A stretch of 64,000 nt of DNA from Deltaproteobacteria bacterium. Its GTDB lineage: Bacteria; Desulfobacterota; Desulfuromonadia; Desulfuromonadales; BM103. Made by a program: the position numbers and the translations under genes. This document shows, in pieces, positions 1 to 64,000 of this stretch. A model generated the notes under the pieces. It ran no database searches. It was given only the letters and a program-made list of their open reading frames with translations, and was not told the DNA's origin. The stretch is taken from the NCBI GenBank assembly GCA_024279915.1, contig JAJRRB010000078.1, positions 124,001-188,000 of the forward strand. The letters are read 5' to 3'. Within the stretch, counting starts at the first letter, position 1; each line of letters opens with the position of its first letter.

Positions 1-6
1 ATAGTT

Positions 7-44
7 ATGGCCACCAAGGATCGAACCCTGGTGGCCATTGTTTT
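7..44 (+). terminator. Rho-independent terminator-like hairpin
   Basis: Perfect 10-bp inverted repeat ATGGCCACCA (7-16) and TGGTGGCCAT (29-38), followed by TGTTTTAG. It would end a plus-strand transcript entering from the left of the window. The loop on the minus strand reads GGGTTCGATCC, like a tRNA T-loop, but no other tRNA arm is present. Confidence 0.45.
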
Positions 45-532
45 AGTTTCCCAAATGTCTACTGCATTTTTAGGAGACTGTGAAATTGACAAAATTGCGA
101 AAGTCTTACTGGTCCTGACATATAGGTGTTCATCAGCATTCAATTTTGACCCACCATCGGCAGGTGGGGCTCATTGGCTAGAAATGGCCTAACTCTCCAC
201 CACAACAACAGAAGTCAGGTTCTGGACGGGTCAAAGTTCGACGCCGATCTGTCCTCTAAGTAGGTCATTTTTGCATGCCTGTCAACATCCTGTTGTCTTC
301 AAGCCCAAAGGGATGCACCAGAAAACGTTTGACCGGATAAGAAGTCAGCTATATGCAATTGAAGAAGTAATTGACACGCATCTGTATTTTCTTTTTTCTC
401 GGTTATCGTGACCTAATGAAAATAGATGCACTGAAAAGGCGTCAAGAAATTTACATAAAATAACCTTTGTGTAAATTCCGTCACCTTTTTTTACATAATG
501 GGATCTGTATGTAAATTGTTTGACACTATTTA
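45..532. other. Intergenic, no gene recognised
   Basis: No open frame with convincing protein features. At 448-477 and 490-515 lie two perfect 8-bp inverted repeats, each built of TTTACA/TGTAAA half-sites. Around 120-175 there is a small CCCACC/GGTGGG hairpin in a tract beginning GTTCATCAGCATTCAA, which could be the rim of a lost insertion sequence; that is a guess. A 63-codon minus-strand frame (345-536, TTG start) has no recognisable features and I do not call it. Confidence 0.5.
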
Positions 533-1693
533 TCAATCAATGAACAGCTCAAAATATGGAGCAAATAGGTAGTTTCTGTTTCTCTGGTTGCCAGTCATCT
601 CACGTAAAAAGCCCGCTGCCACAAGTTTACGAATCAATGCACTAGAGGTCTGATGCGTTACGTTCAAAAGATTTGCCGCGCCATTAGCATTTATAATGGG
701 TTTTTTGTAAAGATTATTAAAAAGTGCTCTCGCATTAGGTGCACGTCCGCCTAAATTCGTTGTAAACATATCCACCCGCTGCCTTAAGGCAAGAATCTCT
801 TGAAATGTATTTTTGCCTTTTTACGCTGTTACGTTTATCGCCACAAGAAAAAACTTAATCCAATGAATCATGTCGTGTGAAGCACGCACTGTGGTAAGAG
901 CATCATAATATGCTCCCTTGTTTTTTTCCAAATAGGCCGACAAGTAAAGACATGGTTTGCTCAGTAGTCCCTTACTGACAAAATACAATGGAATCAACAA
1001 ACGACCAATTCGGCCATTACCCTCAAGGAATGGGTGAATCGTTTCGAACTGATAATGGCTGATTGCAATTCTAATCAAATCAGGGACGGCTATCTCTTCA
1101 TTGTGCCAAAACTTTTCTAAGTCACTCATGAGGTCGACAACCTCATTGTGGTCCGGTGGAACAAATATGGCGTCAGTGAGGCTTGTGCCCCCAATCCAGT
1201 TTTGGCTAGTACGAAAATCCCCTGGCGTTTTGGCCTCTCCACGAACGCCCTGCATTAAGGTTTCATGTGTTCTGCGTAACAAGCGATTAGATAATGGCAA
1301 GGTGCTAAGTTCGTCAATCGCTGTGTTCATAGCCTGGATATAATTCTGAACCTCTTTCCAGTCGTCTCTGTTTTCGGGCAGGATATCTTCTTCGTTCTGG
1401 AGGGCTTCATCCATTTGAGTTTGAGTTCCCTCAATTTTACTAGAAGTGCTTGCCTCCTTAAGCACATGCATTTGAATGAAGAGGTCAACATCTGGCACAA
1501 TCAAGGAAAATGCATTGATCTCAGCAAGGGAACGAGCAGCTTGCTCAAGCAATGTGTTTATTTGCGGGTCTTCCCATGTCCACACTTGATTGACAGGGAG
1601 GGGGGAAAAACTTTTATATTGAAATTGTTGTCTAAGCTCACCTGAATGAAAATCTTCCAGTCTCAAGGTCTGTTCCCTCCCTGCCAACAACAA
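533..1693 (-). pseudogene. Fic/DOC family protein, interrupted by an in-frame TAA
   Basis: Fic enzymes usually transfer AMP from ATP to target hydroxyl groups. The first 290 codons carry an inhibitory-helix motif of the [S/T]xxxE[G/N] type (SSKIEG, about residue 90) and the catalytic loop HPFLEGNGRIGR (about residues 220-231). A TAA at 821-823 ends this part, but the same frame continues without shift through 15 codons into 80 more residues (533-775) that form the usual C-terminal winged-helix domain (VTHQTSSALIRKLVAAGFL). Read through, the protein would be about 386 residues, normal for this class. A TTG at 1664-1666 has a GGGAGG eight bases upstream and is the best start. The truncated product keeps the active site but lacks the DNA-binding-like tail. 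A sequencing error in one codon is the alternative. Confidence 0.8.
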
Positions 1694-1710
1694 ATATTTA
1701 GCCGCCGGAG

Positions 1711-2363
1711 TTACTTTTTGACAACTTGAATCTCTTTGCCCAATTGATTAATTGTTACCGTACTTCCCTTCAGTGTAAATCTAACCCAAAAACTATCATC
1801 AATAGGAACTTTGATGGCAACTGCATTAGAAGTAACTAGTCCCTTAATGAATTCTTTGTAGCTCATGTCGCCGGAATATTCGTATTGATTTGATGGAATA
1901 TAAATACCATCACCGTCGCTATAGGTATGTAGACTCATTTTTTTAGAAATTACACTTGTATCAAATTTGACATAAATATCATCGTATTCAGAGATTTTGA
2001 TGCCAGGACAATCGAGTCCCGTTAGTTCTCCACCATTGATTCATTTTGCACGGTTAATTTGCACAGGCCATCGTTTGACGTGATTGATGCAGTTCTTGCA
2101 ATTATTTTATAGCTCGCAGGATCTCGCCTTCCATATACCACCCATTTCCTACCTTCAGCTGATGCGTTTTTTTGCGCGACAGCAACTTTATTCTGTAGCT
2201 GCTGAGCGGCTTTCGCCTCGGCTTCCTTTTTCCTCTCAGTTTTATTTTGCTCATACAGCAAGAAGCCACCTAGTACAACACCCGCTACCAACCCCAAAGG
2301 CAAAAATATACGCCAAAAGCATATTGCGATGACTACACAGATTGTCCCTATTAGCCAGCCCAT
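1711..2363 (-). pseudogene. Hypothetical membrane-anchored protein, frameshifted
   Basis: Begins ATG at 2361-2363 behind GGAGGAAACT. The first frame gives two N-terminal membrane segments (MGWLIGTICVVIAICFW and LGLVAGVVLGGFLLY), a charged KTERKKEAEAKAAQQ stretch and about 50 soluble residues, ending at 2022. Another frame is open from a TGA at about 2044 down to 1711 and continues the soluble domain (NGGELTGLDCPGIKISEYDD, then MSLHTYSDGDGIYIPS and a C-terminal beta-rich part). Adding one base near 2034-2042 joins them into a single protein of about 217 residues. No function is recognised. It lies just upstream of the fic gene on the same strand, so the two may have been co-transcribed. Confidence 0.65.
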
Positions 2364-2690
2364 AGTTTCCTCCAAGCTGAAACTTCTTGAGTGTTGGGGG
2401 AAAAGCTCGGTCTAACGTTCGACCCCGGTTCAGTAACACGGGGGCCTCAAAATACATTAACAACGAAAAAACCGCCTAAAACGGATATAGCCGCTAAAGA
2501 CGGTTCAATATGATCTGTGTAGTCAATTTCACTAGGTCCCCTCCCTACGTCCAAAAAACTATTGTCACACCATATAGTTACAACATTGCACAGTCAAGGA
2601 CGTTAATCGTAGCAGGTTGCCCGTTTAAAGGGGCAGTTGGCTCTTCAGTTTAGACTCGAACTATTCACGAAAGCCAAAGACCAGAAATAA
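2364..2690. other. Non-coding stretch next to tRNA-Asn
   Basis: No gene seen. It holds an AACCGCC...GGTT-type weak hairpin near 2470-2505 and, at 2652-2662, the 11-mer AGACTCGAACT, which also occurs in the tRNA-Asn gene (2947-2957). The match is short and may be chance. Confidence 0.4.
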
Positions 2691-2863
2691 AAAAACGCCC
2701 CGTTCACCGGAGGGGTGGTAGCGGGGCAACCTCTGTGCAGCCTAGGTGGACCGCAACGGAGAGGAAACAGTTTATGTGTTGCAGAGGCTACTAAAGGCGC
2801 AACATTAGGTAAGGAAAACAATAGGACAAACGTAAGGGCTAAAACAATAATCTTGGCACCCAT
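2645..2863 (-). CDS. Possible small secreted peptide
   Basis: A 72-codon frame beginning MGAKIIVLALTFVLLFSLP, which looks like a signal peptide with a probable cleavage near AxA (VASATH). The rest is rich in Pro, Arg and Cys (LRCGPPRLHRGCPATTPP). No ribosome-binding site is visible. The start lies inside a tandem 12-bp repeat, and a terminator-like hairpin (2691-2728) lies inside the 3' part of the frame, so the reading frame may end up untranscribed or be fortuitous. No family recognised. Confidence 0.25.
   Translation of the reverse strand: MGAKIIVLALTFVLLFSLPNVAPLVASATHKLFPLRCGPPRLHRGCPATTPPVNGAFFYFWSLAFVNSSSLN
2691..2728 (-). terminator. Rho-independent terminator
   Basis: On the minus strand GCCCCG and CGGGGC pair around a 23-base loop, followed by seven T. 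It points left, away from the tRNA-Asn side. Confidence 0.55.
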
Positions 2864-2873
2864 CTTGGCACCC
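2850..2873. repeat. Tandem 12-bp direct repeat
   Basis: Two exact copies of ATCTTGGCACCC (2850-2861, 2862-2873) lie between the tRNA-Asn terminator and the decayed region. Possibly a recombination scar; the role is unknown. Confidence 0.6.
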
Positions 2874-2888
2874 AGGCGACAAGACAAC

Positions 2889-2923
2889 AAAAAAGGGACT
2901 CAAAGCAAAAGCTTTAAGTCCCT
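2889..2923 (-). terminator. Terminator of tRNA-Asn
   Basis: Minus strand AGGGACT-TAAAGC-TTTT-GCTTTG-AGTCCC hairpin followed by six T, starting about ten bases after the tRNA 3' end. A strong intrinsic terminator. Confidence 0.8.
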
Positions 2924-2932
2924 GTTATTGTT

Positions 2933-3008
2933 TGGCTCCCCGAGTAAGACTCGAACTTACGACAAGCGGATTAACAGTCCGCTGCTCTACCAACTGAGCT
3001 ATCGGGGA
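2933..3008 (-). tRNA. tRNA-Asn (GTT)
   Basis: 76 nt including an encoded CCA (2933-2935). The acceptor arm TCCCCGA pairs with TCGGGGA. The anticodon loop CTGTTAA gives anticodon GTT, and the T-loop is GTTCGAGTC. The accessory, decayed genes lie on its 3' side, the usual side for integrative elements that use tRNA ends. Confidence 0.97.
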
Positions 3009-3216
3009 ATGTGTTGTCTCGTTGTTTTGTTTAGAACACCGAAGCAAGGCGTTTTTATACACTTTGTTCATGGCGGTGTCAATACAGTTTAGACAAAAAG
3101 GTTCTTCTCTCTGAACAACTAGCTGAAGGTTAGATTTTCCTTAAGACTTATCAGGCGCAAAGTCCTGGTAGTATGAATTCATTCTTTGCCAGCCTGTTGG
3201 ATGTGGCTTCAATAAC

Positions 3217-3247
3217 AAAGCCCGCATGCTTTAAGCATGCGGGCTTT
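3217..3247 (-). terminator. Terminator after mglA
   Basis: AAAGCCCGCATGCTT and AAGCATGCGGGCTTT form a 15-base inverted repeat ending in T on both strands. It lies 20 bases after the mglA stop. Confidence 0.8.
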
Positions 3248-3267
3248 GACATCATCAAGAAAGTATA

Positions 3268-3864
3268 CTAACCAGCTGCCCCACCTTTTTTAAGCTCAAG
3301 TAGAATCAACTTGGCAACGGCTTTCAGTGTTTCAAAAACCCCCTCGCCAGTCTGGGCACAAGCGGTGAATTCAGTGACACCATCAGGGTTCAACAGCTCG
3401 CGAAGCTCTTCGATCGGTGTACAGTTAGGCAGGTCCTGCTTGTTATACTGGATTACAAAAGGTAGTTTTTCCAGCTGGTAGCCCTGTTCTTCAAGGTTGT
3501 CCTTGAGGTTCTCCAAGCTCTCGATATTGGCGTCGAGACGCACTTCCTGAGAATCAGCAACAAAGACGACGCCATCAACGCCTTTGAGAATCAGCTTACG
3601 TGAAGCATCATAAAAGACTTGGCCAGGAACGGTATAGAGGTGAAAGCGGGTTTTGAAACCACGGATTTCACCGAGTGCCAGAGGCAGGAAGTCAAAAAAG
3701 AGAGTTCGTTCCGTCTCTGTTGCCAGCGAGATCATCTTGCCTTTGGCGTCTGGAGCGGTCTTCTGGTAGACAAACTGTAGGTTAGTTGTCTTGCCGCACA
3801 GACCCGGACCGTAATAGACGATCTTGCAGTTGATTTCGCGGGACGCGTAGTTGATGAAAGACAT
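3268..3864 (-). CDS. mglA: MglA-family small Ras-like GTPase
   Basis: 198 residues, the normal MglA size. MglA is a cytoplasmic GTPase that sets cell polarity and drives gliding or type IV pilus motility in Myxococcus, and is found with its partner in many Deltaproteobacteria. Visible motifs: P-loop GPGLCGKTT (residues 19-27), a TVPGQ switch II in place of the usual DxxG (about residues 78-82), and NKQD (about residue 141) for guanine recognition. It begins 12 bases after the stop of the roadblock protein, with GGAT as a weak ribosome-binding site, so the two form an operon. Its polarity role in this organism is inferred from the family. Confidence 0.93.
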
Positions 3865-3876
3865 GATCCGATATCC

Positions 3877-4377
3877 TTAGCTGAACAAGTTGTCTATGTC
3901 GTCGTCGGTAATTTCGGCAAAAGGACTGTCGACATTGCCTGTCTTTTCCATTTCAGCGGCTTTAACGGCAAGATCTTCAAAAATTCCAGCGAGCTCATCA
4001 CTTGCTTTTTTAACCCGTAGCCTGACAAGGCCGAGAGAGCTGCGATGGTCGAAGATGACCACCAGAATAACACGCTGGGCAATGATTGAAATGTGGATAT
4101 TGTCCTTTTCCCCCTCGTGAAAGAGGATGGAGAATTCCTTTTCACCGATCAGCTTGGCGAGACCACCGGTCGCTGCAATATTGCCAGCGGTCAGCGAGGC
4201 AAGACTGGTCGTGTCGAGGTGCTCGGTTTCTCCACAGTTGGCTATCAGCTGCCCGTTTTTGTCAACCAGGAAGATGACTTTGGAATTGGACTCGCGCAAT
4301 AGCTTTTCTATGACTACGCTGATCCTCTGGAACTCCTCGTCGTACATGACAAAGGAATTGTTCTGTGGCTCGAGCAT
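3877..4377 (-). CDS. mglB: MglB-like roadblock/LC7 protein (MglA GTPase-activating partner)
   Basis: 166 residues. The N-terminal two thirds have the roadblock/LC7 pattern (FLVDKNGQLIANCGE, then TSLASLTAGNIAATGGLAKL and IIAQRVILVVIFD). MglB dimers bind MglA and stimulate its GTPase, confining MglA-GTP to one pole. The C-terminal tail is acidic (ITDDDIDNLFS). ATG at 4375-4377 is preceded by GGAGAACCCAGC. First gene of a two-gene operon with mglA; a terminator follows mglA. Confidence 0.88.
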   Translation of the reverse strand: MLEPQNNSFVMYDEEFQRISVVIEKLLRESNSKVIFLVDKNGQLIANCGETEHLDTTSLASLTAGNIAATGGLAKLIGEKEFSILFHEGEKDNIHISIIAQRVILVVIFDHRSSLGLVRLRVKKASDELAGIFEDLAVKAAEMEKTGNVDSPFAEITDDDIDNLFS

Positions 4378-4572
4378 GCTGGGTTCTCCTTAATGGGGGT
4401 TCTTCACCAATGGCCCTTATAGCATTTCATCCTGTGTCTTATCAAGGTTTTTTGCCCACTGTTTCAGGGGCAATAACGGTTTACAGCTGAGTCTGTGTAG
4501 GGGAACTTCTCTTTGGAAGGATTGTTTTTTGCTTTTTTAATGAATTACAGACAAATTTATGAATTATAGATA

Positions 4573-4609
4573 AAAAAGGCTCCCGGCGTTTTGTGCCGGG
4601 AGCCTTTTT
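4573..4609 (-). terminator. Terminator of nifJ
   Basis: AAAAAGGCTCCCGGC and GCCGGGAGCCTTTTT surround a 7-base loop, 24 bases after the nifJ stop. Strong on both strands. Just beyond it two similar ATGAATTA(C/T)AGA(C/T)AAA stretches occur (about 4540-4573). Confidence 0.85.
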
Positions 4610-4632
4610 GCGTTGCGATTACCTGCTGCCGT

Positions 4633-8208
<3,576 letters not shown>

Positions 8209-8293
8209 TAGACTTTCCTCCTTAAAACTTTGGATGTTGTATCGCTGAATCTGGTTTACGCTATTAATGTTGTGAAAAAAATAAAGCTGTGAA

Positions 8294-8893
8294 TCAGATG
8301 TCGCGTCGTCCTTCAACGGCTCTGTTCACAGTTGCTTCATCAACATATTCGAGTTCGCTGCCCATCGGGATGCCGTATGCCAGGCGTGTGACTCTTATCC
8401 CGAGAGGCTGGATCAGTTTTGCCAGGTAAAGGGCCGTAGCATCTCCCTCGACCGTAAAATTTGTGGCAATGAGGACCTCCTGAACATCACCCTGCTCGAG
8501 GCGCTTGAGCAAAGGGGTGATCTTGAGATCCTCCGGGCCGATACCGTCCAGTGGCGACAGAGTACCGTGCAACACATGGTAGCGGCCTCTGAAAGAGCGG
8601 CTGCGTTCAATCGCCAGCAGAGCCTGAGGCTCTTCGATGACACAGAGCAGACTCTCGTCTCGTCCACGGTCGCAGCAGAGATAACAGGGATCCTGTTCCG
8701 TGATGTGAAAACATACGGAGCAGAACCGTGTGTTGCGCTGCAGGTCCAGAATTGCTGTCGCCAAGGCTTCAGCCTGAGCTTCAGGTTGACGGAGTAAGAA
8801 AAATGCCAGCCTGGTTGCCGTCTTGTTACCGACGCCTGGAAACTTGGCCAGTTCTGCCACTAATCGTGCGAAAGATGGGATGGAGCTTAACAT
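8294..8893 (-). CDS. recR: Recombination mediator RecR
   Basis: 199 residues, full length. RecR works with RecO and RecF in loading RecA at single-strand gaps. Visible: the helix-hairpin-helix start (ELAKFPGVGNKTATRLAFF), a four-cysteine zinc motif (CSVCFHITEQDPCYLC, about residues 57-72) and the Toprim core (LLCVIEEPQALLAIER). Gene order dnaX-ybaB-recR is the classic bacterial arrangement, here followed by nifJ. Confidence 0.96.
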   Translation of the reverse strand: MLSSIPSFARLVAELAKFPGVGNKTATRLAFFLLRQPEAQAEALATAILDLQRNTRFCSVCFHITEQDPCYLCCDRGRDESLLCVIEEPQALLAIERSRSFRGRYHVLHGTLSPLDGIGPEDLKITPLLKRLEQGDVQEVLIATNFTVEGDATALYLAKLIQPLGIRVTRLAYGIPMGSELEYVDEATVNRAVEGRRDI

Positions 8894-9106
8894 AAATTCA
8901 CACAGAAATTCAATAGTTTATGCGTTTAGAGCAACATTTTAAGGACGTCAAATATTTTTCGTATGGCTGAAAAAATAAGTCAAAATACTTTTACTGTGGA
9001 TAAAAAAAGTTACTTTAACTTAAGTTTTTTGGGCTTTGCAAGGATATTCTTCGTCTGGAACTTCTCCCTGATGCCGATGAGCCCTCAGCTCTTCTGTCAA
9101 CTTTTG

Positions 9107-9424
9107 CTAAAAGAGGCCTGGGAGGTTCATGCCGCCGGTGAGTTTATTCATCTCTTCCTGGGCCATTTGCTGGCTCTGTTTGATCGCTTCGTTGACGGCA
9201 GCTGTCACCAGGTCCTGAAGCATTTCCACATCGTCAGGATCGACAGCAGTTGGGTCAATGCTTAGCTCAAGTAGTTGCTGCTTGCCGCTAACCACAGCTG
9301 TGACCATGCCGCCACCGGAGGATGCCTCGACCTTCTTGTTCTCAAGTTCTTCCTGCAGTTCAGCCATGCGACGCTGCATCTGCTGCGCCTGCTTCATAAT
9401 ATTACCAATGCCGCCTTTTGCCAT
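9107..9424 (-). CDS. ybaB: YbaB/EbfC nucleoid-associated protein
   Basis: 105 residues starting MAKGGIGNIMKQAQQMQRRM. EbfC proteins are dimeric DNA binders that coat the nucleoid. The N-terminal helix is rich in Gln and charged residues; the core contains SGGGMVTAVVSGKQQLLELSIDP in spaced form, the hallmark of the family, and the C-terminus is Met/Gln rich. ATG 9424 follows GAGGGAGAAAACAAC. Lies between dnaX and recR, as in many bacteria. Confidence 0.94.
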   Translation of the reverse strand: MAKGGIGNIMKQAQQMQRRMAELQEELENKKVEASSGGGMVTAVVSGKQQLLELSIDPTAVDPDDVEMLQDLVTAAVNEAIKQSQQMAQEEMNKLTGGMNLPGLF

Positions 9425-9462
9425 GTTGTTTTCTCCCTCTTTTTTATTGTTTATAAAAACGT

Positions 9463-9541
9463 CTGTCATCCTCGAATGATTTCTATCGGGGTTCCATGTT
9501 TTTAAAGCCAGGATTCCCGATTACATCCTCGGGAATGACAG
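9463..9541. repeat. Small REP-like inverted repeat element
   Basis: About 79 bp bounded by CTGTCAT and ATGACAG with an inner ATTCCCGA/TCGGGAAT hairpin, followed by CAGTATTTTAGAATACTG, itself an inverted repeat. It occupies most of the gap between dnaX and ybaB. Its shape resembles dispersed CATTCCCG-type repeats of other genomes; only one copy is seen here. Confidence 0.5.
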
Positions 9542-9603
9542 TATTTTAGAATACTGAGCAGTTGCCTTGGGTTTTGTTTTTTCGCGCTACGTTTCACTCA
9601 CTC

Positions 9604-11301
9604 TTAAACAAACCCCTTATCGATGGGGATAACCTTCTTTATTTTGCCATCAAAGATATTCTGTACTGCTTTCAAGGCTGGATGCTCAATGGCATCATCC
9701 TGCAGGCGTCGCATGCGATCGGTCTCTTCTGCCTGGCGGGTCTCCACCAGAGATGGCGAAGCATCCTGTTGCTGGTTGTCAATGGCAGAGATACGCAGTT
9801 TTATCGTTTTACCAAAATATTCTGTCGCCAGGGTCTCAAGATCCTGGCTTATATCCTGCTCTTGAAGCTGGCTGATCATGAATGAATCTTTTGGGTAGCC
9901 AATCTCAAGCAGTGGTGGTTCCAGCTTGAGCAAACGGCCATGTTCCATCACCGAACCGAGCATCGGTCGGCTTTGTTTGACCTGCTCAACCAGCCCCTGC
10001 CATCCCTTGCTGTCGGTCGATGTGACGACGGGGGCTTCAGACTTTTTTGGCGGTGGAGCTTCTGTGGGCGGAGGTGGCGGTGCATTACTGATCGTATCTC
10101 TGGTCTGTGGGGACGTGCGTTGCGGAGGACTCTGAGCTTTTGGTAAAGACGTTGAGCTCAGACGTTTCTCAAGACTTTCGATGTGGCTGATGAGTTTGCC
10201 GAGATCCTGGGACGGTGCAAGAGTCGCCAGACGCACCAGACTCATCTCCAAGGTTAACAAAGGGTAGCTGCTATGGACCAATTCGCTCTGGGTTTTCATG
10301 AGCAGGGTAACAATGCGCTGCAGATCCTCAAGCGAAGCATCTTCAGCCAAAGCCTTGAGTTCCTGTAGCTCGTCACCGAGCAGATCGAGCATCTCTGCAG
10401 GTTCTTCAACCACTTTGCATATGACCATGCCACGAAACATTTCCAGCAGATCCTGGGTGAATTGCCGCAGGGCCAAACCGAGTTGATCCACCCGTCGTAC
10501 AGAATCAAGTGCTCGTCGGCTGTCTCGTTGGATAATGGCCTCGGCAGTATCGAGCAGCAGGCGCCGATCGACCATGCCAAGCAGGGATTGTACCGCTTCG
10601 TCATCCACCTCCTCACCGGAGAAGGCAATCACCTGATCGAGGGTCGAAAGCGCATCGCGCATGCTCCCTTCACCTTGTCGGGCAACCAGGCTGAGGCTGC
10701 GGTCAGAAATTGTCAACTTCTCTGCATCGGAGATTTCACGTAAAAGGCCAGCGATTTTAACCAGCGGAATCTTGCGAAAATCGAAACGTTGGCAGCGTGA
10801 CAGGATGGTTATCGGAATTTTGTGTGGTTCTGTGGTGGCAAAGATGAACTTGGCATGCTCCGGTGGCTCTTCAAGGGTTTTCAATAGCGCATTGAAGGCG
10901 TTGGTCGAGAGCATGTGAACTTCGTCGATAATGAAGATTTTAAAGCGTGAGCGGCTTGGCAGGTAGCGGATATTCTCTCTTAGCTCACGGATATCATCGA
11001 CACCGGTATTTGAAGCGCCATCAATTTCGAGGACGTCGAGGTCGTTACCGGCAGTAATCTCTAAGCAAGATGAACAGGTGCCGCAAGGGTGATCGGAGAG
11101 CGCCTCTTCACAGTTCAGTGCTTTGGCGAGGATGCGGGCCGCCGAGGTCTTGCCGACACCACGTGCGCCGGTAAAGAGGAAAGCATGGTGAATTCGACCG
11201 GAACGGATGGCGTTCGACAGCGTTTGGCTGACATGCTCCTGGCCAATCAGATCGTTAAAGTTTTGTGGGCGCCACTTTCGGGCGAGTACCAGATAGGCCA
11301 T
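9604..11301 (-). CDS. dnaX: DNA polymerase III subunit tau (and gamma by frameshifting)
   Basis: 565 residues, the clamp-loader ATPase that also bridges polymerase cores. Walker A GARGVGKT (residues 45-52), zinc cysteines C64, C73, C76, C79, and Walker B DEVH (126-129). A Pro-rich linker (about residues 400-425) precedes the C-terminal tau domain. The frame is open upstream into the SRP RNA gene, but homologues start at MAYLVLARKWRPQ, hence ATG 11301. The linker contains the slippery heptamer A AAA AAG (10042-10048), which would yield a 421-residue gamma form. It lies downstream of ffs and tRNA-Ser on the same strand. Confidence 0.96.
   Translation of the reverse strand: MAYLVLARKWRPQNFNDLIGQEHVSQTLSNAIRSGRIHHAFLFTGARGVGKTSAARILAKALNCEEALSDHPCGTCSSCLEITAGNDLDVLEIDGASNTGVDDIRELRENIRYLPSRSRFKIFIIDEVHMLSTNAFNALLKTLEEPPEHAKFIFATTEPHKIPITILSRCQRFDFRKIPLVKIAGLLREISDAEKLTISDRSLSLVARQGEGSMRDALSTLDQVIAFSGEEVDDEAVQSLLGMVDRRLLLDTAEAIIQRDSRRALDSVRRVDQLGLALRQFTQDLLEMFRGMVICKVVEEPAEMLDLLGDELQELKALAEDASLEDLQRIVTLLMKTQSELVHSSYPLLTLEMSLVRLATLAPSQDLGKLISHIESLEKRLSSTSLPKAQSPPQRTSPQTRDTISNAPPPPPTEAPPPKKSEAPVVTSTDSKGWQGLVEQVKQSRPMLGSVMEHGRLLKLEPPLLEIGYPKDSFMISQLQEQDISQDLETLATEYFGKTIKLRISAIDNQQQDASPSLVETRQAEETDRMRRLQDDAIEHPALKAVQNIFDGKIKKVIPIDKGFV
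10042..10048 (-). promoter_or_regulatory. Programmed -1 frameshift site in dnaX
   Basis: The codons CCA AAA AAG TCT GAA (Pro418-Lys-Lys-Ser-Glu) contain A AAA AAG in the correct phase. A -1 slip gives AAA AAA GTC TGA, a stop two codons later, the same logic as in E. coli dnaX (AAA AAA GAG TGA). A GCCCC...GGGGC stem is possible downstream; no Shine-Dalgarno-like stimulator is obvious upstream. Confidence 0.7.
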
Positions 11302-11355
11302 TGTCTCACAATTCCGATGATGGGAAACAACGTAACCGGCGATTTGCCGGCACAA

Positions 11356-11461
11356 GTGACAGCCAGGCACTCCCGCGGCACACAGCTGAGGCCGCTGCCG
11401 CTGCTCCCTTCCGGGTCTGACGGAGTTCACGACCGTCTGTTGCGCGGGACCCGGCTGTCAC
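11356..11461 (-). ncRNA. ffs: Signal recognition particle RNA (4.5S, small bacterial type)
   Basis: About 106 nt. The ends GTGACAGCC and GGCTGTCAC pair, and the apical domain carries the conserved tetraloop and symmetric/asymmetric loops (GTCAGACCCGGAAGGGAGCAGC in shortened form: ACCCGGAAGGGAGCAGC). It binds Ffh for co-translational membrane targeting. A CCGGC-AAATC-GCCGG hairpin (11336-11350) follows and may terminate it partially before dnaX. Confidence 0.93.
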
Positions 11462-11501
11462 TTCTGACGGCAAATTACTTAAATCTGTAGCCGGAAAAAG
11501 A

Positions 11502-11591
<90 letters not shown>

Positions 11592-11641
11592 GCAGAAGAG
11601 GAAAAGTACACTAAAGAATGCTTTTCTGTAAAGGGTTTTCT

Positions 11642-11809
11642 CTAGGAGGCTGACGGGCTATACGGGCCGAAGCGAAAGTCAGGAAGTTTGAGACCAGATT
11701 TTGGCTCGTTTGAGAGTAATAGCCGTAGCTATTGGTAGAAAAGGAGCTGGGATATGGGCCAAACAGCCGGATTTGCAGCCGGGTCGTTGATAGTTCGTCA
11801 GCCTCCTAG
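11642..11809 (+). repeat. 168-bp inverted-repeat element, copy 1
   Basis: Starts CTAGGAGGCTGACGGGC and ends CGTCAGCCTCCTAG, terminal inverted repeats of about 14 bases. It has an inner short hairpin AATAGC-CGTA-GCTATT and a GCCGG-ATTTGCA-GCCGG tract. It has no reading frame and the same length as copies 2 and 3. It abuts copy 2, sharing the palindrome CCTAGG. Confidence 0.8.
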
Positions 11810-11973
11810 GAGACTGTCGGACTTAACATAAACCTACTGCGAAACCGGCTGATCGGTTCATATTCACGACAATTTTCGACAAATAGCCATGCTATTAGCT
11901 CTCAAATTCCCGTAAATCTGTCCTCGAACATCCAATTTCTCGCTACGGTCTGCCAGGCCCGACAGCCTCCTAG
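11806..11973 (-). repeat. 168-bp inverted-repeat element, copy 2 (opposite orientation)
   Basis: Reverse complement aligns with copy 1: begins CTAGGAGGCTGTCGGGC, with the inner hairpin AATAGC-ATG-GCTATT at the same place and CAGCCGG near the far end. Ends in CCGACAGTCTCCTAG on its own strand. More diverged than copies 1 and 3, with matched terminal repeats kept. Confidence 0.75.
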
Positions 11974-11994
11974 ACAGAAAAATTGTGGGAATGA

Positions 11995-12768
11995 TCACTG
12001 TCGATAGGGTGTCAGGCGAATTGTGCCGACATCGATAACTTGCCCAGGCACAGCGTTACGACAGTTGGAATCTTTTGTCCCCAAGGTGCCATAAGGTTCA
12101 CCGGCAATGGGTTGACCGCGGGTGCGAGTGCGGGCAGCCAGACACCACTGGCCAAGGCGTTCGACATAGAGGTGGAAACGGCCGTTTTCACCGACCGAAG
12201 GCGAAGTAGCTTCCGGCATGCGTTGAAAGTCGATGTCCGGGTAGGCAATCACAAAGGCCCCTGGAAGTGGCTGGCCATCTGCGTCGATCAGCTGTCCGCT
12301 AAAGCCGGTATCGCCACTGGTCAGTGTGCCTTCACGCATTAGCATTGGTTGCGCGACGCCCTGCAGGACGAAGTTGACTGTTGTGAGTTCACCTGGATGC
12401 ACGGTCACCGGGTTTTTCGCTGGCAATGCCCAGGCATCACCAGCTTTAGGTGGTCCGGCATCGGCACCAGATTGACGCATACGTGCGACGAGGTAGTAAT
12501 CACCCTCGACCAGATCAAGGAAGTAACGACTCTTATTCTTCACCTTTGATTCAAAATCAGCAGGACCACGCAAGTTGCTGCGCGGGTTGCGGTAGGCGTA
12601 AACGTAGGCACCTGTTGCAGGGATCCCACGACTGTCGGTGACCTGGCCAGAGATGCCTGTACCAGTCAGGGCTATATCCTTATAATCTTCAACTGTCAGT
12701 GGTTGTGAACAGGCGGAGAGCAGGCCAAGGAACAATAGAACAAAAGAATTAAGTAGAGGTGTCTTCAT
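11995..12768 (-). CDS. Lipoprotein with two carboxypeptidase-regulatory-like domains
   Basis: 257 residues. The lipobox LLSAC follows MKTPLLNSFVLLFLG, so it is probably an outer-membrane or periplasmic lipoprotein. Two Ig-like/CarboxypepD_reg-like repeats follow: GISGQVTDSRGIPATGAYVY (about residue 45) and GFSGQLIDADGQPLPGAFVI (about residue 155). Function unknown; such folds are structural. The start is ATG 12768. The frame is open ten codons further, but those lie in repeat copy 3. No good ribosome-binding site remains upstream, since the repeat ends two bases before the ATG. A paralogue lies at 51737-52606 (shared SNLxGP, AGEPYG). Confidence 0.8.
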   Translation of the reverse strand: MKTPLLNSFVLLFLGLLSACSQPLTVEDYKDIALTGTGISGQVTDSRGIPATGAYVYAYRNPRSNLRGPADFESKVKNKSRYFLDLVEGDYYLVARMRQSGADAGPPKAGDAWALPAKNPVTVHPGELTTVNFVLQGVAQPMLMREGTLTSGDTGFSGQLIDADGQPLPGAFVIAYPDIDFQRMPEATSPSVGENGRFHLYVERLGQWCLAARTRTRGQPIAGEPYGTLGTKDSNCRNAVPGQVIDVGTIRLTPYRQ

Positions 12769-12769
12769 T

Positions 12770-12937
12770 GCAGGAGCCTGTCCGAGAATAGGGGCCATAG
12801 CGAAAATTCAGAAGTTTGAGAACAGACTTTAGCTCATTTGATAGATCATAACAGTGGCTATGGGCTGAAAAGGAGCTGAAATGTGGGCCAGACCGCTGGA
12901 TTTGCAGCTGGCCAATCATTGTCGGACAGGCTCCTAG
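12770..12937 (+). repeat. 168-bp inverted-repeat element, copy 3
   Basis: Termini GCAGGAGCCTGTCCGA and GTCGGACAGGCTCCTAG pair over about 15 bases. Internal order agrees with copy 1 (AGAAGTTTGAGA, AAAAGGAGCTG, GGATTTGCAGC). It fills the whole gap between two minus-strand genes: its CTAG end supplies the TAG stop of the upstream gene and its other end stops two bases from the next ATG. Confidence 0.85.
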
Positions 12938-14829
12938 TTGATTTGCACAATCGTTCCTTTCTGCACTTGCAGAAGGAAAAGGATTTTATTGGCTTCTCCG
13001 GTTAAGTCAAACCGGGTTGCACCGGTCACTCCAGGGTAGTTCTGCATCTGAGCCAGAGCAAGTCGCAAATCTTCGCGGCTACGCACACGTGAGTCGTTAA
13101 GCAGTGTCAGTAGAATGCCGGCGATGTCGTAACCCTGAGCTTCGAGGATTGTCGGCTCTTCATTGTATTGACTGAAGTACTGTTCGACAAACTCGTGTAC
13201 GAAGGGGTAGTCGCTGTGGCGAAAGAAACCGTCGGTGAAAACGGCACCTTCCACAAACTGACGAGCCAATCGTGGCAGTTCGATGTCGTTCCAGCCGTTG
13301 GTACCAAGTAACTGTACCCCTTCGAGGCCATAGAACGCCAATTGCGGAGCGAGCAGACTGATGCGATCGGCATAGTCGGGAATAAAGAGTGCTTGGAAAG
13401 GTGGTGGCTCTTCTTCTTCTTCGATGGCATCGGGATCATCGGGATCATCGGGATCCTTCTTCTGCTCTTCTTCATCGGCAGCGTTCGGGTCCAGACCTTG
13501 CAGCATACGAACCTGGTAACGGAAGTCGGTTTGATCGGTAAGATAGCTTTGCTCAGCAATAATCTCTCCGCCACGGCGGATGATTCCTGCGCGGAACAGA
13601 GCGGCAAAATTTTCACCCTGTCGGGTCTGTGGATTCATGATGCCGAATTGGGAGAACCCGAGCTCCTCCATGGCATAATCGATCAAGGTCCGAACCTGCA
13701 ATTGCGCGGTCAGTGAGTTGCGGAAGGTGTAGAGACTTGAGGCTGCCAACCCCTCTTTTTGTGACATTGTCAAGAGTGGCGTACGTTCCCGATCTGCTCG
13801 CCTGGTCGCACCCAGTGCTGCGTTGCCAACCAGGGGACCAGCGATCCCTACGACGCGGTCACTGATTGATAACTCGGCAACCTGCTGCGCGGCGACCGTC
13901 TCGTCGCCAGCGGTATCACGGTAAATGAAGCGAACCGGGATGTGGGGTCGAAAGGTTCTTTGCGCTAATTCCATGCCTCTCTGCACCCGTTGGCCGAAAG
14001 CGGCATATCGACCACTTAAGGGGAGCAGTACACCGATGGCACGTTGCAGTTGAGTCGGGTCGGTCAGTTGTAACTGTAAGGCCAGGACTTCTTCGCGGTA
14101 AGCAAAACCAGTCGGTGCTGCCATAGCCGCGGAGGCCCATTCTTTAGCCAGTTCCTTCTGGCCTGTGGCCAGGGCTCGCCAGCCAAGTTGCAACATCGCC
14201 AGGTAGGCGACCGGTTTGTCGTGATACATGAAGGCCGCTTCAGCAAGGTCTGTCCCACTGAAACGATCACTTTGCAGGGTGTAGATGCGGGTCAGAACAT
14301 CGCGTGGAGATTCTTCACCTTCAATCATCAGCGCCTGTTGATAAAAGTAGAGTGCCTTCTGCGGCTCATCAAGGACGGTCAGCCCTTCAGCCAGAGTAAG
14401 GAAGCGTTCCTGACGTTCCGGCAATGACCAGTCTTGTGTGTCCAGTTGCTGTAGTTGCTCGACGGCACGAACTGCGTCATCGATCTGCAGTAGCAGCTCA
14501 CAATGCAACAAAATGCTGGCTGGGATGCGTGCCTCTTCAGCCACCTTATTCAGATAGTCAATGGCGGTTGTCGGGTCTTCAAGATCGTAATGGATGCGGG
14601 CCAGATAATAGTAGGCCTGGTTGATCAGGTCAGAATCGGGCTGGCTGATGACGAAACCACGCAGCAGGCCGGTGGCCTCATTTAGCTTGCCCGCTTGATA
14701 GTGATCCAGTGCTCGCTGTATAGCAATGTCGGCCTGTGAGATCTGAGTTTCCGTCTGCTGTGACAGAACCGTGGACACACTGAGACTCAACAGCATAAAT
14801 AGCAAGAGACTGACGATCTTAAAGCGCAT
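12934..14829 (-). CDS. LpoA-like periplasmic protein: TPR region plus receptor-ligand-binding domain
   Basis: 631 residues with a signal peptide ([19 protein letters not shown]). Residues about 30-240 are helical TPR-like repeats (AIQRALDHYQAGKLNEA, YYYLARIHYDLEDP). From about residue 260 (AIGVLLPLSGRYAAFGQRV) it has a type I periplasmic-binding-protein fold, as in LpoA/penicillin-binding-protein activators and branched amino-acid receptors. An acidic insert near residues 447-475 (DPDDPDDPD, then EEEEE) is coded by a 9-bp tandem repeat. The stop TAG is contributed by repeat copy 3. It starts at an ATG sharing one base with the dnaJ stop (TAATG), so it is probably expressed with the heat-shock operon. 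Confidence 0.8.
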   Translation of the reverse strand: MRFKIVSLLLFMLLSLSVSTVLSQQTETQISQADIAIQRALDHYQAGKLNEATGLLRGFVISQPDSDLINQAYYYLARIHYDLEDPTTAIDYLNKVAEEARIPASILLHCELLLQIDDAVRAVEQLQQLDTQDWSLPERQERFLTLAEGLTVLDEPQKALYFYQQALMIEGEESPRDVLTRIYTLQSDRFSGTDLAEAAFMYHDKPVAYLAMLQLGWRALATGQKELAKEWASAAMAAPTGFAYREEVLALQLQLTDPTQLQRAIGVLLPLSGRYAAFGQRVQRGMELAQRTFRPHIPVRFIYRDTAGDETVAAQQVAELSISDRVVGIAGPLVGNAALGATRRADRERTPLLTMSQKEGLAASSLYTFRNSLTAQLQVRTLIDYAMEELGFSQFGIMNPQTRQGENFAALFRAGIIRRGGEIIAEQSYLTDQTDFRYQVRMLQGLDPNAADEEEQKKDPDDPDDPDAIEEEEEPPPFQALFIPDYADRISLLAPQLAFYGLEGVQLLGTNGWNDIELPRLARQFVEGAVFTDGFFRHSDYPFVHEFVEQYFSQYNEEPTILEAQGYDIAGILLTLLNDSRVRSREDLRLALAQMQNYPGVTGATRFDLTGEANKILFLLQVQKGTIVQIN

Positions 14830-15941
14830 TAGTCAAACAGCTCCTTGACCTTGTCGAAAAAACCTTTGCCCATCGGATGGATCTCTTCACCCGCTTCTTT
14901 GGCAAATTCATTGAGCAGTTCTTTTTGGCGCGTCGTTAAGCTGGTTGGGGTTTCCACTCGTACAATGACCAACTCATCACCACGACCATAACCTTGCAGA
15001 ACCGGAATCCCTTTGCCAGCCAGCTTGAAGATCTTGCCACTTTGGGTGCCAGCGGGGACTTTAAGCTTAACTTTACCTTCCAGAGTCGGGACTTCGAAAT
15101 CACAGCCCATCGCTGCCTGGGGGAAGGAAATGGGGACCTCGCAGATGAGATCGTTGCCCTCGCGCTGGAAAATCGGGTGATTTTTAACGGTGATGACAAC
15201 GTAGAGGTCACCGGGAGGTCCACCCTTGGTTCCTGGGTCTCCTTCGCCGCTCATCTTGAGCCTGATGCCAGATTCTACACCAGCCGGGATTTTCAGGGAA
15301 AGGGTCTTTTGACCACGGGTCAGCCCAGTGCCCCGGCACTCTTTACAGGGATCTTTTATTTTTTTGCCCTCGCCGTTGCAGTCGGGGCAGGTGCGGGTCA
15401 TGGAAAAGAACCCCTGCTGAAAGCGAACCTGGCCATTTCCGGAACAGGTTTTACAGGTTTCGGCACTGGTTCCCGGCTTGGCACCGGAACCGTCGCAAGT
15501 CTTGCACGACTGATGGCGCGGCACCTGAATCTTGGTGTCGAGGCCGAAGGCTGCTTCTTCGAAGGCGATCGTCAGGTTATAGCGCAGATCATCACCGCGT
15601 CGTCCACCACCACGTCGACCACCGCCACCACCGAAGATGTCGCCAAAAATGTCGCCAAAGATATCTTCAAAGGGCGCACCGCCAAAGCCGCCAGAAGAGT
15701 AACCACCACTCTGCTGATCGACCCCAGCATGGCCGTATTGGTCGTAAAGAGCACGTTTCTGTCCATCGGAGAGGACCGCATAGGCTTCAGAAAGTTCTTT
15801 GAAACGTTCTTCAGCCTCTTTATCGCCAGGATTTTTGTCGGGGTGACATTTCCGTGCCAGTTTGCGATAGGCTTTTTTGATTTCTGTGTCGCTGGCGTTC
15901 TGGTTGACTCCGAGAACTTCATAACAATCGCGTTTTGCCAA
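14829..15941 (-). CDS. dnaJ: Chaperone DnaJ
   Basis: 370 residues. J domain with HPD (about residue 33), a Gly/Phe linker ([17 protein letters not shown], with a duplicated DIFGDIFG), four CxxCxGxG zinc repeats ([32 protein letters not shown]) and the C-terminal substrate domain. It delivers unfolded proteins to DnaK and stimulates its ATPase. The start is a TTG at 15939-15941: AAGGA lies seven bases upstream and the protein then begins (M)[11 protein letters not shown] as in homologues. Another TTG seven codons earlier lacks a site. Confidence 0.96.
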
Positions 15942-15968
15942 AATAATATCCTTACAGAGCAAGGTAAA

Positions 15969-15992
15969 GGCCAGGGGTTATTGCCCCTGGCC
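15969..15992 (-). terminator. Hairpin between dnaK and dnaJ
   Basis: GGCCAGGGG-CAATAA-CCCCTGGCC followed by TTTACCTT on the minus strand. It may act as a partial terminator or mRNA stabiliser, lowering dnaJ relative to dnaK. Confidence 0.6.
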
Positions 15993-16009
15993 TCATATCC
16001 TTTATCTCT

Positions 16010-17944
<1,935 letters not shown>

Positions 17945-18020
17945 GATAAGAATCCTCCTTAAAGATTCGGGTCGTTTATTATTTGTAATGTGGACAGACT
18001 CTTTTTGATCGTCTGTCGAT

Positions 18021-18644
18021 TTATTCTTCGTCGCTTGTCAGTTCTTCAGCTTCTGCATCAGTGGCATCACTGGTCGGGGTCTTGGCTACCATCACCAGAG
18101 ATGGGCGCAGCAGGCGATCATGCAGTAGATAGCCTTTCTGGAATTCGGAGACCACCGTGTTTGGGGCCTGCTCTGCGGACTCTACCTGGCCCATGGCCTG
18201 ATGCAGATTAGGATCAAAGTCTACGCCGATGGCGTTAATCGGCTTGACGCCGAAATCTTCCAGAGCCTTGCGGAACTGGTTGATCGTCATATTGACGCCC
18301 TCCAACAGCCCCTGGTTGTTATCATTGTCCTGGGCAGCATGCTCAACGGCGCGTTCGAGATTGTCCAGCACCGGGATCATCTCCTTGAGCAGACGATCAT
18401 TAGCAAAACGCAGCGCGTCTTCTTTGTCGCGTTGGTGACGTTTGCGGGCGTTCTCAAGGTCAGCTCGTTCGCGTAAATAAAGATCCCAGTTCGTACTGGC
18501 TTCTGCTCTGGCAACTTCAATTTCGTTCTTTAGTTTGGTGATAGGATCAACAACTTCTTCCGTCTCTTCGGCCGTTGTTTCCTCTTGAGCCTCTATAACG
18601 ACTTCCGGCTCTGCGACCTTTTGTTTTTTACTTTTCTTTGCCAA
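18021..18644 (-). CDS. grpE: Nucleotide exchange factor GrpE
   Basis: 207 residues. Lys-rich start ([10 protein letters not shown]), acidic stretch, long coiled coil (about residues 35-100, [20 protein letters not shown]) and the conserved beta domain ([16 protein letters not shown]). It releases ADP from DnaK. Follows hrcA by 13 bases and has GGAGAGATAAAACC upstream. Confidence 0.96.
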
Positions 18645-18657
18645 GGTTTTATCTCTC

Positions 18658-19698
18658 CTAATCCTTATCTGTGTCCAGCAGGCGACTGATCAGGTTCGCC
18701 GTGTAATCGACAATCGGAATGATGGTTGAATAGGGCATGCGGTTGGGGCCGATGACACCAAGAGTGCCAAGGGTGCCACGCTTGCCGGAATAGGCCGCGG
18801 TAATCAGACTGCAGTCTGAGAGCTCGCTGTATTCTGTCTCGCTGCCGATGATGACCTGAACTCCTTCGGTCTCAAGACCGCGGTCGAGCAGGTCGACCAG
18901 AATGCTCTTTTGCTCAAAAGTCTGGATGATGCGTTTCATGCATTTCAGATCGGCAAATTCGGGTTGCTCAAGAAAATGGCTGGTCCCCTCGATGATGATG
19001 TCACCGGTGATTTCGTCGACCAAGGCAGCGCTGGAAAGAGCAAACGCTCGTCGCAGCAGGTGGTCATAAAGAGCCTTTTCCTGGGTCATTTCGCTAACGA
19101 CCCGGGCACGAACCTCCTGAATACTCAGGCCGATCATGGTCTGATTCAGGTAGTTGGTGATCTGTTCCAGGTCACGAGGTGTCAAGTCCTCATCGATTTC
19201 GATCAGTTTGTTCTGCACCAAGCCTGACTGGGTGACAAAAACAGCCAGGATCAGGCGTTGTGAGAGTTTGACAAATTCGATATGCCGAAAGATGGTCACT
19301 TTGAGGCGTGGCACCATGACCAGCCCGGTGTAGTTTGAGAATGATGACAGGGTGCGACTGGCCTCGCGCAGCATGTCGGCCATTTGTAGCCCATGTTGCC
19401 CGTATTGTTGTTCAATCTGGTTTTTCTGCCTGCGGTCCAGGTCGCTGACTTGTAGTAGTGTGTCAACGTAGAAGCGGTAGCCTTTTTCAGTCGGAATGCG
19501 CCCCGCTGAAGTGTGAGGAGAAGCCAGATAACCGAGCTCTTCCAGTTCGGCCATAACGTTACGTACCGAGGCTGGCGACAGCTTGATGCCGAGGTTCTGA
19601 GTTAGAGCCTTGGAGCCGACAGGTTGGGCGGTTGCAATATATTCCTCAATAATTGCTTCGAGGATTTTCTGACTGCGATCAGTCAGGGTCTCTGCCAT
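18658..19698 (-). CDS. hrcA: Heat-inducible transcription repressor HrcA
   Basis: 346 residues. N-terminal winged helix (SQKILEAIIEEYIATAQPVG, LSPASVRNVMAELEELGYL) binds CIRCE; the C-terminal domain (IGPNRMPYSTIIPIV) is typical. It represses its own operon until GroEL is titrated by unfolded protein. The CIRCE site lies 54 bases upstream of its start, confirming autoregulation. Confidence 0.97.
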   Translation of the reverse strand: MAETLTDRSQKILEAIIEEYIATAQPVGSKALTQNLGIKLSPASVRNVMAELEELGYLASPHTSAGRIPTEKGYRFYVDTLLQVSDLDRRQKNQIEQQYGQHGLQMADMLREASRTLSSFSNYTGLVMVPRLKVTIFRHIEFVKLSQRLILAVFVTQSGLVQNKLIEIDEDLTPRDLEQITNYLNQTMIGLSIQEVRARVVSEMTQEKALYDHLLRRAFALSSAALVDEITGDIIIEGTSHFLEQPEFADLKCMKRIIQTFEQKSILVDLLDRGLETEGVQVIIGSETEYSELSDCSLITAAYSGKRGTLGTLGVIGPNRMPYSTIIPIVDYTANLISRLLDTDKD

Positions 19699-19751
19699 GA
19701 TGAGCTCCGCACAAAAAACTCAAGCCGGAGAATCCGGCTCGGTAAAACCTG

Positions 19752-19778
19752 TTAGCACTCCTTTGTGTCGAGTGCCAA
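19752..19778 (-). promoter_or_regulatory. CIRCE operator
   Basis: TTAGCACTC-N9-GAGTGCCAA, one mismatch from the consensus TTAGCACTC-N9-GAGTGCTAA. It lies just downstream of the -10 of the hrcA promoter, where HrcA binding would block transcription. Confidence 0.95.
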
Positions 19779-19788
19779 AAACAGAGTC

Positions 19789-19817
19789 AACATAACAACG
19801 GAAATTGCCTTTGTCAA
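19789..19817 (-). promoter_or_regulatory. Sigma-70-type promoter of hrcA-grpE-dnaK-dnaJ
   Basis: On the minus strand TTGACA (19817-19812), a 17-base spacer, and TATGTT (19794-19789). CIRCE follows immediately. Confidence 0.85.
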
Positions 19818-19852
19818 GGGACGTAAGGTGATTTTATCTGGAGAATATTTAC

Positions 19853-21031
19853 CTACAGAAAAGGCAGAATCAGGCGGTCGAAGAGGAGCCAACCGGAGGG
19901 TGACAAGGACCAACGACCATTGTCATTCGCCAGCCATTGGGCGCTGGCAACAATTGCTTCAGGGAAAGCCTCTTGTAGGGTGCAGCCAAAGCGCTGCTGC
20001 AGTTCGGTGTCGGTGATGCCGTGTCGGGTGCGCAGGGCCAGGTAGATCGTCTCACGCAGGGCGGACTCGCGATCAAATGTTTCAAGCAATCTCATCGGTT
20101 CTTGTCGGTCGTGCAGTGCTTGCCGATAAGCTGTCAGATCGCTTGGCACTTCCTGGCGACTGCCCCAGTGGTCGGGATAGAAAGAGTGGGCTCCGGCACC
20201 TATGCCAAGGTAAGGCCGGCGTTGCCAGTAACCAAGGTTGTGGCGACAGGCATAGCCTTTACGGGCATAATTGGCGATCTCGTAATGTTCATAACCCGCG
20301 GTAGCCAAATGTTCATGGATCAGCATAAAGGCATCGGCGTAGAAATCTTCGTCTGGCAGGAACATCTCTCCTGAAGTCACTTTTTGATGGAAAGGTGTCT
20401 CTGGCTCAGCGGTCAAACCGTAGCAGGAAAGGTGTTCGGGAGCGAGGTCGAGGTAGCTGCGAAGGTCGTCTTCCAGCTCGGCGGCAGTCTGTCCCGGCAG
20501 GGCAAACATCAGGTCGAGTGAGATATTGTCAAAACCGGCACTGCGCGCCCAGTAGAAGGCATTGAGCCCTTCCTGGCGATTGTGGAGGCGGCCAAGATGA
20601 GCCAGATGGTTGTTGTTGCAGCTTTGCAGGCCGAGGGAGAGTCGGTTGACTCCCACGCTTCGGTATCCGGTCAGGCTTTGCTGAGACACGGTACCCGGGT
20701 TGGCTTCAATGGTGACCTCTGCCTCTTGTGTCCGGCCGAGAGTCTGTTCGACGGCTTGCAGAATACCGGCAATTGCTTCCGGTGTAAGCAGGGATGGTGT
20801 CCCGCCGCCGAAGTAGATGCTGTCAACCGGCCCCGACCACCCATGCTCTGTGGCCCAGGCAAGGTGTTGCTTGAGAAGGTCAGGGTAGTTTTGGATAGTC
20901 GCTTCACAAGCTTCTTCAGAATAGAAGTCGCAATAGGGGCATTTCCGACGACAGAAAGGGATATGGATATAGAGTGCACTGGTTTGCCGGAGATCAGGCA
21001 CGGTTGCTCCCGGGGGCAGATCAGCGGTCAA
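19853..21031 (-). CDS. hemW: HemW-like radical SAM protein (heme chaperone)
   Basis: 392 residues. SAM/4Fe-4S motif HIPFCRRKCPYCDFYS (about residues 23-38), GGGTPSLL, and the HemN C-terminal domain. Formerly called oxygen-independent coproporphyrinogen oxidase-like; HemW binds heme and hands it to respiratory enzymes. The start appears to be a TTG (21029-21031) overlapping the stop of the upstream antiporter subunit (TTGA), making it the last gene of that operon. A strong ribosome-binding site is not visible, so the exact start is uncertain. Confidence 0.88.
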   Translation of the reverse strand: MTADLPPGATVPDLRQTSALYIHIPFCRRKCPYCDFYSEEACEATIQNYPDLLKQHLAWATEHGWSGPVDSIYFGGGTPSLLTPEAIAGILQAVEQTLGRTQEAEVTIEANPGTVSQQSLTGYRSVGVNRLSLGLQSCNNNHLAHLGRLHNRQEGLNAFYWARSAGFDNISLDLMFALPGQTAAELEDDLRSYLDLAPEHLSCYGLTAEPETPFHQKVTSGEMFLPDEDFYADAFMLIHEHLATAGYEHYEIANYARKGYACRHNLGYWQRRPYLGIGAGAHSFYPDHWGSRQEVPSDLTAYRQALHDRQEPMRLLETFDRESALRETIYLALRTRHGITDTELQQRFGCTLQEAFPEAIVASAQWLANDNGRWSLSPSGWLLFDRLILPFL

Positions 21032-22794
21032 GCGAAGAACAGGTAAGAAAGAGCCGCCAGGAAGATGACTGCCAACAATACTCCGCCGCCGACCGGATAG
21101 GTCCCCCTGCGGCTGCGTCGATCAATATGGAGGTTGGTCTCGCTCAAATCCCGCTCTTCGCCACTACCTTCATTGATTATCCGCAAGAGATGTTTCTGCA
21201 CATTTCCGCCTGGTTCGGTAAAGAATTGTGTCAGCCGGAAAGGTATTCTTTTGACGATCAGTTCATCGGCGAAGCGATTCAATCCGTTGAACGCCCAATC
21301 AGTGAATCGATAGAAGAGGCGGCCGCCCATGCGATAGAACCAGTCGCTGTCGATGGAAATAGTCTCGGTTCGCTTGAGCATCGGCAGCAGCAGGAAAAAG
21401 GCCAGAGCTGAGAACATCAGCAGCTGCAACTGGTTCAAGGTGTGCTCGAAGCTATACGCGTGGAAATCTACGGGGTAAGGTAGAATGTCGTACAACGGTT
21501 GCGGATAGATTCCCAGAAATACACACAAGAATGCCATTGAGGCCATCGCCAGCAGCATATGTCTGGGTGGTTCTCCAGGTCGCAGGCCGTTATCTTTAGC
21601 GAAGAACACAAAGTAAGGGAATTTGATGCCGGCATGCAAAAAGACCCCGGCGGAGGCGATTTCGAGAACCAGCCAGACCCAGTAAAGCCCTTCGTGGACT
21701 CCGGCTTCGATGATCATCGGTTTGCTGGTATAACCTGAGAACCCTGGGAAAGAAGAGATCGCCAGAGCACCGACGGTGCCGAAGATCATGGTCAGCGGCA
21801 TGGTTTTGTAGAGACCGCCCAGGTCGGTACATTTACTCTTGCCGGTCATGTAGAGAACTGAACCGGCACTCATCCAGAGCAGTGCTTTATAGATAATGTG
21901 GCTGAAAGCATGAGCGGCGGCACCGTTGATCGCCAAGGCTGTACCGATACCGGCACCGCAAACCATGAAGCCTACCTGGTTGATGATCGAATACGCCAGA
22001 ATGCGGCGCATGTCATTTTCCAGGATGGCGTAGATGATACCGTAGATTGCCATCACGCAACCGACCACTATGAGGACCTCCCATCCTGCAAAGCCGCGCA
22101 ACAAGGTGTAAACTGCTGTCTTGGTCGTATAGGCGGTCATAATGATGCCGCCTGTGATTGTTGCCTCAGGATAGGCATCCGACAGCCAGGCGGAGAAGGG
22201 TGGCGCAGCGGCATTGACCAGTACGCCGATCAGAATCAGGTAGGTGGAGAGATCGCGCAGAGCGAAACCGTCAAAGGCTACCGACCCGGTGTTGTTGATA
22301 TACATCAGGATGCCCGCCAGCATGATCAGGCCACCGAACAGGTGCATCATTACGTAGCGAAAAGCAGATTGACCACTTTTTTTAGTTCTGCGTGCCAGTA
22401 TCAGGAAGGCCGAAGAGATGGCCATGACTTCCCAGAACAAATAGAGGGTGATCAGGTCACCGGCGAAAACAGCTCCCAGACTGGCACCGATGTAGATCAG
22501 CGCCGCAAGATGCTCATCGATTGTCTTCAGGTGCTTGGCGAACATGAAGGCGAAGAAGGCGTTGATGACGAAAACGTAGCCGAATACTTTGCTCAGCTTG
22601 TCAATCCGTTGCAGGGTCAGATCGAAACCGAACATTCGATAGTGCCAACCCTGACTCGGTTCGAGAGAGGCGATCAGAAAAAAGGCAATGATCGGCACTA
22701 CCAGGAGCAACAGGTTACGGGCCGAACGCGGTATGAACGGTAACAGCAGTGCAGCTGCGAAGAAGATAACGGCGGGCGGAAAGAGGGCAGTCAT
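21028..22794 (-). CDS. Antiporter-like membrane subunit, MrpD/NuoL type (third copy)
   Basis: 588 residues with about 14 predicted membrane segments. The Proton_antipo_M core is clear (FLILARRTKKSGQSAFRYVM, and GGIIMTAYTTKTAVYTLLRG with conserved Lys, then ENDMRRILAYSIINQVGFM). A longer polar C-terminus (residues about 500-565, RLFYRFTDWAFNGLNRFADE) resembles NuoL/MrpA tails before a last hydrophobic segment. Proposed to translocate H+ or Na+ as part of the complex encoded at 21-28.6 kb. Its 5' end overlaps the preceding small gene by 80 bases. Confidence 0.85.
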   Translation of the reverse strand: MTALFPPAVIFFAAALLLPFIPRSARNLLLLVVPIIAFFLIASLEPSQGWHYRMFGFDLTLQRIDKLSKVFGYVFVINAFFAFMFAKHLKTIDEHLAALIYIGASLGAVFAGDLITLYLFWEVMAISSAFLILARRTKKSGQSAFRYVMMHLFGGLIMLAGILMYINNTGSVAFDGFALRDLSTYLILIGVLVNAAAPPFSAWLSDAYPEATITGGIIMTAYTTKTAVYTLLRGFAGWEVLIVVGCVMAIYGIIYAILENDMRRILAYSIINQVGFMVCGAGIGTALAINGAAAHAFSHIIYKALLWMSAGSVLYMTGKSKCTDLGGLYKTMPLTMIFGTVGALAISSFPGFSGYTSKPMIIEAGVHEGLYWVWLVLEIASAGVFLHAGIKFPYFVFFAKDNGLRPGEPPRHMLLAMASMAFLCVFLGIYPQPLYDILPYPVDFHAYSFEHTLNQLQLLMFSALAFFLLLPMLKRTETISIDSDWFYRMGGRLFYRFTDWAFNGLNRFADELIVKRIPFRLTQFFTEPGGNVQKHLLRIINEGSGEERDLSETNLHIDRRSRRGTYPVGGGVLLAVIFLAALSYLFFA

Positions 22795-23038
22795 AATAGT
22801 CCTCTTTTCGCTTCAAAAGGTAACCGAGCAGCTTGGAAACGACGATAATCACCACACAGGAGACAAAGCCGAACATGGCGTAGTAACCGGGCCATGTCTC
22901 GACTTCAGAGAAGTAGCTTTTTTTGTGCATGAACAGATCCGGCAGCACCAGCAGGACGAGCACAACATAGAAACCGATGCGCAGGCGGCGGATGTTGTGC
23001 GGGTGGTCGAACCAGTCATAAACCTTTTTTTCTTTCAT
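22715..23038 (-). CDS. Small uncharacterised membrane protein in the antiporter operon
   Basis: 107 residues from ATG 23038, which has AGGATAGAGAG before it; an alternative ATG at 23062 overlaps the preceding stop (ATGA). Two hydrophobic helices (IGFYVVLVLLVLPDLFM and YYAMFGFVSCVVIIVVSKLL) follow a charged head (KEKKVYDWFDHPHN). The last 26 codons, after KRKEDYYD, overlap the next gene in another frame. That tail (CPLSARRYLLRSC...) may be accidental. No family recognised; the position suggests an accessory subunit. Confidence 0.65.
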   Translation of the reverse strand: MKEKKVYDWFDHPHNIRRLRIGFYVVLVLLVLPDLFMHKKSYFSEVETWPGYYAMFGFVSCVVIIVVSKLLGYLLKRKEDYYDCPLSARRYLLRSCTAVTVHTAFGP

Positions 23039-23058
23039 CTCTCTATCCTGTCGGCGGC

Positions 23059-24525
23059 TCATGGTGCCACAGCCAACTGCGCCAGGCGCAGGAATACATC
23101 ATGGAAGAAGAACAGCAGAAACGAGCAGAGTGCCGTTGCACAAATTGGCAGCAGGCACAGCACAGGCGCTTCCTTGATACCTTGGACGGCAGGTTCAAGC
23201 GGTTCAGCGAAAAAGGCTCGATAGACAATCGGCAGGAAATAGGCCGCGTTGAGCAATGAACTGACAAGCAATACCACCAGGAGCACCAGTTGCCCCCCTT
23301 CGACCGCACCAATTACCAGGTTCCATTTGCTGATAAAGCCGCCCAGTGGTGGTAGGCCGATAATGCTCAACGAACCGATCAGAAACGCAAAAAAAGTGAT
23401 TGGCATCTGTCGGCCAAGGCCATCCATCTGGCTGATATATTTCTTGTGACTGGCCACGTAGATTGCCCCGGCACAGAAAAACAAGGTGATCTTGCCGAAA
23501 GCATGCATGGCTATGTGCATAATGCCGCCGGCCATACCGACCGCAGAGATCATGCCGGCGCCAAGCACCATGTAAGAGAGTTGGCCGATTGTGGAGTAGG
23601 CCAGCCTCCGTTTGAGACTGTCCTGAGTGAGAGCTACCAGCGAAGCCGTCAACAGAGTCACCGAGGCCACTGTGGTGACAATCCAGCCGATATCGGCCTG
23701 TACCAGCAGGTCGCTACCGAAGATGTCAAAAATGATCCGTAATACTGAGAACACACCGGCCTTGACCACCGCGACCCCGTGCAGAAAGCTGCTCACCGGG
23801 GTCGGTGCCACCATGGCTGCCGGCAGCCAGCCGTGGAAGGGCATGATGCCGGCCTTGGCGAAACCGAACAGAAACAGCACCAGTAACAGTGCCAGGGTGC
23901 TCCCGGAAGCTTTACCCGCAAGAATACCGCCAGCTGTGAAATCGAGGGTTCCGGCCAGGGTATAGGTGATCAACATGGCTGGCAACACCAGAGCGATCGA
24001 GGTGCCGAGGATATAAGTCAGATACTTACGCCCTGAGGCTCGCGCTTCAGGAGTCTGCTCATGAGTGACCAGAGGGTAGGTGGATAACGACAGCATCTCG
24101 TAGAAGAGATAGAGAGTCAGAAGGTTAGCAGAGAAAGCGACGCCGATGGTGGATGCGATCGCCACCGCGAAAGAAGCGAAATAGCGCGTTTGACTGTGCT
24201 CCTCAAGAGCTCGCATATAGCCGATGGAGTAGATCGACGTGAACAGCCAGAGAACCGAGGCGATCAGGGCGAATACCATCCCCATGGCATCCACTTTAAG
24301 TGCGATCGGCACACCGGGAACGACTTCGACCAGGGTGAATATATAGCTGCCGCCCTCAAGTACGACCGGCAACATCGAAACGACGATAAGCACTTTGCAA
24401 ATTGCGGCAAAGATGGTCCAGGCTTCGCGCAGGTTCGGTTGACGGCCACAAAGCATGATCGGCACGGCCGCCAGCAGCGAAACCAGCACCGCCAGCAGCG
24501 GGAAGATGGAAGGTAGAACTTGCAT
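23059..24525 (-). CDS. Antiporter-like membrane subunit, MrpD/NuoN type (second copy)
   Basis: 488 residues, about 14 membrane helices. Typical features: YSIGYMRALEEHSQTRYFA, the conserved Glu helix (LYLFYEMLSLSTYPLV), GFAKAGIMPFHGWLPAAM with its Lys and His, and DSLKRRLAYSTIGQLSYM. It belongs to the family of proton- or sodium-translocating subunits shared by Mrp antiporters and complex I. Start 24525; a 58-base gap separates it from the first copy upstream. Confidence 0.88.
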   Translation of the reverse strand: MQVLPSIFPLLAVLVSLLAAVPIMLCGRQPNLREAWTIFAAICKVLIVVSMLPVVLEGGSYIFTLVEVVPGVPIALKVDAMGMVFALIASVLWLFTSIYSIGYMRALEEHSQTRYFASFAVAIASTIGVAFSANLLTLYLFYEMLSLSTYPLVTHEQTPEARASGRKYLTYILGTSIALVLPAMLITYTLAGTLDFTAGGILAGKASGSTLALLLVLFLFGFAKAGIMPFHGWLPAAMVAPTPVSSFLHGVAVVKAGVFSVLRIIFDIFGSDLLVQADIGWIVTTVASVTLLTASLVALTQDSLKRRLAYSTIGQLSYMVLGAGMISAVGMAGGIMHIAMHAFGKITLFFCAGAIYVASHKKYISQMDGLGRQMPITFFAFLIGSLSIIGLPPLGGFISKWNLVIGAVEGGQLVLLVVLLVSSLLNAAYFLPIVYRAFFAEPLEPAVQGIKEAPVLCLLPICATALCSFLLFFFHDVFLRLAQLAVAP

Positions 24526-24583
24526 TCTTGGTGATCAGTCCTCTTTAACTAATGACTCTCATAAATAGCTTGGATATAGTTTG

Positions 24584-26071
24584 TTAACCGAAAAAGCCGC
24601 TGGGGATAGTTAAGCTGATCAGGTTCTCCACCAGAGGTCCGGTCCCCAAACCAATCAGAATCAGAGCCGTGGCACTCAACAGCAGCGGCACCAGTATCAT
24701 CATCGGAGCCTCCATCCGTAACCCCTGGGGATGTGCAGGTTCATCTTCAGCTTTCTGGAAATAGGCGAATTCTATGATACGGAAGAAAAGGATGGCATTC
24801 ACCAGGCTGCTGAAAATTAACGCTATAACATAAATCCATTGCCCGGACTCGATACCACCGAGAAGCAGGTACCACTTGCTGAAAAAGCCAGCGGTCGGCG
24901 GCACCCCTATCATAGCGAAAGCACCGATGGTAAATGCTGCCATAGTCCAGGGCATCCGCCGGTAAAGGCCTTTCAAACTCTCGAACTGGAGGCTGCCAGT
25001 ACGATAGGCGATGGCAACGGCTGCCAGAAACAGACAGAGAGTCATCAGCGCATCATTGACGATATGCAGGATGGTTCCAATCATTCCCTGCTCGTTGGCC
25101 AACCAGGCGCCACCGACCATGTAGCCGACCTCGGCGATGATGATGTAGGTCAGCATCAGCTTCAGGTTGCGTTGGGCCAAAGCCAGTGACGAGGCACAGA
25201 TGATACCAATCGCCGCAACCCATACAATGAGGTTGTGGATATCCATGTTGACTAACTGAAATTCTGGCGACTGGAATGTAAACATCAGACGGATCATTAA
25301 ATAGACGGTGACCTTGGTCATCAGTGGCGCAATAAGTACCCCGGCACCGTCCGGTGCATCTGAGTAAGCTCTCGGTAGCCAACCGTGCAGAGGGAAAAAC
25401 GCCATCTTGATCCACAAACCGACCAGGATGAAAGCTAAGGCGGTTGCTAAGGCGGCACTTCCCTGTAGAGCTGGCAGATAAGTAGCGATGTGAGCCATAT
25501 TTAGGGTGCCGGTCAGCAGATAGAGATAACCGACTCCGAGTAGGTAGAAAGAGGCGGCCACCGAACCCATGATGATGTAGTTGAAACTCGACAGCGGTGC
25601 TCTTCCACGGCCCAGAGCAATCAATCCGTAGGTGGTGATCGAGGTAATCTCCAGCATGACGTAGAGGTTAAAGGCGTCGGCGGTCAGCACCAGTCCCATC
25701 AGCCCGGCGATCAGAATCAGATAAAGGGTGAAGAAGATATGTTGCCGATCCTCCAGGTCGCGTTTGACACAGGGCAGGGCGGCGAAGGTTGCTATAAAGG
25801 CCACTGCGGAAATGAGCAGCAGCATCAGCGCTGAGAGTGGGTCGACCAGCAGTTCGATTCCCCCGGGCGGTGTCCAGGCTCCGACGGTATAACTCAAGCT
25901 GCCAAGAGTCAGTGTCCGATTGAGTACGATAACCGCCAGCAAACTGGACAGTCCTAGAGCCCCCAATACCATTGGGGCAATGACCTTGCGGTTATAGAGA
26001 CCACAGATATTGACCATAAAGGCGGTCAAAAGAGGCACCGCCATCACATACATGTGTAAGTTGGATTTCAT
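24584..26071 (-). CDS. mrpD: Antiporter-like membrane subunit, MrpD type (first copy)
   Basis: 495 residues, about 14 membrane helices. Conserved ion-path motifs: VMLEITSITTYGLIALG with Glu, GLWIKMAFFPLHGWLPRAYSD with Lys/His, and QRNLKLMLTYIIIAEVGYM. Directly follows mrpC with an ATGA overlap, the place of MrpD in Mrp operons and of MbhH in Mbh operons. Confidence 0.9.
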   Translation of the reverse strand: MKSNLHMYVMAVPLLTAFMVNICGLYNRKVIAPMVLGALGLSSLLAVIVLNRTLTLGSLSYTVGAWTPPGGIELLVDPLSALMLLLISAVAFIATFAALPCVKRDLEDRQHIFFTLYLILIAGLMGLVLTADAFNLYVMLEITSITTYGLIALGRGRAPLSSFNYIIMGSVAASFYLLGVGYLYLLTGTLNMAHIATYLPALQGSAALATALAFILVGLWIKMAFFPLHGWLPRAYSDAPDGAGVLIAPLMTKVTVYLMIRLMFTFQSPEFQLVNMDIHNLIVWVAAIGIICASSLALAQRNLKLMLTYIIIAEVGYMVGGAWLANEQGMIGTILHIVNDALMTLCLFLAAVAIAYRTGSLQFESLKGLYRRMPWTMAAFTIGAFAMIGVPPTAGFFSKWYLLLGGIESGQWIYVIALIFSSLVNAILFFRIIEFAYFQKAEDEPAHPQGLRMEAPMMILVPLLLSATALILIGLGTGPLVENLISLTIPSGFFG

Positions 26072-26459
26072 TCGTTCTCAATCTTATGCAGGATTTCGTC
26101 TTCTTCCAGGGTCCCGTATTTACGATAGATACGTATCATCACTGCCAAGGCGACGCCGGTTACGCTAACCCCGACGACGATAGCTGTCAACATGAGTACG
26201 TGCGGCAGGGGGTTAACCACCTGGTTCACATCTACCTGGCCCTGCAATGCGGCATACTTGTCGAGGATCGGGATGCTGCCGCCCTTTTTTGCTCCGGTGG
26301 AAACAAAAAAAGGATGATTGCCGTCTGGAAGATGTTCATGCCGATCAATTTCTTGACCAGATTGTTTTTGCCAATCATGGCATAGAAGCCAATCATCATC
26401 AGGACCACGTAGATCCAGTAATTGTATTTGGCCATGAAATGGGCCGCGGCAGCTTCCAT
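26068..26459 (-). pseudogene. mrpC: MrpC-type antiporter subunit, frameshifted in an A7 run
   Basis: Starts MEAAAAHFMAKYNYWIYVV and is a NuoK-like small subunit with three expected helices. The first frame runs to about 26232, but after the homopolymer at 26305-26311 (T7 on the coding strand) the conserved sequence lies in another frame: STGAKKGGSIPILDKYAALQ, then PHVLMLTAIVVGVSVTGVAL and MIRIYRKYGTLEEDE, ending at a TGA that overlaps the mrpD start. One extra T restores a protein of about 130 residues. Since every neighbour is intact, a homopolymer sequencing error is the likelier reading; slippage or true inactivation is the alternative. Confidence 0.85.
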
Positions 26460-26939
26460 TTATAGGCCCTCGTCAAGGCGGCCCGCAGAGGCCATATCCC
26501 AGTAGATAGAGACCATTATCGTCATGACTCCCATGCCGACCCCGACCTCGACCAGAAAAATCCCGTGGGAACGCCAGGAGATCGGATCGATCGGCAGGAT
26601 TTTTGTGAGCACACTGTAATCAAGGAACATTCCACCGAGCAGCGCACAGAGTGCGGCAATGCCCGTGAAGATCAGGGCGCCAACGTTGGCCATAATGATA
26701 TCGGTGCCCTCTGTGAGGTATTCTTTGCTGGCAGGCAGACCAAATGCGAGGGCGAGCAGGATTACAGAAGCACCTAGCACAACCCCACCTTGGAAACCGC
26801 CACCCGGACTGTAGTGGCCATGAACAATGACATAAAGGCCGTAAAGCTGGATGAAAGGCACCATCAGACGCACCGTCGTCTCGAGGATGATATCGCGCTG
26901 TGGGATTCGATCCCGGGCTTCCTGCATGCTGATCTTCAT
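26460..26939 (-). CDS. mrpB: MrpB-type antiporter subunit (MnhB domain)
   Basis: 159 residues, about four helices. MnhB-type core: QLYGLYVIVHGHYSPGGGFQ in shortened form (YVIVHGHYSPGGGFQGG), a family hallmark. Starts at ATG 26939 overlapping the previous stop (ATGA); mrpC starts directly after its TAA. Corresponds to MbhF in Mbh-type order. Confidence 0.92.
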   Translation of the reverse strand: MKISMQEARDRIPQRDIILETTVRLMVPFIQLYGLYVIVHGHYSPGGGFQGGVVLGASVILLALAFGLPASKEYLTEGTDIIMANVGALIFTGIAALCALLGGMFLDYSVLTKILPIDPISWRSHGIFLVEVGVGMGVMTIMVSIYWDMASAGRLDEGL

Positions 26940-27211
26940 TGATCTTCCCTCCGTCTCAGGATACCCATGACTGCCATGCCGGCACTGTAGATAACCACCA
27001 GCTCGAACATGGTATCGTAGCCCCGGTAATCACCGAGAACGGCGGTAACTATGTTCGGTACGTGGGTTTCTTTGACCGCCTCTTCCACGTAGCGGACAGA
27101 AATATTCCTATTGGGCGGCGATGCCGGGTCGCCCCATGCAGCGAAGTCTGCGGTGCCATAGAGCAGCAGTGCACCGGTGATCAAAGTTGCCAGTAAAGCC
27201 AGTGGTTTCAA
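26936..27211 (-). CDS. MbhE-like membrane subunit
   Basis: 91 residues with an N-terminal helix (LALLATLITGALLLYG) and a second near the C-terminus (TMFELVVIYSAGMAVMGIL). The motif VPNIVTAVLGDYRGYDTMFE is typical of MbhE/the distal part of MrpA. The start seems to be TTG (27209-27211) overlapping the previous stop. In Mrp antiporters this piece is fused to the large MrpA; here it is a separate gene, as in Mbh. Confidence 0.8.
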   Translation of the reverse strand: MKPLALLATLITGALLLYGTADFAAWGDPASPPNRNISVRYVEEAVKETHVPNIVTAVLGDYRGYDTMFELVVIYSAGMAVMGILRRREDQ

Positions 27212-27453
27212 TCTTTACTCCTGCGTGTAGTACGAAAGATAGCTGCAATAAAGAATATGGTACTAACACCAGCGCCGACTGTTGCTTCAGTAAAAGCGAC
27301 GTCGACTGCCCCCATTTCGGCCCAGAGCAGACACATGAGGAAACTGTAGGCACTGAATATGATGGTTGCCGAGAGCAGGTCCTTTACGGTGATCGCCGCC
27401 ACAGCACAGAAAACCACCAGTATTAACAGGACCAGATCGAGTTGCCAGATCAT
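27208..27453 (-). CDS. DUF4040/MbhD-like membrane subunit
   Basis: 81 residues, three short helices (LVLLILVVFCAVAAITV, ATIIFSAYSFLMCLLWAEM, VAFTEATVGAGVSTIFFIAA). The motif DVAFTEATVGAGVSTI is the DUF4040 signature found in MrpA C-terminal parts and MbhD. I chose ATG 27453 because it overlaps the mrpG stop (ATGA); the frame is open upstream within mrpG. Confidence 0.85.
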   Translation of the reverse strand: MIWQLDLVLLILVVFCAVAAITVKDLLSATIIFSAYSFLMCLLWAEMGAVDVAFTEATVGAGVSTIFFIAAIFRTTRRSKD

Positions 27454-27776
27454 TTGCGTGTCCCTTTTTTCTTCTGCCAAGGCTCGACACCGACGAGCAT
27501 GGCAGCCTTGGTCATCGCGTGGGTCGCCGTAGGGCTGGCCATAAAAATGAAGAAAACGATGGCAAAGATTTTCCAACTGACCAGAACACTACCGAAGCTT
27601 GGAGCATGCAGATTATACAGGGCGATGGCTGTCATAAGGAGAGTCACACCCAGTGTGTCACATTTGCCGGCGGCATGAAGTCGCGAATAGAAATCCGGCA
27701 GGCGCAGGAGTCCGATAGTGCCAATGGCGAGGAAGAAAACCCCGCCAACCAGCAGAAAGGTTACTATCCAGTTCAT
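27450..27776 (-). CDS. mrpG: MrpG-type antiporter subunit
   Basis: 108 residues, three helices. LRLPDFYSRLHAAGKCDTLG is the MnhG/PhaG hallmark and PTATHAMTKAA follows in the third helix. Start overlaps the mrpF stop (ATGA). Needed in Mrp complexes for assembly and activity. Confidence 0.92.
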   Translation of the reverse strand: MNWIVTFLLVGGVFFLAIGTIGLLRLPDFYSRLHAAGKCDTLGVTLLMTAIALYNLHAPSFGSVLVSWKIFAIVFFIFMASPTATHAMTKAAMLVGVEPWQKKKGTRK

Positions 27777-28084
27777 GCTGAGGCCTCCTCTTCGGTTACC
27801 AGGTCATCCTCAAGATGAACCTGCTTGCTGCGCCGGAAGAATTTGCAGGCGCCGATGGTGGCGATGAAGTTGAGAAACGCATAAGCCAGGGCGATGTCGA
27901 CGAACATCGACAAGTCTTTATATATCAAACCTATCAGCAACAGTAAGACAGTCGTCTTGGTGCCGATCATATTTACACCGACGATCCGATCAAGAACCGT
28001 CGGCCCGCCGAGCGCTCTCACCAGACAGGGAAAGATCAGCAACACTATAGCTAAGGCAACCGCTAGAAACACTTGGCTCATCAT
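27773..28084 (-). CDS. mrpF: MrpF-type antiporter subunit
   Basis: 103 residues, three helices, with VRALGGPTVLDRIVGVNMIG (20 residues) typical of MnhF/PhaF and VDIALAYAFLNFIATI. Two adjacent ATG codons (28084, 28081); the first overlaps the mrpE stop. Charged C-terminal tail (HLEDDLVTEEEASA). Confidence 0.92.
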   Translation of the reverse strand: MMSQVFLAVALAIVLLIFPCLVRALGGPTVLDRIVGVNMIGTKTTVLLLLIGLIYKDLSMFVDIALAYAFLNFIATIGACKFFRRSKQVHLEDDLVTEEEASA

Positions 28085-28569
28085 GTTTGCTCCGGTTCCA
28101 GCGCTCGAGCAATGCGCTTTTCCATCTCCCCAGGCAGGCTGTCGGCAGCACTTCTGGTGAGTGCGTATACTGTCATTTCGTCATCATGAACGCTGACCGT
28201 AATGGTGCCTGGCGTCAAGGTGATCGACTGGGAGAAGGTCACTCTGGCAAAGGTCGATTTCAGCTTGGTTTTGAAACGGATTAACTGCGGATCCATCTTG
28301 TCGAGCATCTGTGGATGAAGAACGATATAGGTGACTTGCAGGCTGGAAAGCACGATTTCCCACAACAGCCAGGGGCCATAAGCGAGCATACCGAGGATTT
28401 GTCTGGCCCGCACTTCAACTCGCAGGCCTTCGAACAGCATCTTTCCGGAGAAGTGGGCAACCAGTAAGCAGCTGATCACCCCCAGAGTCAGATGAAAGGC
28501 ATCGAACATGCCTGACAGGATGACCCAGAAAATCAGCATAATTACAAATGCGGCAAATTTTGCTTTCAT
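28081..28569 (-). CDS. mrpE: MrpE-type antiporter subunit
   Basis: 162 residues starting MKAKFAAFVIMLIFWVILSG. Two N-terminal helices and the soluble MNHE domain (SITLTPGTITVSVHDDEMTV). First gene of the antiporter operon. The open frame extends 23 codons further but those residues are unlike the family. The 260 bases upstream are shared with the divergent nitrilase gene. Confidence 0.9.
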   Translation of the reverse strand: MKAKFAAFVIMLIFWVILSGMFDAFHLTLGVISCLLVAHFSGKMLFEGLRVEVRARQILGMLAYGPWLLWEIVLSSLQVTYIVLHPQMLDKMDPQLIRFKTKLKSTFARVTFSQSITLTPGTITVSVHDDEMTVYALTRSAADSLPGEMEKRIARALEPEQT

Positions 28570-28828
28570 GTCTCTGCTTGAGTTGTAAAACAGATTTTCC
28601 TGTGCGATTTGAACAGGAAACCAGCATAAAAATGGCAAGAGCTAAAACATCAATCTACTCACCAAAATGTCACATGTCTTAGCATGTTTGCCTTTGGATG
28701 GTCAAGAGAATCTGGACACGTCAGCGAGCTCTTGTCTGTCCTCTTCAACTCGCTTATAATCAGTTGGTCAACCGGGTTTGGTTTAGGGATATCGCAATAT
28801 TAGAACCTTGTTTTATCGTGGAGGAGGT

Positions 28829-29620
28829 ATGGAAAAAAATCTGCAGGTAGCAGCCATTCAATTCAAGATCACTTTAGGTGAAATAGACCAGAATCTGACA
28901 AAGGTTGAAGCGGCCCTTGACCGGGTTGCAAAACAGGACGCGAAGCTGGCGGTTCTGCCAGAAATGTGGAGTGCAGGTTACGATTACAAGCGCTTGGCCA
29001 GGCATGCTGTTGACACCCCTCGGGTGATTGAAGCGATCTGTCGGTTGTCAGCGGAGCACCAGATGGTTGTGGTCGGTAGTCTGCCGGAGGCGCTGGACGG
29101 TAAGATCTTCAATACTGCTTACGTTGTTGATTGCGGCAAAGTGCTCGATACTTATCGCAAATTACACATGTTCTCTACAATGGGCGAGGATCGCTTCCTC
29201 TCTCCTGGCAACCATTCTCTGGTGGTGTCAACCTCGGTGGGTCGCCTTGGCATCGCGATTTGTTACGATCTGCGTTTTCCGGAACTCTTTCGCAAGATGG
29301 CCCTTGAAGGCGCCGAAATTATCTGTCTGCCAGCAGAATGGCCCAAACCTCGTCAGGAGCATTGGCGAACCCTGTTGCGGGCACGAGCCATGGAGAACCA
29401 GCTTTTTCTTATAGCGACTAACTGTTGCGGTATTCAGGGGCGACTCGATTTTTTTGGTATGAGTCTGTTGCTGTCAGCTCGGGGCGAAGTCCTTGCTGAA
29501 GGTGGCGAGACCGATATCGAACTGGTCGCAATGTTCGATTATCAGGAGATGGTTGATTACCGGGAGCAGATTCGTTGTTACGATGACCGACGGCCAGAGG
29601 TTTACGGTAAGTTGTTTTAA
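28829..29620 (+). CDS. Carbon-nitrogen hydrolase, omega-amidase (Nit2) type
   Basis: 263 residues. Catalytic triad visible: Glu45 (LPEMWSAGY), Lys111 (TYRKLHMF) and Cys145 (GIAICYDLRFPE). The family hydrolyses alpha-ketoglutaramate or similar omega-amides in the cytoplasm. ATG 28829 follows GGAGGAGGT. Monocistronic or with the Sel1 gene 100 bases downstream. The exact substrate cannot be read from sequence. Confidence 0.9.
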   Translation: MEKNLQVAAIQFKITLGEIDQNLTKVEAALDRVAKQDAKLAVLPEMWSAGYDYKRLARHAVDTPRVIEAICRLSAEHQMVVVGSLPEALDGKIFNTAYVVDCGKVLDTYRKLHMFSTMGEDRFLSPGNHSLVVSTSVGRLGIAICYDLRFPELFRKMALEGAEIICLPAEWPKPRQEHWRTLLRARAMENQLFLIATNCCGIQGRLDFFGMSLLLSARGEVLAEGGETDIELVAMFDYQEMVDYREQIRCYDDRRPEVYGKLF

Positions 29621-29722
29621 TTTGCGATTATTGCTATCTACTTTCTGTGGCGATTTTTTGTTGTATACTCAAGCTGTTAATTCCCTTCAGTGGTTTTTCA
29701 GCAGTCTGATGGAGAAAGAAGT

Positions 29723-30311
29723 ATGAGGCCGTTACTTATCAGTTTTGCCATGTTTGTTCTTGTTGTGTCGACGTCTGTGTCCTTTGCCGACAACTTTGAT
29801 GATGCTATGCAGGCAACTAGCATTGGCGACTATAAGAAAGCCTATCAACTTTTCCTGGTTGAAGCTGAGCAAGGCAGTGCCGATGCCCAAACAAATATCG
29901 GGCTCATGTACGGCGATGGTTTAGGTGTCCCGCAGAATGACAAGGAAGCGGTCAAGTGGTATCGCCTGGCTGCAGAGCAAGGCGAGAAACGCGCCCAATA
30001 TTATCTGGGAAGCATGCTTGCAGAAGGCCTTGGGGTTCCACAGGATTATAAAGACGCGGCCAGAAACTATCGTTTGGCTGCTATGCAGGGTCACGTAAGA
30101 GCCCAATACAAGCTCGGGCTTATGTATCTGAAGGGCCAGGGGGGTCACACAAAGCAGTGAAAGCGCCTACGCCTGGTGGTCAGTAGCTGCCTCAAAAGGG
30201 CATGAAGAGGCTCAAAGATACAAAGACAGCGCCCAGCAACAGATGACTCCCAAACAGATTGCAAAAGGTCAGAAAATAGCAAAACAGATTTGGTTGGAGT
30301 TGGGGAATTAG
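29723..30311 (+). pseudogene. Sel1-repeat secreted protein, frameshifted at G6
   Basis: Signal peptide (MRPLLISFAMFVLVVSTSVSFA) then Sel1 repeats (AQTNIGLMYGDGLGVPQNDKEAVKWYRLAAEQGE and related 36-residue units, shown here only in part: GLMYGDGLGVPQND, YYLGSMLAEGLGVPQDYKDA, YKLGLMYLKGQG). After the six-G run at 30139-30144 the first frame ends at 30158-30160, whereas the next frame continues the fourth repeat (SSESAYAWWSVAASKGHEEA) to TAG 30309-30311. Removing one G gives a normal protein of about 195 residues. GGAG lies eight bases before ATG 29723. Sel1 proteins mediate protein contacts; no specific role can be given. Confidence 0.8.
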
Positions 30312-30415
30312 GGCTCAGAGGCGTGGTGGTATGGACTCTGAAGTACGGTAATAAAGGACACCTCCAAAGCATTGCGGATCCGCCTGTTTAATTGTCACAT
30401 GTTCACACCCCACTA

Positions 30416-30504
30416 AATTATCTATTCACCTTTGAGCGCTAGATTCCTGACTTATCCTTTACATTTAAGCTGTTGTGATGTAATTATCTATTCATAATCT
30501 ATTC
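30416..30504 (+). promoter_or_regulatory. Direct repeats upstream of yjjJ-like gene
   Basis: AATTATCTATTCA occurs at 30416-30428 and 30482-30494, and a third partial copy (ATCTATTC) at 30497-30504 ends three bases before the ATG. Probable operator for the helix-turn-helix of the downstream protein. Confidence 0.5.
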
Positions 30505-30507
30505 GGT

Positions 30508-31875
30508 ATGACCATGAATTTAATAAAGGAACAACATAAATCCAGACTCCTTGCTCTTTTAGCAAGCGGTGCCAAAACTTCTCCACAGCTACAACAGGCC
30601 TTGGCTGTCAGCCAACCCACTGTCTATCGTCTGTTGGGCTCGCTTTCGAGGCAGGTTGTCACTTTGGGTCGCGCTAGAGCAACACGCTACGCCATCTCTC
30701 GCAATGTAAGAGGGGTTGGAAGTGTTTTCCCAATCTACAAGGTAACTGAGACAGGAGATGTGTGCCAATTGGGTCGCTTGACGACTCTGCAGAGTGGACA
30801 ATATTGGTGGGAGCCAAACGGTCAAACTGGAGAGCTCTTTGATCATCTTCCCTGGTTTGTCCAGGACATGCGGCCCGAGGGCTTTATGGGGAGAGCCTTT
30901 GCTTATTCCAGAAGTGCTGAACTTGGAATACCTGAGAGGCTTAAAAGCTGGAATGATGACCACGTTTTGATTGCTTTGGCTCATCGCGGTGAAGATTGCA
31001 TGGGCAACCTGATCGTTGGCGAAGAATCGCTTGAGCGCTATTTACAAGGAGCCCGCCAAACAGCAGAGGCTATAAACAGCAGTGAGCGAGTAGAAACTTA
31101 CCCCGATCTTGTCCGAGAGGCTATGGCGGGTGATCCGCCAGGATCATCGGCCGGAGGAGAGCAACCCAAGTTTGCGGCACTGGTTATGGAGAATGAGGAG
31201 CTCAGACATGTCCTCGTCAAGTTCTCACCTTCGACCCGATTCGCGAACGGCAGGAGGTGGGCTGATTTACTTATTTGCGAACAAATTGCTTTGCAGATCA
31301 TCGAGGAGCGGGGGATAGGTGCAGTAAGCAGCGAGCTCATTGAGAGCAATGATCGTGTCATGCTCGAAGTTACTCGATTTGATCGTTGTGGCCAACTTGG
31401 CCGTTTGCCTATGCTTTCACTGGAAGCTGTTGACAATGAGTATTGCGGGGAACTCGATAACTGGATCGCGGCGGCAGCACGACTTGAGAGCAGCGGAAGG
31501 CTCTCTACTGATGACGCAAACAAGCTCAGATGGCTAGCGGTGTTTGGCAACCTGATCGCGAATACAGATCAGCACTTCGGCAATATTTCATTGCTTATGG
31601 ACGATGGTGGAAGATCCTTTACACTTGCACCTGCCTATGATGTACCGCCGATGCTTTATAGACCACAAGAGAATGAGATCCCCGAGCGTACCTTCAGTCC
31701 CAAGCTGCCACAAACGGGAGCCTTGGAGCAATGGCATGATGCACATCAATGGGCGGTTCGTTTTTGGCGTGCGGCGGCAGAGGACAAGCGAATTTCAAAG
31801 GAATTTAGGAGTATTTGCGACCAGAACCTCAAAACTGTCCAAGGGCTTTTGAATGGCCCACAGCTTCTTGTGTAG
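30508..31875 (+). CDS. yjjJ: YjjJ-type HipA-family kinase with N-terminal HTH
   Basis: 455 residues. The N-terminal 70 residues form a winged helix (TSPQLQQALAVSQPTVYRLL), so DNA binding and kinase are in one chain, unlike HipBA. HipA core: GGEQPKFAAL (about residues 214-223), catalytic NTDQHFGNISLL (about residues 352-363) and YDVPPM (about 378). HipA kinases phosphorylate GltX or other targets and slow growth. No hipB gene lies beside it. Starts: ATG 30508 or the ATG two codons later; no ribosome-binding site is clear, so it may be leaderless. Confidence 0.88.
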   Translation: MTMNLIKEQHKSRLLALLASGAKTSPQLQQALAVSQPTVYRLLGSLSRQVVTLGRARATRYAISRNVRGVGSVFPIYKVTETGDVCQLGRLTTLQSGQYWWEPNGQTGELFDHLPWFVQDMRPEGFMGRAFAYSRSAELGIPERLKSWNDDHVLIALAHRGEDCMGNLIVGEESLERYLQGARQTAEAINSSERVETYPDLVREAMAGDPPGSSAGGEQPKFAALVMENEELRHVLVKFSPSTRFANGRRWADLLICEQIALQIIEERGIGAVSSELIESNDRVMLEVTRFDRCGQLGRLPMLSLEAVDNEYCGELDNWIAAAARLESSGRLSTDDANKLRWLAVFGNLIANTDQHFGNISLLMDDGGRSFTLAPAYDVPPMLYRPQENEIPERTFSPKLPQTGALEQWHDAHQWAVRFWRAAAEDKRISKEFRSICDQNLKTVQGLLNGPQLLV

Positions 31876-31903
31876 TTGCTTTTTTGCAGAAATCAACACT
31901 TAT

Positions 31904-31943
31904 AAAAACGGGACAACAGACGATAGTCTGATGTCCCGTTTTT
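31904..31943. terminator. Bidirectional terminator
   Basis: AAAAACGGGACA and TGTCCCGTTTTT with an inner CAGAC/GTCTG stem, between the convergent yjjJ and DUF4124-type genes. Confidence 0.85.
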
Positions 31944-31970
31944 CTCTCGCCACGTACTTTGTGCTACGGG

Positions 31971-32378
31971 TTACTTCCCCATCGGTTGCGCTTGTCCGCG
32001 GAATTCATCAGGGACCTCATCCAACGAGTCGGTAAAGTGCAATTCGCCTTTGCTATCAGAATAGAGGTAGCGTTGCGGTTTTTTCTCTTGGGACTTACTC
32101 GCAGGCAAGGGTCGTTTCTGATCCGATTTCTTGACCTTCTTTGCTATGGTTTTCTGGTTTTTCTGTTGCTTCTCTATGACTGCTTCAATCGATTTCGGTG
32201 TGGCTTTCTGCTCACTGAAAGCCAGGTCGATCGCGCGGTTGCGAAAATCCCGGTAGAAATTGCTGACGGCAGCATGGGCTGGATGGACAGGGGGAACCTG
32301 TACCAGAAACTGGTCAATGGCAAGCATCATAATGAGGAAAAGAAAGGTCCAGAAAATTGGTTTGATCAGGCGATGCAT
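31971..32378 (-). CDS. Membrane-anchored DUF4124-like protein
   Basis: 135 residues. One N-terminal helix (LIKPIFWTFLFLIMMLAI), a Lys/Gln-rich linker (about residues 60-100) and a short C-terminal motif YLYSDSKGELHFTDSLDEVP typical of DUF4124. Probably faces the periplasm. ATG 32378 is six bases after the stop of the cation-efflux gene, so they are co-transcribed. Function unknown. Confidence 0.7.
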   Translation of the reverse strand: MHRLIKPIFWTFLFLIMMLAIDQFLVQVPPVHPAHAAVSNFYRDFRNRAIDLAFSEQKATPKSIEAVIEKQQKNQKTIAKKVKKSDQKRPLPASKSQEKKPQRYLYSDSKGELHFTDSLDEVPDEFRGQAQPMGK

Positions 32379-32384
32379 AAGTCC

Positions 32385-33368
32385 TCAATGCGAATGATGG
32401 TCGTGGTTATTACTGCTGGATGATCTGCGGGGACGATGTTTGAGTTGCTGGATAACCGGTCCGGTTATGCAACTGGAACATTCTCCCTGCAGGGTCGTGT
32501 GGGTGATGTGGTAATCGTGGTCAAGCATCTCTTCGAGAGTACCGATAATTTCACTCTGACGCAACCGGTAGTCCGGTTTAACATCGATGTGTGCCGACAG
32601 AGCCGTGATATGTGAGCAGATTGACCAGACATGCAGGTGGTGAATGTTGTTAACACCAGCAATAGAACGCATCTTGTCGACCAATTCATTGACGTTAATA
32701 TGCTTAGGTACGCCCTCCAGAAGAATGTGTCCTGCCTCCCGCAAAATACGGATTGCACCCCAGCCGATAATTAAAACAATGACCATTGAAATCAAGGCAT
32801 CAAGCACGAACCATTCGGTATAAAGCATAATGACGCCGCCGATGATGACACCTACCGAGGCAATGGCATCACCGAGGACGTGTAGAAAGGCGCTGCGTAC
32901 ATTGAGGTCATCGTGGGAATGTCCATGCAGGAGACTTGCAGCGATCAGATTCATAATCAGGCCGATCGTGGCAATAATGAACATCTCTTTGCTCTTGACG
33001 GCTTCCGGGTGAATCAGTCGTCCCCAGGCTTCACTGAGTATGCCAACGCCAATCAGCAGCAAAGTCGTCCCATTGATAAGTGAGGCAAAGATTTCGGCGC
33101 GATGCCAGCCGTAGGTGCGGGTATCACTGGCCGGAAATTTCGCCAGATGGATTACCGCCAATGACAGAACCAAAGCAAAGAGGTCCATGAAAACGTGAGC
33201 GGCATCGGAGAGCAGGGCCAGGGAGTTAGTCCAGAAACCACCGATAATCTCGGCGACCAAGGTGATCGCAGTCAGACCAATGGCGATAATAAAACCACGG
33301 GTGATACCACGATCCAGATGAGCATGATCGTGTTGATTATTATGATCCGCCGGCTGTTGTTCAGACAT
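32385..33368 (-). CDS. Cation diffusion facilitator (CzcD/ZitB-type)
   Basis: 327 residues, six helices. Metal sites HVFMD (about residue 50) and HVLGD (about residue 160) match the HxxxD pairs of Zn2+/Cd2+ transporters (HDHAHLD near the N-terminus and HDHHSH at the C-terminus add His-rich ends). The C-terminal cytoplasmic domain is intact (INVNELVDKMRSIAGVNNIH). It exports Zn2+ or Co2+ in exchange for H+. ATG 33368 preceded by AAGGAG at a rather long 12 bases; an ATG nine codons upstream is possible. Confidence 0.9.
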   Translation of the reverse strand: MSEQQPADHNNQHDHAHLDRGITRGFIIAIGLTAITLVAEIIGGFWTNSLALLSDAAHVFMDLFALVLSLAVIHLAKFPASDTRTYGWHRAEIFASLINGTTLLLIGVGILSEAWGRLIHPEAVKSKEMFIIATIGLIMNLIAASLLHGHSHDDLNVRSAFLHVLGDAIASVGVIIGGVIMLYTEWFVLDALISMVIVLIIGWGAIRILREAGHILLEGVPKHINVNELVDKMRSIAGVNNIHHLHVWSICSHITALSAHIDVKPDYRLRQSEIIGTLEEMLDHDYHITHTTLQGECSSCITGPVIQQLKHRPRRSSSSNNHDHHSH

Positions 33369-33512
33369 TGGAAGAGTACGTCTCCTTAAGGCCATATTCT
33401 AGGCTTACGCAGACCGTTAAATCAAGTCTCATGGCATTTCCTTTTGTAATAAGCTGTGCTATGGTAACCGGCATTTCTAGCGGATGGAATTAAACAAAAC
33501 AGGACACGTGTT

Positions 33513-34442
33513 ATGAGCGAAACCCTTTACGATGTATTGATTATCGGCGGTGGTCCAGCCGGATTGACTGCTGGTCTCTATACCTCACGCGCCAAGTTGA
33601 AGAGTCTGCTGGTCGAACGGATGCTTCTTGGTGGTCAGGTAATGACTACAACCAAGGTGGAAAACTATCCAGGTTTCCCCGGTGGCATAGACGGGCCCGA
33701 TCTGATGGTGCGTTTTCAGGAGCACTGCCAGGAATTTGGCCTGGAAACGATGACCGGGGAAGTGACTGGCCTGATTGATAAGGGTGATGAGAAGCTTGTT
33801 ACTGTTGATGGCAAGGAGTTCCGAACGAAGGCGGTTATTATCACGACCGGTGCCGAACCGAGCAAACTTGGTGTCTCCGGTGAAGTTGAATTTACCGGAC
33901 GCGGGGTTTCTTACTGCGCTACCTGCGATGGTGCTTTCTTTCGCAATGTGCCAGTTGCCATCATCGGAGGTGGTGATACGGCCGCCGAAGAGGCCCTCTT
34001 CCTCTGTCGTTTCGCCAGCAAGGTCTACATGGTACATCGCCGTGACGAATTACGTGCCACCAAGGTTCTGCAGGATCGCGTCTTTGCCAATGACAAGATC
34101 GAAATGGTGTGGAACAGTACCGTCGAGGAGGTCGTGGGTGACAATACTGGTGTCACTAGCCTGATCCTGCGTAATAAACAGGATGGTTCACAGCGGGATC
34201 TTGAAGCCGACGGTATGTTCGTGGCCGTCGGGGTAACGCCGAAGGCGCATTTTCTTGTCGACATTCTTGACCTCAATCCAGGAGGCTATATTTTGACTGA
34301 TTCGGAGTGCCGAACCTCGATGACGGGTGTGGTTGCTGCCGGGGATGTCCGTAAAAAAATCCTCAAGCAGATTGCCACAGCGGTTGGTGATGGCGCGATT
34401 GCTGCTATTGTTGCAGAAAAGTATCTGGATGATATGGAATAA
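33513..34442 (+). CDS. trxB: Thioredoxin reductase
   Basis: 309 residues. FAD site GGGPAGLTAGLY (about residues 12-23), redox pair CATC (residues 135-138) in YCATCDGAFF, NADPH site IGGGDTAAEEA, and GDVRKKILKQIATAVGDG at the end. It passes electrons from NADPH to thioredoxin. Divergent from the cation-efflux gene. Confidence 0.96.
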   Translation: MSETLYDVLIIGGGPAGLTAGLYTSRAKLKSLLVERMLLGGQVMTTTKVENYPGFPGGIDGPDLMVRFQEHCQEFGLETMTGEVTGLIDKGDEKLVTVDGKEFRTKAVIITTGAEPSKLGVSGEVEFTGRGVSYCATCDGAFFRNVPVAIIGGGDTAAEEALFLCRFASKVYMVHRRDELRATKVLQDRVFANDKIEMVWNSTVEEVVGDNTGVTSLILRNKQDGSQRDLEADGMFVAVGVTPKAHFLVDILDLNPGGYILTDSECRTSMTGVVAAGDVRKKILKQIATAVGDGAIAAIVAEKYLDDME

Positions 34443-34536
34443 AAGCTATAAAGTTGTAGAGTAGTAAGGCTTTAAGGCTGTAAGTGATTTTCTTTGCCCC
34501 TTTGGGGTATTGCTATGACAATTTAAGGAGGGATGT

Positions 34537-36066
34537 ATGCTCGCCAAGGTTCTATCTGGGGCGCTGCTCGGTATCGATGCCTATCCGGTTGAGGTAGAAG
34601 TTGATATCGCTCAGGGTCTGCCACAGTTTGCTACAGTTGGTCTTCCCGATGGCGCGGTCAAGGAAAGCAAAGATCGCATCAAGTCCGCCATCAAAAATTC
34701 CGGTTACGAATTTCCCACCCGTCGCATCACAATCAATCTTGCTCCAGCAGATATCCGCAAGGAAGGTGCAGCCTTCGATTTGCCGATGGCGGTCGGTCTG
34801 TTGACTGCGACTGGTCTTGTGCCGTCGGAGCGTGCTGGCCGCTTCCTCTTTATGGGTGAACTTTCACTGGATGGCTGTATCAAGCCGGTGCGTGGTGTTC
34901 TGCCGGTGGCTGCCGCTGCCCGGCGCTGGGATCTGGACGGATTAATCGTACCTGCCGCCAATGCAGAAGAGGGAGCTCTGGTGAATGGCTTGCCGGTCTA
35001 TTCTGTAGAAACTTTGGGTGAAGTCGTTGATTTTCTCGCCGGTAACCGGGTGTTGGAGCCGTGTCAGGTTGATCTCGCAGCTCTGATCGGTAAAGCTGTA
35101 CAGAATGACGTCGATTTTAGCGAGGTACGCGGTCAGGGCCATGTCAAACGGGCTCTCGAAGTTGCTGCGGCTGGTGGTCATAACCTGTTGATGACAGGTC
35201 CTCCCGGCAGTGGGAAAACCATGCTGGCACGGCGTATCTCCACGATTCTGCCAGCACAAACCTTCGAGGAAGCTCTCGAAATAACCAAGATTCACTCGAT
35301 TCTCGGTCTGCTTCCCGTTGGCCAAGCCTTGGTTGCCAAGCGAGTATTCCGTTCTCCGCATCACACCATCTCAGATGCCGGGTTGATCGGTGGTGGCCCT
35401 CATCCACGTCCGGGTGAAGTTTCTCTAGCGCATAACGGCGTGCTCTTTCTTGATGAGTTGCCTGAATTCAAGAAAAACATCCTCGAGATGTTGCGGCAAC
35501 CACTCGAGGATGGCCAGGTCTGCATCAGTCGTGCGGCGTTAAGTTTGACCTACCCAGCGTCTTTCATGATGATTGCCGCGATGAATCCATGTCCTTGTGG
35601 TTATCAGGGCGATTCTCAACATAGTTGTACCTGCACGCCAGCAATGATCCAGCGCTACCGAACCCGTCTTTCCGGTCCACTGCTTGATCGTATTGATCTG
35701 CAGGTTGAGGTACCGCGTATTCCTCATAGCGATCTCTCTGACAAACGCCCGGCGGAGGCGAGTGAGCTGATTCGTAGCCGGGTGGAAAAGGCGCGAAACA
35801 TTCAGCAGGAACGCTTTGCTGGGTTGGGTATCCATTGCAACGCCCGTATGGGTCCCAAACAGTTACATGCCTTTTGTTGTACTGACGCGGCCGGGCAGGA
35901 GCTTTTAAAGCAAGTCACCGAACGACTTGGGTTGTCGGCTCGTACTTATACGCGCTTGCTCAAGGTGGCCCGCACCATTGCTGATCTTGCCGAGAGTGAA
36001 GAGATCGCCACCAACCATCTGGCGGAAGCGATTCAGTATCGTTCTCTTGATCGTCAAACAGTTTGA
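34537..36066 (+). CDS. comM: ComM/YifB Mg-chelatase-like AAA+ helicase
   Basis: 509 residues, full length. N-terminal ChlI-like domain (LPDGAVKESKDRIKSAI), Walker A GPPGSGKT (about residues 221-228), Walker B LFLDELPEF, and a cysteine-rich PCPCGYQGD. ComM is a branch-migration helicase in natural transformation. ATG 34537 follows AAGGAGGGATGT. Its last 36 codons before the final three are duplicated at 42224-42331, which marks the border of an inserted segment. Confidence 0.96.
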   Translation: MLAKVLSGALLGIDAYPVEVEVDIAQGLPQFATVGLPDGAVKESKDRIKSAIKNSGYEFPTRRITINLAPADIRKEGAAFDLPMAVGLLTATGLVPSERAGRFLFMGELSLDGCIKPVRGVLPVAAAARRWDLDGLIVPAANAEEGALVNGLPVYSVETLGEVVDFLAGNRVLEPCQVDLAALIGKAVQNDVDFSEVRGQGHVKRALEVAAAGGHNLLMTGPPGSGKTMLARRISTILPAQTFEEALEITKIHSILGLLPVGQALVAKRVFRSPHHTISDAGLIGGGPHPRPGEVSLAHNGVLFLDELPEFKKNILEMLRQPLEDGQVCISRAALSLTYPASFMMIAAMNPCPCGYQGDSQHSCTCTPAMIQRYRTRLSGPLLDRIDLQVEVPRIPHSDLSDKRPAEASELIRSRVEKARNIQQERFAGLGIHCNARMGPKQLHAFCCTDAAGQELLKQVTERLGLSARTYTRLLKVARTIADLAESEEIATNHLAEAIQYRSLDRQTV

Positions 36067-36230
36067 TTCAGGTTAATACGGTCGTCCAAAACGCATCCTA
36101 TTGCATAATAGACATGACTAATACGCAATGGCTTGCATAATAGTCGCATGAATAGAGTGCAGAAAAATATTATTGCGTAGCTTGGGTTTAATACCCCTCC
36201 GCTTGCAGCGTTTTAAAATCAAGACTATGG

Positions 36231-36269
36231 AAAATACCCCGCTTTCGCGAAGCGTAAGCGGGGTATTTT
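36231..36269. terminator. Bidirectional terminator after comM
   Basis: AAAATACCCCGCTT and AAGCGGGGTATTTT flank a short TCGCG-containing loop, between convergent comM and the metallophosphoesterase. A related degenerate TAATACCCCTCCGCTTGCAG lies about 40 bases before it. Confidence 0.85.
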
Positions 36270-36298
36270 ATTGCTCAAACTGTGACACAACGATAATT

Positions 36299-37147
36299 TT
36301 ATCCGTAAAATAATTCTTCAGTAAAACTTGTAACACCATCGTCAAGATGAATTTTTATCAAATGAACCTGCAGCGCAGAAGTCCCCCAATTCTCCAAATA
36401 GAAAAACATATTATAATCGGCCACACGATTGGCTGATGACAGCGAACCTATCATGTACTGGGTAAATGAACTGTCAAAATGGAGATCTGTGCTCTTTCTC
36501 AAGTCGAGGAGGTGGGTGTGACCGCAGAAAACATCCTCAATTTTGTGTTTCCTGACAAAAGTGGTCAATATTAAAGGATTCAGGAGCGGTGTCACATCTC
36601 CAGCCAAAATCGAATGATGAATCAACATCATGGACTTATCATATTTCATCCGGCTGATCTTCTCGGAGATGTCCCTTAAAATTTCCTCCTCAACAAAACC
36701 TTCATCTTGGTAAAGAACATTGGAATCTATACAAACAACCAGCAGGGTCATGTTCTCAACGTTAACTAGCTTAATATAATTATGGTCAGTAAAATAATTT
36801 TTGGTTTTTGAAATATCGGGTTTTAAATAAAGATCCTTTTTGGTTGTCAGTTCAGGTCTTGATGCCAAAATCACTTCATCATGGTCAATGTATTTCTTGT
36901 AATATTTATTTGATTGCATATTTCTCTTATCGTGATTGCCGATAATAGAAATAACATTTTCACAGGTAATACCCTTTAAGAACTCTCCCGCATCCTGATA
37001 TTCACTTTCAAGCCCATCAGTGGTACTGTCACCCGTATTAATAACCAGATCGGCAGGGTATGAGTTTATTTTATCAAGCAATATTTTGTTATTACCATCC
37101 CAATGACGTGTTCCAAAATGCAAATCGGATATATGTAAAATATTCAC
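36299..37147 (-). CDS. Calcineurin-like metallophosphoesterase
   Basis: 282 residues. All five metal motifs are present: DLH (residues 8-10), GDSTTDG (about 38), GNHDKR (about 68), HHS (about 190) and GHTH (about 228). The family includes cyclic-nucleotide phosphodiesterases (CpdA) and nucleases; the substrate is not evident. Start GTG 37147 with AAAGGA eight bases upstream. The gene is clearly AT-richer in codon use (ATA, AAA, TTA) than its neighbours, suggesting separate origin. It lies in the segment flanked by the two comM ends. Confidence 0.85.
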   Translation of the reverse strand: MNILHISDLHFGTRHWDGNNKILLDKINSYPADLVINTGDSTTDGLESEYQDAGEFLKGITCENVISIIGNHDKRNMQSNKYYKKYIDHDEVILASRPELTTKKDLYLKPDISKTKNYFTDHNYIKLVNVENMTLLVVCIDSNVLYQDEGFVEEEILRDISEKISRMKYDKSMMLIHHSILAGDVTPLLNPLILTTFVRKHKIEDVFCGHTHLLDLRKSTDLHFDSSFTQYMIGSLSSANRVADYNMFFYLENWGTSALQVHLIKIHLDDGVTSFTEELFYG

Positions 37148-37228
37148 TCCAGCTTTCCTTTATTTAAGAGCGATTCTCTCAAACACTTGATTTCACAAGG
37201 ATCGAGTTCTCAATGTGACCCTGAAAGG

Positions 37229-38014
<786 letters not shown>

Positions 38015-38039
38015 GCTTTCTCCTCGGAAACTTACCTGA

Positions 38040-39368
38040 TCAATGCTTATGGCCAGTTGCTAGTTTCACTTCCAGATGGCGACTGTATTTTGACATGGCA
38101 AAGCAGATTAAAAAGAACATCATCGCACCAAACACCAGCGGCTCTATATGAAGTCCAAGCCAAGTTCTGTCTTTGCCGATCGCGCGTAACATGTTGAGAA
38201 CGTCGAACAGACCGATGATGGACACCAGTGTGGTGTCTTTCAGTAGCGAGATAAAGTTGCCGACAATATTAGGAATCATATTCTTCAAAGCCTGGGGCAT
38301 GATAATCAGGCCCATGGTCTGCCAATAGCCCAGACCGATGGTGTGCCCCCCTTCAAATTGGCCTCTGGGAATGGTCTGAAGGCCTCCTCGAACGGTCTCA
38401 GCCATATAACAGGCGCTGAAAAGGCAGACAGCAATGATAACCTGAGTTAACTTGTTGAGGATAAAACCTTCTGGCATAAACAAAGGAAACATCGTTGTAG
38501 CCATAAATAAAATAGTTATCAAAGGGACTGAACGGAACAGTTCAATGAACGAGATGCTGAGTGCCCTGGCGACCGGCATCTCGGAGCGCCGACCAAGGGC
38601 AAGAATAATTCCGCCCGGCAGTGCCGAGGCAATGCCGATCCCCGCTACAACAAAAGTGAGAAACAAACCACCCCATTTGGTCCAGGAAACTCCCTCAAGA
38701 TTCCAGTTCATTTGCCACACATAAACCAAGACACAGCCGAGAGCGAGAACGCCGAGAAATATATTGCGCCGGCTCTTTTCATTGGCATTTTTCTGACCCA
38801 ACAAAAAGGGTAGAAATTCGGGCAGACTGCGACCGATCAACACACCAATAATCGAATGCAGGGTATTCGCTGCCAGACAAACGATTGCTGCGGTGAACAG
38901 GATCTGCATGAAGATGCCCTTATCACCGCCCGCAAAAAGGTAGCCTGCAAGGAAGGGATAGAGGAAGACTGCTGTCAGACCGATAGTTGTTTTTGCCTTA
39001 ACCCTTGGTAGCCAAAGTGGCAGCATCCAAACGAAAAGAGACAATATACCAAGGTTGATCCGCCACAATTCATCTCTCGGGTAGCGGCCATAGAAAATGT
39101 TGTCCACCCACGCAAAGATACCTGCCCAGCAGGCACCATCCGGGTTGATACTGAAACACTCACGTCGATTCTCGGCAACCCACACAGCATCGGCAATCCC
39201 CCATACCCACATCCCCTTGACCACCATATAAATAATATAAAGGGTCACGAAGGTGAGGAGAGTGTTGAACACCGAGTTGAACAGGTTCTTTTTCATCCAG
39301 CCTACAACTGATGTTTCCGATAAAGGTGCCGACAGGGCGGGTGTTTTCACTGCCTTTACAATAGCCAT
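38040..39368 (-). CDS. aapM: General L-amino-acid ABC transporter, permease AapM
   Basis: 442 residues, about 8-10 helices. The long cytoplasmic/periplasmic insertion after the first helix ([20 protein letters not shown]) and the C-terminal permease core with [20 protein letters not shown] (EAA-type loop) are typical of AapM/BztC. Two bases after the aapQ stop. Confidence 0.92.
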
Positions 39369-39370
39369 GA

Positions 39371-40588
39371 TCAGCGCTCCACCAGTTGTACGCGTTTATT
39401 GTAAATATTCATAATCCACGAAATAATCAGACTGACGACCATGTAAAAGGCCATGGTCATACCGACCAACTCAATCGCATAACCGGCCTGGTTCAGCGAT
39501 GTCTGCATGAAAAGAGAGACCAGGTCCGGATAACCGATAGCGATGGCCAACGATGAATTCTTGATTGTCGTCATACAATTACTGATCATCGGGGGAATAA
39601 TAGCGGGCATCGCCTGGGGAATAACGACAAGAGACATTGCCCGATTATTACTGAGGCCAAGTGACTTTGCAGCCTCATGTTGCCCCTTGTTTACAGATAG
39701 AATGCCGGCACGCACCATTTCGGCCGTATAGGAGGCATGATAAATGGTAAAGGCAAACAGAAGGGCCATGAAAGAGGGCGGCAGGCTCGCGCCTCCGACA
39801 AAATTGAATCCTTCAAGTTTTGGGATGTCCCAGTCAAGTGGCATTCCGGTCATAAAATAGACAACTCCCGGCAGAAAAATTAGTAATGCTGCGGAGACTA
39901 GAAAAGTCGGGTATGTTTGCCCGGTTTTGTCCTGACGATTTTGGACCCAGCGTCTAAAAGCAATAACCGCGATGATTGCAATGATAGCGGCTACGCCGGT
40001 CAACCAGAGGAGATCTCCTGGTATTGGCCATGGCATGTAAAAGCCACGATTATTGAGGAGCAAAACCTCTGCGCCACCGGACAGATCAATACTGTTCTTG
40101 ACTCTGGGCAGCAGGGAGAAAACGCCGATATACCAAAAAACAATCTGTATCAATAGCGGCGTGTTGCGAAAGATTTCCACATAGGCCAGGGCCACCTTGG
40201 AGACCAGCCAATTGCTGGAAAGTCTCATCACGCCAATAAAAAATCCCAGCATAGTGCTGAGTATAATTGCCAGAGCTGAAATATAGAGTGTGTTGAGAAC
40301 GCCAATGAAGAAGATCCGGCCATAGGTTCCGACCCCGGCCTCATTGGGAATGAGCTTGGAAGAACTGTCGAATCCGGCTGCGACACCAAGGAAGCCGAAA
40401 CCCGTGTTCATTCCGCGGGCTTCGAGATTTTGCGCAGTGTTGCTGACAAGGGACCAGACGAACCAGCCTACAGCCGCTGCGATCAGGACTTGATAGAAAA
40501 CCGAACGAACTCGCTCATCATGGAAAAAATCAAACTTTTCTTTTGGCTTCATCTGCACGGATTCTTCGCCATCGTCACGGACTTCCAC
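39371..40588 (-). CDS. aapQ: General L-amino-acid ABC transporter, permease AapQ
   Basis: 405 residues. N-terminal helix after a charged head, NTAQNLEARGMNTGFGFL (a family hallmark), and the EAA loop EMVRAGILSVNKGQHEAAKS. Starts with GTG at 40586-40588 behind AAGGGTAAATAAT. Separated from aapJ by 225 bases that carry a strong hairpin. Confidence 0.92.
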   Translation of the reverse strand: MEVRDDGEESVQMKPKEKFDFFHDERVRSVFYQVLIAAAVGWFVWSLVSNTAQNLEARGMNTGFGFLGVAAGFDSSSKLIPNEAGVGTYGRIFFIGVLNTLYISALAIILSTMLGFFIGVMRLSSNWLVSKVALAYVEIFRNTPLLIQIVFWYIGVFSLLPRVKNSIDLSGGAEVLLLNNRGFYMPWPIPGDLLWLTGVAAIIAIIAVIAFRRWVQNRQDKTGQTYPTFLVSAALLIFLPGVVYFMTGMPLDWDIPKLEGFNFVGGASLPPSFMALLFAFTIYHASYTAEMVRAGILSVNKGQHEAAKSLGLSNNRAMSLVVIPQAMPAIIPPMISNCMTTIKNSSLAIAIGYPDLVSLFMQTSLNQAGYAIELVGMTMAFYMVVSLIISWIMNIYNKRVQLVER

Positions 40589-40745
40589 ATTATTTACCCT
40601 TGATATTCGTTCTAAGAGGCTCAGGCAGTTAAAATTTAAATCGTATAGTGCAACATGCCCCCTATCAGGCTTGCGGGGCTCTGAACGTTTGACGAGACAG
40701 GGAACACGAACTCGCCCGGCATTATGGTTCCAGACTTTTGATTTT

Positions 40746-40780
40746 ACGATTGCTAGCCCCTCAAAGGGGCTAGCAATCGT
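40746..40780 (-). other. 15-bp perfect hairpin between aapJ and aapQ
   Basis: ACGATTGCTAGCCCC-TCAAA-GGGGCTAGCAATCGT. No T-run follows on the minus strand, so it is more likely an mRNA-stabilising or processing hairpin that keeps the binding-protein message abundant than a full terminator. Confidence 0.7.
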
Positions 40781-40813
40781 TCACACCAAGTTTGATTGGG
40801 GAATACTGACGAA

Positions 40814-41851
40814 TTAGCGCATAGGCGGTGAATACATCAGGCCACCGTTGCTCCAAAGCTCGTTAAGAGTTCCTTTACGATCGATGCCAAGGGCACCTTT
40901 GCCGCTACCGATATATTTTTCGTAGTTTTCACCGTAATTACCGACCTGCTTGATAATATTGTAGGCCCAGTCTTTGGAGAGCCCCAACCCTTCATGAAGG
41001 TTACCCTCAACACCAAGCATACGGCGTACATCCACATTTTTTGAACTGGCACGCATTTTGTCAACATTTGCGCTGGTCACGCCTAACTCCTCGGCGTTGA
41101 TCATGGCAAATTCAGACCATCTGACAATGTTGGCCCACTGACTGTCCCCTTGTCTCACCGCAGGCCCTAAAGGCTCTTTGGAAATGGTTTCAGGCAGAAT
41201 CATATGATCGTCAGGCTTTGGAAATGAAATGATATTGGCGGCCAATGATGATTTATCAATCGATACCGCATCGCATCCACCCTTAAGATATGTATCATCA
41301 CGGACATTCCAGTCCTCAAAGGTAACAGCGGTGATATTGAGGTTGTTTGCCCGGCTGAAGTCCGCCAGATTCAGTTCACTGGTCGTACCGGTCGTCACGC
41401 ACACCTTCGCACCCTTCAGTTGGAACGCACTGGTGATACCACTCGATTTGAGAACGGTAAAGCCCTGACCATCATAGAAATTTGGTGTCAGAAAATCTAA
41501 CCCGAGCTGAGTGTCACGTGACATTGTCCAGGTTGCAGTGCGCGACAAAAGGTCAGATTCTCCATTGGCCAGAGCGGTAAAGCGTGCTTGGCTACTAACG
41601 GATTGGAATTCCACTTTGTTTTTGTCGCCAAAAATGGCCGCAGCTACAGCCTCACATACTGCCACATCAAGGCCATACCAGTTGCCCTTGGCATCGAGAT
41701 TATAAAAACCACCCGAAGGAGTGCCAACCTGACAGCGTAAGTGACCACGTTTTTTGACAATATCCAGTGTTTTTCCTGCTGCCGAAGCGGAAACAGGGGC
41801 TGTTATTACAGCAAATGCTACAAACAATGTGAATAGTGTTGAGAGCTTCAT
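40814..41851 (-). CDS. aapJ: General L-amino-acid ABC transporter, binding protein
   Basis: 345 residues with signal peptide MKLSTLFTLFVAFAVITAPV and cleavage after ASA. The core begins KTLDIVKKRGHLRCQVGTPS and contains FTALANGESDLLSRTATWTM, typical of AapJ/BztA, which bind many L-amino acids in the periplasm. ATG 41851 chosen since GGAGGA lies 11 bases upstream and the signal peptide starts there. First gene of the operon. Confidence 0.94.
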   Translation of the reverse strand: MKLSTLFTLFVAFAVITAPVSASAAGKTLDIVKKRGHLRCQVGTPSGGFYNLDAKGNWYGLDVAVCEAVAAAIFGDKNKVEFQSVSSQARFTALANGESDLLSRTATWTMSRDTQLGLDFLTPNFYDGQGFTVLKSSGITSAFQLKGAKVCVTTGTTSELNLADFSRANNLNITAVTFEDWNVRDDTYLKGGCDAVSIDKSSLAANIISFPKPDDHMILPETISKEPLGPAVRQGDSQWANIVRWSEFAMINAEELGVTSANVDKMRASSKNVDVRRMLGVEGNLHEGLGLSKDWAYNIIKQVGNYGENYEKYIGSGKGALGIDRKGTLNELWSNGGLMYSPPMR

Positions 41852-42223
41852 TTCGAGTATCTTCCTCCATTTAAAGAAACTTACTAACAATGTGATCACT
41901 TCAGAAATCAATGATCACCCGAAGCCACTTTCGTGACCACCTGTCTTGATACAAAAAGAAAACATCAGTGGCCTGATCACCTCCTTATGTTTAGCTGACC
42001 TTCCTTCGATTTTGCCCGAAAGAGACTTTTTTGAGAGAGATGGGGGTAGTATCCAGCAAGCATAAACTAATGCTCATTTGAGTACGGCGATCATTTAATG
42101 CATAAGCACTCAAATGATCAATTAAACGGGCACTCGGTTTTGGAAAGAGCCAATTTCTTTTAACACCAGTTTCATAGTTAACAATATAGTACCAGATTTA
42201 AATATTTAAGGCGCATGTATGCG
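41852..42223. other. Upstream region of aapJ with inverted repeats
   Basis: No gene. TCATTTGAGT (42074-42083) and ACTCAAATGA (42108-42117) form a perfect 10-bp inverted repeat 24 bases apart, a candidate operator. TGATCAC is repeated at about 41893, 41922 and 41974. The left end of the comM fragment begins at 42224. Confidence 0.55.
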
Positions 42224-42343
42224 TATATGCGTTTGTTCAAGGTGGCTCGCACCATTGCTGATCTCGCCGAGAGTGAAGAGATCGCCACCAATCATCTGGC
42301 GGAAGCGATTCAGTATCGTTCTCTTGATCGTCCAGCGACATGA
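42224..42343 (+). pseudogene. 3'-terminal fragment of comM (diverged duplicate)
   Basis: 40 codons ([20 protein letters not shown]...) matching the end of comM at 35947-36066. Over the first 108 bases only six positions differ, all C/T, four of them synonymous; the last three codons then differ. The fragment has no comM start and is not a gene. It marks a duplication boundary. Confidence 0.93.
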
Positions 42344-42552
42344 TCAAGTCATTCGATAGTACAAGAGAAATTCGCAATCGGTAGCGAGACACGGATTACA
42401 CGGATGAACGCGGATTTTGAAGCCAAACATCCTAATCTGTGTAAATCAGCTTTGATTCGTGTCCAAAAGGTTTCAAGTCCAAAGAGGGTTAGCTTGGTCT
42501 GACTGCTGCCCTTCTGTTGACAAAAGGCACACATTGAAGTAGCGTGAATATT
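42344..42552. repeat. ACACGGATT-type inverted repeat tract
   Basis: GACACGGATTACACGGATGA near 42389-42408 and, in the opposite sense, AATCTGTGTAAATC and GATTCGTGTC near 42432-42470. The whole forms a long imperfect hairpin of a kind seen dispersed in many genomes; one copy here. Confidence 0.45.
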
Positions 42553-42822
42553 ATGAGTAGATTTGACTGGAGTGATGAGAAGAATGAGTTGCTTGAGCGT
42601 ACACGTGGAATCTGTTTCGAAGATGTACTCGTATGTATCCAGAACGGGGATGTCTTGGGCATTATTCGGCATCCCAATCAAGAACGTTACCCACATCAGA
42701 ACATCATCGTTCTTACTGCCGATGGATATGTGTGGCTCATCCCTTATGTGCAATCGGAAGGGATTCGGTTTTTAAAAACCATCATTCCAAGTCGGAAGGC
42801 AACCCAGGAGTATCTGCCATGA
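42553..42822 (+). CDS. Toxin of type II toxin-antitoxin pair, BrnT/DUF4258-like
   Basis: 89 residues beginning MSRFDWSDEKNELLERTRGI. The opening FDWxxEKN and the core VLTADGYVWLIPYV recall BrnT-like RNase toxins. A GTG three codons earlier is a possible start; the ribosome-binding site is weak. Stop TGA overlaps the antitoxin ATG (ATGA). Located beside the duplicated comM end, a common kind of place for such modules. Confidence 0.65.
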   Translation: MSRFDWSDEKNELLERTRGICFEDVLVCIQNGDVLGIIRHPNQERYPHQNIIVLTADGYVWLIPYVQSEGIRFLKTIIPSRKATQEYLP

Positions 42823-43103
42823 AAAAGAATCCAATGCAACTTGATAAGGAAGAACTTCAGATCTTGAGTGATTTTGAACAAAGTGAATTTCAGAGTATCA
42901 GTAACTTCAAAGCTGAAAAGCTGGAGCTTGAGACCGCTGCCCGCAATTCTCTTCAGAAAGACAAACGAATCAATATCCGCATCTCTTCCCGCGATTTGGA
43001 ACGTCTTCAAATGAGAGCCGCAAGGGAAGGTGTCCCCTATCAAACTTACATTTCCAGCTCCTTGCACAAACTGGTGTCGGGTCGGCTTGTAGAGGAAAAG
43101 TGA
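42819..43103 (+). CDS. Antitoxin of the pair, ribbon-helix-helix-like
   Basis: 94 residues. Acidic/helical N-terminal half and a C-terminal RINIRISSRDLERLQMRAAR region resembling CopG/BrnA ribbon-helix-helix, followed by GVPYQTYISSSLHKLVSGRL. Start overlaps the toxin stop. Likely neutralises the toxin and represses the operon. Confidence 0.7.
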   Translation: MKKNPMQLDKEELQILSDFEQSEFQSISNFKAEKLELETAARNSLQKDKRINIRISSRDLERLQMRAAREGVPYQTYISSSLHKLVSGRLVEEK

Positions 43104-43221
43104 TGGGGTCTGTTTAGATTTTCAGCAGTTCATGATCAAGCAGCACAGGTGGAACGACACAGAGACAACAACATCCTCTGTTCTGCTTGGTCGTCTCTCT
43201 TAATTATGATATTTTGCCGCT

Positions 43222-44958
43222 ATGGGTGATTCTCTTCTGCCATTACTGACAGCAATTTCTTTCGTCTTCCTCGGTGCTCTGGTTGGCGGGCGCCTGGCAT
43301 CAGTTTGCCATATTCCTCGAGTCACCGGCTATCTGCTGACCGGCCTCCTGATTGGCCCATCATTCGCCCATCTCACCAATTTGCCCGTGTTGCTGCCCCC
43401 AGAGATTCTGCTCGAACTTCGCCCTCTCTCCGAAATGGCATTGGCTCTGATCCTGATGCATATCGGCGGTCTTTTTGAGATTCGCCACCTCGATCGTTGG
43501 CGGCATCGCATCCTGCTCTTTTCTGCGAGCGAAATCTTGCTGACCTTTTTTCTGGTCTTCGGCGCTGTTCTCACTGTCAATCTTGCTTTCTTGCAGAAGG
43601 TGGTGCCTGGATTGACTCTCTGGCAGACCTCTCTGGCCTTTGCTTTTTTCCTTGGCATTATTGCCGTGGCCACGGCTCCCGCTGCGACCTTGATGGTTAT
43701 TCGTGAATACGAGGCCGAAGGCCCGGTAACCAGCGTGGTGTTAACCCTGGTCGGTTTCAATAATCTGGTTTCTGTACTCGGCTTTGCTGTCCTGGCGCAT
43801 ATTTTTATCTTTCCGGGTGAGACTTTTGCTGTGCTGGTCATGCGCATGGGCGGGCCGATTCTGGTGGGTGCATTTCTAGGTTTTGCTATGTCGGTCTGGG
43901 CCCAGCGTCTGGAACTACCAAGTGAGAACAAGATCCTGATGCTCGGCGGGGTTGCTATCAATGTTGCTATCTGCAGGGCGTTACAGATTGACCCTTTGCT
44001 GGCGAGCATGGTGCTGGGGATGACCCTGGCGAACAGCTGCCCGCGCTGGCCTCGGCTGTAGAGCGATATTCGCCAGGTTGATTACCTGCTTTACGTGGCT
44101 TTTTTCGTGCTGGCTGGAGCTAGCCTGCATCTTGAGACCTTAACGCATCTTGGTCTGCTTGGTGTTGCCTATGTTGTTGCCCGAACTCTCGGTAAGTGGC
44201 TGGGAGCTGCTATCGGTGCTCGCCTCGGCAACTTCGGGCCTAACGAAAGGGCCTACATTGGTTTGACCATGATGGCTCAAGCCGGTGTTGCTATTGGTCT
44301 GGCCAGTCAACTGGCCCTTCATTGGCCGGTCGGCGGCAAGCTTCTGGAAACCGTTGTACTTGGTTCTGTAGTGGTCTTCGAACTGGTCGGCCCCCTCGCG
44401 GTACGCCACGGTCTGGTACGTTCCGGTGAGGTGCCGATCCTCGCGTTGTTGCAGAAGCGAGCTCCGGTGAGTGCCTTGGAGGGGATGCATAATGTTGTGC
44501 ATCATTTTCGTAGTTCTTTGGGAGTGCCGGTTGGTCACCGGCTTGAGGATCCAGGTGATATCCTGGTGCGGCATATCATGCGGCAGAATGTGGAGACGGT
44601 GCTGCACAGCACCCCGTATTATGCACTTCTCAAGCATATTGCTCACAGTCGCTATGATCGTTTCCCTGTGGTTGATGATGGCGACCGTTTTATTGGTGTC
44701 ATTGATTACACGGAAATTCGTAATTTGCTTTTTGAGCCCGCGCTGGTGCCCTTGGTCGTCGCCGGTGATCTGACCGCTTCGGCACCGTACTGCTTGCGGC
44801 CAGATCAACCTCTGCGTGAAGCCTTGAAAATCTTGCAGTTGCATCGCAATATCAGTTATTTTCCGGTTGTTGACAGCAATGATCCGCAAAAGCTGGTCGG
44901 CATTCTCAACCAGAATGATGTGCTGGCCGCCTTCCGTCGGCTGGGGCAGGATGCGTAA
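43222..44958 (+). pseudogene. CPA2-family cation/H+ antiporter with CBS domains, in-frame TAG
   Basis: The frame is open to a TAG at 44059-44061 (codon 280) and then continues unbroken to 44958, giving about 578 residues if read through. The part before the stop has the Na_H_Exchanger helices (GYLLTGLLIGPSFAHLTNLP); the part after it continues them (QVDYLLYVAFFVLAGASLHL) and ends with two CBS domains (about residues 450-575; YDRFPVVDDGDRFIGVIDY, ISYFPVVDSNDPQKLVGIL). CBS domains usually sense adenine nucleotides. The sequence just around the stop (PRWPRL*SDIRQ) is unlike the family, so a pair of small indels rather than a point change is possible. Two fragments or an assembly error are the alternatives. 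Confidence 0.8.
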
Positions 44959-45092
44959 AGAGTTCCAGGTGCGAGCCTGCCGCGCTCGGAAAACTTTGCT
45001 TGAGGTCAGCACAAAGACAGGAAATATGTAGACCTGTCCCCTTCCCCTGTAGTAGATGTCTCTTCGAAACTTAGACGTACCGGAGGTTTATT

Positions 45093-45530
45093 TTGATACC
45101 TAAGCAATTTCGTATTCACATTGTGCTCATCATTGCTGCTGTTTTTATGATTGTTTATCCGATCCTTAGCGAAAAGCCGGATTCGGAGAAGGCTGAAAAA
45201 GCGACTGTTGTTGCGATGGAGTTCCTGCAACTAATTGATGCTGAAAAGTACACAGAGAGCTGGCAGATGGCGGCAGATATGATGAAAGAGCAGGTAACTG
45301 AGAAAGACTGGATTGAGAAGCTGACCACGGCGCGTACTCTGTCCGGATCTTTGGTCGAACGTGTGGAAGAGAGTGTTAATTACTCCACTTCGGCCAAGGA
45401 TAGTCCGGAAGGTGAGTATATTGCGTTGACCTTTGCTTCAAAATACCAGAAGGCTGCGAGTGTTTCTGAATATGTAACTGTGATGGTTGAAAATGGTCAT
45501 TGGAAGGTTGCTGGTTACTTTATCCAGTAA
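45093..45530 (+). CDS. DUF4019-like exported protein
   Basis: 145 residues. One N-terminal helix (IHIVLIIAAVFMIVYPIL) and a domain with FLQLIDAEKYTESWQMAADM and VTVMVENGHWKVAGYFIQ, the DUF4019 pattern. The start is TTG 45093 with GGAGG seven bases upstream. Function unknown. A terminator follows. Confidence 0.8.
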   Translation: MIPKQFRIHIVLIIAAVFMIVYPILSEKPDSEKAEKATVVAMEFLQLIDAEKYTESWQMAADMMKEQVTEKDWIEKLTTARTLSGSLVERVEESVNYSTSAKDSPEGEYIALTFASKYQKAASVSEYVTVMVENGHWKVAGYFIQ

Positions 45531-45548
45531 TTCTACAAAGATATCGTT

Positions 45549-45589
45549 ACTAAAAAAGCGGACCGCATAATGCGGCCCGCTTTTTTAGT
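45549..45589. terminator. Bidirectional terminator
   Basis: ACTAAAAAAGCGG-CCGC and GCGG-CCGCTTTTTTAGT stem between convergent DUF4019 and purA genes. Confidence 0.9.
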
Positions 45590-45620
45590 AATCGAGAAAA
45601 TCCAGCATCAGACGCTATTG

Positions 45621-46940
<1,320 letters not shown>

Positions 46941-46951
46941 TTAGAAAGAAG

Positions 46952-48229
46952 CTAAATTTGAAATTGACCCGATTCGATTGATGCGAGTGTTACACTGATT
47001 TCTTTGCTATCCAGCGTATGAATCAGGGTTAGTTTTTCTGCCGAGTCGTTACACACCAACAGGTAACGATAATGCATGCGTCGAGCATAGTCGAGACTTG
47101 CAGTCTGATCACGTTCAATAATATCTCTGGCCACTGAGTAGCCATGATTGCGTAAGGTCGCAGCCAGACGCTGGGCTGGCTCCTTGTCCCGCTCTGACGA
47201 GAAGAGCAGAATGTCGGTTCCCTCCTCAGCGCGTTCGTCAAGGATCCTGTCGAGCGCAAAGAGCAGGTTGTAGAGATTAAAGGCGAAACCTGTGGCCGGA
47301 GCAGGGAAACCGTAACGCTCGGTCAGGCCATCATAACGGCCGCCGGAGCAGACAGCTCTGCCGAATCCGGACAGGAAACCCTGAAAGATCAGCCCGCTAT
47401 GATAATCGAAACCGCGCATTTCACCAAGGTCTAAAGTGATGTGTTCCTCAACACCGTAGACGGTGAGGACTTCAAGAACCTTTTCCAGATTGTCCAGAGC
47501 CTTTTGCGAGGCGGAGTTGGTGATCGCCTGGCGAGCTTGAGCAAGAACCTCGCGACCGCCATAGAGCCTGGGCAGGGCGAGTAACTCCGTATGCTGCTGA
47601 TCAGTCAACGGCAGTTCTTTGAGCAGCTGCTGTAACCCGGAGACGTCCTTAGCCGAAATGGCTGTGCGAACCGCAAGGAACTGAGCTGAATTGAGGGGCA
47701 AGTCATCCAGAATGCCACGCAGGAATTCAACCTGACCGATATCGATAGTAAACTCGGTGGCACCGACAGCCTGTAGACATTTTACGGCCATGGCGATCAT
47801 CTCGGCATCAGCTTCAGGGCCGCTGAGACCGATCAGCTCCACACCGGATTGAAAAAACTCTCGATCTTTGCCGAGGCGCTGTTCGGTGTGACGCAGCACG
47901 CGACCGCTATAACAGAGTCGAAAGGGTAGCGGCATCTCGCGCATACGGGTCGCGGCAATCCGTGCTATCTGTGGGGTGATGTCGGGTGGGAAGGCAACCA
48001 GACGACCGGTCTGGCGATCATCAAAACGAAAGGTTTTTTCGCGAAGGTCCGTTCCCAGGCCGAGCTCAAGTACCGCAAGGTCTTCGAGAACTGCGGGTGC
48101 TACGGGACGGAAGCCCCATGACCGGTAGATGCTACGCAGAGAGTTTTGCAGGTAGTCAAGTTTTGCAGCCTTGACCGGCAGGAAATCTTTTACGCCGGTG
48201 GGCAGTCGCGTTTCGATGGTGTTAGGCAC
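46952..48229 (-). CDS. hisZ: ATP phosphoribosyltransferase regulatory subunit
   Basis: 425 residues, a class II histidyl-tRNA synthetase-like fold (LPTGVKDFLPVKAAK, RLCYSGRVLRHTEQRLGKDR, GRAVCSGGRYDGL). Paired with short-form HisG in histidine synthesis. It lacks the HisRS anticodon domain. Start chosen at GTG 48229, since it has AAGGA upstream and lies just after the serA stop; the open frame reaches 48280 inside serA. The serA-hisZ-purA order suggests one operon. Confidence 0.9.
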   Translation of the reverse strand: MPNTIETRLPTGVKDFLPVKAAKLDYLQNSLRSIYRSWGFRPVAPAVLEDLAVLELGLGTDLREKTFRFDDRQTGRLVAFPPDITPQIARIAATRMREMPLPFRLCYSGRVLRHTEQRLGKDREFFQSGVELIGLSGPEADAEMIAMAVKCLQAVGATEFTIDIGQVEFLRGILDDLPLNSAQFLAVRTAISAKDVSGLQQLLKELPLTDQQHTELLALPRLYGGREVLAQARQAITNSASQKALDNLEKVLEVLTVYGVEEHITLDLGEMRGFDYHSGLIFQGFLSGFGRAVCSGGRYDGLTERYGFPAPATGFAFNLYNLLFALDRILDERAEEGTDILLFSSERDKEPAQRLAATLRNHGYSVARDIIERDQTASLDYARRMHYRYLLVCNDSAEKLTLIHTLDSKEISVTLASIESGQFQI

Positions 48230-48251
48230 GATCTTAAGGTCCTTAATGGAT

Positions 48252-49835
48252 TTATAAAACAATCTGGTTTGCGGCGACAATGTGTTGATGGGCTCGCAAT
48301 TTTTCTAGAGTTTCATCCGGAATGCAACTGTCAATATTAATCATGGAGATCGCCTGGTTGTCGACCGATTTGCGGGTGAGGTTCATGCCGGCGATATTAA
48401 CACCCGCATCACCGAGTACCTGGCCGACAAAACCGATGATGCCGGGGCGGTCTTCATTGAACAACACCAGAATATGACCGTTGGGCAAGGCTTCTACGTT
48501 GCAGCCGTCAACCCGGACGATACGATAGTCTTCTTCACCGAACATAGCTCCACAGATTGAATGGACTCCGTCTGTGCCAACGACTTCCAGACGGATCATG
48601 CTGGCAAAGCCACGATTGGTCTGACTGCGGGTTTCCGTCACGCGGATGCCGCGTTCCTTGGCCAGATGCGGAGCGTTGATGTAGTTTACCTCGGAGCCGA
48701 CCATCGGCTTCAACACGCCTTTGAGGGCGGCCATGGTTAGTGGCTCGGTGGGGTGTTCATTGACTGTGCCGGCATATTCGAGGCGGACTTCTTCCAACCC
48801 TTTGCCATAGAGTTGTGCCTGGAATGAGCCAAGCCGTTCCGCCAGGTCTATGTGTGGTCGCAGGGTTGCGAGCAGATCCGCACTGATTGATGGTACGTTC
48901 ACTGCGTTGGTGATGATGCCTGTGTTGAGAAAGTCGACCACCTGGGTCGCAGCCTGAACTGTCACATTAATCTGGGCGTCGCGAGTGGACGTACGTAAAT
49001 GTGGAGTGCAGATGACCTGCTCCAATCCAAGCAGGGGGTTGTCCGCCAGAGGTGGTTCCTTGGCAAAAACGTCGATTGCCGCTCCGGCAATGTGCCCCTT
49101 TATAATTGCCTCCGCCAGAGCTGCTTCGTCGATCAGGCCACCGGTTGCGCAGTTGATGATATGGCAGCCGGGCTTAACCTTTGCCAGCGTTTCGGCATTC
49201 AGGGTGTTGGCTGTTTCCGCATTGAGGGGGGTGTGGAGGGTCAAAAAGTCAGCGCGAGCCAGTAAGTCATCAAGGTCAACCTGTTCGGCACCAAGGACAC
49301 GGATGGCGTCTTCAGTAAGATATGGGTCGTAAACAAGCGGTTTCATCTTCAGAGAGGTTGCCCGCTCGATAACCAGACGTCCAATTTTACCGGCACCGAT
49401 TACGCCGAGAGTCTTGCCAGCAACCTCTATTCCAAGGAAGTGCTCCGAATCCCATTGTCCGCTTTTGGTTGACTGGCTGGCAGCAGGAATCTGCCTGGCC
49501 AGCGCAAAGAGCATGGCAATAGTGTGTTCCGCTGTCGTGGTTGTACTGCCGAAGGGCGTGTGCATAATGACGACCCCCTTACGGTTGGCCGCCTCCAGGT
49601 CCAAATTTCCGGTACCGACACCAGCACGGCCTACGGCCTTGAGCTTGTTGGCGGCCTGAAAAACTTCCTCTGTGACCTGTGTGCCGCTACGGACAATCAG
49701 CGCATCTGCCTCAGCAACCGCCTCAAGTAACTGCGCGGGTGTCAGCCCTGGCTGATAGTCAAGCTCGATGCCCTCTGCCTGTTCCAGGACTTGAAGGCCT
49801 TCAGTAGGAAATTTGTCAGCAACCAGTACTCTCAT
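48252..49835 (-). CDS. serA: D-3-phosphoglycerate dehydrogenase
   Basis: 527 residues, the long form. NAD site GVIGAGKIGRLVIERA (about residue 145), catalytic Arg-Glu-His region (TPHLRTSTRDAQINV), an allosteric substrate-binding domain and a C-terminal ACT domain (ILVLFNEDRPGIIGFVGQVL) for serine feedback. ATG 49835 gives the family start MRVLVADKF. Confidence 0.96.
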   Translation of the reverse strand: MRVLVADKFPTEGLQVLEQAEGIELDYQPGLTPAQLLEAVAEADALIVRSGTQVTEEVFQAANKLKAVGRAGVGTGNLDLEAANRKGVVIMHTPFGSTTTTAEHTIAMLFALARQIPAASQSTKSGQWDSEHFLGIEVAGKTLGVIGAGKIGRLVIERATSLKMKPLVYDPYLTEDAIRVLGAEQVDLDDLLARADFLTLHTPLNAETANTLNAETLAKVKPGCHIINCATGGLIDEAALAEAIIKGHIAGAAIDVFAKEPPLADNPLLGLEQVICTPHLRTSTRDAQINVTVQAATQVVDFLNTGIITNAVNVPSISADLLATLRPHIDLAERLGSFQAQLYGKGLEEVRLEYAGTVNEHPTEPLTMAALKGVLKPMVGSEVNYINAPHLAKERGIRVTETRSQTNRGFASMIRLEVVGTDGVHSICGAMFGEEDYRIVRVDGCNVEALPNGHILVLFNEDRPGIIGFVGQVLGDAGVNIAGMNLTRKSVDNQAISMINIDSCIPDETLEKLRAHQHIVAANQIVL

Positions 49836-50005
49836 GGCATGGGTCCGTAGTCGTCGGGAAAAAGTCTTATGCACAGTTGATAATTCAACATAGCAACCTA
49901 GCAACCGACCTCTCCTCTGTCAAGATGAAAGGCCGGTGTTGTAAGGGTTGAGCAGCTACATTTATGTCGACTTGCTAACGAATCAATGCTGCTTTCGTGA
50001 CGGTG

Positions 50006-51514
50006 CTAATTGCTGCGTTCTGCCAGCTTTTGCAGAAAGGCCACCAGTAGTCGGACCCCAACTCCTGTGCCGCCCTTGGGAATGTAGGGCTGGTTTTGGT
50101 CGCGCCAGGCGGTTCCGGCGATATCGAGATGTGCCCAGCGGAAGTCGCCGGCAAATTTTTTCAGGAAAGCTGCGGCTGTAATCGTTCCGGCCGCTCGTCC
50201 GCCGGTGTTTTTGACGTCGGCAACATCACTCTTGATCTGCTGATCATAATCATCCCAGAGCGGTAATTGCCAGAGTCTTTCACCGCTTTCCTCTCCGGCA
50301 TTCAATAGCGATTGCACAAGCTTTTGATCGTTGCCGAGGATCGCTGTTGCCTGATGTCCCAAGGCAATGATAGAGGCTCCGGTCATGGTGGCTAGATCGA
50401 CAACCAGTTTTGGCTCGTATCTTTTTACATAAGTCAGGGCATCGGCAAGGATCAGACGTCCTTCGGCGTCAGTATTGAGAACTTCAATCGTCTGGCCAGA
50501 CAGACTGGTCAGAATATCGCCGGGTCGATAGGCGGTTGCCGATGGCATATTCTCTACGGTTGGTACAATGCCGATCAGGTTGATCGGCAACTCCAACAGT
50601 GCGGCAGCCAGCATGGTGCCGATGACGGCTGCCCCGCCTGCCATATCCATCTTCATCTCGTCCATCTTTTCGCCGGGCTTCAACGAAATTCCCCCGGAAT
50701 CAAAGGTCACACCTTTGCCGACCAGGGCAACAGGCGCCTCGTCCTTACTGCCGCCGTTATGCTCAAGGATAATCAGGTGTGGTTCACGCGCGCTGCCCTG
50801 GGCAACACCGAGCAAGGCACCAAGACCCTCTTTGGCTAATTCTTTTTGGCCAAGGATTTTGCATTTCAGGCTGCTTTCGTTGGCAGCCACCTGGGCCTGC
50901 TCAGCAAGATAGGTGGGCGATTTGATGTTGCCTGGCGCATTGACCAGGTCGCGTGCAAGTATGACTGCCTGACAGATCTTTTGGGCGGTCGCCAAGGCGA
51001 GTTCGCAGGCTTGCTTCTCGCTGGCATTGTCGATCAGCAAGGTGATCTCTTTGGGTAGTTTGCGCGACTTTTTAGCCTTTTCGCCGAGGAATCGATCGTA
51101 GCGATAACTGGCAAGAAGAATACCTTCTGCGGTAGCCTGAATCTGTGCTGTAAGCTCATTGTCTTGCGCATCGAGCGGTAATTTGAAGGCTGCTTGTTCC
51201 AGCTTTTTCTCGATCACCTGCTGCATGGCACTGCCTGCGGCCTGACGGATCTTTTCAAGGGAACTCTCTGCCTTTGCTCCGAGACCGATCAAAAGAACAC
51301 GTTCCAAGGGCAGGTGACCGGCAGGCTGAAAAAGGATCTTCTCACCGCTTTTGCCGGTGAACTCATCGTTGCGCTGGCTCTGGTGGAGCAGGCCACCCAG
51401 CTTTTGGTCAAGCTCTTTCAAGAGAGGATCAGAAAGGCCTTTTTCATAGACACCAATCACCAGACAGGCGGTTTTTGTTTGCAACGGGGCTGCTTTGCGA
51501 ATCTTTATATCCAT
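50006..51514 (-). CDS. pepA: Leucyl aminopeptidase
   Basis: 502 residues. Signature NTDAEGRLILADAL and metal ligands in GKGVTFDSGGISLKPGEKMD. A di-zinc peptidase of the cytosol; in E. coli it also binds DNA. ATG 51514 has AAGGAG at good spacing; a GTG one codon earlier is possible. Confidence 0.96.
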   Translation of the reverse strand: MDIKIRKAAPLQTKTACLVIGVYEKGLSDPLLKELDQKLGGLLHQSQRNDEFTGKSGEKILFQPAGHLPLERVLLIGLGAKAESSLEKIRQAAGSAMQQVIEKKLEQAAFKLPLDAQDNELTAQIQATAEGILLASYRYDRFLGEKAKKSRKLPKEITLLIDNASEKQACELALATAQKICQAVILARDLVNAPGNIKSPTYLAEQAQVAANESSLKCKILGQKELAKEGLGALLGVAQGSAREPHLIILEHNGGSKDEAPVALVGKGVTFDSGGISLKPGEKMDEMKMDMAGGAAVIGTMLAAALLELPINLIGIVPTVENMPSATAYRPGDILTSLSGQTIEVLNTDAEGRLILADALTYVKRYEPKLVVDLATMTGASIIALGHQATAILGNDQKLVQSLLNAGEESGERLWQLPLWDDYDQQIKSDVADVKNTGGRAAGTITAAAFLKKFAGDFRWAHLDIAGTAWRDQNQPYIPKGGTGVGVRLLVAFLQKLAERSN

Positions 51515-51736
51515 CACGAATTCTCCTTAAAGTTTATGGCAAGTATGCGAACCTTTTCATGATAGGCCGATTTATTTCATTTGGCCAGAAATGGATGCTG
51601 TGGAAAGAACCTTTTTATTGTTGAGGGCGTCAATCGCTTCTTTACTAATTTTGGAGGTTTTGACATTTTACAGGAGGTCGCTAAACTGTTAACAGTTTGT
51701 CTTTTATTTGTGCTTATTGGGTTTTAGGAGGTTGCA

Positions 51737-52606
51737 ATGTCAATGCAGAGCTTAAAGTTCTCTTGGAAAGCCGGGTTGATCATCTGTCTGGGTTTCTCTT
51801 TGTTGGCGTGTCAGACGGGCATGTCGCCGGATACGAAGGGTGAAGCGAGTGTCCCCGGAGCACAATGGGTCGGCACCTATGTTGATGGCCAAGGTAAAAC
51901 CGGGATCCGTGGTCGTGTTGTACTCAAAGAAGAGGGAACACCTTTGGGCGGCAGTTACGTAAATATCTATCCTGACACGATCTCCAACCTGTTAGGGCCC
52001 TCTCAGTTTATTTCGACTCCGACTGATAGCAGCGGGTATTACCAACTGGAGATCCCCGCTGGAGTCTATTATGTTGTTGGGCGCAAACGCTTAAGCGGTC
52101 AATCGACCGGTCCTCTCTCACCTGGAGACTACTATTCCGAACACCAGCGTCTGATCACGCGAGTTGAAACTGGCAAGTTTGTCGAAGTTGATCTGCCTGT
52201 CGTGGTGATGAAAGCGCCGATGTTTTTCAAGAACCGGGTGGTTGAGGCCGAGACCGATACTGGAATAAGCGGTGTTCTGGTTGACCAGGCAGGCAAGCCT
52301 GTGATGGGTGGCTTTGCTATGGCCTATAGCGATAAAGAAATGAAACGTCTTCCCGACTATGCTTCAACGCTTTCCGATGAACAGGGTAGGTTTACTATCT
52401 ATCTCCCGGAAGGGAGCAGTTATTATGTAGCGGCACGCATTCATGCCTGGGATATGCCGACCCCGGGAGAGCCTTATGGCAAGTATGGTGGTGAGAGTCC
52501 CGTGTTGCTGGAGGTTGCAACCGGTAATTTTGTCAAGGATGTGCAGATTGTGATGGTTCCTTTTTCCGGAGTCTATGTGCCAGGCAAGAGTCAGCGGCCT
52601 TTTTAA
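51737..52606 (+). CDS. Lipoprotein with two carboxypeptidase-regulatory-like domains (paralogue)
   Basis: 289 residues. Lipobox SLLAC after the signal (MSMQSLKFSWKAGLIICLGF). Repeats GIRGRVVLKEEGTPLGGSYV (about residue 58) and GISGVLVDQAGKPVMGGFAM (about residue 175). It shares SNLLGPSQF, YYLV/YYVVxRxR and GEPYGKYG with the lipoprotein at 11995-12768, so the two are paralogues. ATG follows AGGAGGTTGCA. Divergent from pepA. Function unknown; likely a cell-envelope structural protein. Confidence 0.82.
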   Translation: MSMQSLKFSWKAGLIICLGFSLLACQTGMSPDTKGEASVPGAQWVGTYVDGQGKTGIRGRVVLKEEGTPLGGSYVNIYPDTISNLLGPSQFISTPTDSSGYYQLEIPAGVYYVVGRKRLSGQSTGPLSPGDYYSEHQRLITRVETGKFVEVDLPVVVMKAPMFFKNRVVEAETDTGISGVLVDQAGKPVMGGFAMAYSDKEMKRLPDYASTLSDEQGRFTIYLPEGSSYYVAARIHAWDMPTPGEPYGKYGGESPVLLEVATGNFVKDVQIVMVPFSGVYVPGKSQRPF

Positions 52607-52634
52607 AGACAACAGTGAAAAGTAAAAAATACAG

Positions 52635-52670
52635 AGGAGCCCAACTTCAGTACGAAGTCGGGCTCCTTTT
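52635..52670. terminator. Bidirectional terminator
   Basis: GGAGCCCAACTTC and GAAGTCGGGCTCC with one mismatch, flanked by A and T runs, between the convergent lipoprotein and hemL. Confidence 0.85.
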
Positions 52671-52694
52671 ACTTTTTACCTTTTACTTTATTAT

Positions 52695-53978
52695 TCAAAG
52701 AGCTTTGAACGCCTTACTCGCCGCTTCGATCGTCTTGTCGAGGTCTTCCTGCGAGTGAGCAACACTCATGAAGCCTGTTTCGTATTGTGATGGAGCGAGG
52801 TTGATTCCTTCGTCAAGCATCGTCCGAAAGAATCTGGAGAAGATTTCCGGTGTTTCGGGCTTGACGTCACTGAAGTTGAAAACTTCTTCTGCTTGAAAAT
52901 AGGTGCAGAACATACCTCCCACTCGTTGCAGGGAGGTCGGTACTTTAGCCTCAGCGGCTGCTTCCTGCAGGCCCTTGCAGAGATAGGCACTCTTCTCTTC
53001 AATCATATTGTAGAAACCATCTTGTTGAAGCAGTTGCAAGGTCGCAATGCCGGCGCTCATGGCCAGCGGGTTGCCCGAGAGAGTGCCTGCCTGGTAGACG
53101 CCACCATCTGGGGAGAGACATTCCATGATTTCACGCTTGCCGCCGAAGGCACCGACCGGCAACCCACCGCCTATGATCTTGCCAAGGCAGACCAGATCAC
53201 CGCGTACGCCGAAACGTTCTTGAGCCCCGCCGTAAGCCACCCGGAATCCGGTCATGACTTCGTCGATGATCAGAACAATCCCTTCGCTATCGCAGAGTTG
53301 GCGCAAGCCTTCAAGGAATCCTGCTTTAGGGGCGACACAGCCCATATTGCCAGCAATTGGTTCCAGGATAATGCAGGCAATCTCACCTTTGTTGGCAGTC
53401 ACCATTGCTCTGGTCTCTTCAAGGTCGTTGTAAGTCGCCGTTAGCGTGTGCTTAGCGAAGTCGGCTGGTACTCCGGAAGAGGTCGGTACGCCAAAAGTCG
53501 CCAATCCACTGCCCGCTTTTACCAAAAGGGAGTCGGCGTGGCCGTGGTAGCAACCGTCGAATTTGAGGATGTTGTCACGGCTGGTGTAACCGCGGGCCAG
53601 GCGGATAGCACTCATGGTTGCCTCGGTGCCTGAGGAGACCATACGGATCATTTCTATATTCGGATAAGCTTCACAGACCATCTCGGCAAGCTGGGTTTCG
53701 CGGGCCGTGGGTGCGCCGAAGGAGGCACCAGTCGCTGCCGTTTGCTGGATGGCCTCGACAACTTTAGGATGACAATGGCCGAGAATCATCGGTCCCCAGG
53801 AGCCGACATAATCAATGTAGGCGTTGTTGTCAGCGTCGAAAATCTTCGAACCTGCAGCACGGGCGATGAAAATGGGGTCGCAACCAACAGATTTGAATGC
53901 ACGTACCGGGCTATTGACACCACCTGGAATGACTTGCTTGGCTTTTGCAAAGAGGGCGGAAGATTGCTGGTGATTCAT
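52695..53978 (-). CDS. hemL: Glutamate-1-semialdehyde 2,1-aminomutase
   Basis: 427 residues. PLP lysine in [17 protein letters not shown] (about residue 266) and the cofactor aspartate in [11 protein letters not shown]. Makes 5-aminolevulinate by the C5 route, needed for heme in cytochromes and for corrinoids. Confidence 0.97.
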
Positions 53979-54368
53979 GGTGGCTCCTTGGATGTTTGAG
54001 TCAGCGTGATTGTCCTTAATGTTGTGCCAGAATCGCTGCTTCGGATGAATTCAGAATTGCAATCCGTCTGTTAGCATAGCCACCAAATCGTGTCAAGACA
54101 CCGTCTGCTCGGGTGTCTGTTCGGGCTGGTTTTTAAGTCAGAAATGCACACGGCGATCATTGCATCGACTTCCGGATAGGTACGAGTTTAGTTTTATGGT
54201 TGGGGACTGAGTTTTAGTGAAACTAAAATTATAGTCATTTTCTCTGATATTTTATAAAAACAAATCTTCATCCGATCTAATGTTTGGCCGCTTTTAACGT
54301 TTATGTCAACGATTATTGCCTTCTCTGCTTTTTTGAAGTAAAACTAAAAGATTCTTATTGTATAGCGT

Positions 54369-54397
54369 TTGACTTTGGTAGATAACTGCTTTATAAC
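54369..54397 (+). promoter_or_regulatory. Sigma-70-type promoter of rnf operon
   Basis: TTGACT (54369-54374), a 17-base spacer, and TATAAC (54392-54397), 33 bases before the rnfA start. Confidence 0.8.
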
Positions 54398-54415
54398 CAC
54401 TGGTCTGACCAATTT
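54398..54415 (+). promoter_or_regulatory. GntR/FadR-type operator at the rnf start site
   Basis: CACTGGTCTGACCAATTT contains the palindrome TGGTC-T-GACCA, matching the TGGTC-N-GACCA consensus shared by FadR-subfamily regulators (FadR, PdhR, LldR). Immediately after the -10, so binding would repress. Confidence 0.6.
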
Positions 54416-54429
54416 ACAGGGTAGGGTAC

Positions 54430-55011
54430 ATGGCTGATCTGCTTCTCATTCTTGTAAGCGCCATCTTTGTCAATAACTTCGTGTTGGCGCGTTTTCTCGG
54501 CATCTGTCCGTTTCTCGGCGTTTCCAAAAAAGTGGAAACTGCACTGGGGATGGGCATGGCCGTGACCTTTGTCATGACTGTGGCCACGGTGGTGACTTGG
54601 TTTGTCCAGTACTTCGTTCTGATTCCCTTTGGTATTGAATACCTGCAGACGATTGCCTTTATCCTGGTCATCGCCTCATTGGTGCAGTTGGTTGAGATGG
54701 TGGTGCAGAAGGTCAGTCCGATTCTCTATCAGTCTCTGGGGATTTTCCTGCCACTGATTACCACCAACTGTGCGGTTCTGGGTTTGGCTGTTCTCAGTAT
54801 CCAAAAGGATTATACCTTTCTGGAAGGGGTGGTCTTTGCGATCGGCGCTGCTCTTGGTTTTACTCTGGCTTTGGTACTCTTTGCCGGTCTGCGTGAGCGA
54901 CTTGAACTCTGCGCTGTGCCGCAGAGCTTTCGTGGTACGGCAATTGCTCTGGTGACGGCAGGTCTACTGTCGCTGGCCTTTATGGGCTTTGCCGGTCTGG
55001 TTAAAGGTTAA
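54430..55011 (+). CDS. rnfA: Rnf complex subunit A
   Basis: 193 residues, six helices; [20 protein letters not shown] and [12 protein letters not shown] are the family motifs whose Cys ligate a membrane 2Fe-2S cluster shared with RnfE. First gene of rnfABCDGE, which oxidises ferredoxin with NAD+ and pumps Na+ or H+. Confidence 0.97.
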
Positions 55012-55013
55012 TT

Positions 55014-55856
55014 ATGCTCGCAGCTATCTTAAGCCTCGGAGGTATCGGCCTGATTGCCGCTGTTGCACTTGGCTTTGCCGCTAAAAAATTCGCTGTTGAG
55101 GTCGATCCACGTGAACTTGCCGCTCTGGAAGTTTTGCCAGGGGCCAATTGTGGCGCCTGCGGTTTTCCTGGTTGCGCCGGTTATGCAAAGGCTCTACTGG
55201 CCGGTAGTATTGATTTGAACCAGTGTCCTCCGGGTGGTGCAGATACGGTTGCGAAATTGGCGCATATCCTGGGTGTCGAAGCTTCGGCGGCAACCCGCGA
55301 GATTGCTGTGGTTCTTTGCCAGGGCGATAATCGCAAGGCGCAAATCAAATACCACTATCTGGGATTGGAAGACTGCACCGCTGCACAGCGGATTGCCGAC
55401 GGGCCGAAAATTTGCCCCGGTGGTTGTGTTGGTCTTGGTTCCTGTCTGCGGGCTTGTCCGTTTGACGCTATCGAAATGACTGCTGATGGTCTGGCGGTAA
55501 TCAGTCGCGAGAAATGCACCGGATGCCGCAAGTGTGTCGCTGTTTGCCCACGCAACGTCATCCGCATGACACCTTATGAGGCTGCGGTTCATGTCCTTTG
55601 CAACAGTCATGATAAAGGTGCCCTGATCCGCAAATACTGCCAGATTGGCTGTATCGGCTGCAATATCTGTAAAAAGACAATTCCTGACGCCTATAAGATA
55701 GAGAACTTTTTGGCAGAAGTTGTTTATGAACAAGATGCTGAGGCCGCTGAGGCGATCAGTAAATGTCCAACGAAATGTATTCGGGACTTTTCTGTTGCTT
55801 ATCCGGACGGCAGCGTGCAATTACCTGCCGGTACAGATAAGCCACATGCGGCTTGA
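55014..55856 (+). CDS. rnfB: Rnf complex subunit B (ferredoxin-accepting Fe-S protein)
   Basis: 280 residues. Membrane helix, then the CGACGFPGC cluster domain, two ferredoxin motifs (CLRACPFDAI, CTGCRKCVAVCPRNVI) and an additional cysteine-rich part (CQIGCIGCNICKK, then CPTKC). Entry point of electrons from ferredoxin. Two bases after rnfA. Confidence 0.96.
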   Translation: MLAAILSLGGIGLIAAVALGFAAKKFAVEVDPRELAALEVLPGANCGACGFPGCAGYAKALLAGSIDLNQCPPGGADTVAKLAHILGVEASAATREIAVVLCQGDNRKAQIKYHYLGLEDCTAAQRIADGPKICPGGCVGLGSCLRACPFDAIEMTADGLAVISREKCTGCRKCVAVCPRNVIRMTPYEAAVHVLCNSHDKGALIRKYCQIGCIGCNICKKTIPDAYKIENFLAEVVYEQDAEAAEAISKCPTKCIRDFSVAYPDGSVQLPAGTDKPHAA

Positions 55857-55871
55857 TGACGGTGTGACGAG

Positions 55872-57197
55872 ATGAGTTTAAAAACTTTCGCAGGCGGTAT
55901 ACATCCTCCAGATAATAAACAGTGGTCGTCGCATAAGGCGATAGAAGACTGCCCCTTGCCTGCAGAATTTATTGTACCTCTGGCTCAACACATCGGTGCG
56001 CCATCAGTTGCGTGTGTGGAGGTTGGCCAGCAGGTGTCCAAGGGTGATGAGATCGGTTCTGCGAAAGGGTTTGTCTCAGTACCGGTGCATGCACCGACCT
56101 CTGGCGAGGTTACTGCTGTTGAAAATCGTCCTCACCCGTGGGGGACGTCACTGCCGGCTGTTGTGATCAAGGCAGACGGTGAAGACCGTTGGTCGACAGA
56201 ATTGCAGCCAGCCGACCCGAGTGAGCTTTCTCCTGATGAAATCATCGAGAAAGTTCGACTGGCCGGTGTCGTCGGCATGGGCGGTGCTGCTTTTCCAGCG
56301 CATGTCAAAATGTCACCGCCGCCGGAGAAGAAAATCAGCACCCTGATTTTCAACGGTGTTGAGTGTGAGCCATATCTGACGGCTGACCACCGTATGATGC
56401 TCGAAGAGCCGGAGCGGATTCTGCAGGGGGTTGCCCTGTTGCAGTATGTGCTGGGCGCTGAGCAGGTGGTGATTGGTATTGAGGCGAACAAGCCGGATGC
56501 GATTGCTCTCTTTGAAAAGCATTGTGCTGGCACGCCGGTCGAAGTGATGCCCCTGCAAGTCAAATATCCGCAGGGTGCTGAAAAGCAACTGATAGCAGCT
56601 GTGACGGGCAAGGAAGTGCCTTCGGGCGGGCTGCCGATGGATATCGGTGTCGCAGTTCACAATGTCTCAACAGCTGCCGCTATTACTGATGCAATCATCC
56701 ATGGACGACCGTTGATTGAACGTGTTTGCACGGTGACTGGCCCCGCAATCCGTGAACCGAAAAATCTCAGAATTCGTATCGGCACACCGCTCTCCCATCT
56801 GGTGGAGGTCTGTGGTGGGTTGGTCGAGGAACCGGGCAAGATTATCCTCGGTGGTCCGATGATGGGCTTTACCCAGCTTGGTTTCGATGTGCCAGCGACA
56901 CGGGGAACGTCTGGTCTGCTGCTGCTACGCGCTGAAGATGTTTCCTCTCATCCGGAAAGCCCTTGTATCCGCTGTGCGCGCTGTGTGCAGGCCTGTCCGA
57001 TAAACCTCCTGCCGACGACGATTGCCGCCTATGCCCGGCGAGATCTGCTGGCAGAAGCAGCAGAATATTGTGCTATGGACTGTATCGAATGTGGCAGTTG
57101 CAGCTACGTCTGCCCCTCAACCATTCCGCTGGTGCAGGCGATTCGTTACGGCAAGGCGGCGATCCTCGCCAAGAAGAGGAGCACTCAAGTCTCGTGA
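55872..57197 (+). CDS. rnfC: Rnf complex subunit C (NADH-binding)
   Basis: 441 residues. NADH/FMN domain with GVVGMGGAAFPAHVK and two ferredoxin motifs (CIRCARCVQACPINLL, CIECGSCSYVCPSTIP). Site of NAD+ reduction. Resembles NuoF in the central part. Confidence 0.97.
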   Translation: MSLKTFAGGIHPPDNKQWSSHKAIEDCPLPAEFIVPLAQHIGAPSVACVEVGQQVSKGDEIGSAKGFVSVPVHAPTSGEVTAVENRPHPWGTSLPAVVIKADGEDRWSTELQPADPSELSPDEIIEKVRLAGVVGMGGAAFPAHVKMSPPPEKKISTLIFNGVECEPYLTADHRMMLEEPERILQGVALLQYVLGAEQVVIGIEANKPDAIALFEKHCAGTPVEVMPLQVKYPQGAEKQLIAAVTGKEVPSGGLPMDIGVAVHNVSTAAAITDAIIHGRPLIERVCTVTGPAIREPKNLRIRIGTPLSHLVEVCGGLVEEPGKIILGGPMMGFTQLGFDVPATRGTSGLLLLRAEDVSSHPESPCIRCARCVQACPINLLPTTIAAYARRDLLAEAAEYCAMDCIECGSCSYVCPSTIPLVQAIRYGKAAILAKKRSTQVS

Positions 57198-58189
57198 GTC
57201 AACAACTTTACCTGTCATCTTCGCCGCATATCCACTCAGGCGAGACTACCGCCAAGGTGATGCGCGCGGTGATCTATAGCCTGTTGCCAGCCTGCGGTGT
57301 GGCTGTCTACTTCTTTGGGCCATCGGCACTGTCTGTCCTGTTGATTGCGACCTTGGGTTGCCTTGCGACCGAGGTGGTCTGTCAGCGTCTGATGGGGCAA
57401 CCGGTGACGATTGCTGATGGTAGCGCTGCTATCACAGGGATTCTTCTCGCCCTCAATCTGCCGCCGTCCAGTCCCTGGTGGATGACGCTGTTTGGTGCGG
57501 TGGTTGCGATTGCCATTGGTAAACAGGTCTATGGCGGATTGGGATCGAATCCATTTAACCCGGCCCTGGTGGCCAGGGTTGTGTTGCTGATCTCGTTTCC
57601 TGTGCAGATGACCACCTGGTCGGCTCCCGCTCCGTTTGGTTCCGGCCTTGACCTGGTGACCACTGCGACTCCCCTGGGTGAATGGAAAAATGCCGTCATG
57701 CTGACCGGGCAGATGCCTGCCGAAATGCAGGGCAGCATGATGAATTATTTCCTCGGCAATATGCCTGGGTCTATCGGCGAAATTTCTGCGCTGGCACTGC
57801 TGCTTGGTGCGGCCTATCTTTTCTATCGACGTATTCTGACCTGGCATATCCCGACCGCCTTTATCGGCACCGTGATTCTGCTCTCGGGACTGTTCTGGCT
57901 GATCAATCCGGAAAAATATCCGAACCCGGTCTTTCATATGGTGACCGGTGGTCTTATCCTTGGCGCTTTTTTCATGGCGACGGATATGGTGACCACACCG
58001 GTTTCCACCAGAGGCATGCTGCTGTTCGGCGTCGGTTGTGGCTTACTGACCGTACTGATTCGACTTTTTGGTGGCTATCCGGAAGGAGTCTCTTTCGCTA
58101 TCTTGCTCATGAACGCGGCGACACCGCTGATTGATCGATACACCCGACCGAAGACATTTGGCACTTTACAACAGGAGAAGGTCCAATGA
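57194..58189 (+). CDS. rnfD: Rnf complex subunit D
   Basis: 331 residues from GTG 57194, which overlaps the rnfC stop (GTGA) and has GAGGAG upstream. About nine helices; the covalent-FMN threonine lies in ATDMVTTPVSTRGM. The open frame continues upstream within rnfC but is not expected to be used. Confidence 0.95.
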   Translation: MSQQLYLSSSPHIHSGETTAKVMRAVIYSLLPACGVAVYFFGPSALSVLLIATLGCLATEVVCQRLMGQPVTIADGSAAITGILLALNLPPSSPWWMTLFGAVVAIAIGKQVYGGLGSNPFNPALVARVVLLISFPVQMTTWSAPAPFGSGLDLVTTATPLGEWKNAVMLTGQMPAEMQGSMMNYFLGNMPGSIGEISALALLLGAAYLFYRRILTWHIPTAFIGTVILLSGLFWLINPEKYPNPVFHMVTGGLILGAFFMATDMVTTPVSTRGMLLFGVGCGLLTVLIRLFGGYPEGVSFAILLMNAATPLIDRYTRPKTFGTLQQEKVQ

Positions 58190-58794
58190 ACGGCGTCTTA
58201 CGTCTGGTACTGGTGTTGACCTTGATCACTGCCGGTGCCGGCTTGATTCTCTCCCTGGTCGAATCAGCGACCCGCGAACCGATCGCCGAGCAGCGACGCC
58301 TGGCAACTTTGCGTGCCCTTAAGGCTGTTCTGCCCCCTGCTGATAACTCTCCTGATGAGGATACCGTACAGTTGTTGATTGGACAGGACCGGCGAGGACG
58401 GGATCTGATGCGGACCTTTTTTCGCGGTCGCCAGGAGGGAGAATTGAGCGGTATCGCCTTTAAGGTTGTGGCTCCTGACGGCTACAGTGGCAATATCACC
58501 GTGATGGTGGGTGTCACCCCGGAGGGAACGGTTGCCGGAATTGAGATCCTGACTCACAACGAGACACCTGGTCTTGGCGACAAGATAGAGCTACCGGCCT
58601 TCAAGGAAATTTTTGCCGGCAAGAATCTGGAAAATGCTGATTGGCGGGTGAAAAAGGATGGGGGTGAATTCGACCAAATTACTGGTGCGACTATTTCTCC
58701 GCGTGCTGTGGTTGGTGCTGTGCGTAATGGCCTGGAATTCTTCCGCGACCATCGTGTCGAGGTTCTAGCTGAGGCTAAAGGAGAGAAGCCGTGA
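58186..58794 (+). CDS. rnfG: Rnf complex subunit G (flavoprotein)
   Basis: 202 residues, one N-terminal helix and a periplasmic domain. The FMN attachment site TGAT lies in FDQITGATISPRAVVGAV; NETPGLGDKIE is also conserved. Overlaps rnfD by ATGA. Confidence 0.95.
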   Translation: MNGVLRLVLVLTLITAGAGLILSLVESATREPIAEQRRLATLRALKAVLPPADNSPDEDTVQLLIGQDRRGRDLMRTFFRGRQEGELSGIAFKVVAPDGYSGNITVMVGVTPEGTVAGIEILTHNETPGLGDKIELPAFKEIFAGKNLENADWRVKKDGGEFDQITGATISPRAVVGAVRNGLEFFRDHRVEVLAEAKGEKP

Positions 58795-59384
58795 CCCTGA
58801 ACCAAGATTTTCGTAAAGGTTTCTGGCGGGAAAATGCTGTCTTCAGGCTGTTGCTTGGCCTCTGTCCGGCTCTGGCGGTAACAACCAGTGCAGAAAATGG
58901 TCTCGGTATGGGACTGGCAACCACTTTTGTACTGGTCTGTTCCAATATCGTTGTCTCGTCCTTGCGCAAGGTCATCCCGGCCAAGGTGCGGATCCCCTCC
59001 TTTATTGTTATAATCGCTTCTTTTGTGACGGTTGTGCAGCTCTGTATGGAAGCTTATGTTTACGACTTGTACAAGGCGCTGGGGATCTTTATCCCGTTGA
59101 TTGTCGTTAACTGTCTGATTCTGGGACGCGCCGAGGCTTTTGCTTCCAAGAACCGTTTGCTCCCTGCTGTCGCTGACGGTATGGGCATGGGGCTCGGTTT
59201 TACCTTGGCTCTCTTTGTCCTGGGTGCTGTGCGCGAGCTCTTCGGCTCTGGCACGCTACTTGGCTACGCCGTGTTTGGATCCAGCTATCAACCGCTATTA
59301 TTGATGATCCTCCCTCCCGGAGCGTTTATTGCGATGGGGCTTTTATTGGCCGGTATGAATCTCTTAGACGCACGCCAGCGGTAA
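58791..59384 (+). CDS. rnfE: Rnf complex subunit E
   Basis: 197 residues, six helices, related to RnfA in inverted membrane topology. LGLCPALAVTTSAENGLGMG and VVNCLILGRAEAFASKN carry the Cys ligands. The start is GTG 58791 overlapping the rnfG stop. Confidence 0.96.
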   Translation: MTLNQDFRKGFWRENAVFRLLLGLCPALAVTTSAENGLGMGLATTFVLVCSNIVVSSLRKVIPAKVRIPSFIVIIASFVTVVQLCMEAYVYDLYKALGIFIPLIVVNCLILGRAEAFASKNRLLPAVADGMGMGLGFTLALFVLGAVRELFGSGTLLGYAVFGSSYQPLLLMILPPGAFIAMGLLLAGMNLLDARQR

Positions 59385-59565
59385 AGAATTATCTCATCTT
59401 AATCACCATATAAACACATCCAATCCGGGGATTAACATTGGCTAAGATAGCTAATTTCCGTATCTTTCCTTGTCTTTGTTAGTACCTGACCAAAACACTC
59501 TCAAGGCCGCAAAAGCTGGGCGTTTGTGGCCTTTCAGATTGCATACTGTATACTGTATTTTTCCC

Positions 59566-59594
59566 TTGACAAAACACCGGTTTTGTCCTAACTT
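59566..59594 (+). promoter_or_regulatory. Promoter of nuo operon with operator
   Basis: TTGACA (59566-59571), 17-base spacer, TAACTT (59589-59594). The inverted repeat GACAAAAC-ACCG-GTTTTGTC (59568-59587) fills the space from the -35 to the -10, so a repressor would exclude polymerase. Two tandem TACTGTA units (59544-59557) lie just upstream. Confidence 0.7.
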
Positions 59595-59671
59595 GCTGTC
59601 GGTCGAAGAGCCAAAAGCTGTACCTGCGGCCGCTGTTTTTTGCAACCTCACCTGGCAGGAGGACCATATCA

Positions 59672-60028
59672 ATGCTGGATAGTTATCTACCGATTCTCAC
59701 TCTGATCTTTATCGCCATTTGTTTCTCGGTCGGGGCGTCCATTTTTTCGCGTCTGGTCGGAGAGAATAAACCGTCGGCCGTCAAGCTGTCGGCATACGAG
59801 TGCGGGATGCCTCCCGTTGGCTCTGCCCATGCGAAGTTTTCAATCAAGTTTTACATCATTGCCATGCTCTTTATCGTTTTTGATATTGAGGTGGTCTTCA
59901 TGTATCCCTGGGCGGTCATGTTCAAACGTCTCGGCTTGTTCGGCTTTGCTGAGATGGGTGTGTTTATTCTGATTCTTCTCGTTGGTTATGTATACGTTTG
60001 GAAAAAAGGAGCTCTGGAATGGGAGTAG
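59672..60028 (+). CDS. nuoA: NADH-quinone oxidoreductase subunit A
   Basis: 118 residues, three helices; [20 protein letters not shown] and [13 protein letters not shown] are conserved. ATG 59672 after GGAGGACCATATCA. First gene of nuo, placed 287 bases after rnfE. Confidence 0.96.
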
Positions 60029-60525
60029 AGGAAACACTGGGTGATAACATTATCACCACGTCTCTGGACGCAATTGTCAACTGGTCCCGCGCCAGTTCTC
60101 TCTGGCCTCTGACCTTTGGCCTGGCTTGTTGTGCTATCGAGATGATGGCGACCGGTGCTGCCCGTTTTGACCTGGACCGCTTCGGTGTGCTCTTCCGTGC
60201 TTCGCCGCGTCAGGCGGACGTTATTATTATTGCCGGAACGGTTACCAAGAAGATGGTGCCGGTCATTAAGACGGTATATGAGCAGATGCCTGAGCCTCGC
60301 TATGTTATTGCGATGGGTGCCTGTGCCTGTTCCGGAGGTGTCTTTGATACCTATAGTACTGTGCAGGGAGTCGATGAAATCCTGCCTGTTGATGTCTACA
60401 TTCCGGGTTGTCCCCCTCGTCCGGAAGGTTTGTTGTACGGCATTATGAAGCTTCAGGCGCAGATTAAGAAAGAGCGCAATTCGTTTGGTGCTGCTATTGG
60501 TGTGGGCGAGCGAATCGCAGGTTGA
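60019..60525 (+). CDS. nuoB: NADH-quinone oxidoreductase subunit B
   Basis: 168 residues. N2 cluster ligands CC (LACCAIEMM), C in ACACSGG and C in VPGCPPRPE-type [11 protein letters not shown]. Start ATG 60019 overlaps nuoA by 10 bases and has AAGGAG eight bases upstream; the frame is open earlier. Confidence 0.97.
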
Positions 60526-60576
60526 TTGCTTTTTTTGGTCGGCAACTTTAACCCAGATAGACAGGATGCAACCGTT

Positions 60577-61059
60577 ATGAGTGTACAGGCTGTTGTTGAT
60601 AAGCTGAAAGCCAGGTTTGGCGATACAGTGCTCGAGACCGTCGAGTTTCGAGGTGAGACCACTGTGATGGTCAAAAAAGAGGAAATTGTTGCTGTATGCA
60701 CCTTCCTTAAGGGCGATCTCGGTTTTAATTTTCTGACCGATCTTTGCGGCGTTGACTATATGGGACAGGCCCCGCGTTTTATGATGGTCTACCAGCTTTA
60801 TAATATTGGCAACCATACGCGTCTTCGTATTAAGGCCCCGGTTGAAGAGGCGGATACAACAATCGACACCGTTAGTGATGTCTGGGCGACCGCCAACTGG
60901 ATGGAACGCGAGTGCTGGGATCTGATGGGGATCACCTTTAATAATCATCCTGACCTACGTCGCATCCTGTTGCCGGAAGAATGGGAAGGGCATCCGCTGC
61001 GCAAGGATTACCCGGTGCAGGGCCCGGACCGCGAACCTTACCAGGGTCGACTGCAGTAA
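60577..61059 (+). CDS. nuoC: NADH-quinone oxidoreductase subunit C
   Basis: 160 residues; ERECWDLMGITFNNHPDLRR and PLRKDYPVQGPDREPYQ are signatures. ATG 60577 follows AGGAT. Separate from NuoD, not fused. Confidence 0.96.
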   Translation: MSVQAVVDKLKARFGDTVLETVEFRGETTVMVKKEEIVAVCTFLKGDLGFNFLTDLCGVDYMGQAPRFMMVYQLYNIGNHTRLRIKAPVEEADTTIDTVSDVWATANWMERECWDLMGITFNNHPDLRRILLPEEWEGHPLRKDYPVQGPDREPYQGRLQ

Positions 61060-61110
61060 AAGTCTTTTTGCGTAAATCAAGCATTTTCAGGATATAGACG
61101 AGGCAGAGAT

Positions 61111-62289
61111 ATGGCAAATTTAGAAACCATGACCATCAACATGGGTCCTCAGCATCCCTCAACTCACGGGGTGTTGCAGCTGGTCCTGGAGCTGGACGGC
61201 GAGATTGTCCGCAAGGCCACGCCACATATCGGCTTTTTGCACCGTGGTGTGGAAAAGCTGGCGGAGCATCGCACCTACCATCAGATATTGCCCCTGACTG
61301 ACAGGCTCGATTATCTGGCGCCCATGCACAACAATCTTGGTTACGTGCTGGCGGTGGAAAAGTTACTCGGCATTACTGATGATATTCCTGAGCGTGCTCA
61401 GGTGATACGTGTTCTGCTTGCCGAGTTGACTCGCCTCAAGAGTCACTTGGTCTGGTTGGCGTGTCATGCCCTTGATATCGGCGCTATGACAGTGTTCATT
61501 TACGCTTTCCGCGAGCGTGAGCACATCATGGACATTTATGAAAAGGTCTCTGGCGCACGTATGACGACCAACTATTTCCGTGTTGGTGGTCTGTCCGCTG
61601 ATCTTCCGGATGGTCTGGAAAAAGAGATTCGTGATTTTGTCAATTCCATGCCCGGTCATATAGCCACCTACGAAGGTCTGCTGACTGGCAATAAAATCTG
61701 GCAGAAGCGAATTCAGAATGTCGGTATTATCAGTGGTGAAGACGCCATTGATCTGGGTGTTACCGGTCCTTCGTTGCGTGGTTCTGGTGTTGACTGGGAC
61801 CTGCGTCGTGATCAGCCTTACTCTGGTTACGAAAATTATGATTTTGAAGTCATTGTTGAGGATGGTTGTGATACTTGGGCTCGCTATGTTGCTCGTCTCA
61901 AGGAAATGCATGAGTCGTGCAAGATCATTCACCAGGCGCTCGACAAACTCAAGCCCGGTCCTGTTCTGGCCGATGCTCCCCAAATTGTACTGCCGTCAAA
62001 GCAGGATACCGTTAACACCATCGAGGGTCTGATTCACCACTTCAAGATCATCAGTGAAGGTTTCAAACCAGACGTTGGTGAAGTTTATGTCGGCGTCGAG
62101 AACCCTAAAGGTGAAGTCGGTTTCTATCTTGTTTCAGACGGATCTCCAAGACCGTATCGGATGAAAATCCGCCCGGCCTCATTCATTAACCTCCAGGCCT
62201 TACCCAAGATGTGTGAAGGTTCAATGATTGCCGATGTTGTGGCAGTTATCGGAACCCCGGACATCGTTTTGGGTGAGATCGACCGCTAA
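61111..62289 (+). CDS. nuoD: NADH-quinone oxidoreductase subunit D
   Basis: 392 residues, the [NiFe]-hydrogenase large-subunit-like quinone-site subunit. NMGPQHPSTHGVLQLVLELD at the start and KIRPASFINLQALP near the end. Complete. Confidence 0.97.
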   Translation: MANLETMTINMGPQHPSTHGVLQLVLELDGEIVRKATPHIGFLHRGVEKLAEHRTYHQILPLTDRLDYLAPMHNNLGYVLAVEKLLGITDDIPERAQVIRVLLAELTRLKSHLVWLACHALDIGAMTVFIYAFREREHIMDIYEKVSGARMTTNYFRVGGLSADLPDGLEKEIRDFVNSMPGHIATYEGLLTGNKIWQKRIQNVGIISGEDAIDLGVTGPSLRGSGVDWDLRRDQPYSGYENYDFEVIVEDGCDTWARYVARLKEMHESCKIIHQALDKLKPGPVLADAPQIVLPSKQDTVNTIEGLIHHFKIISEGFKPDVGEVYVGVENPKGEVGFYLVSDGSPRPYRMKIRPASFINLQALPKMCEGSMIADVVAVIGTPDIVLGEIDR

Positions 62290-62315
62290 TCTGCTGCGAG
62301 GAGAAGGAACCAGCC

Positions 62316-62816
62316 ATGAGTGAAGCAGTCGAAGCAACTGTAGACGAGCAAGATACAGATCTGACCGGAGCCAATCAGATTCTCGATAAATATGTCGATT
62401 TCCCTGGTGCTCTGATGCCGGCATTGCAGGAAATTCAGGAGTTGTACGGTTATATTCCTGAGCCGACAGTGCACCTTACGGCAGAACGTCTGAATGTTTA
62501 TACCAGCCAGATCTACGGCGTACTGACGTTCTATGCGCAGTTCCACCTTGCACCGCGTGGCAAGTACATTATCCGGGTTTGCATGGGAACCGCCTGTCAC
62601 GTCAAGGGTGCGACCCGTATAGGCGATGTCATCAAAGATCGCCTGGGTGTCGCTCATGCAGAAACCACGGATGATCTTAAATTTACAGCAGAATACGTGG
62701 CTTGTATCGGTGCCTGCGGTATGGCACCAGTCATCATGGTTAATGATGCAACTTATGGTTCATTGACGGTTCAGAAGACGGACGAAGTCATCCAAAAATA
62801 CCAGGCAATGGATTGA
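62316..62816 (+). CDS. nuoE: NADH-quinone oxidoreductase subunit E
   Basis: 166 residues, thioredoxin-like 2Fe-2S domain: CMGTACHVKGA and CIGACGMAP give the four Cys. ATG 62316 after GAGGAGAAGG. Confidence 0.96.
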   Translation: MSEAVEATVDEQDTDLTGANQILDKYVDFPGALMPALQEIQELYGYIPEPTVHLTAERLNVYTSQIYGVLTFYAQFHLAPRGKYIIRVCMGTACHVKGATRIGDVIKDRLGVAHAETTDDLKFTAEYVACIGACGMAPVIMVNDATYGSLTVQKTDEVIQKYQAMD

Positions 62817-62834
62817 TAACTGACCGAGGTTTTT

Positions 62835-64000
62835 ATGGCCGAAACAGCTGAAAATATTCAAGTACTTATCTGCACCGGAACTGGTGGCTTCGCTTCTGGC
62901 GCCCAGAGTGTTATCGATGCCTTCGAAGCCGAGTTTGAGAAACAGGGCGTCGAGGGTAAGATAGGCAAACGTTGTGATATCAAAAAGACCGGTTGTCGTG
63001 GACTTTGTGCCAACGACGTGCTCGTTGATGTCATCCTGCCGGGCGAGCAAGCTGTCACATACGATTTTGTGACTGCTGAATTGGTGCCGCAGATTGTTGA
63101 AGAGCATATGCTCAAGAACGAGCCTGTCGCAAAGAAAGTTGCTGGCAAATACTACAACCAGTTCCTCGATAAACAGCAGCGTATTATTTTCTCCCGTTGC
63201 GGAACCATCGATGCTGAGAGCCTTGATGATTTTATAGCCAATAAGGGTTTCACCGGCATCAAGAAGGCCGTGACCATGGCGCCTGAAGAGGTCATCGAGG
63301 AAGTCAAGAAGTCTGGTCTGCGTGGTCGTGGTGGCGGTGGTTTCCCTACTGGTGTCAAATGGTCATTTTGTAAGGCTACTCCCGGTGATAAGAAATATCT
63401 GATCTGCAACGCTGACGAAGGCGACCCAGGCGCATTCATGGACCGTTCGGTTCTTGAAGGTGACCCCTATGGCTTGATCGAAGGCATGATGATCGCTTCC
63501 TATGCGATTGGTTGCCAGTTTGCTTATGTCTACTGTCGTGCCGAATATCCGTTGGCGATCAAACGCCTGCAAAAAGCTATTGATGTCTGCTACGAGAAAG
63601 GTTATCTCGGTAAGGATTGCATGGGTTTGGGCTTTCCTCTTGATATGCGTATCAAGGCTGGTGCCGGTGCATTTGTCTGCGGTGAAGAGACGGCACTGAT
63701 GGCTTCGATAGAAGGTGAGCGCGGTATGTCACGACCCCGTCCGCCTTTCCCGGCAGTAAAAGGCCTGTGGGGTCATCCGACAAATATTAACAATGTCGAG
63801 ACCTTTGCCCATATTTCCTATATTTTTTATAACGGCGCGGACTGGTTCTCTTCGATTGGCACTGAAGGCACCAAGGGTACCAAGATTTTCGCTCTGACCG
63901 GTAAGGTCAAACATACCGGACTGGTTGAAGTCCCGGCCGGAACTACCATGAAGGAAGTCATCTATGACGTCTGTGGTGGCATCCTTAATAACCGTAAGTT
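62835..64000 (+). CDS. nuoF: NADH-quinone oxidoreductase subunit F, 5' part
   Basis: 388 codons are present; the gene runs off the right edge. It begins MAETAENIQVLICTGTGGFA and has an extra N-terminal thioredoxin-like 2Fe-2S domain (residues about 1-95; CDIKKTGCRGLC) ahead of the NADH/FMN core (GLRGRGGGGFPTGVKW, about residues 157-172; GAGAFVCGEETAL, about 276). This is the HoxF/HndC-like long form common in anaerobes rather than the E. coli short form. ATG 62835 lies 18 bases after nuoE with CGAGG upstream. Confidence 0.96.
   Translation, partial: MAETAENIQVLICTGTGGFASGAQSVIDAFEAEFEKQGVEGKIGKRCDIKKTGCRGLCANDVLVDVILPGEQAVTYDFVTAELVPQIVEEHMLKNEPVAKKVAGKYYNQFLDKQQRIIFSRCGTIDAESLDDFIANKGFTGIKKAVTMAPEEVIEEVKKSGLRGRGGGGFPTGVKWSFCKATPGDKKYLICNADEGDPGAFMDRSVLEGDPYGLIEGMMIASYAIGCQFAYVYCRAEYPLAIKRLQKAIDVCYEKGYLGKDCMGLGFPLDMRIKAGAGAFVCGEETALMASIEGERGMSRPRPPFPAVKGLWGHPTNINNVETFAHISYIFYNGADWFSSIGTEGTKGTKIFALTGKVKHTGLVEVPAGTTMKEVIYDVCGGILNNRK

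What the first reader, a model, noticed from the sequence alone, without database searches (positions are those of the whole stretch)
35947..42343. 6.3-kb segment bounded by two diverged comM 3' ends
The last 108 bases shared by comM (35947-36054) and the fragment (42224-42331) differ at six C/T positions only, then the final codons differ. Between them lie a metallophosphoesterase and aapJQMP. This looks like an insertion into the comM 3' end in which the incoming DNA restored the gene with its own version. comM is a known integration hotspot for islands, though usually inside the gene. No integrase is present, so homologous recombination with foreign DNA, maybe by natural transformation in which ComM itself acts, is possible.
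Basis: partly seen in the sequence, partly recalled or inferred. Interest (0 to 1): 0.75.

Follow-up and report, generated by a model that had tools for sequence, protein, structure and literature searches.

The report
Displaced comM end beside complete comM
In an environmental bacterium, inserted DNA gave a gene for a DNA-recombination helicase (comM) a replacement tail and left the old tail stranded 6 kb away; related bacteria show similar scars, some made by mobile elements that cut into exactly this gene.

Summary
Confirmed. The last 108 bp of comM (35947-36054) recur at 42224-42331 with six differences, all C/T; then the tails diverge (QTV* versus PAT*). The fragment is the native end: it lies on the kef side of the ancestral comM-kef junction, and the nearest relative compared, G010, keeps a decayed comM end there with the same kind of tail and flank. 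The DNA between is a patchwork: a DUF4143-gene relic, a genus-typical repeat, and a metallophosphoesterase-aapPMQJ cassette 92.7-93.0% identical to one elsewhere in G007, whose trxB-comM DNA is only 79.7% identical.

The window does not show the agent. In relatives comM is a hotspot. Ccr/XisF-like large serine recombinases enter it exactly at codon 351/352; comM 3' halves, with an HTH gene at the junction, lie downstream (seven read in one genome); and in two genomes the intact comM wears a foreign 3' half while the most distal copy is native. The window follows the same rule (distal native, proximal incoming) and is best read as an eroded insert-and-restore scar. But it has no HTH gene, att arm or such recombinase, its fragment starts at codon 470, and its 3' half is genus-type, so one-sided homologous recombination stays open.

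The parts
34537..36066 (+). comM, complete, 509 aa, ends DRQTV*
35569..35611 (+). site in comM equal to the attB used by serine recombinases in relatives (codon 351/352; core TG at 35590-35591), uninterrupted here
35947..36054 (+). copy 1 of the repeated comM end
36055..36066 (+). incoming tail of comM (QTV*)
36092..36176 (+). relic: upstream region and first codons of a DUF4143-type ATPase gene
   Evidence: 77% to G077 and G078 loci; family of the L236 homolog by Pfam
36170..36269 (.). genus-typical repeat ending in a terminator-like hairpin
   Evidence: matches in G002, G003, G007, G008, G010
36268..41988 (.). mobile cassette (metallophosphoesterase-aapPMQJ)
   Evidence: 92.7-93.0% DNA identity to G007 contig 97; also G064, G068, G076
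36299..37147 (-). metallophosphoesterase (PF00149)
37229..38014 (-). aapP, polar amino-acid ABC transporter ATPase
   Evidence: GlnQ model 332.6 bits, below cut-off 379
38040..39368 (-). aapM, permease
   Evidence: PF00528
40814..41851 (-). aapJ, solute-binding protein
   Evidence: PF00497
41989..42223 (.). right linker, origin unknown; no HTH or att arm found
42224..42343 (+). displaced native comM end (codons about 470-508), ends DRPAT*
42435..42490 (+). native flank, homologous to the flank after the decayed comM end of G010
   Evidence: 84% over 56 bp
43222..44958 (+). kef-like antiporter gene, ancestral right neighbour of comM; one in-frame stop

Best explanation
The window holds the eroded scar of an insert-and-restore event at comM. 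Incoming DNA from a fairly close relative carried its own comM 3' end and downstream cargo. It joined the host gene so that comM stayed, or became again, complete with the donor's tail, and the host's own tail was pushed to the far side next to the old neighbour kef. It works like prophage e14 in icd or SCC in rlmH. Shown: two comM ends, the distal one native by position, flank and tail, and a recently exchanged cassette between them. Inferred: that an integrative element did it, and that its recombinase was lost as the island eroded. In relatives this kind of outcome is tied to large serine recombinases that cut comM at a fixed TG between codons 351 and 352; that link to the window is by analogy.
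For: Position and flank: the fragment is on the kef side; comM-to-kef distance is 80-81 bp in G006, G008 and G012 and 165 bp in G009; G010 has a decayed comM end there, ending PVT*, with the same flank. The intact tail QTV* looks like ordinary family tails (G008 QTT, G006 QST, G014 KTV). The cassette is 92.7-93.0% identical to G007 while trxB-comM DNA is 79.7%. The left linker holds a relic of a gene unrelated to comM. Relatives: recombinase at comM in 4 of 4 genomes that have it, of 136; 5 of 5 left and 18 of 18 right junctions at the same TG; in G113 and G055 the intact 3' half is foreign and the most distal copy native.
Against: No recombinase of that family in this genome at E 1e-50, no HTH gene, no att arm above shuffled sequence. 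The fragment starts at codon 470, not 352. The intact 3' half is of genus type (79.8% left / 74.8% right of codon 351 against G001; baseline G001-G012 78.6 / 72.3), so there is no sign of a swap from outside the genus. The linker repeat is ordinary genus DNA.
Confidence: 0.55

Rival explanations
1. One-sided homologous recombination with donor DNA, by transformation or another route: one crossover in comM, the other end joined illegitimately at codon 470, so the donor's comM end and its downstream genes were added without an integrase.
For: No integrase in the segment; the intact comM is genus-type throughout; the linker repeat is typical of the genus, so the donor DNA looks like ordinary chromosome of a relative. 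Recombination tracts over comM are reported in A. baumannii (PMC11472951, passages).
Against: No relative with comM followed by this linker and cassette was found among 136 genomes of the order. Such events usually delete recipient DNA (recalled), whereas here the native end is kept.
Confidence: 0.3
2. Local duplication of the comM end followed by insertion of the cassette between the copies and later divergence.
For: 108 bp with only six differences; most differences can be explained by change in an unselected copy, although the direction of most is ambiguous.
Against: The two tails differ abruptly after a 94% identical body, and each resembles a tail found elsewhere (QTT/QST/KTV versus G010's PVT).
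Confidence: 0.1
3. Assembly or binning artefact.
For: The genome is a 99-contig assembly with 2.7% estimated contamination.
Against: A 286-kb contig with conserved neighbours on both sides and a displaced comM end at the same place in G010.
Confidence: 0.05

Closest known systems
Prophage e14 in icd of E. coli (PMC6379469, passages)
   Same: The element supplies the 3' end of a protein gene; a short displaced copy (163 bp there, 120 bp here) is left at the far side
   Different: e14 has its integrase (recalled); none is seen here; different gene; here the middle is a patchwork with transporter genes
SCCmec / Enterococcus cassette chromosome in rlmH (PMC6222049, passages)
   Same: Large serine recombinases at the 3' region of a conserved gene; the comM recombinase of the relatives scores best against CcrB, XisF and CcrC (below cut-offs)
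   Different: comM is cut at two thirds of its length, and 3' halves of about 157 codons are left, instead of short att repeats
Tn6022/AbaR and Tsy elements in comM (PMC10293859, PMC7508600, passages)
   Same: comM as a preferred target; comM pieces on both sides of the island
   Different: Tn7-like or tyrosine enzymes near the Walker B region; comM is interrupted, not given a new end. The Tn7-like island of relative G024 is of this kind; the window is not
Dehalococcoides ssrA islands (PMC3146451, passages)
   Same: Serine recombinase at a single-copy conserved gene, direct repeat of the gene at the boundaries
   Different: Target is the tmRNA gene

Membership tests
Gene-restoring integrative element scar (e14/icd type), window | Complete target gene plus displaced 3' end of the same gene | tested here: met
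Gene-restoring integrative element scar (e14/icd type), window | Displaced end is the native one | tested here: met
Gene-restoring integrative element scar (e14/icd type), window | Recombinase gene in the element | tested here: not met
   none among the ORFs of the segment; hence called a relic at most, not filed as a member
comM codon-351/352 serine-recombinase islands of relatives | comM 3' half starting at TG of codon 352 | tested here: not met
   the window fragment starts at about codon 470
comM codon-351/352 serine-recombinase islands of relatives | HTH gene at the right junction and att arm | tested here: not met
   nothing above shuffled sequence
comM codon-351/352 serine-recombinase islands of relatives | Foreign 3' half in the complete comM | tested here: inconclusive
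   genus-type 3' half; a within-genus swap cannot be excluded
Tn6022/AbaR-type insertion | tns/tni genes and interruption of comM | tested here: not met
   comM is whole and no such genes are seen in the segment

The most novel reading that the evidence does not exclude
In this order, serine-recombinase islands carry spare comM 3' halves as a travelling lineage. By integrating at codon 351/352 and excising between attL and a non-native attR they swap the C-terminal part of a host helicase and leave tandem scars. The window is a worn, within-genus case of this cycle, with amino-acid-uptake cargo fixed as residue.
Probability: 0.3. Interest if true: 0.75.

Novelty: new variant of a known kind. 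Interest (0 to 1): 0.5.

Why it matters
ComM helps recombine heterologous DNA during transformation, and elements that hit it have been discussed as parties in host-element conflict (PMC11472951, passages). In this order the gene is repeatedly broken and complete again, with the change visible as a swapped 3' half at base-pair precision in two genomes. This makes it testable whether element-borne gene halves repair a competence gene and whether cargo such as aap is fixed as a by-product. It also gives a common explanation for the stray comM ends seen in many of these genomes.

Tried and rejected
Right linker 41989-42223 for HTH or att remnants: nothing above shuffled sequence. Left linker as the end of a mobile element: it proved to be a DUF4143-gene relic plus a genus repeat. 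A 3' half from outside the genus in the window's comM: not supported. Silent against amino-acid changes as a clock: 4 against 2 of 6, too few; the direction of most differences was ambiguous. A relative with comM directly before the aap cassette: none among 136 genomes. Orphan comM ends of G005, G013, G021, G023, G027 and one of G114 begin at or next to contig ends, so their true left limits are unknown. Tree support values were not examined; the identity figures carry the chimera claim for G113 and G055. Literature: searches pairing comM with serine recombinase, large serine recombinase plus island, Geobacter, Desulfuromonas or integrative element, and Mg chelatase with serine integrase or attB, listed no paper whose title or abstract start describes serine-recombinase islands in comM; only open-licence PMC text was searched, listings were capped, and searches were swamped by words that begin with 'comm'. 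Set aside: one intact gene, two longer remnants (L123, L217) and one misplaced match (L277); G084 and G132 halves lay too near contig ends to be shown.

Full report
OBSERVATION. The finding is right to the base. 35947-36054 and 42224-42331 are 108 bp with six differences, all C/T. In the own genome this stretch has only these two places. On the left, homology stops at about codon 470; on the right it stops after GATCGTC, and the intact gene ends QTV* while the fragment ends PAT*.

WHICH END IS NATIVE. In the genus the order is CDF-trxB-comM-kef-DUFx, with purA-hisZ beyond where the contig reaches. From the last aligned comM codon to kef there are 80-81 bp in G006, G008 and G012 and 165 bp in G009; in G001, G004 and G005 a roughly 697-aa transporter-like gene (an APC permease by recall) lies between. 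In the window the fragment is on the kef side. The nearest relative compared, G010 (comM codons 1-336 97%, kef 95-97%), has on the kef side a decayed comM end finishing PVT*, followed by the same flank (window 42435-42490, 84% over 56 bp). So the fragment is best read as the native end and the complete gene as carrying the incoming tail, which resembles other tails of the family (QTT in G008, QST in G006, KTV in G014). Left of its comM remnant G010 has other cargo: an ABC-transporter ATPase gene and an ORF I take, by recall, for a dihydroxyacetone kinase. Its own comM 5' part ends at a contig end, so whether it has a complete comM is unknown.

WHAT LIES BETWEEN. 36268-41988 (metallophosphoesterase, aapP, M, Q, J) matches G007 contig 97 at 92.7-93.0% DNA identity, beside genes I take for tdh and kbl by recall; the trxB-comM stretch of the same two genomes is 79.7% identical. 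The phosphoesterase is present in 6 of 136 genomes of the order, own included, at E 1e-15. An aapM with at least 79% identity is present in 5 of 136, own included; in the other four it is not on the contig of the best comM match. So the cassette is mobile and recently exchanged. The 200 bp between the comM stop and the cassette contain the start of a DUF4143-type ATPase gene and a repeat matched in five same-genus genomes. The 236 bp before the fragment matched nothing in 26 genomes or in eight loci. The segment is thus a patchwork, as an eroded island would be.

THE HOTSPOT IN RELATIVES. comM was sought in 136 genomes of the order: 123 have a match at E 1e-9 and 37 have two or more (my count from the table; contig breaks within comM inflate it). 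Three kinds of intruder were seen. (1) A large serine recombinase of about 500 aa (PF00239, PF07508; best curated relatives CcrB, XisF, CcrC, all below cut-off) abuts comM codon 351/352. At E 1e-50 it is present in 4 of 136 genomes and in all 4 it sits at comM (G002, G025, G027, G073); G036 has a partial copy at a contig end there. (2) Another serine recombinase (610 aa) abuts comM at about codon 31 in G006, and the comM contig of G003 ends at the same point. (3) A Tn7-like set (TnsA, a Mu-type transposase, TniB, TniQ) interrupts comM at about codon 285 in G024.

EXACT JUNCTIONS. All 5 left junctions of kind 1 read AATCCC then TG. All 18 right junctions shown, from 9 genomes, resume comM exactly at TG of codon 352 (the rows set aside are named in Tried and rejected). 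An HTH gene, whole or partial, lies at the junction in 17 of the 17 that were; the 18th (L278) was fetched later and not tested. Joining the two arms of the G002 element gives a 50-nt inverted repeat around the central TG (fold z-score -7.75), as expected of a serine-integrase attP.

ARRAYS AND SWAPS. G073 (one contig) has comM codons 1-355 next to the recombinase and nine comM matches in all; I read seven comM 3' halves, spread over about 235 kb on one strand. G113 and G055 have a complete comM and two downstream 3' halves each; their 5' halves group with their genus, their intact 3' halves do not, and the most distal 3' half does. Against genus-mate G039, G113 comM is 88.7% identical left and 71.1% right of codon 351, and its distal scar 88.3%. 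Against G034, G055 comM is 88.2% and 69.6%, and its distal scar 85.6%. In 60-bp steps identity falls from 93 to 51% and from 95 to 58% at the crossover. G007 and G009 are chimeric too (about 79-82% left, 61-63% right against G000 and G001). In the tree of 97 3' halves, 13 halves of six genomes in four families group together (G002, G055, G073, G082, G084, G113), which suggests an element-borne lineage (no support values seen). The simplest reading, inferred, is that composite elements carry an internal attR with a foreign comM 3' half, and that excision of the inner part leaves a complete chimeric comM and a residue ending in HTH plus the native half. Against a general rule: in G049, G079 and G090 the copies are all of one type, so no swap is visible, and where the recombinase itself is present (5 genomes) comM is interrupted, not restored.

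BACK TO THE WINDOW. The rule 'distal native, proximal incoming' fits. But the fragment begins at codon 470, no HTH gene or att arm was found, no recombinase of that family is in the genome, and the 3' half of the intact gene is genus-type (79.8/74.8% against G001, baseline G001-G012 78.6/72.3%). So the window is a truncated relic of this cycle, or of an e14-like element with its crossover near codon 470, or a product of one-sided homologous recombination. I give integrative-element origin 0.55 and homologous recombination 0.3. The 108-bp direct repeats would also let the segment loop out again by recombination (inference).

KNOWN KINDS. e14 in icd leaves a 163-bp pseudo-icd' and supplies the gene's 3' end (PMC6379469, passages). 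SCC and ECC use Ccr serine recombinases at the 3' region of rlmH (PMC6222049, passages). Dehalococcoides islands use a serine recombinase at ssrA (PMC3146451, passages). comM is a known target of Tn6022-like and Tsy elements (PMC10293859, passages) and of AbaR (PMC7508600, passages). Mending of comM by recombination was considered in A. baumannii but was not more frequent than chance (PMC11472951, passages). I saw no paper on serine-recombinase islands in comM. I rate it a new variant of a known kind.

Noticed in passing
window 43222-44958: The kef-like gene, one 578-aa ORF in G010 and G006, has a single in-frame stop here.
   Followed up: partly
window 42544-43103: A 92-aa ORF and an overlapping CopG/BrnA-like antitoxin gene (PF12441; BrnA model below cut-off) lie between the displaced comM end and kef; the 92-aa partner has no family hit.
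   Followed up: partly
window 42388-42431: A short repeat after the fragment recurs at several places in the own genome and in G010.
   Followed up: no
L120, L121 (G006): A 26-kb island with a 610-aa serine recombinase interrupts comM at about codon 31; the comM contig of G003 ends at the same point.
   Followed up: partly
L139, L140 (G024): A Tn7-like island interrupts comM at about codon 285, and a second comM end (codons 453-509) lies about 15 kb further on.
   Followed up: partly
L147 and L133 (G005): The comM contigs overlap by exactly 95 bp within the comM end, as expected if the assembler met two copies of it.
   Followed up: no
L264, L265 (G082): Two complete comM genes in one assembly, whose 5' halves group with different families; contamination is possible.
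   Followed up: no
window 30508-31875: A HipA_C-domain gene lies upstream of the CDF-trxB-comM block; its spread was not studied, but it gave no hit in the comM loci searched.
   Followed up: no
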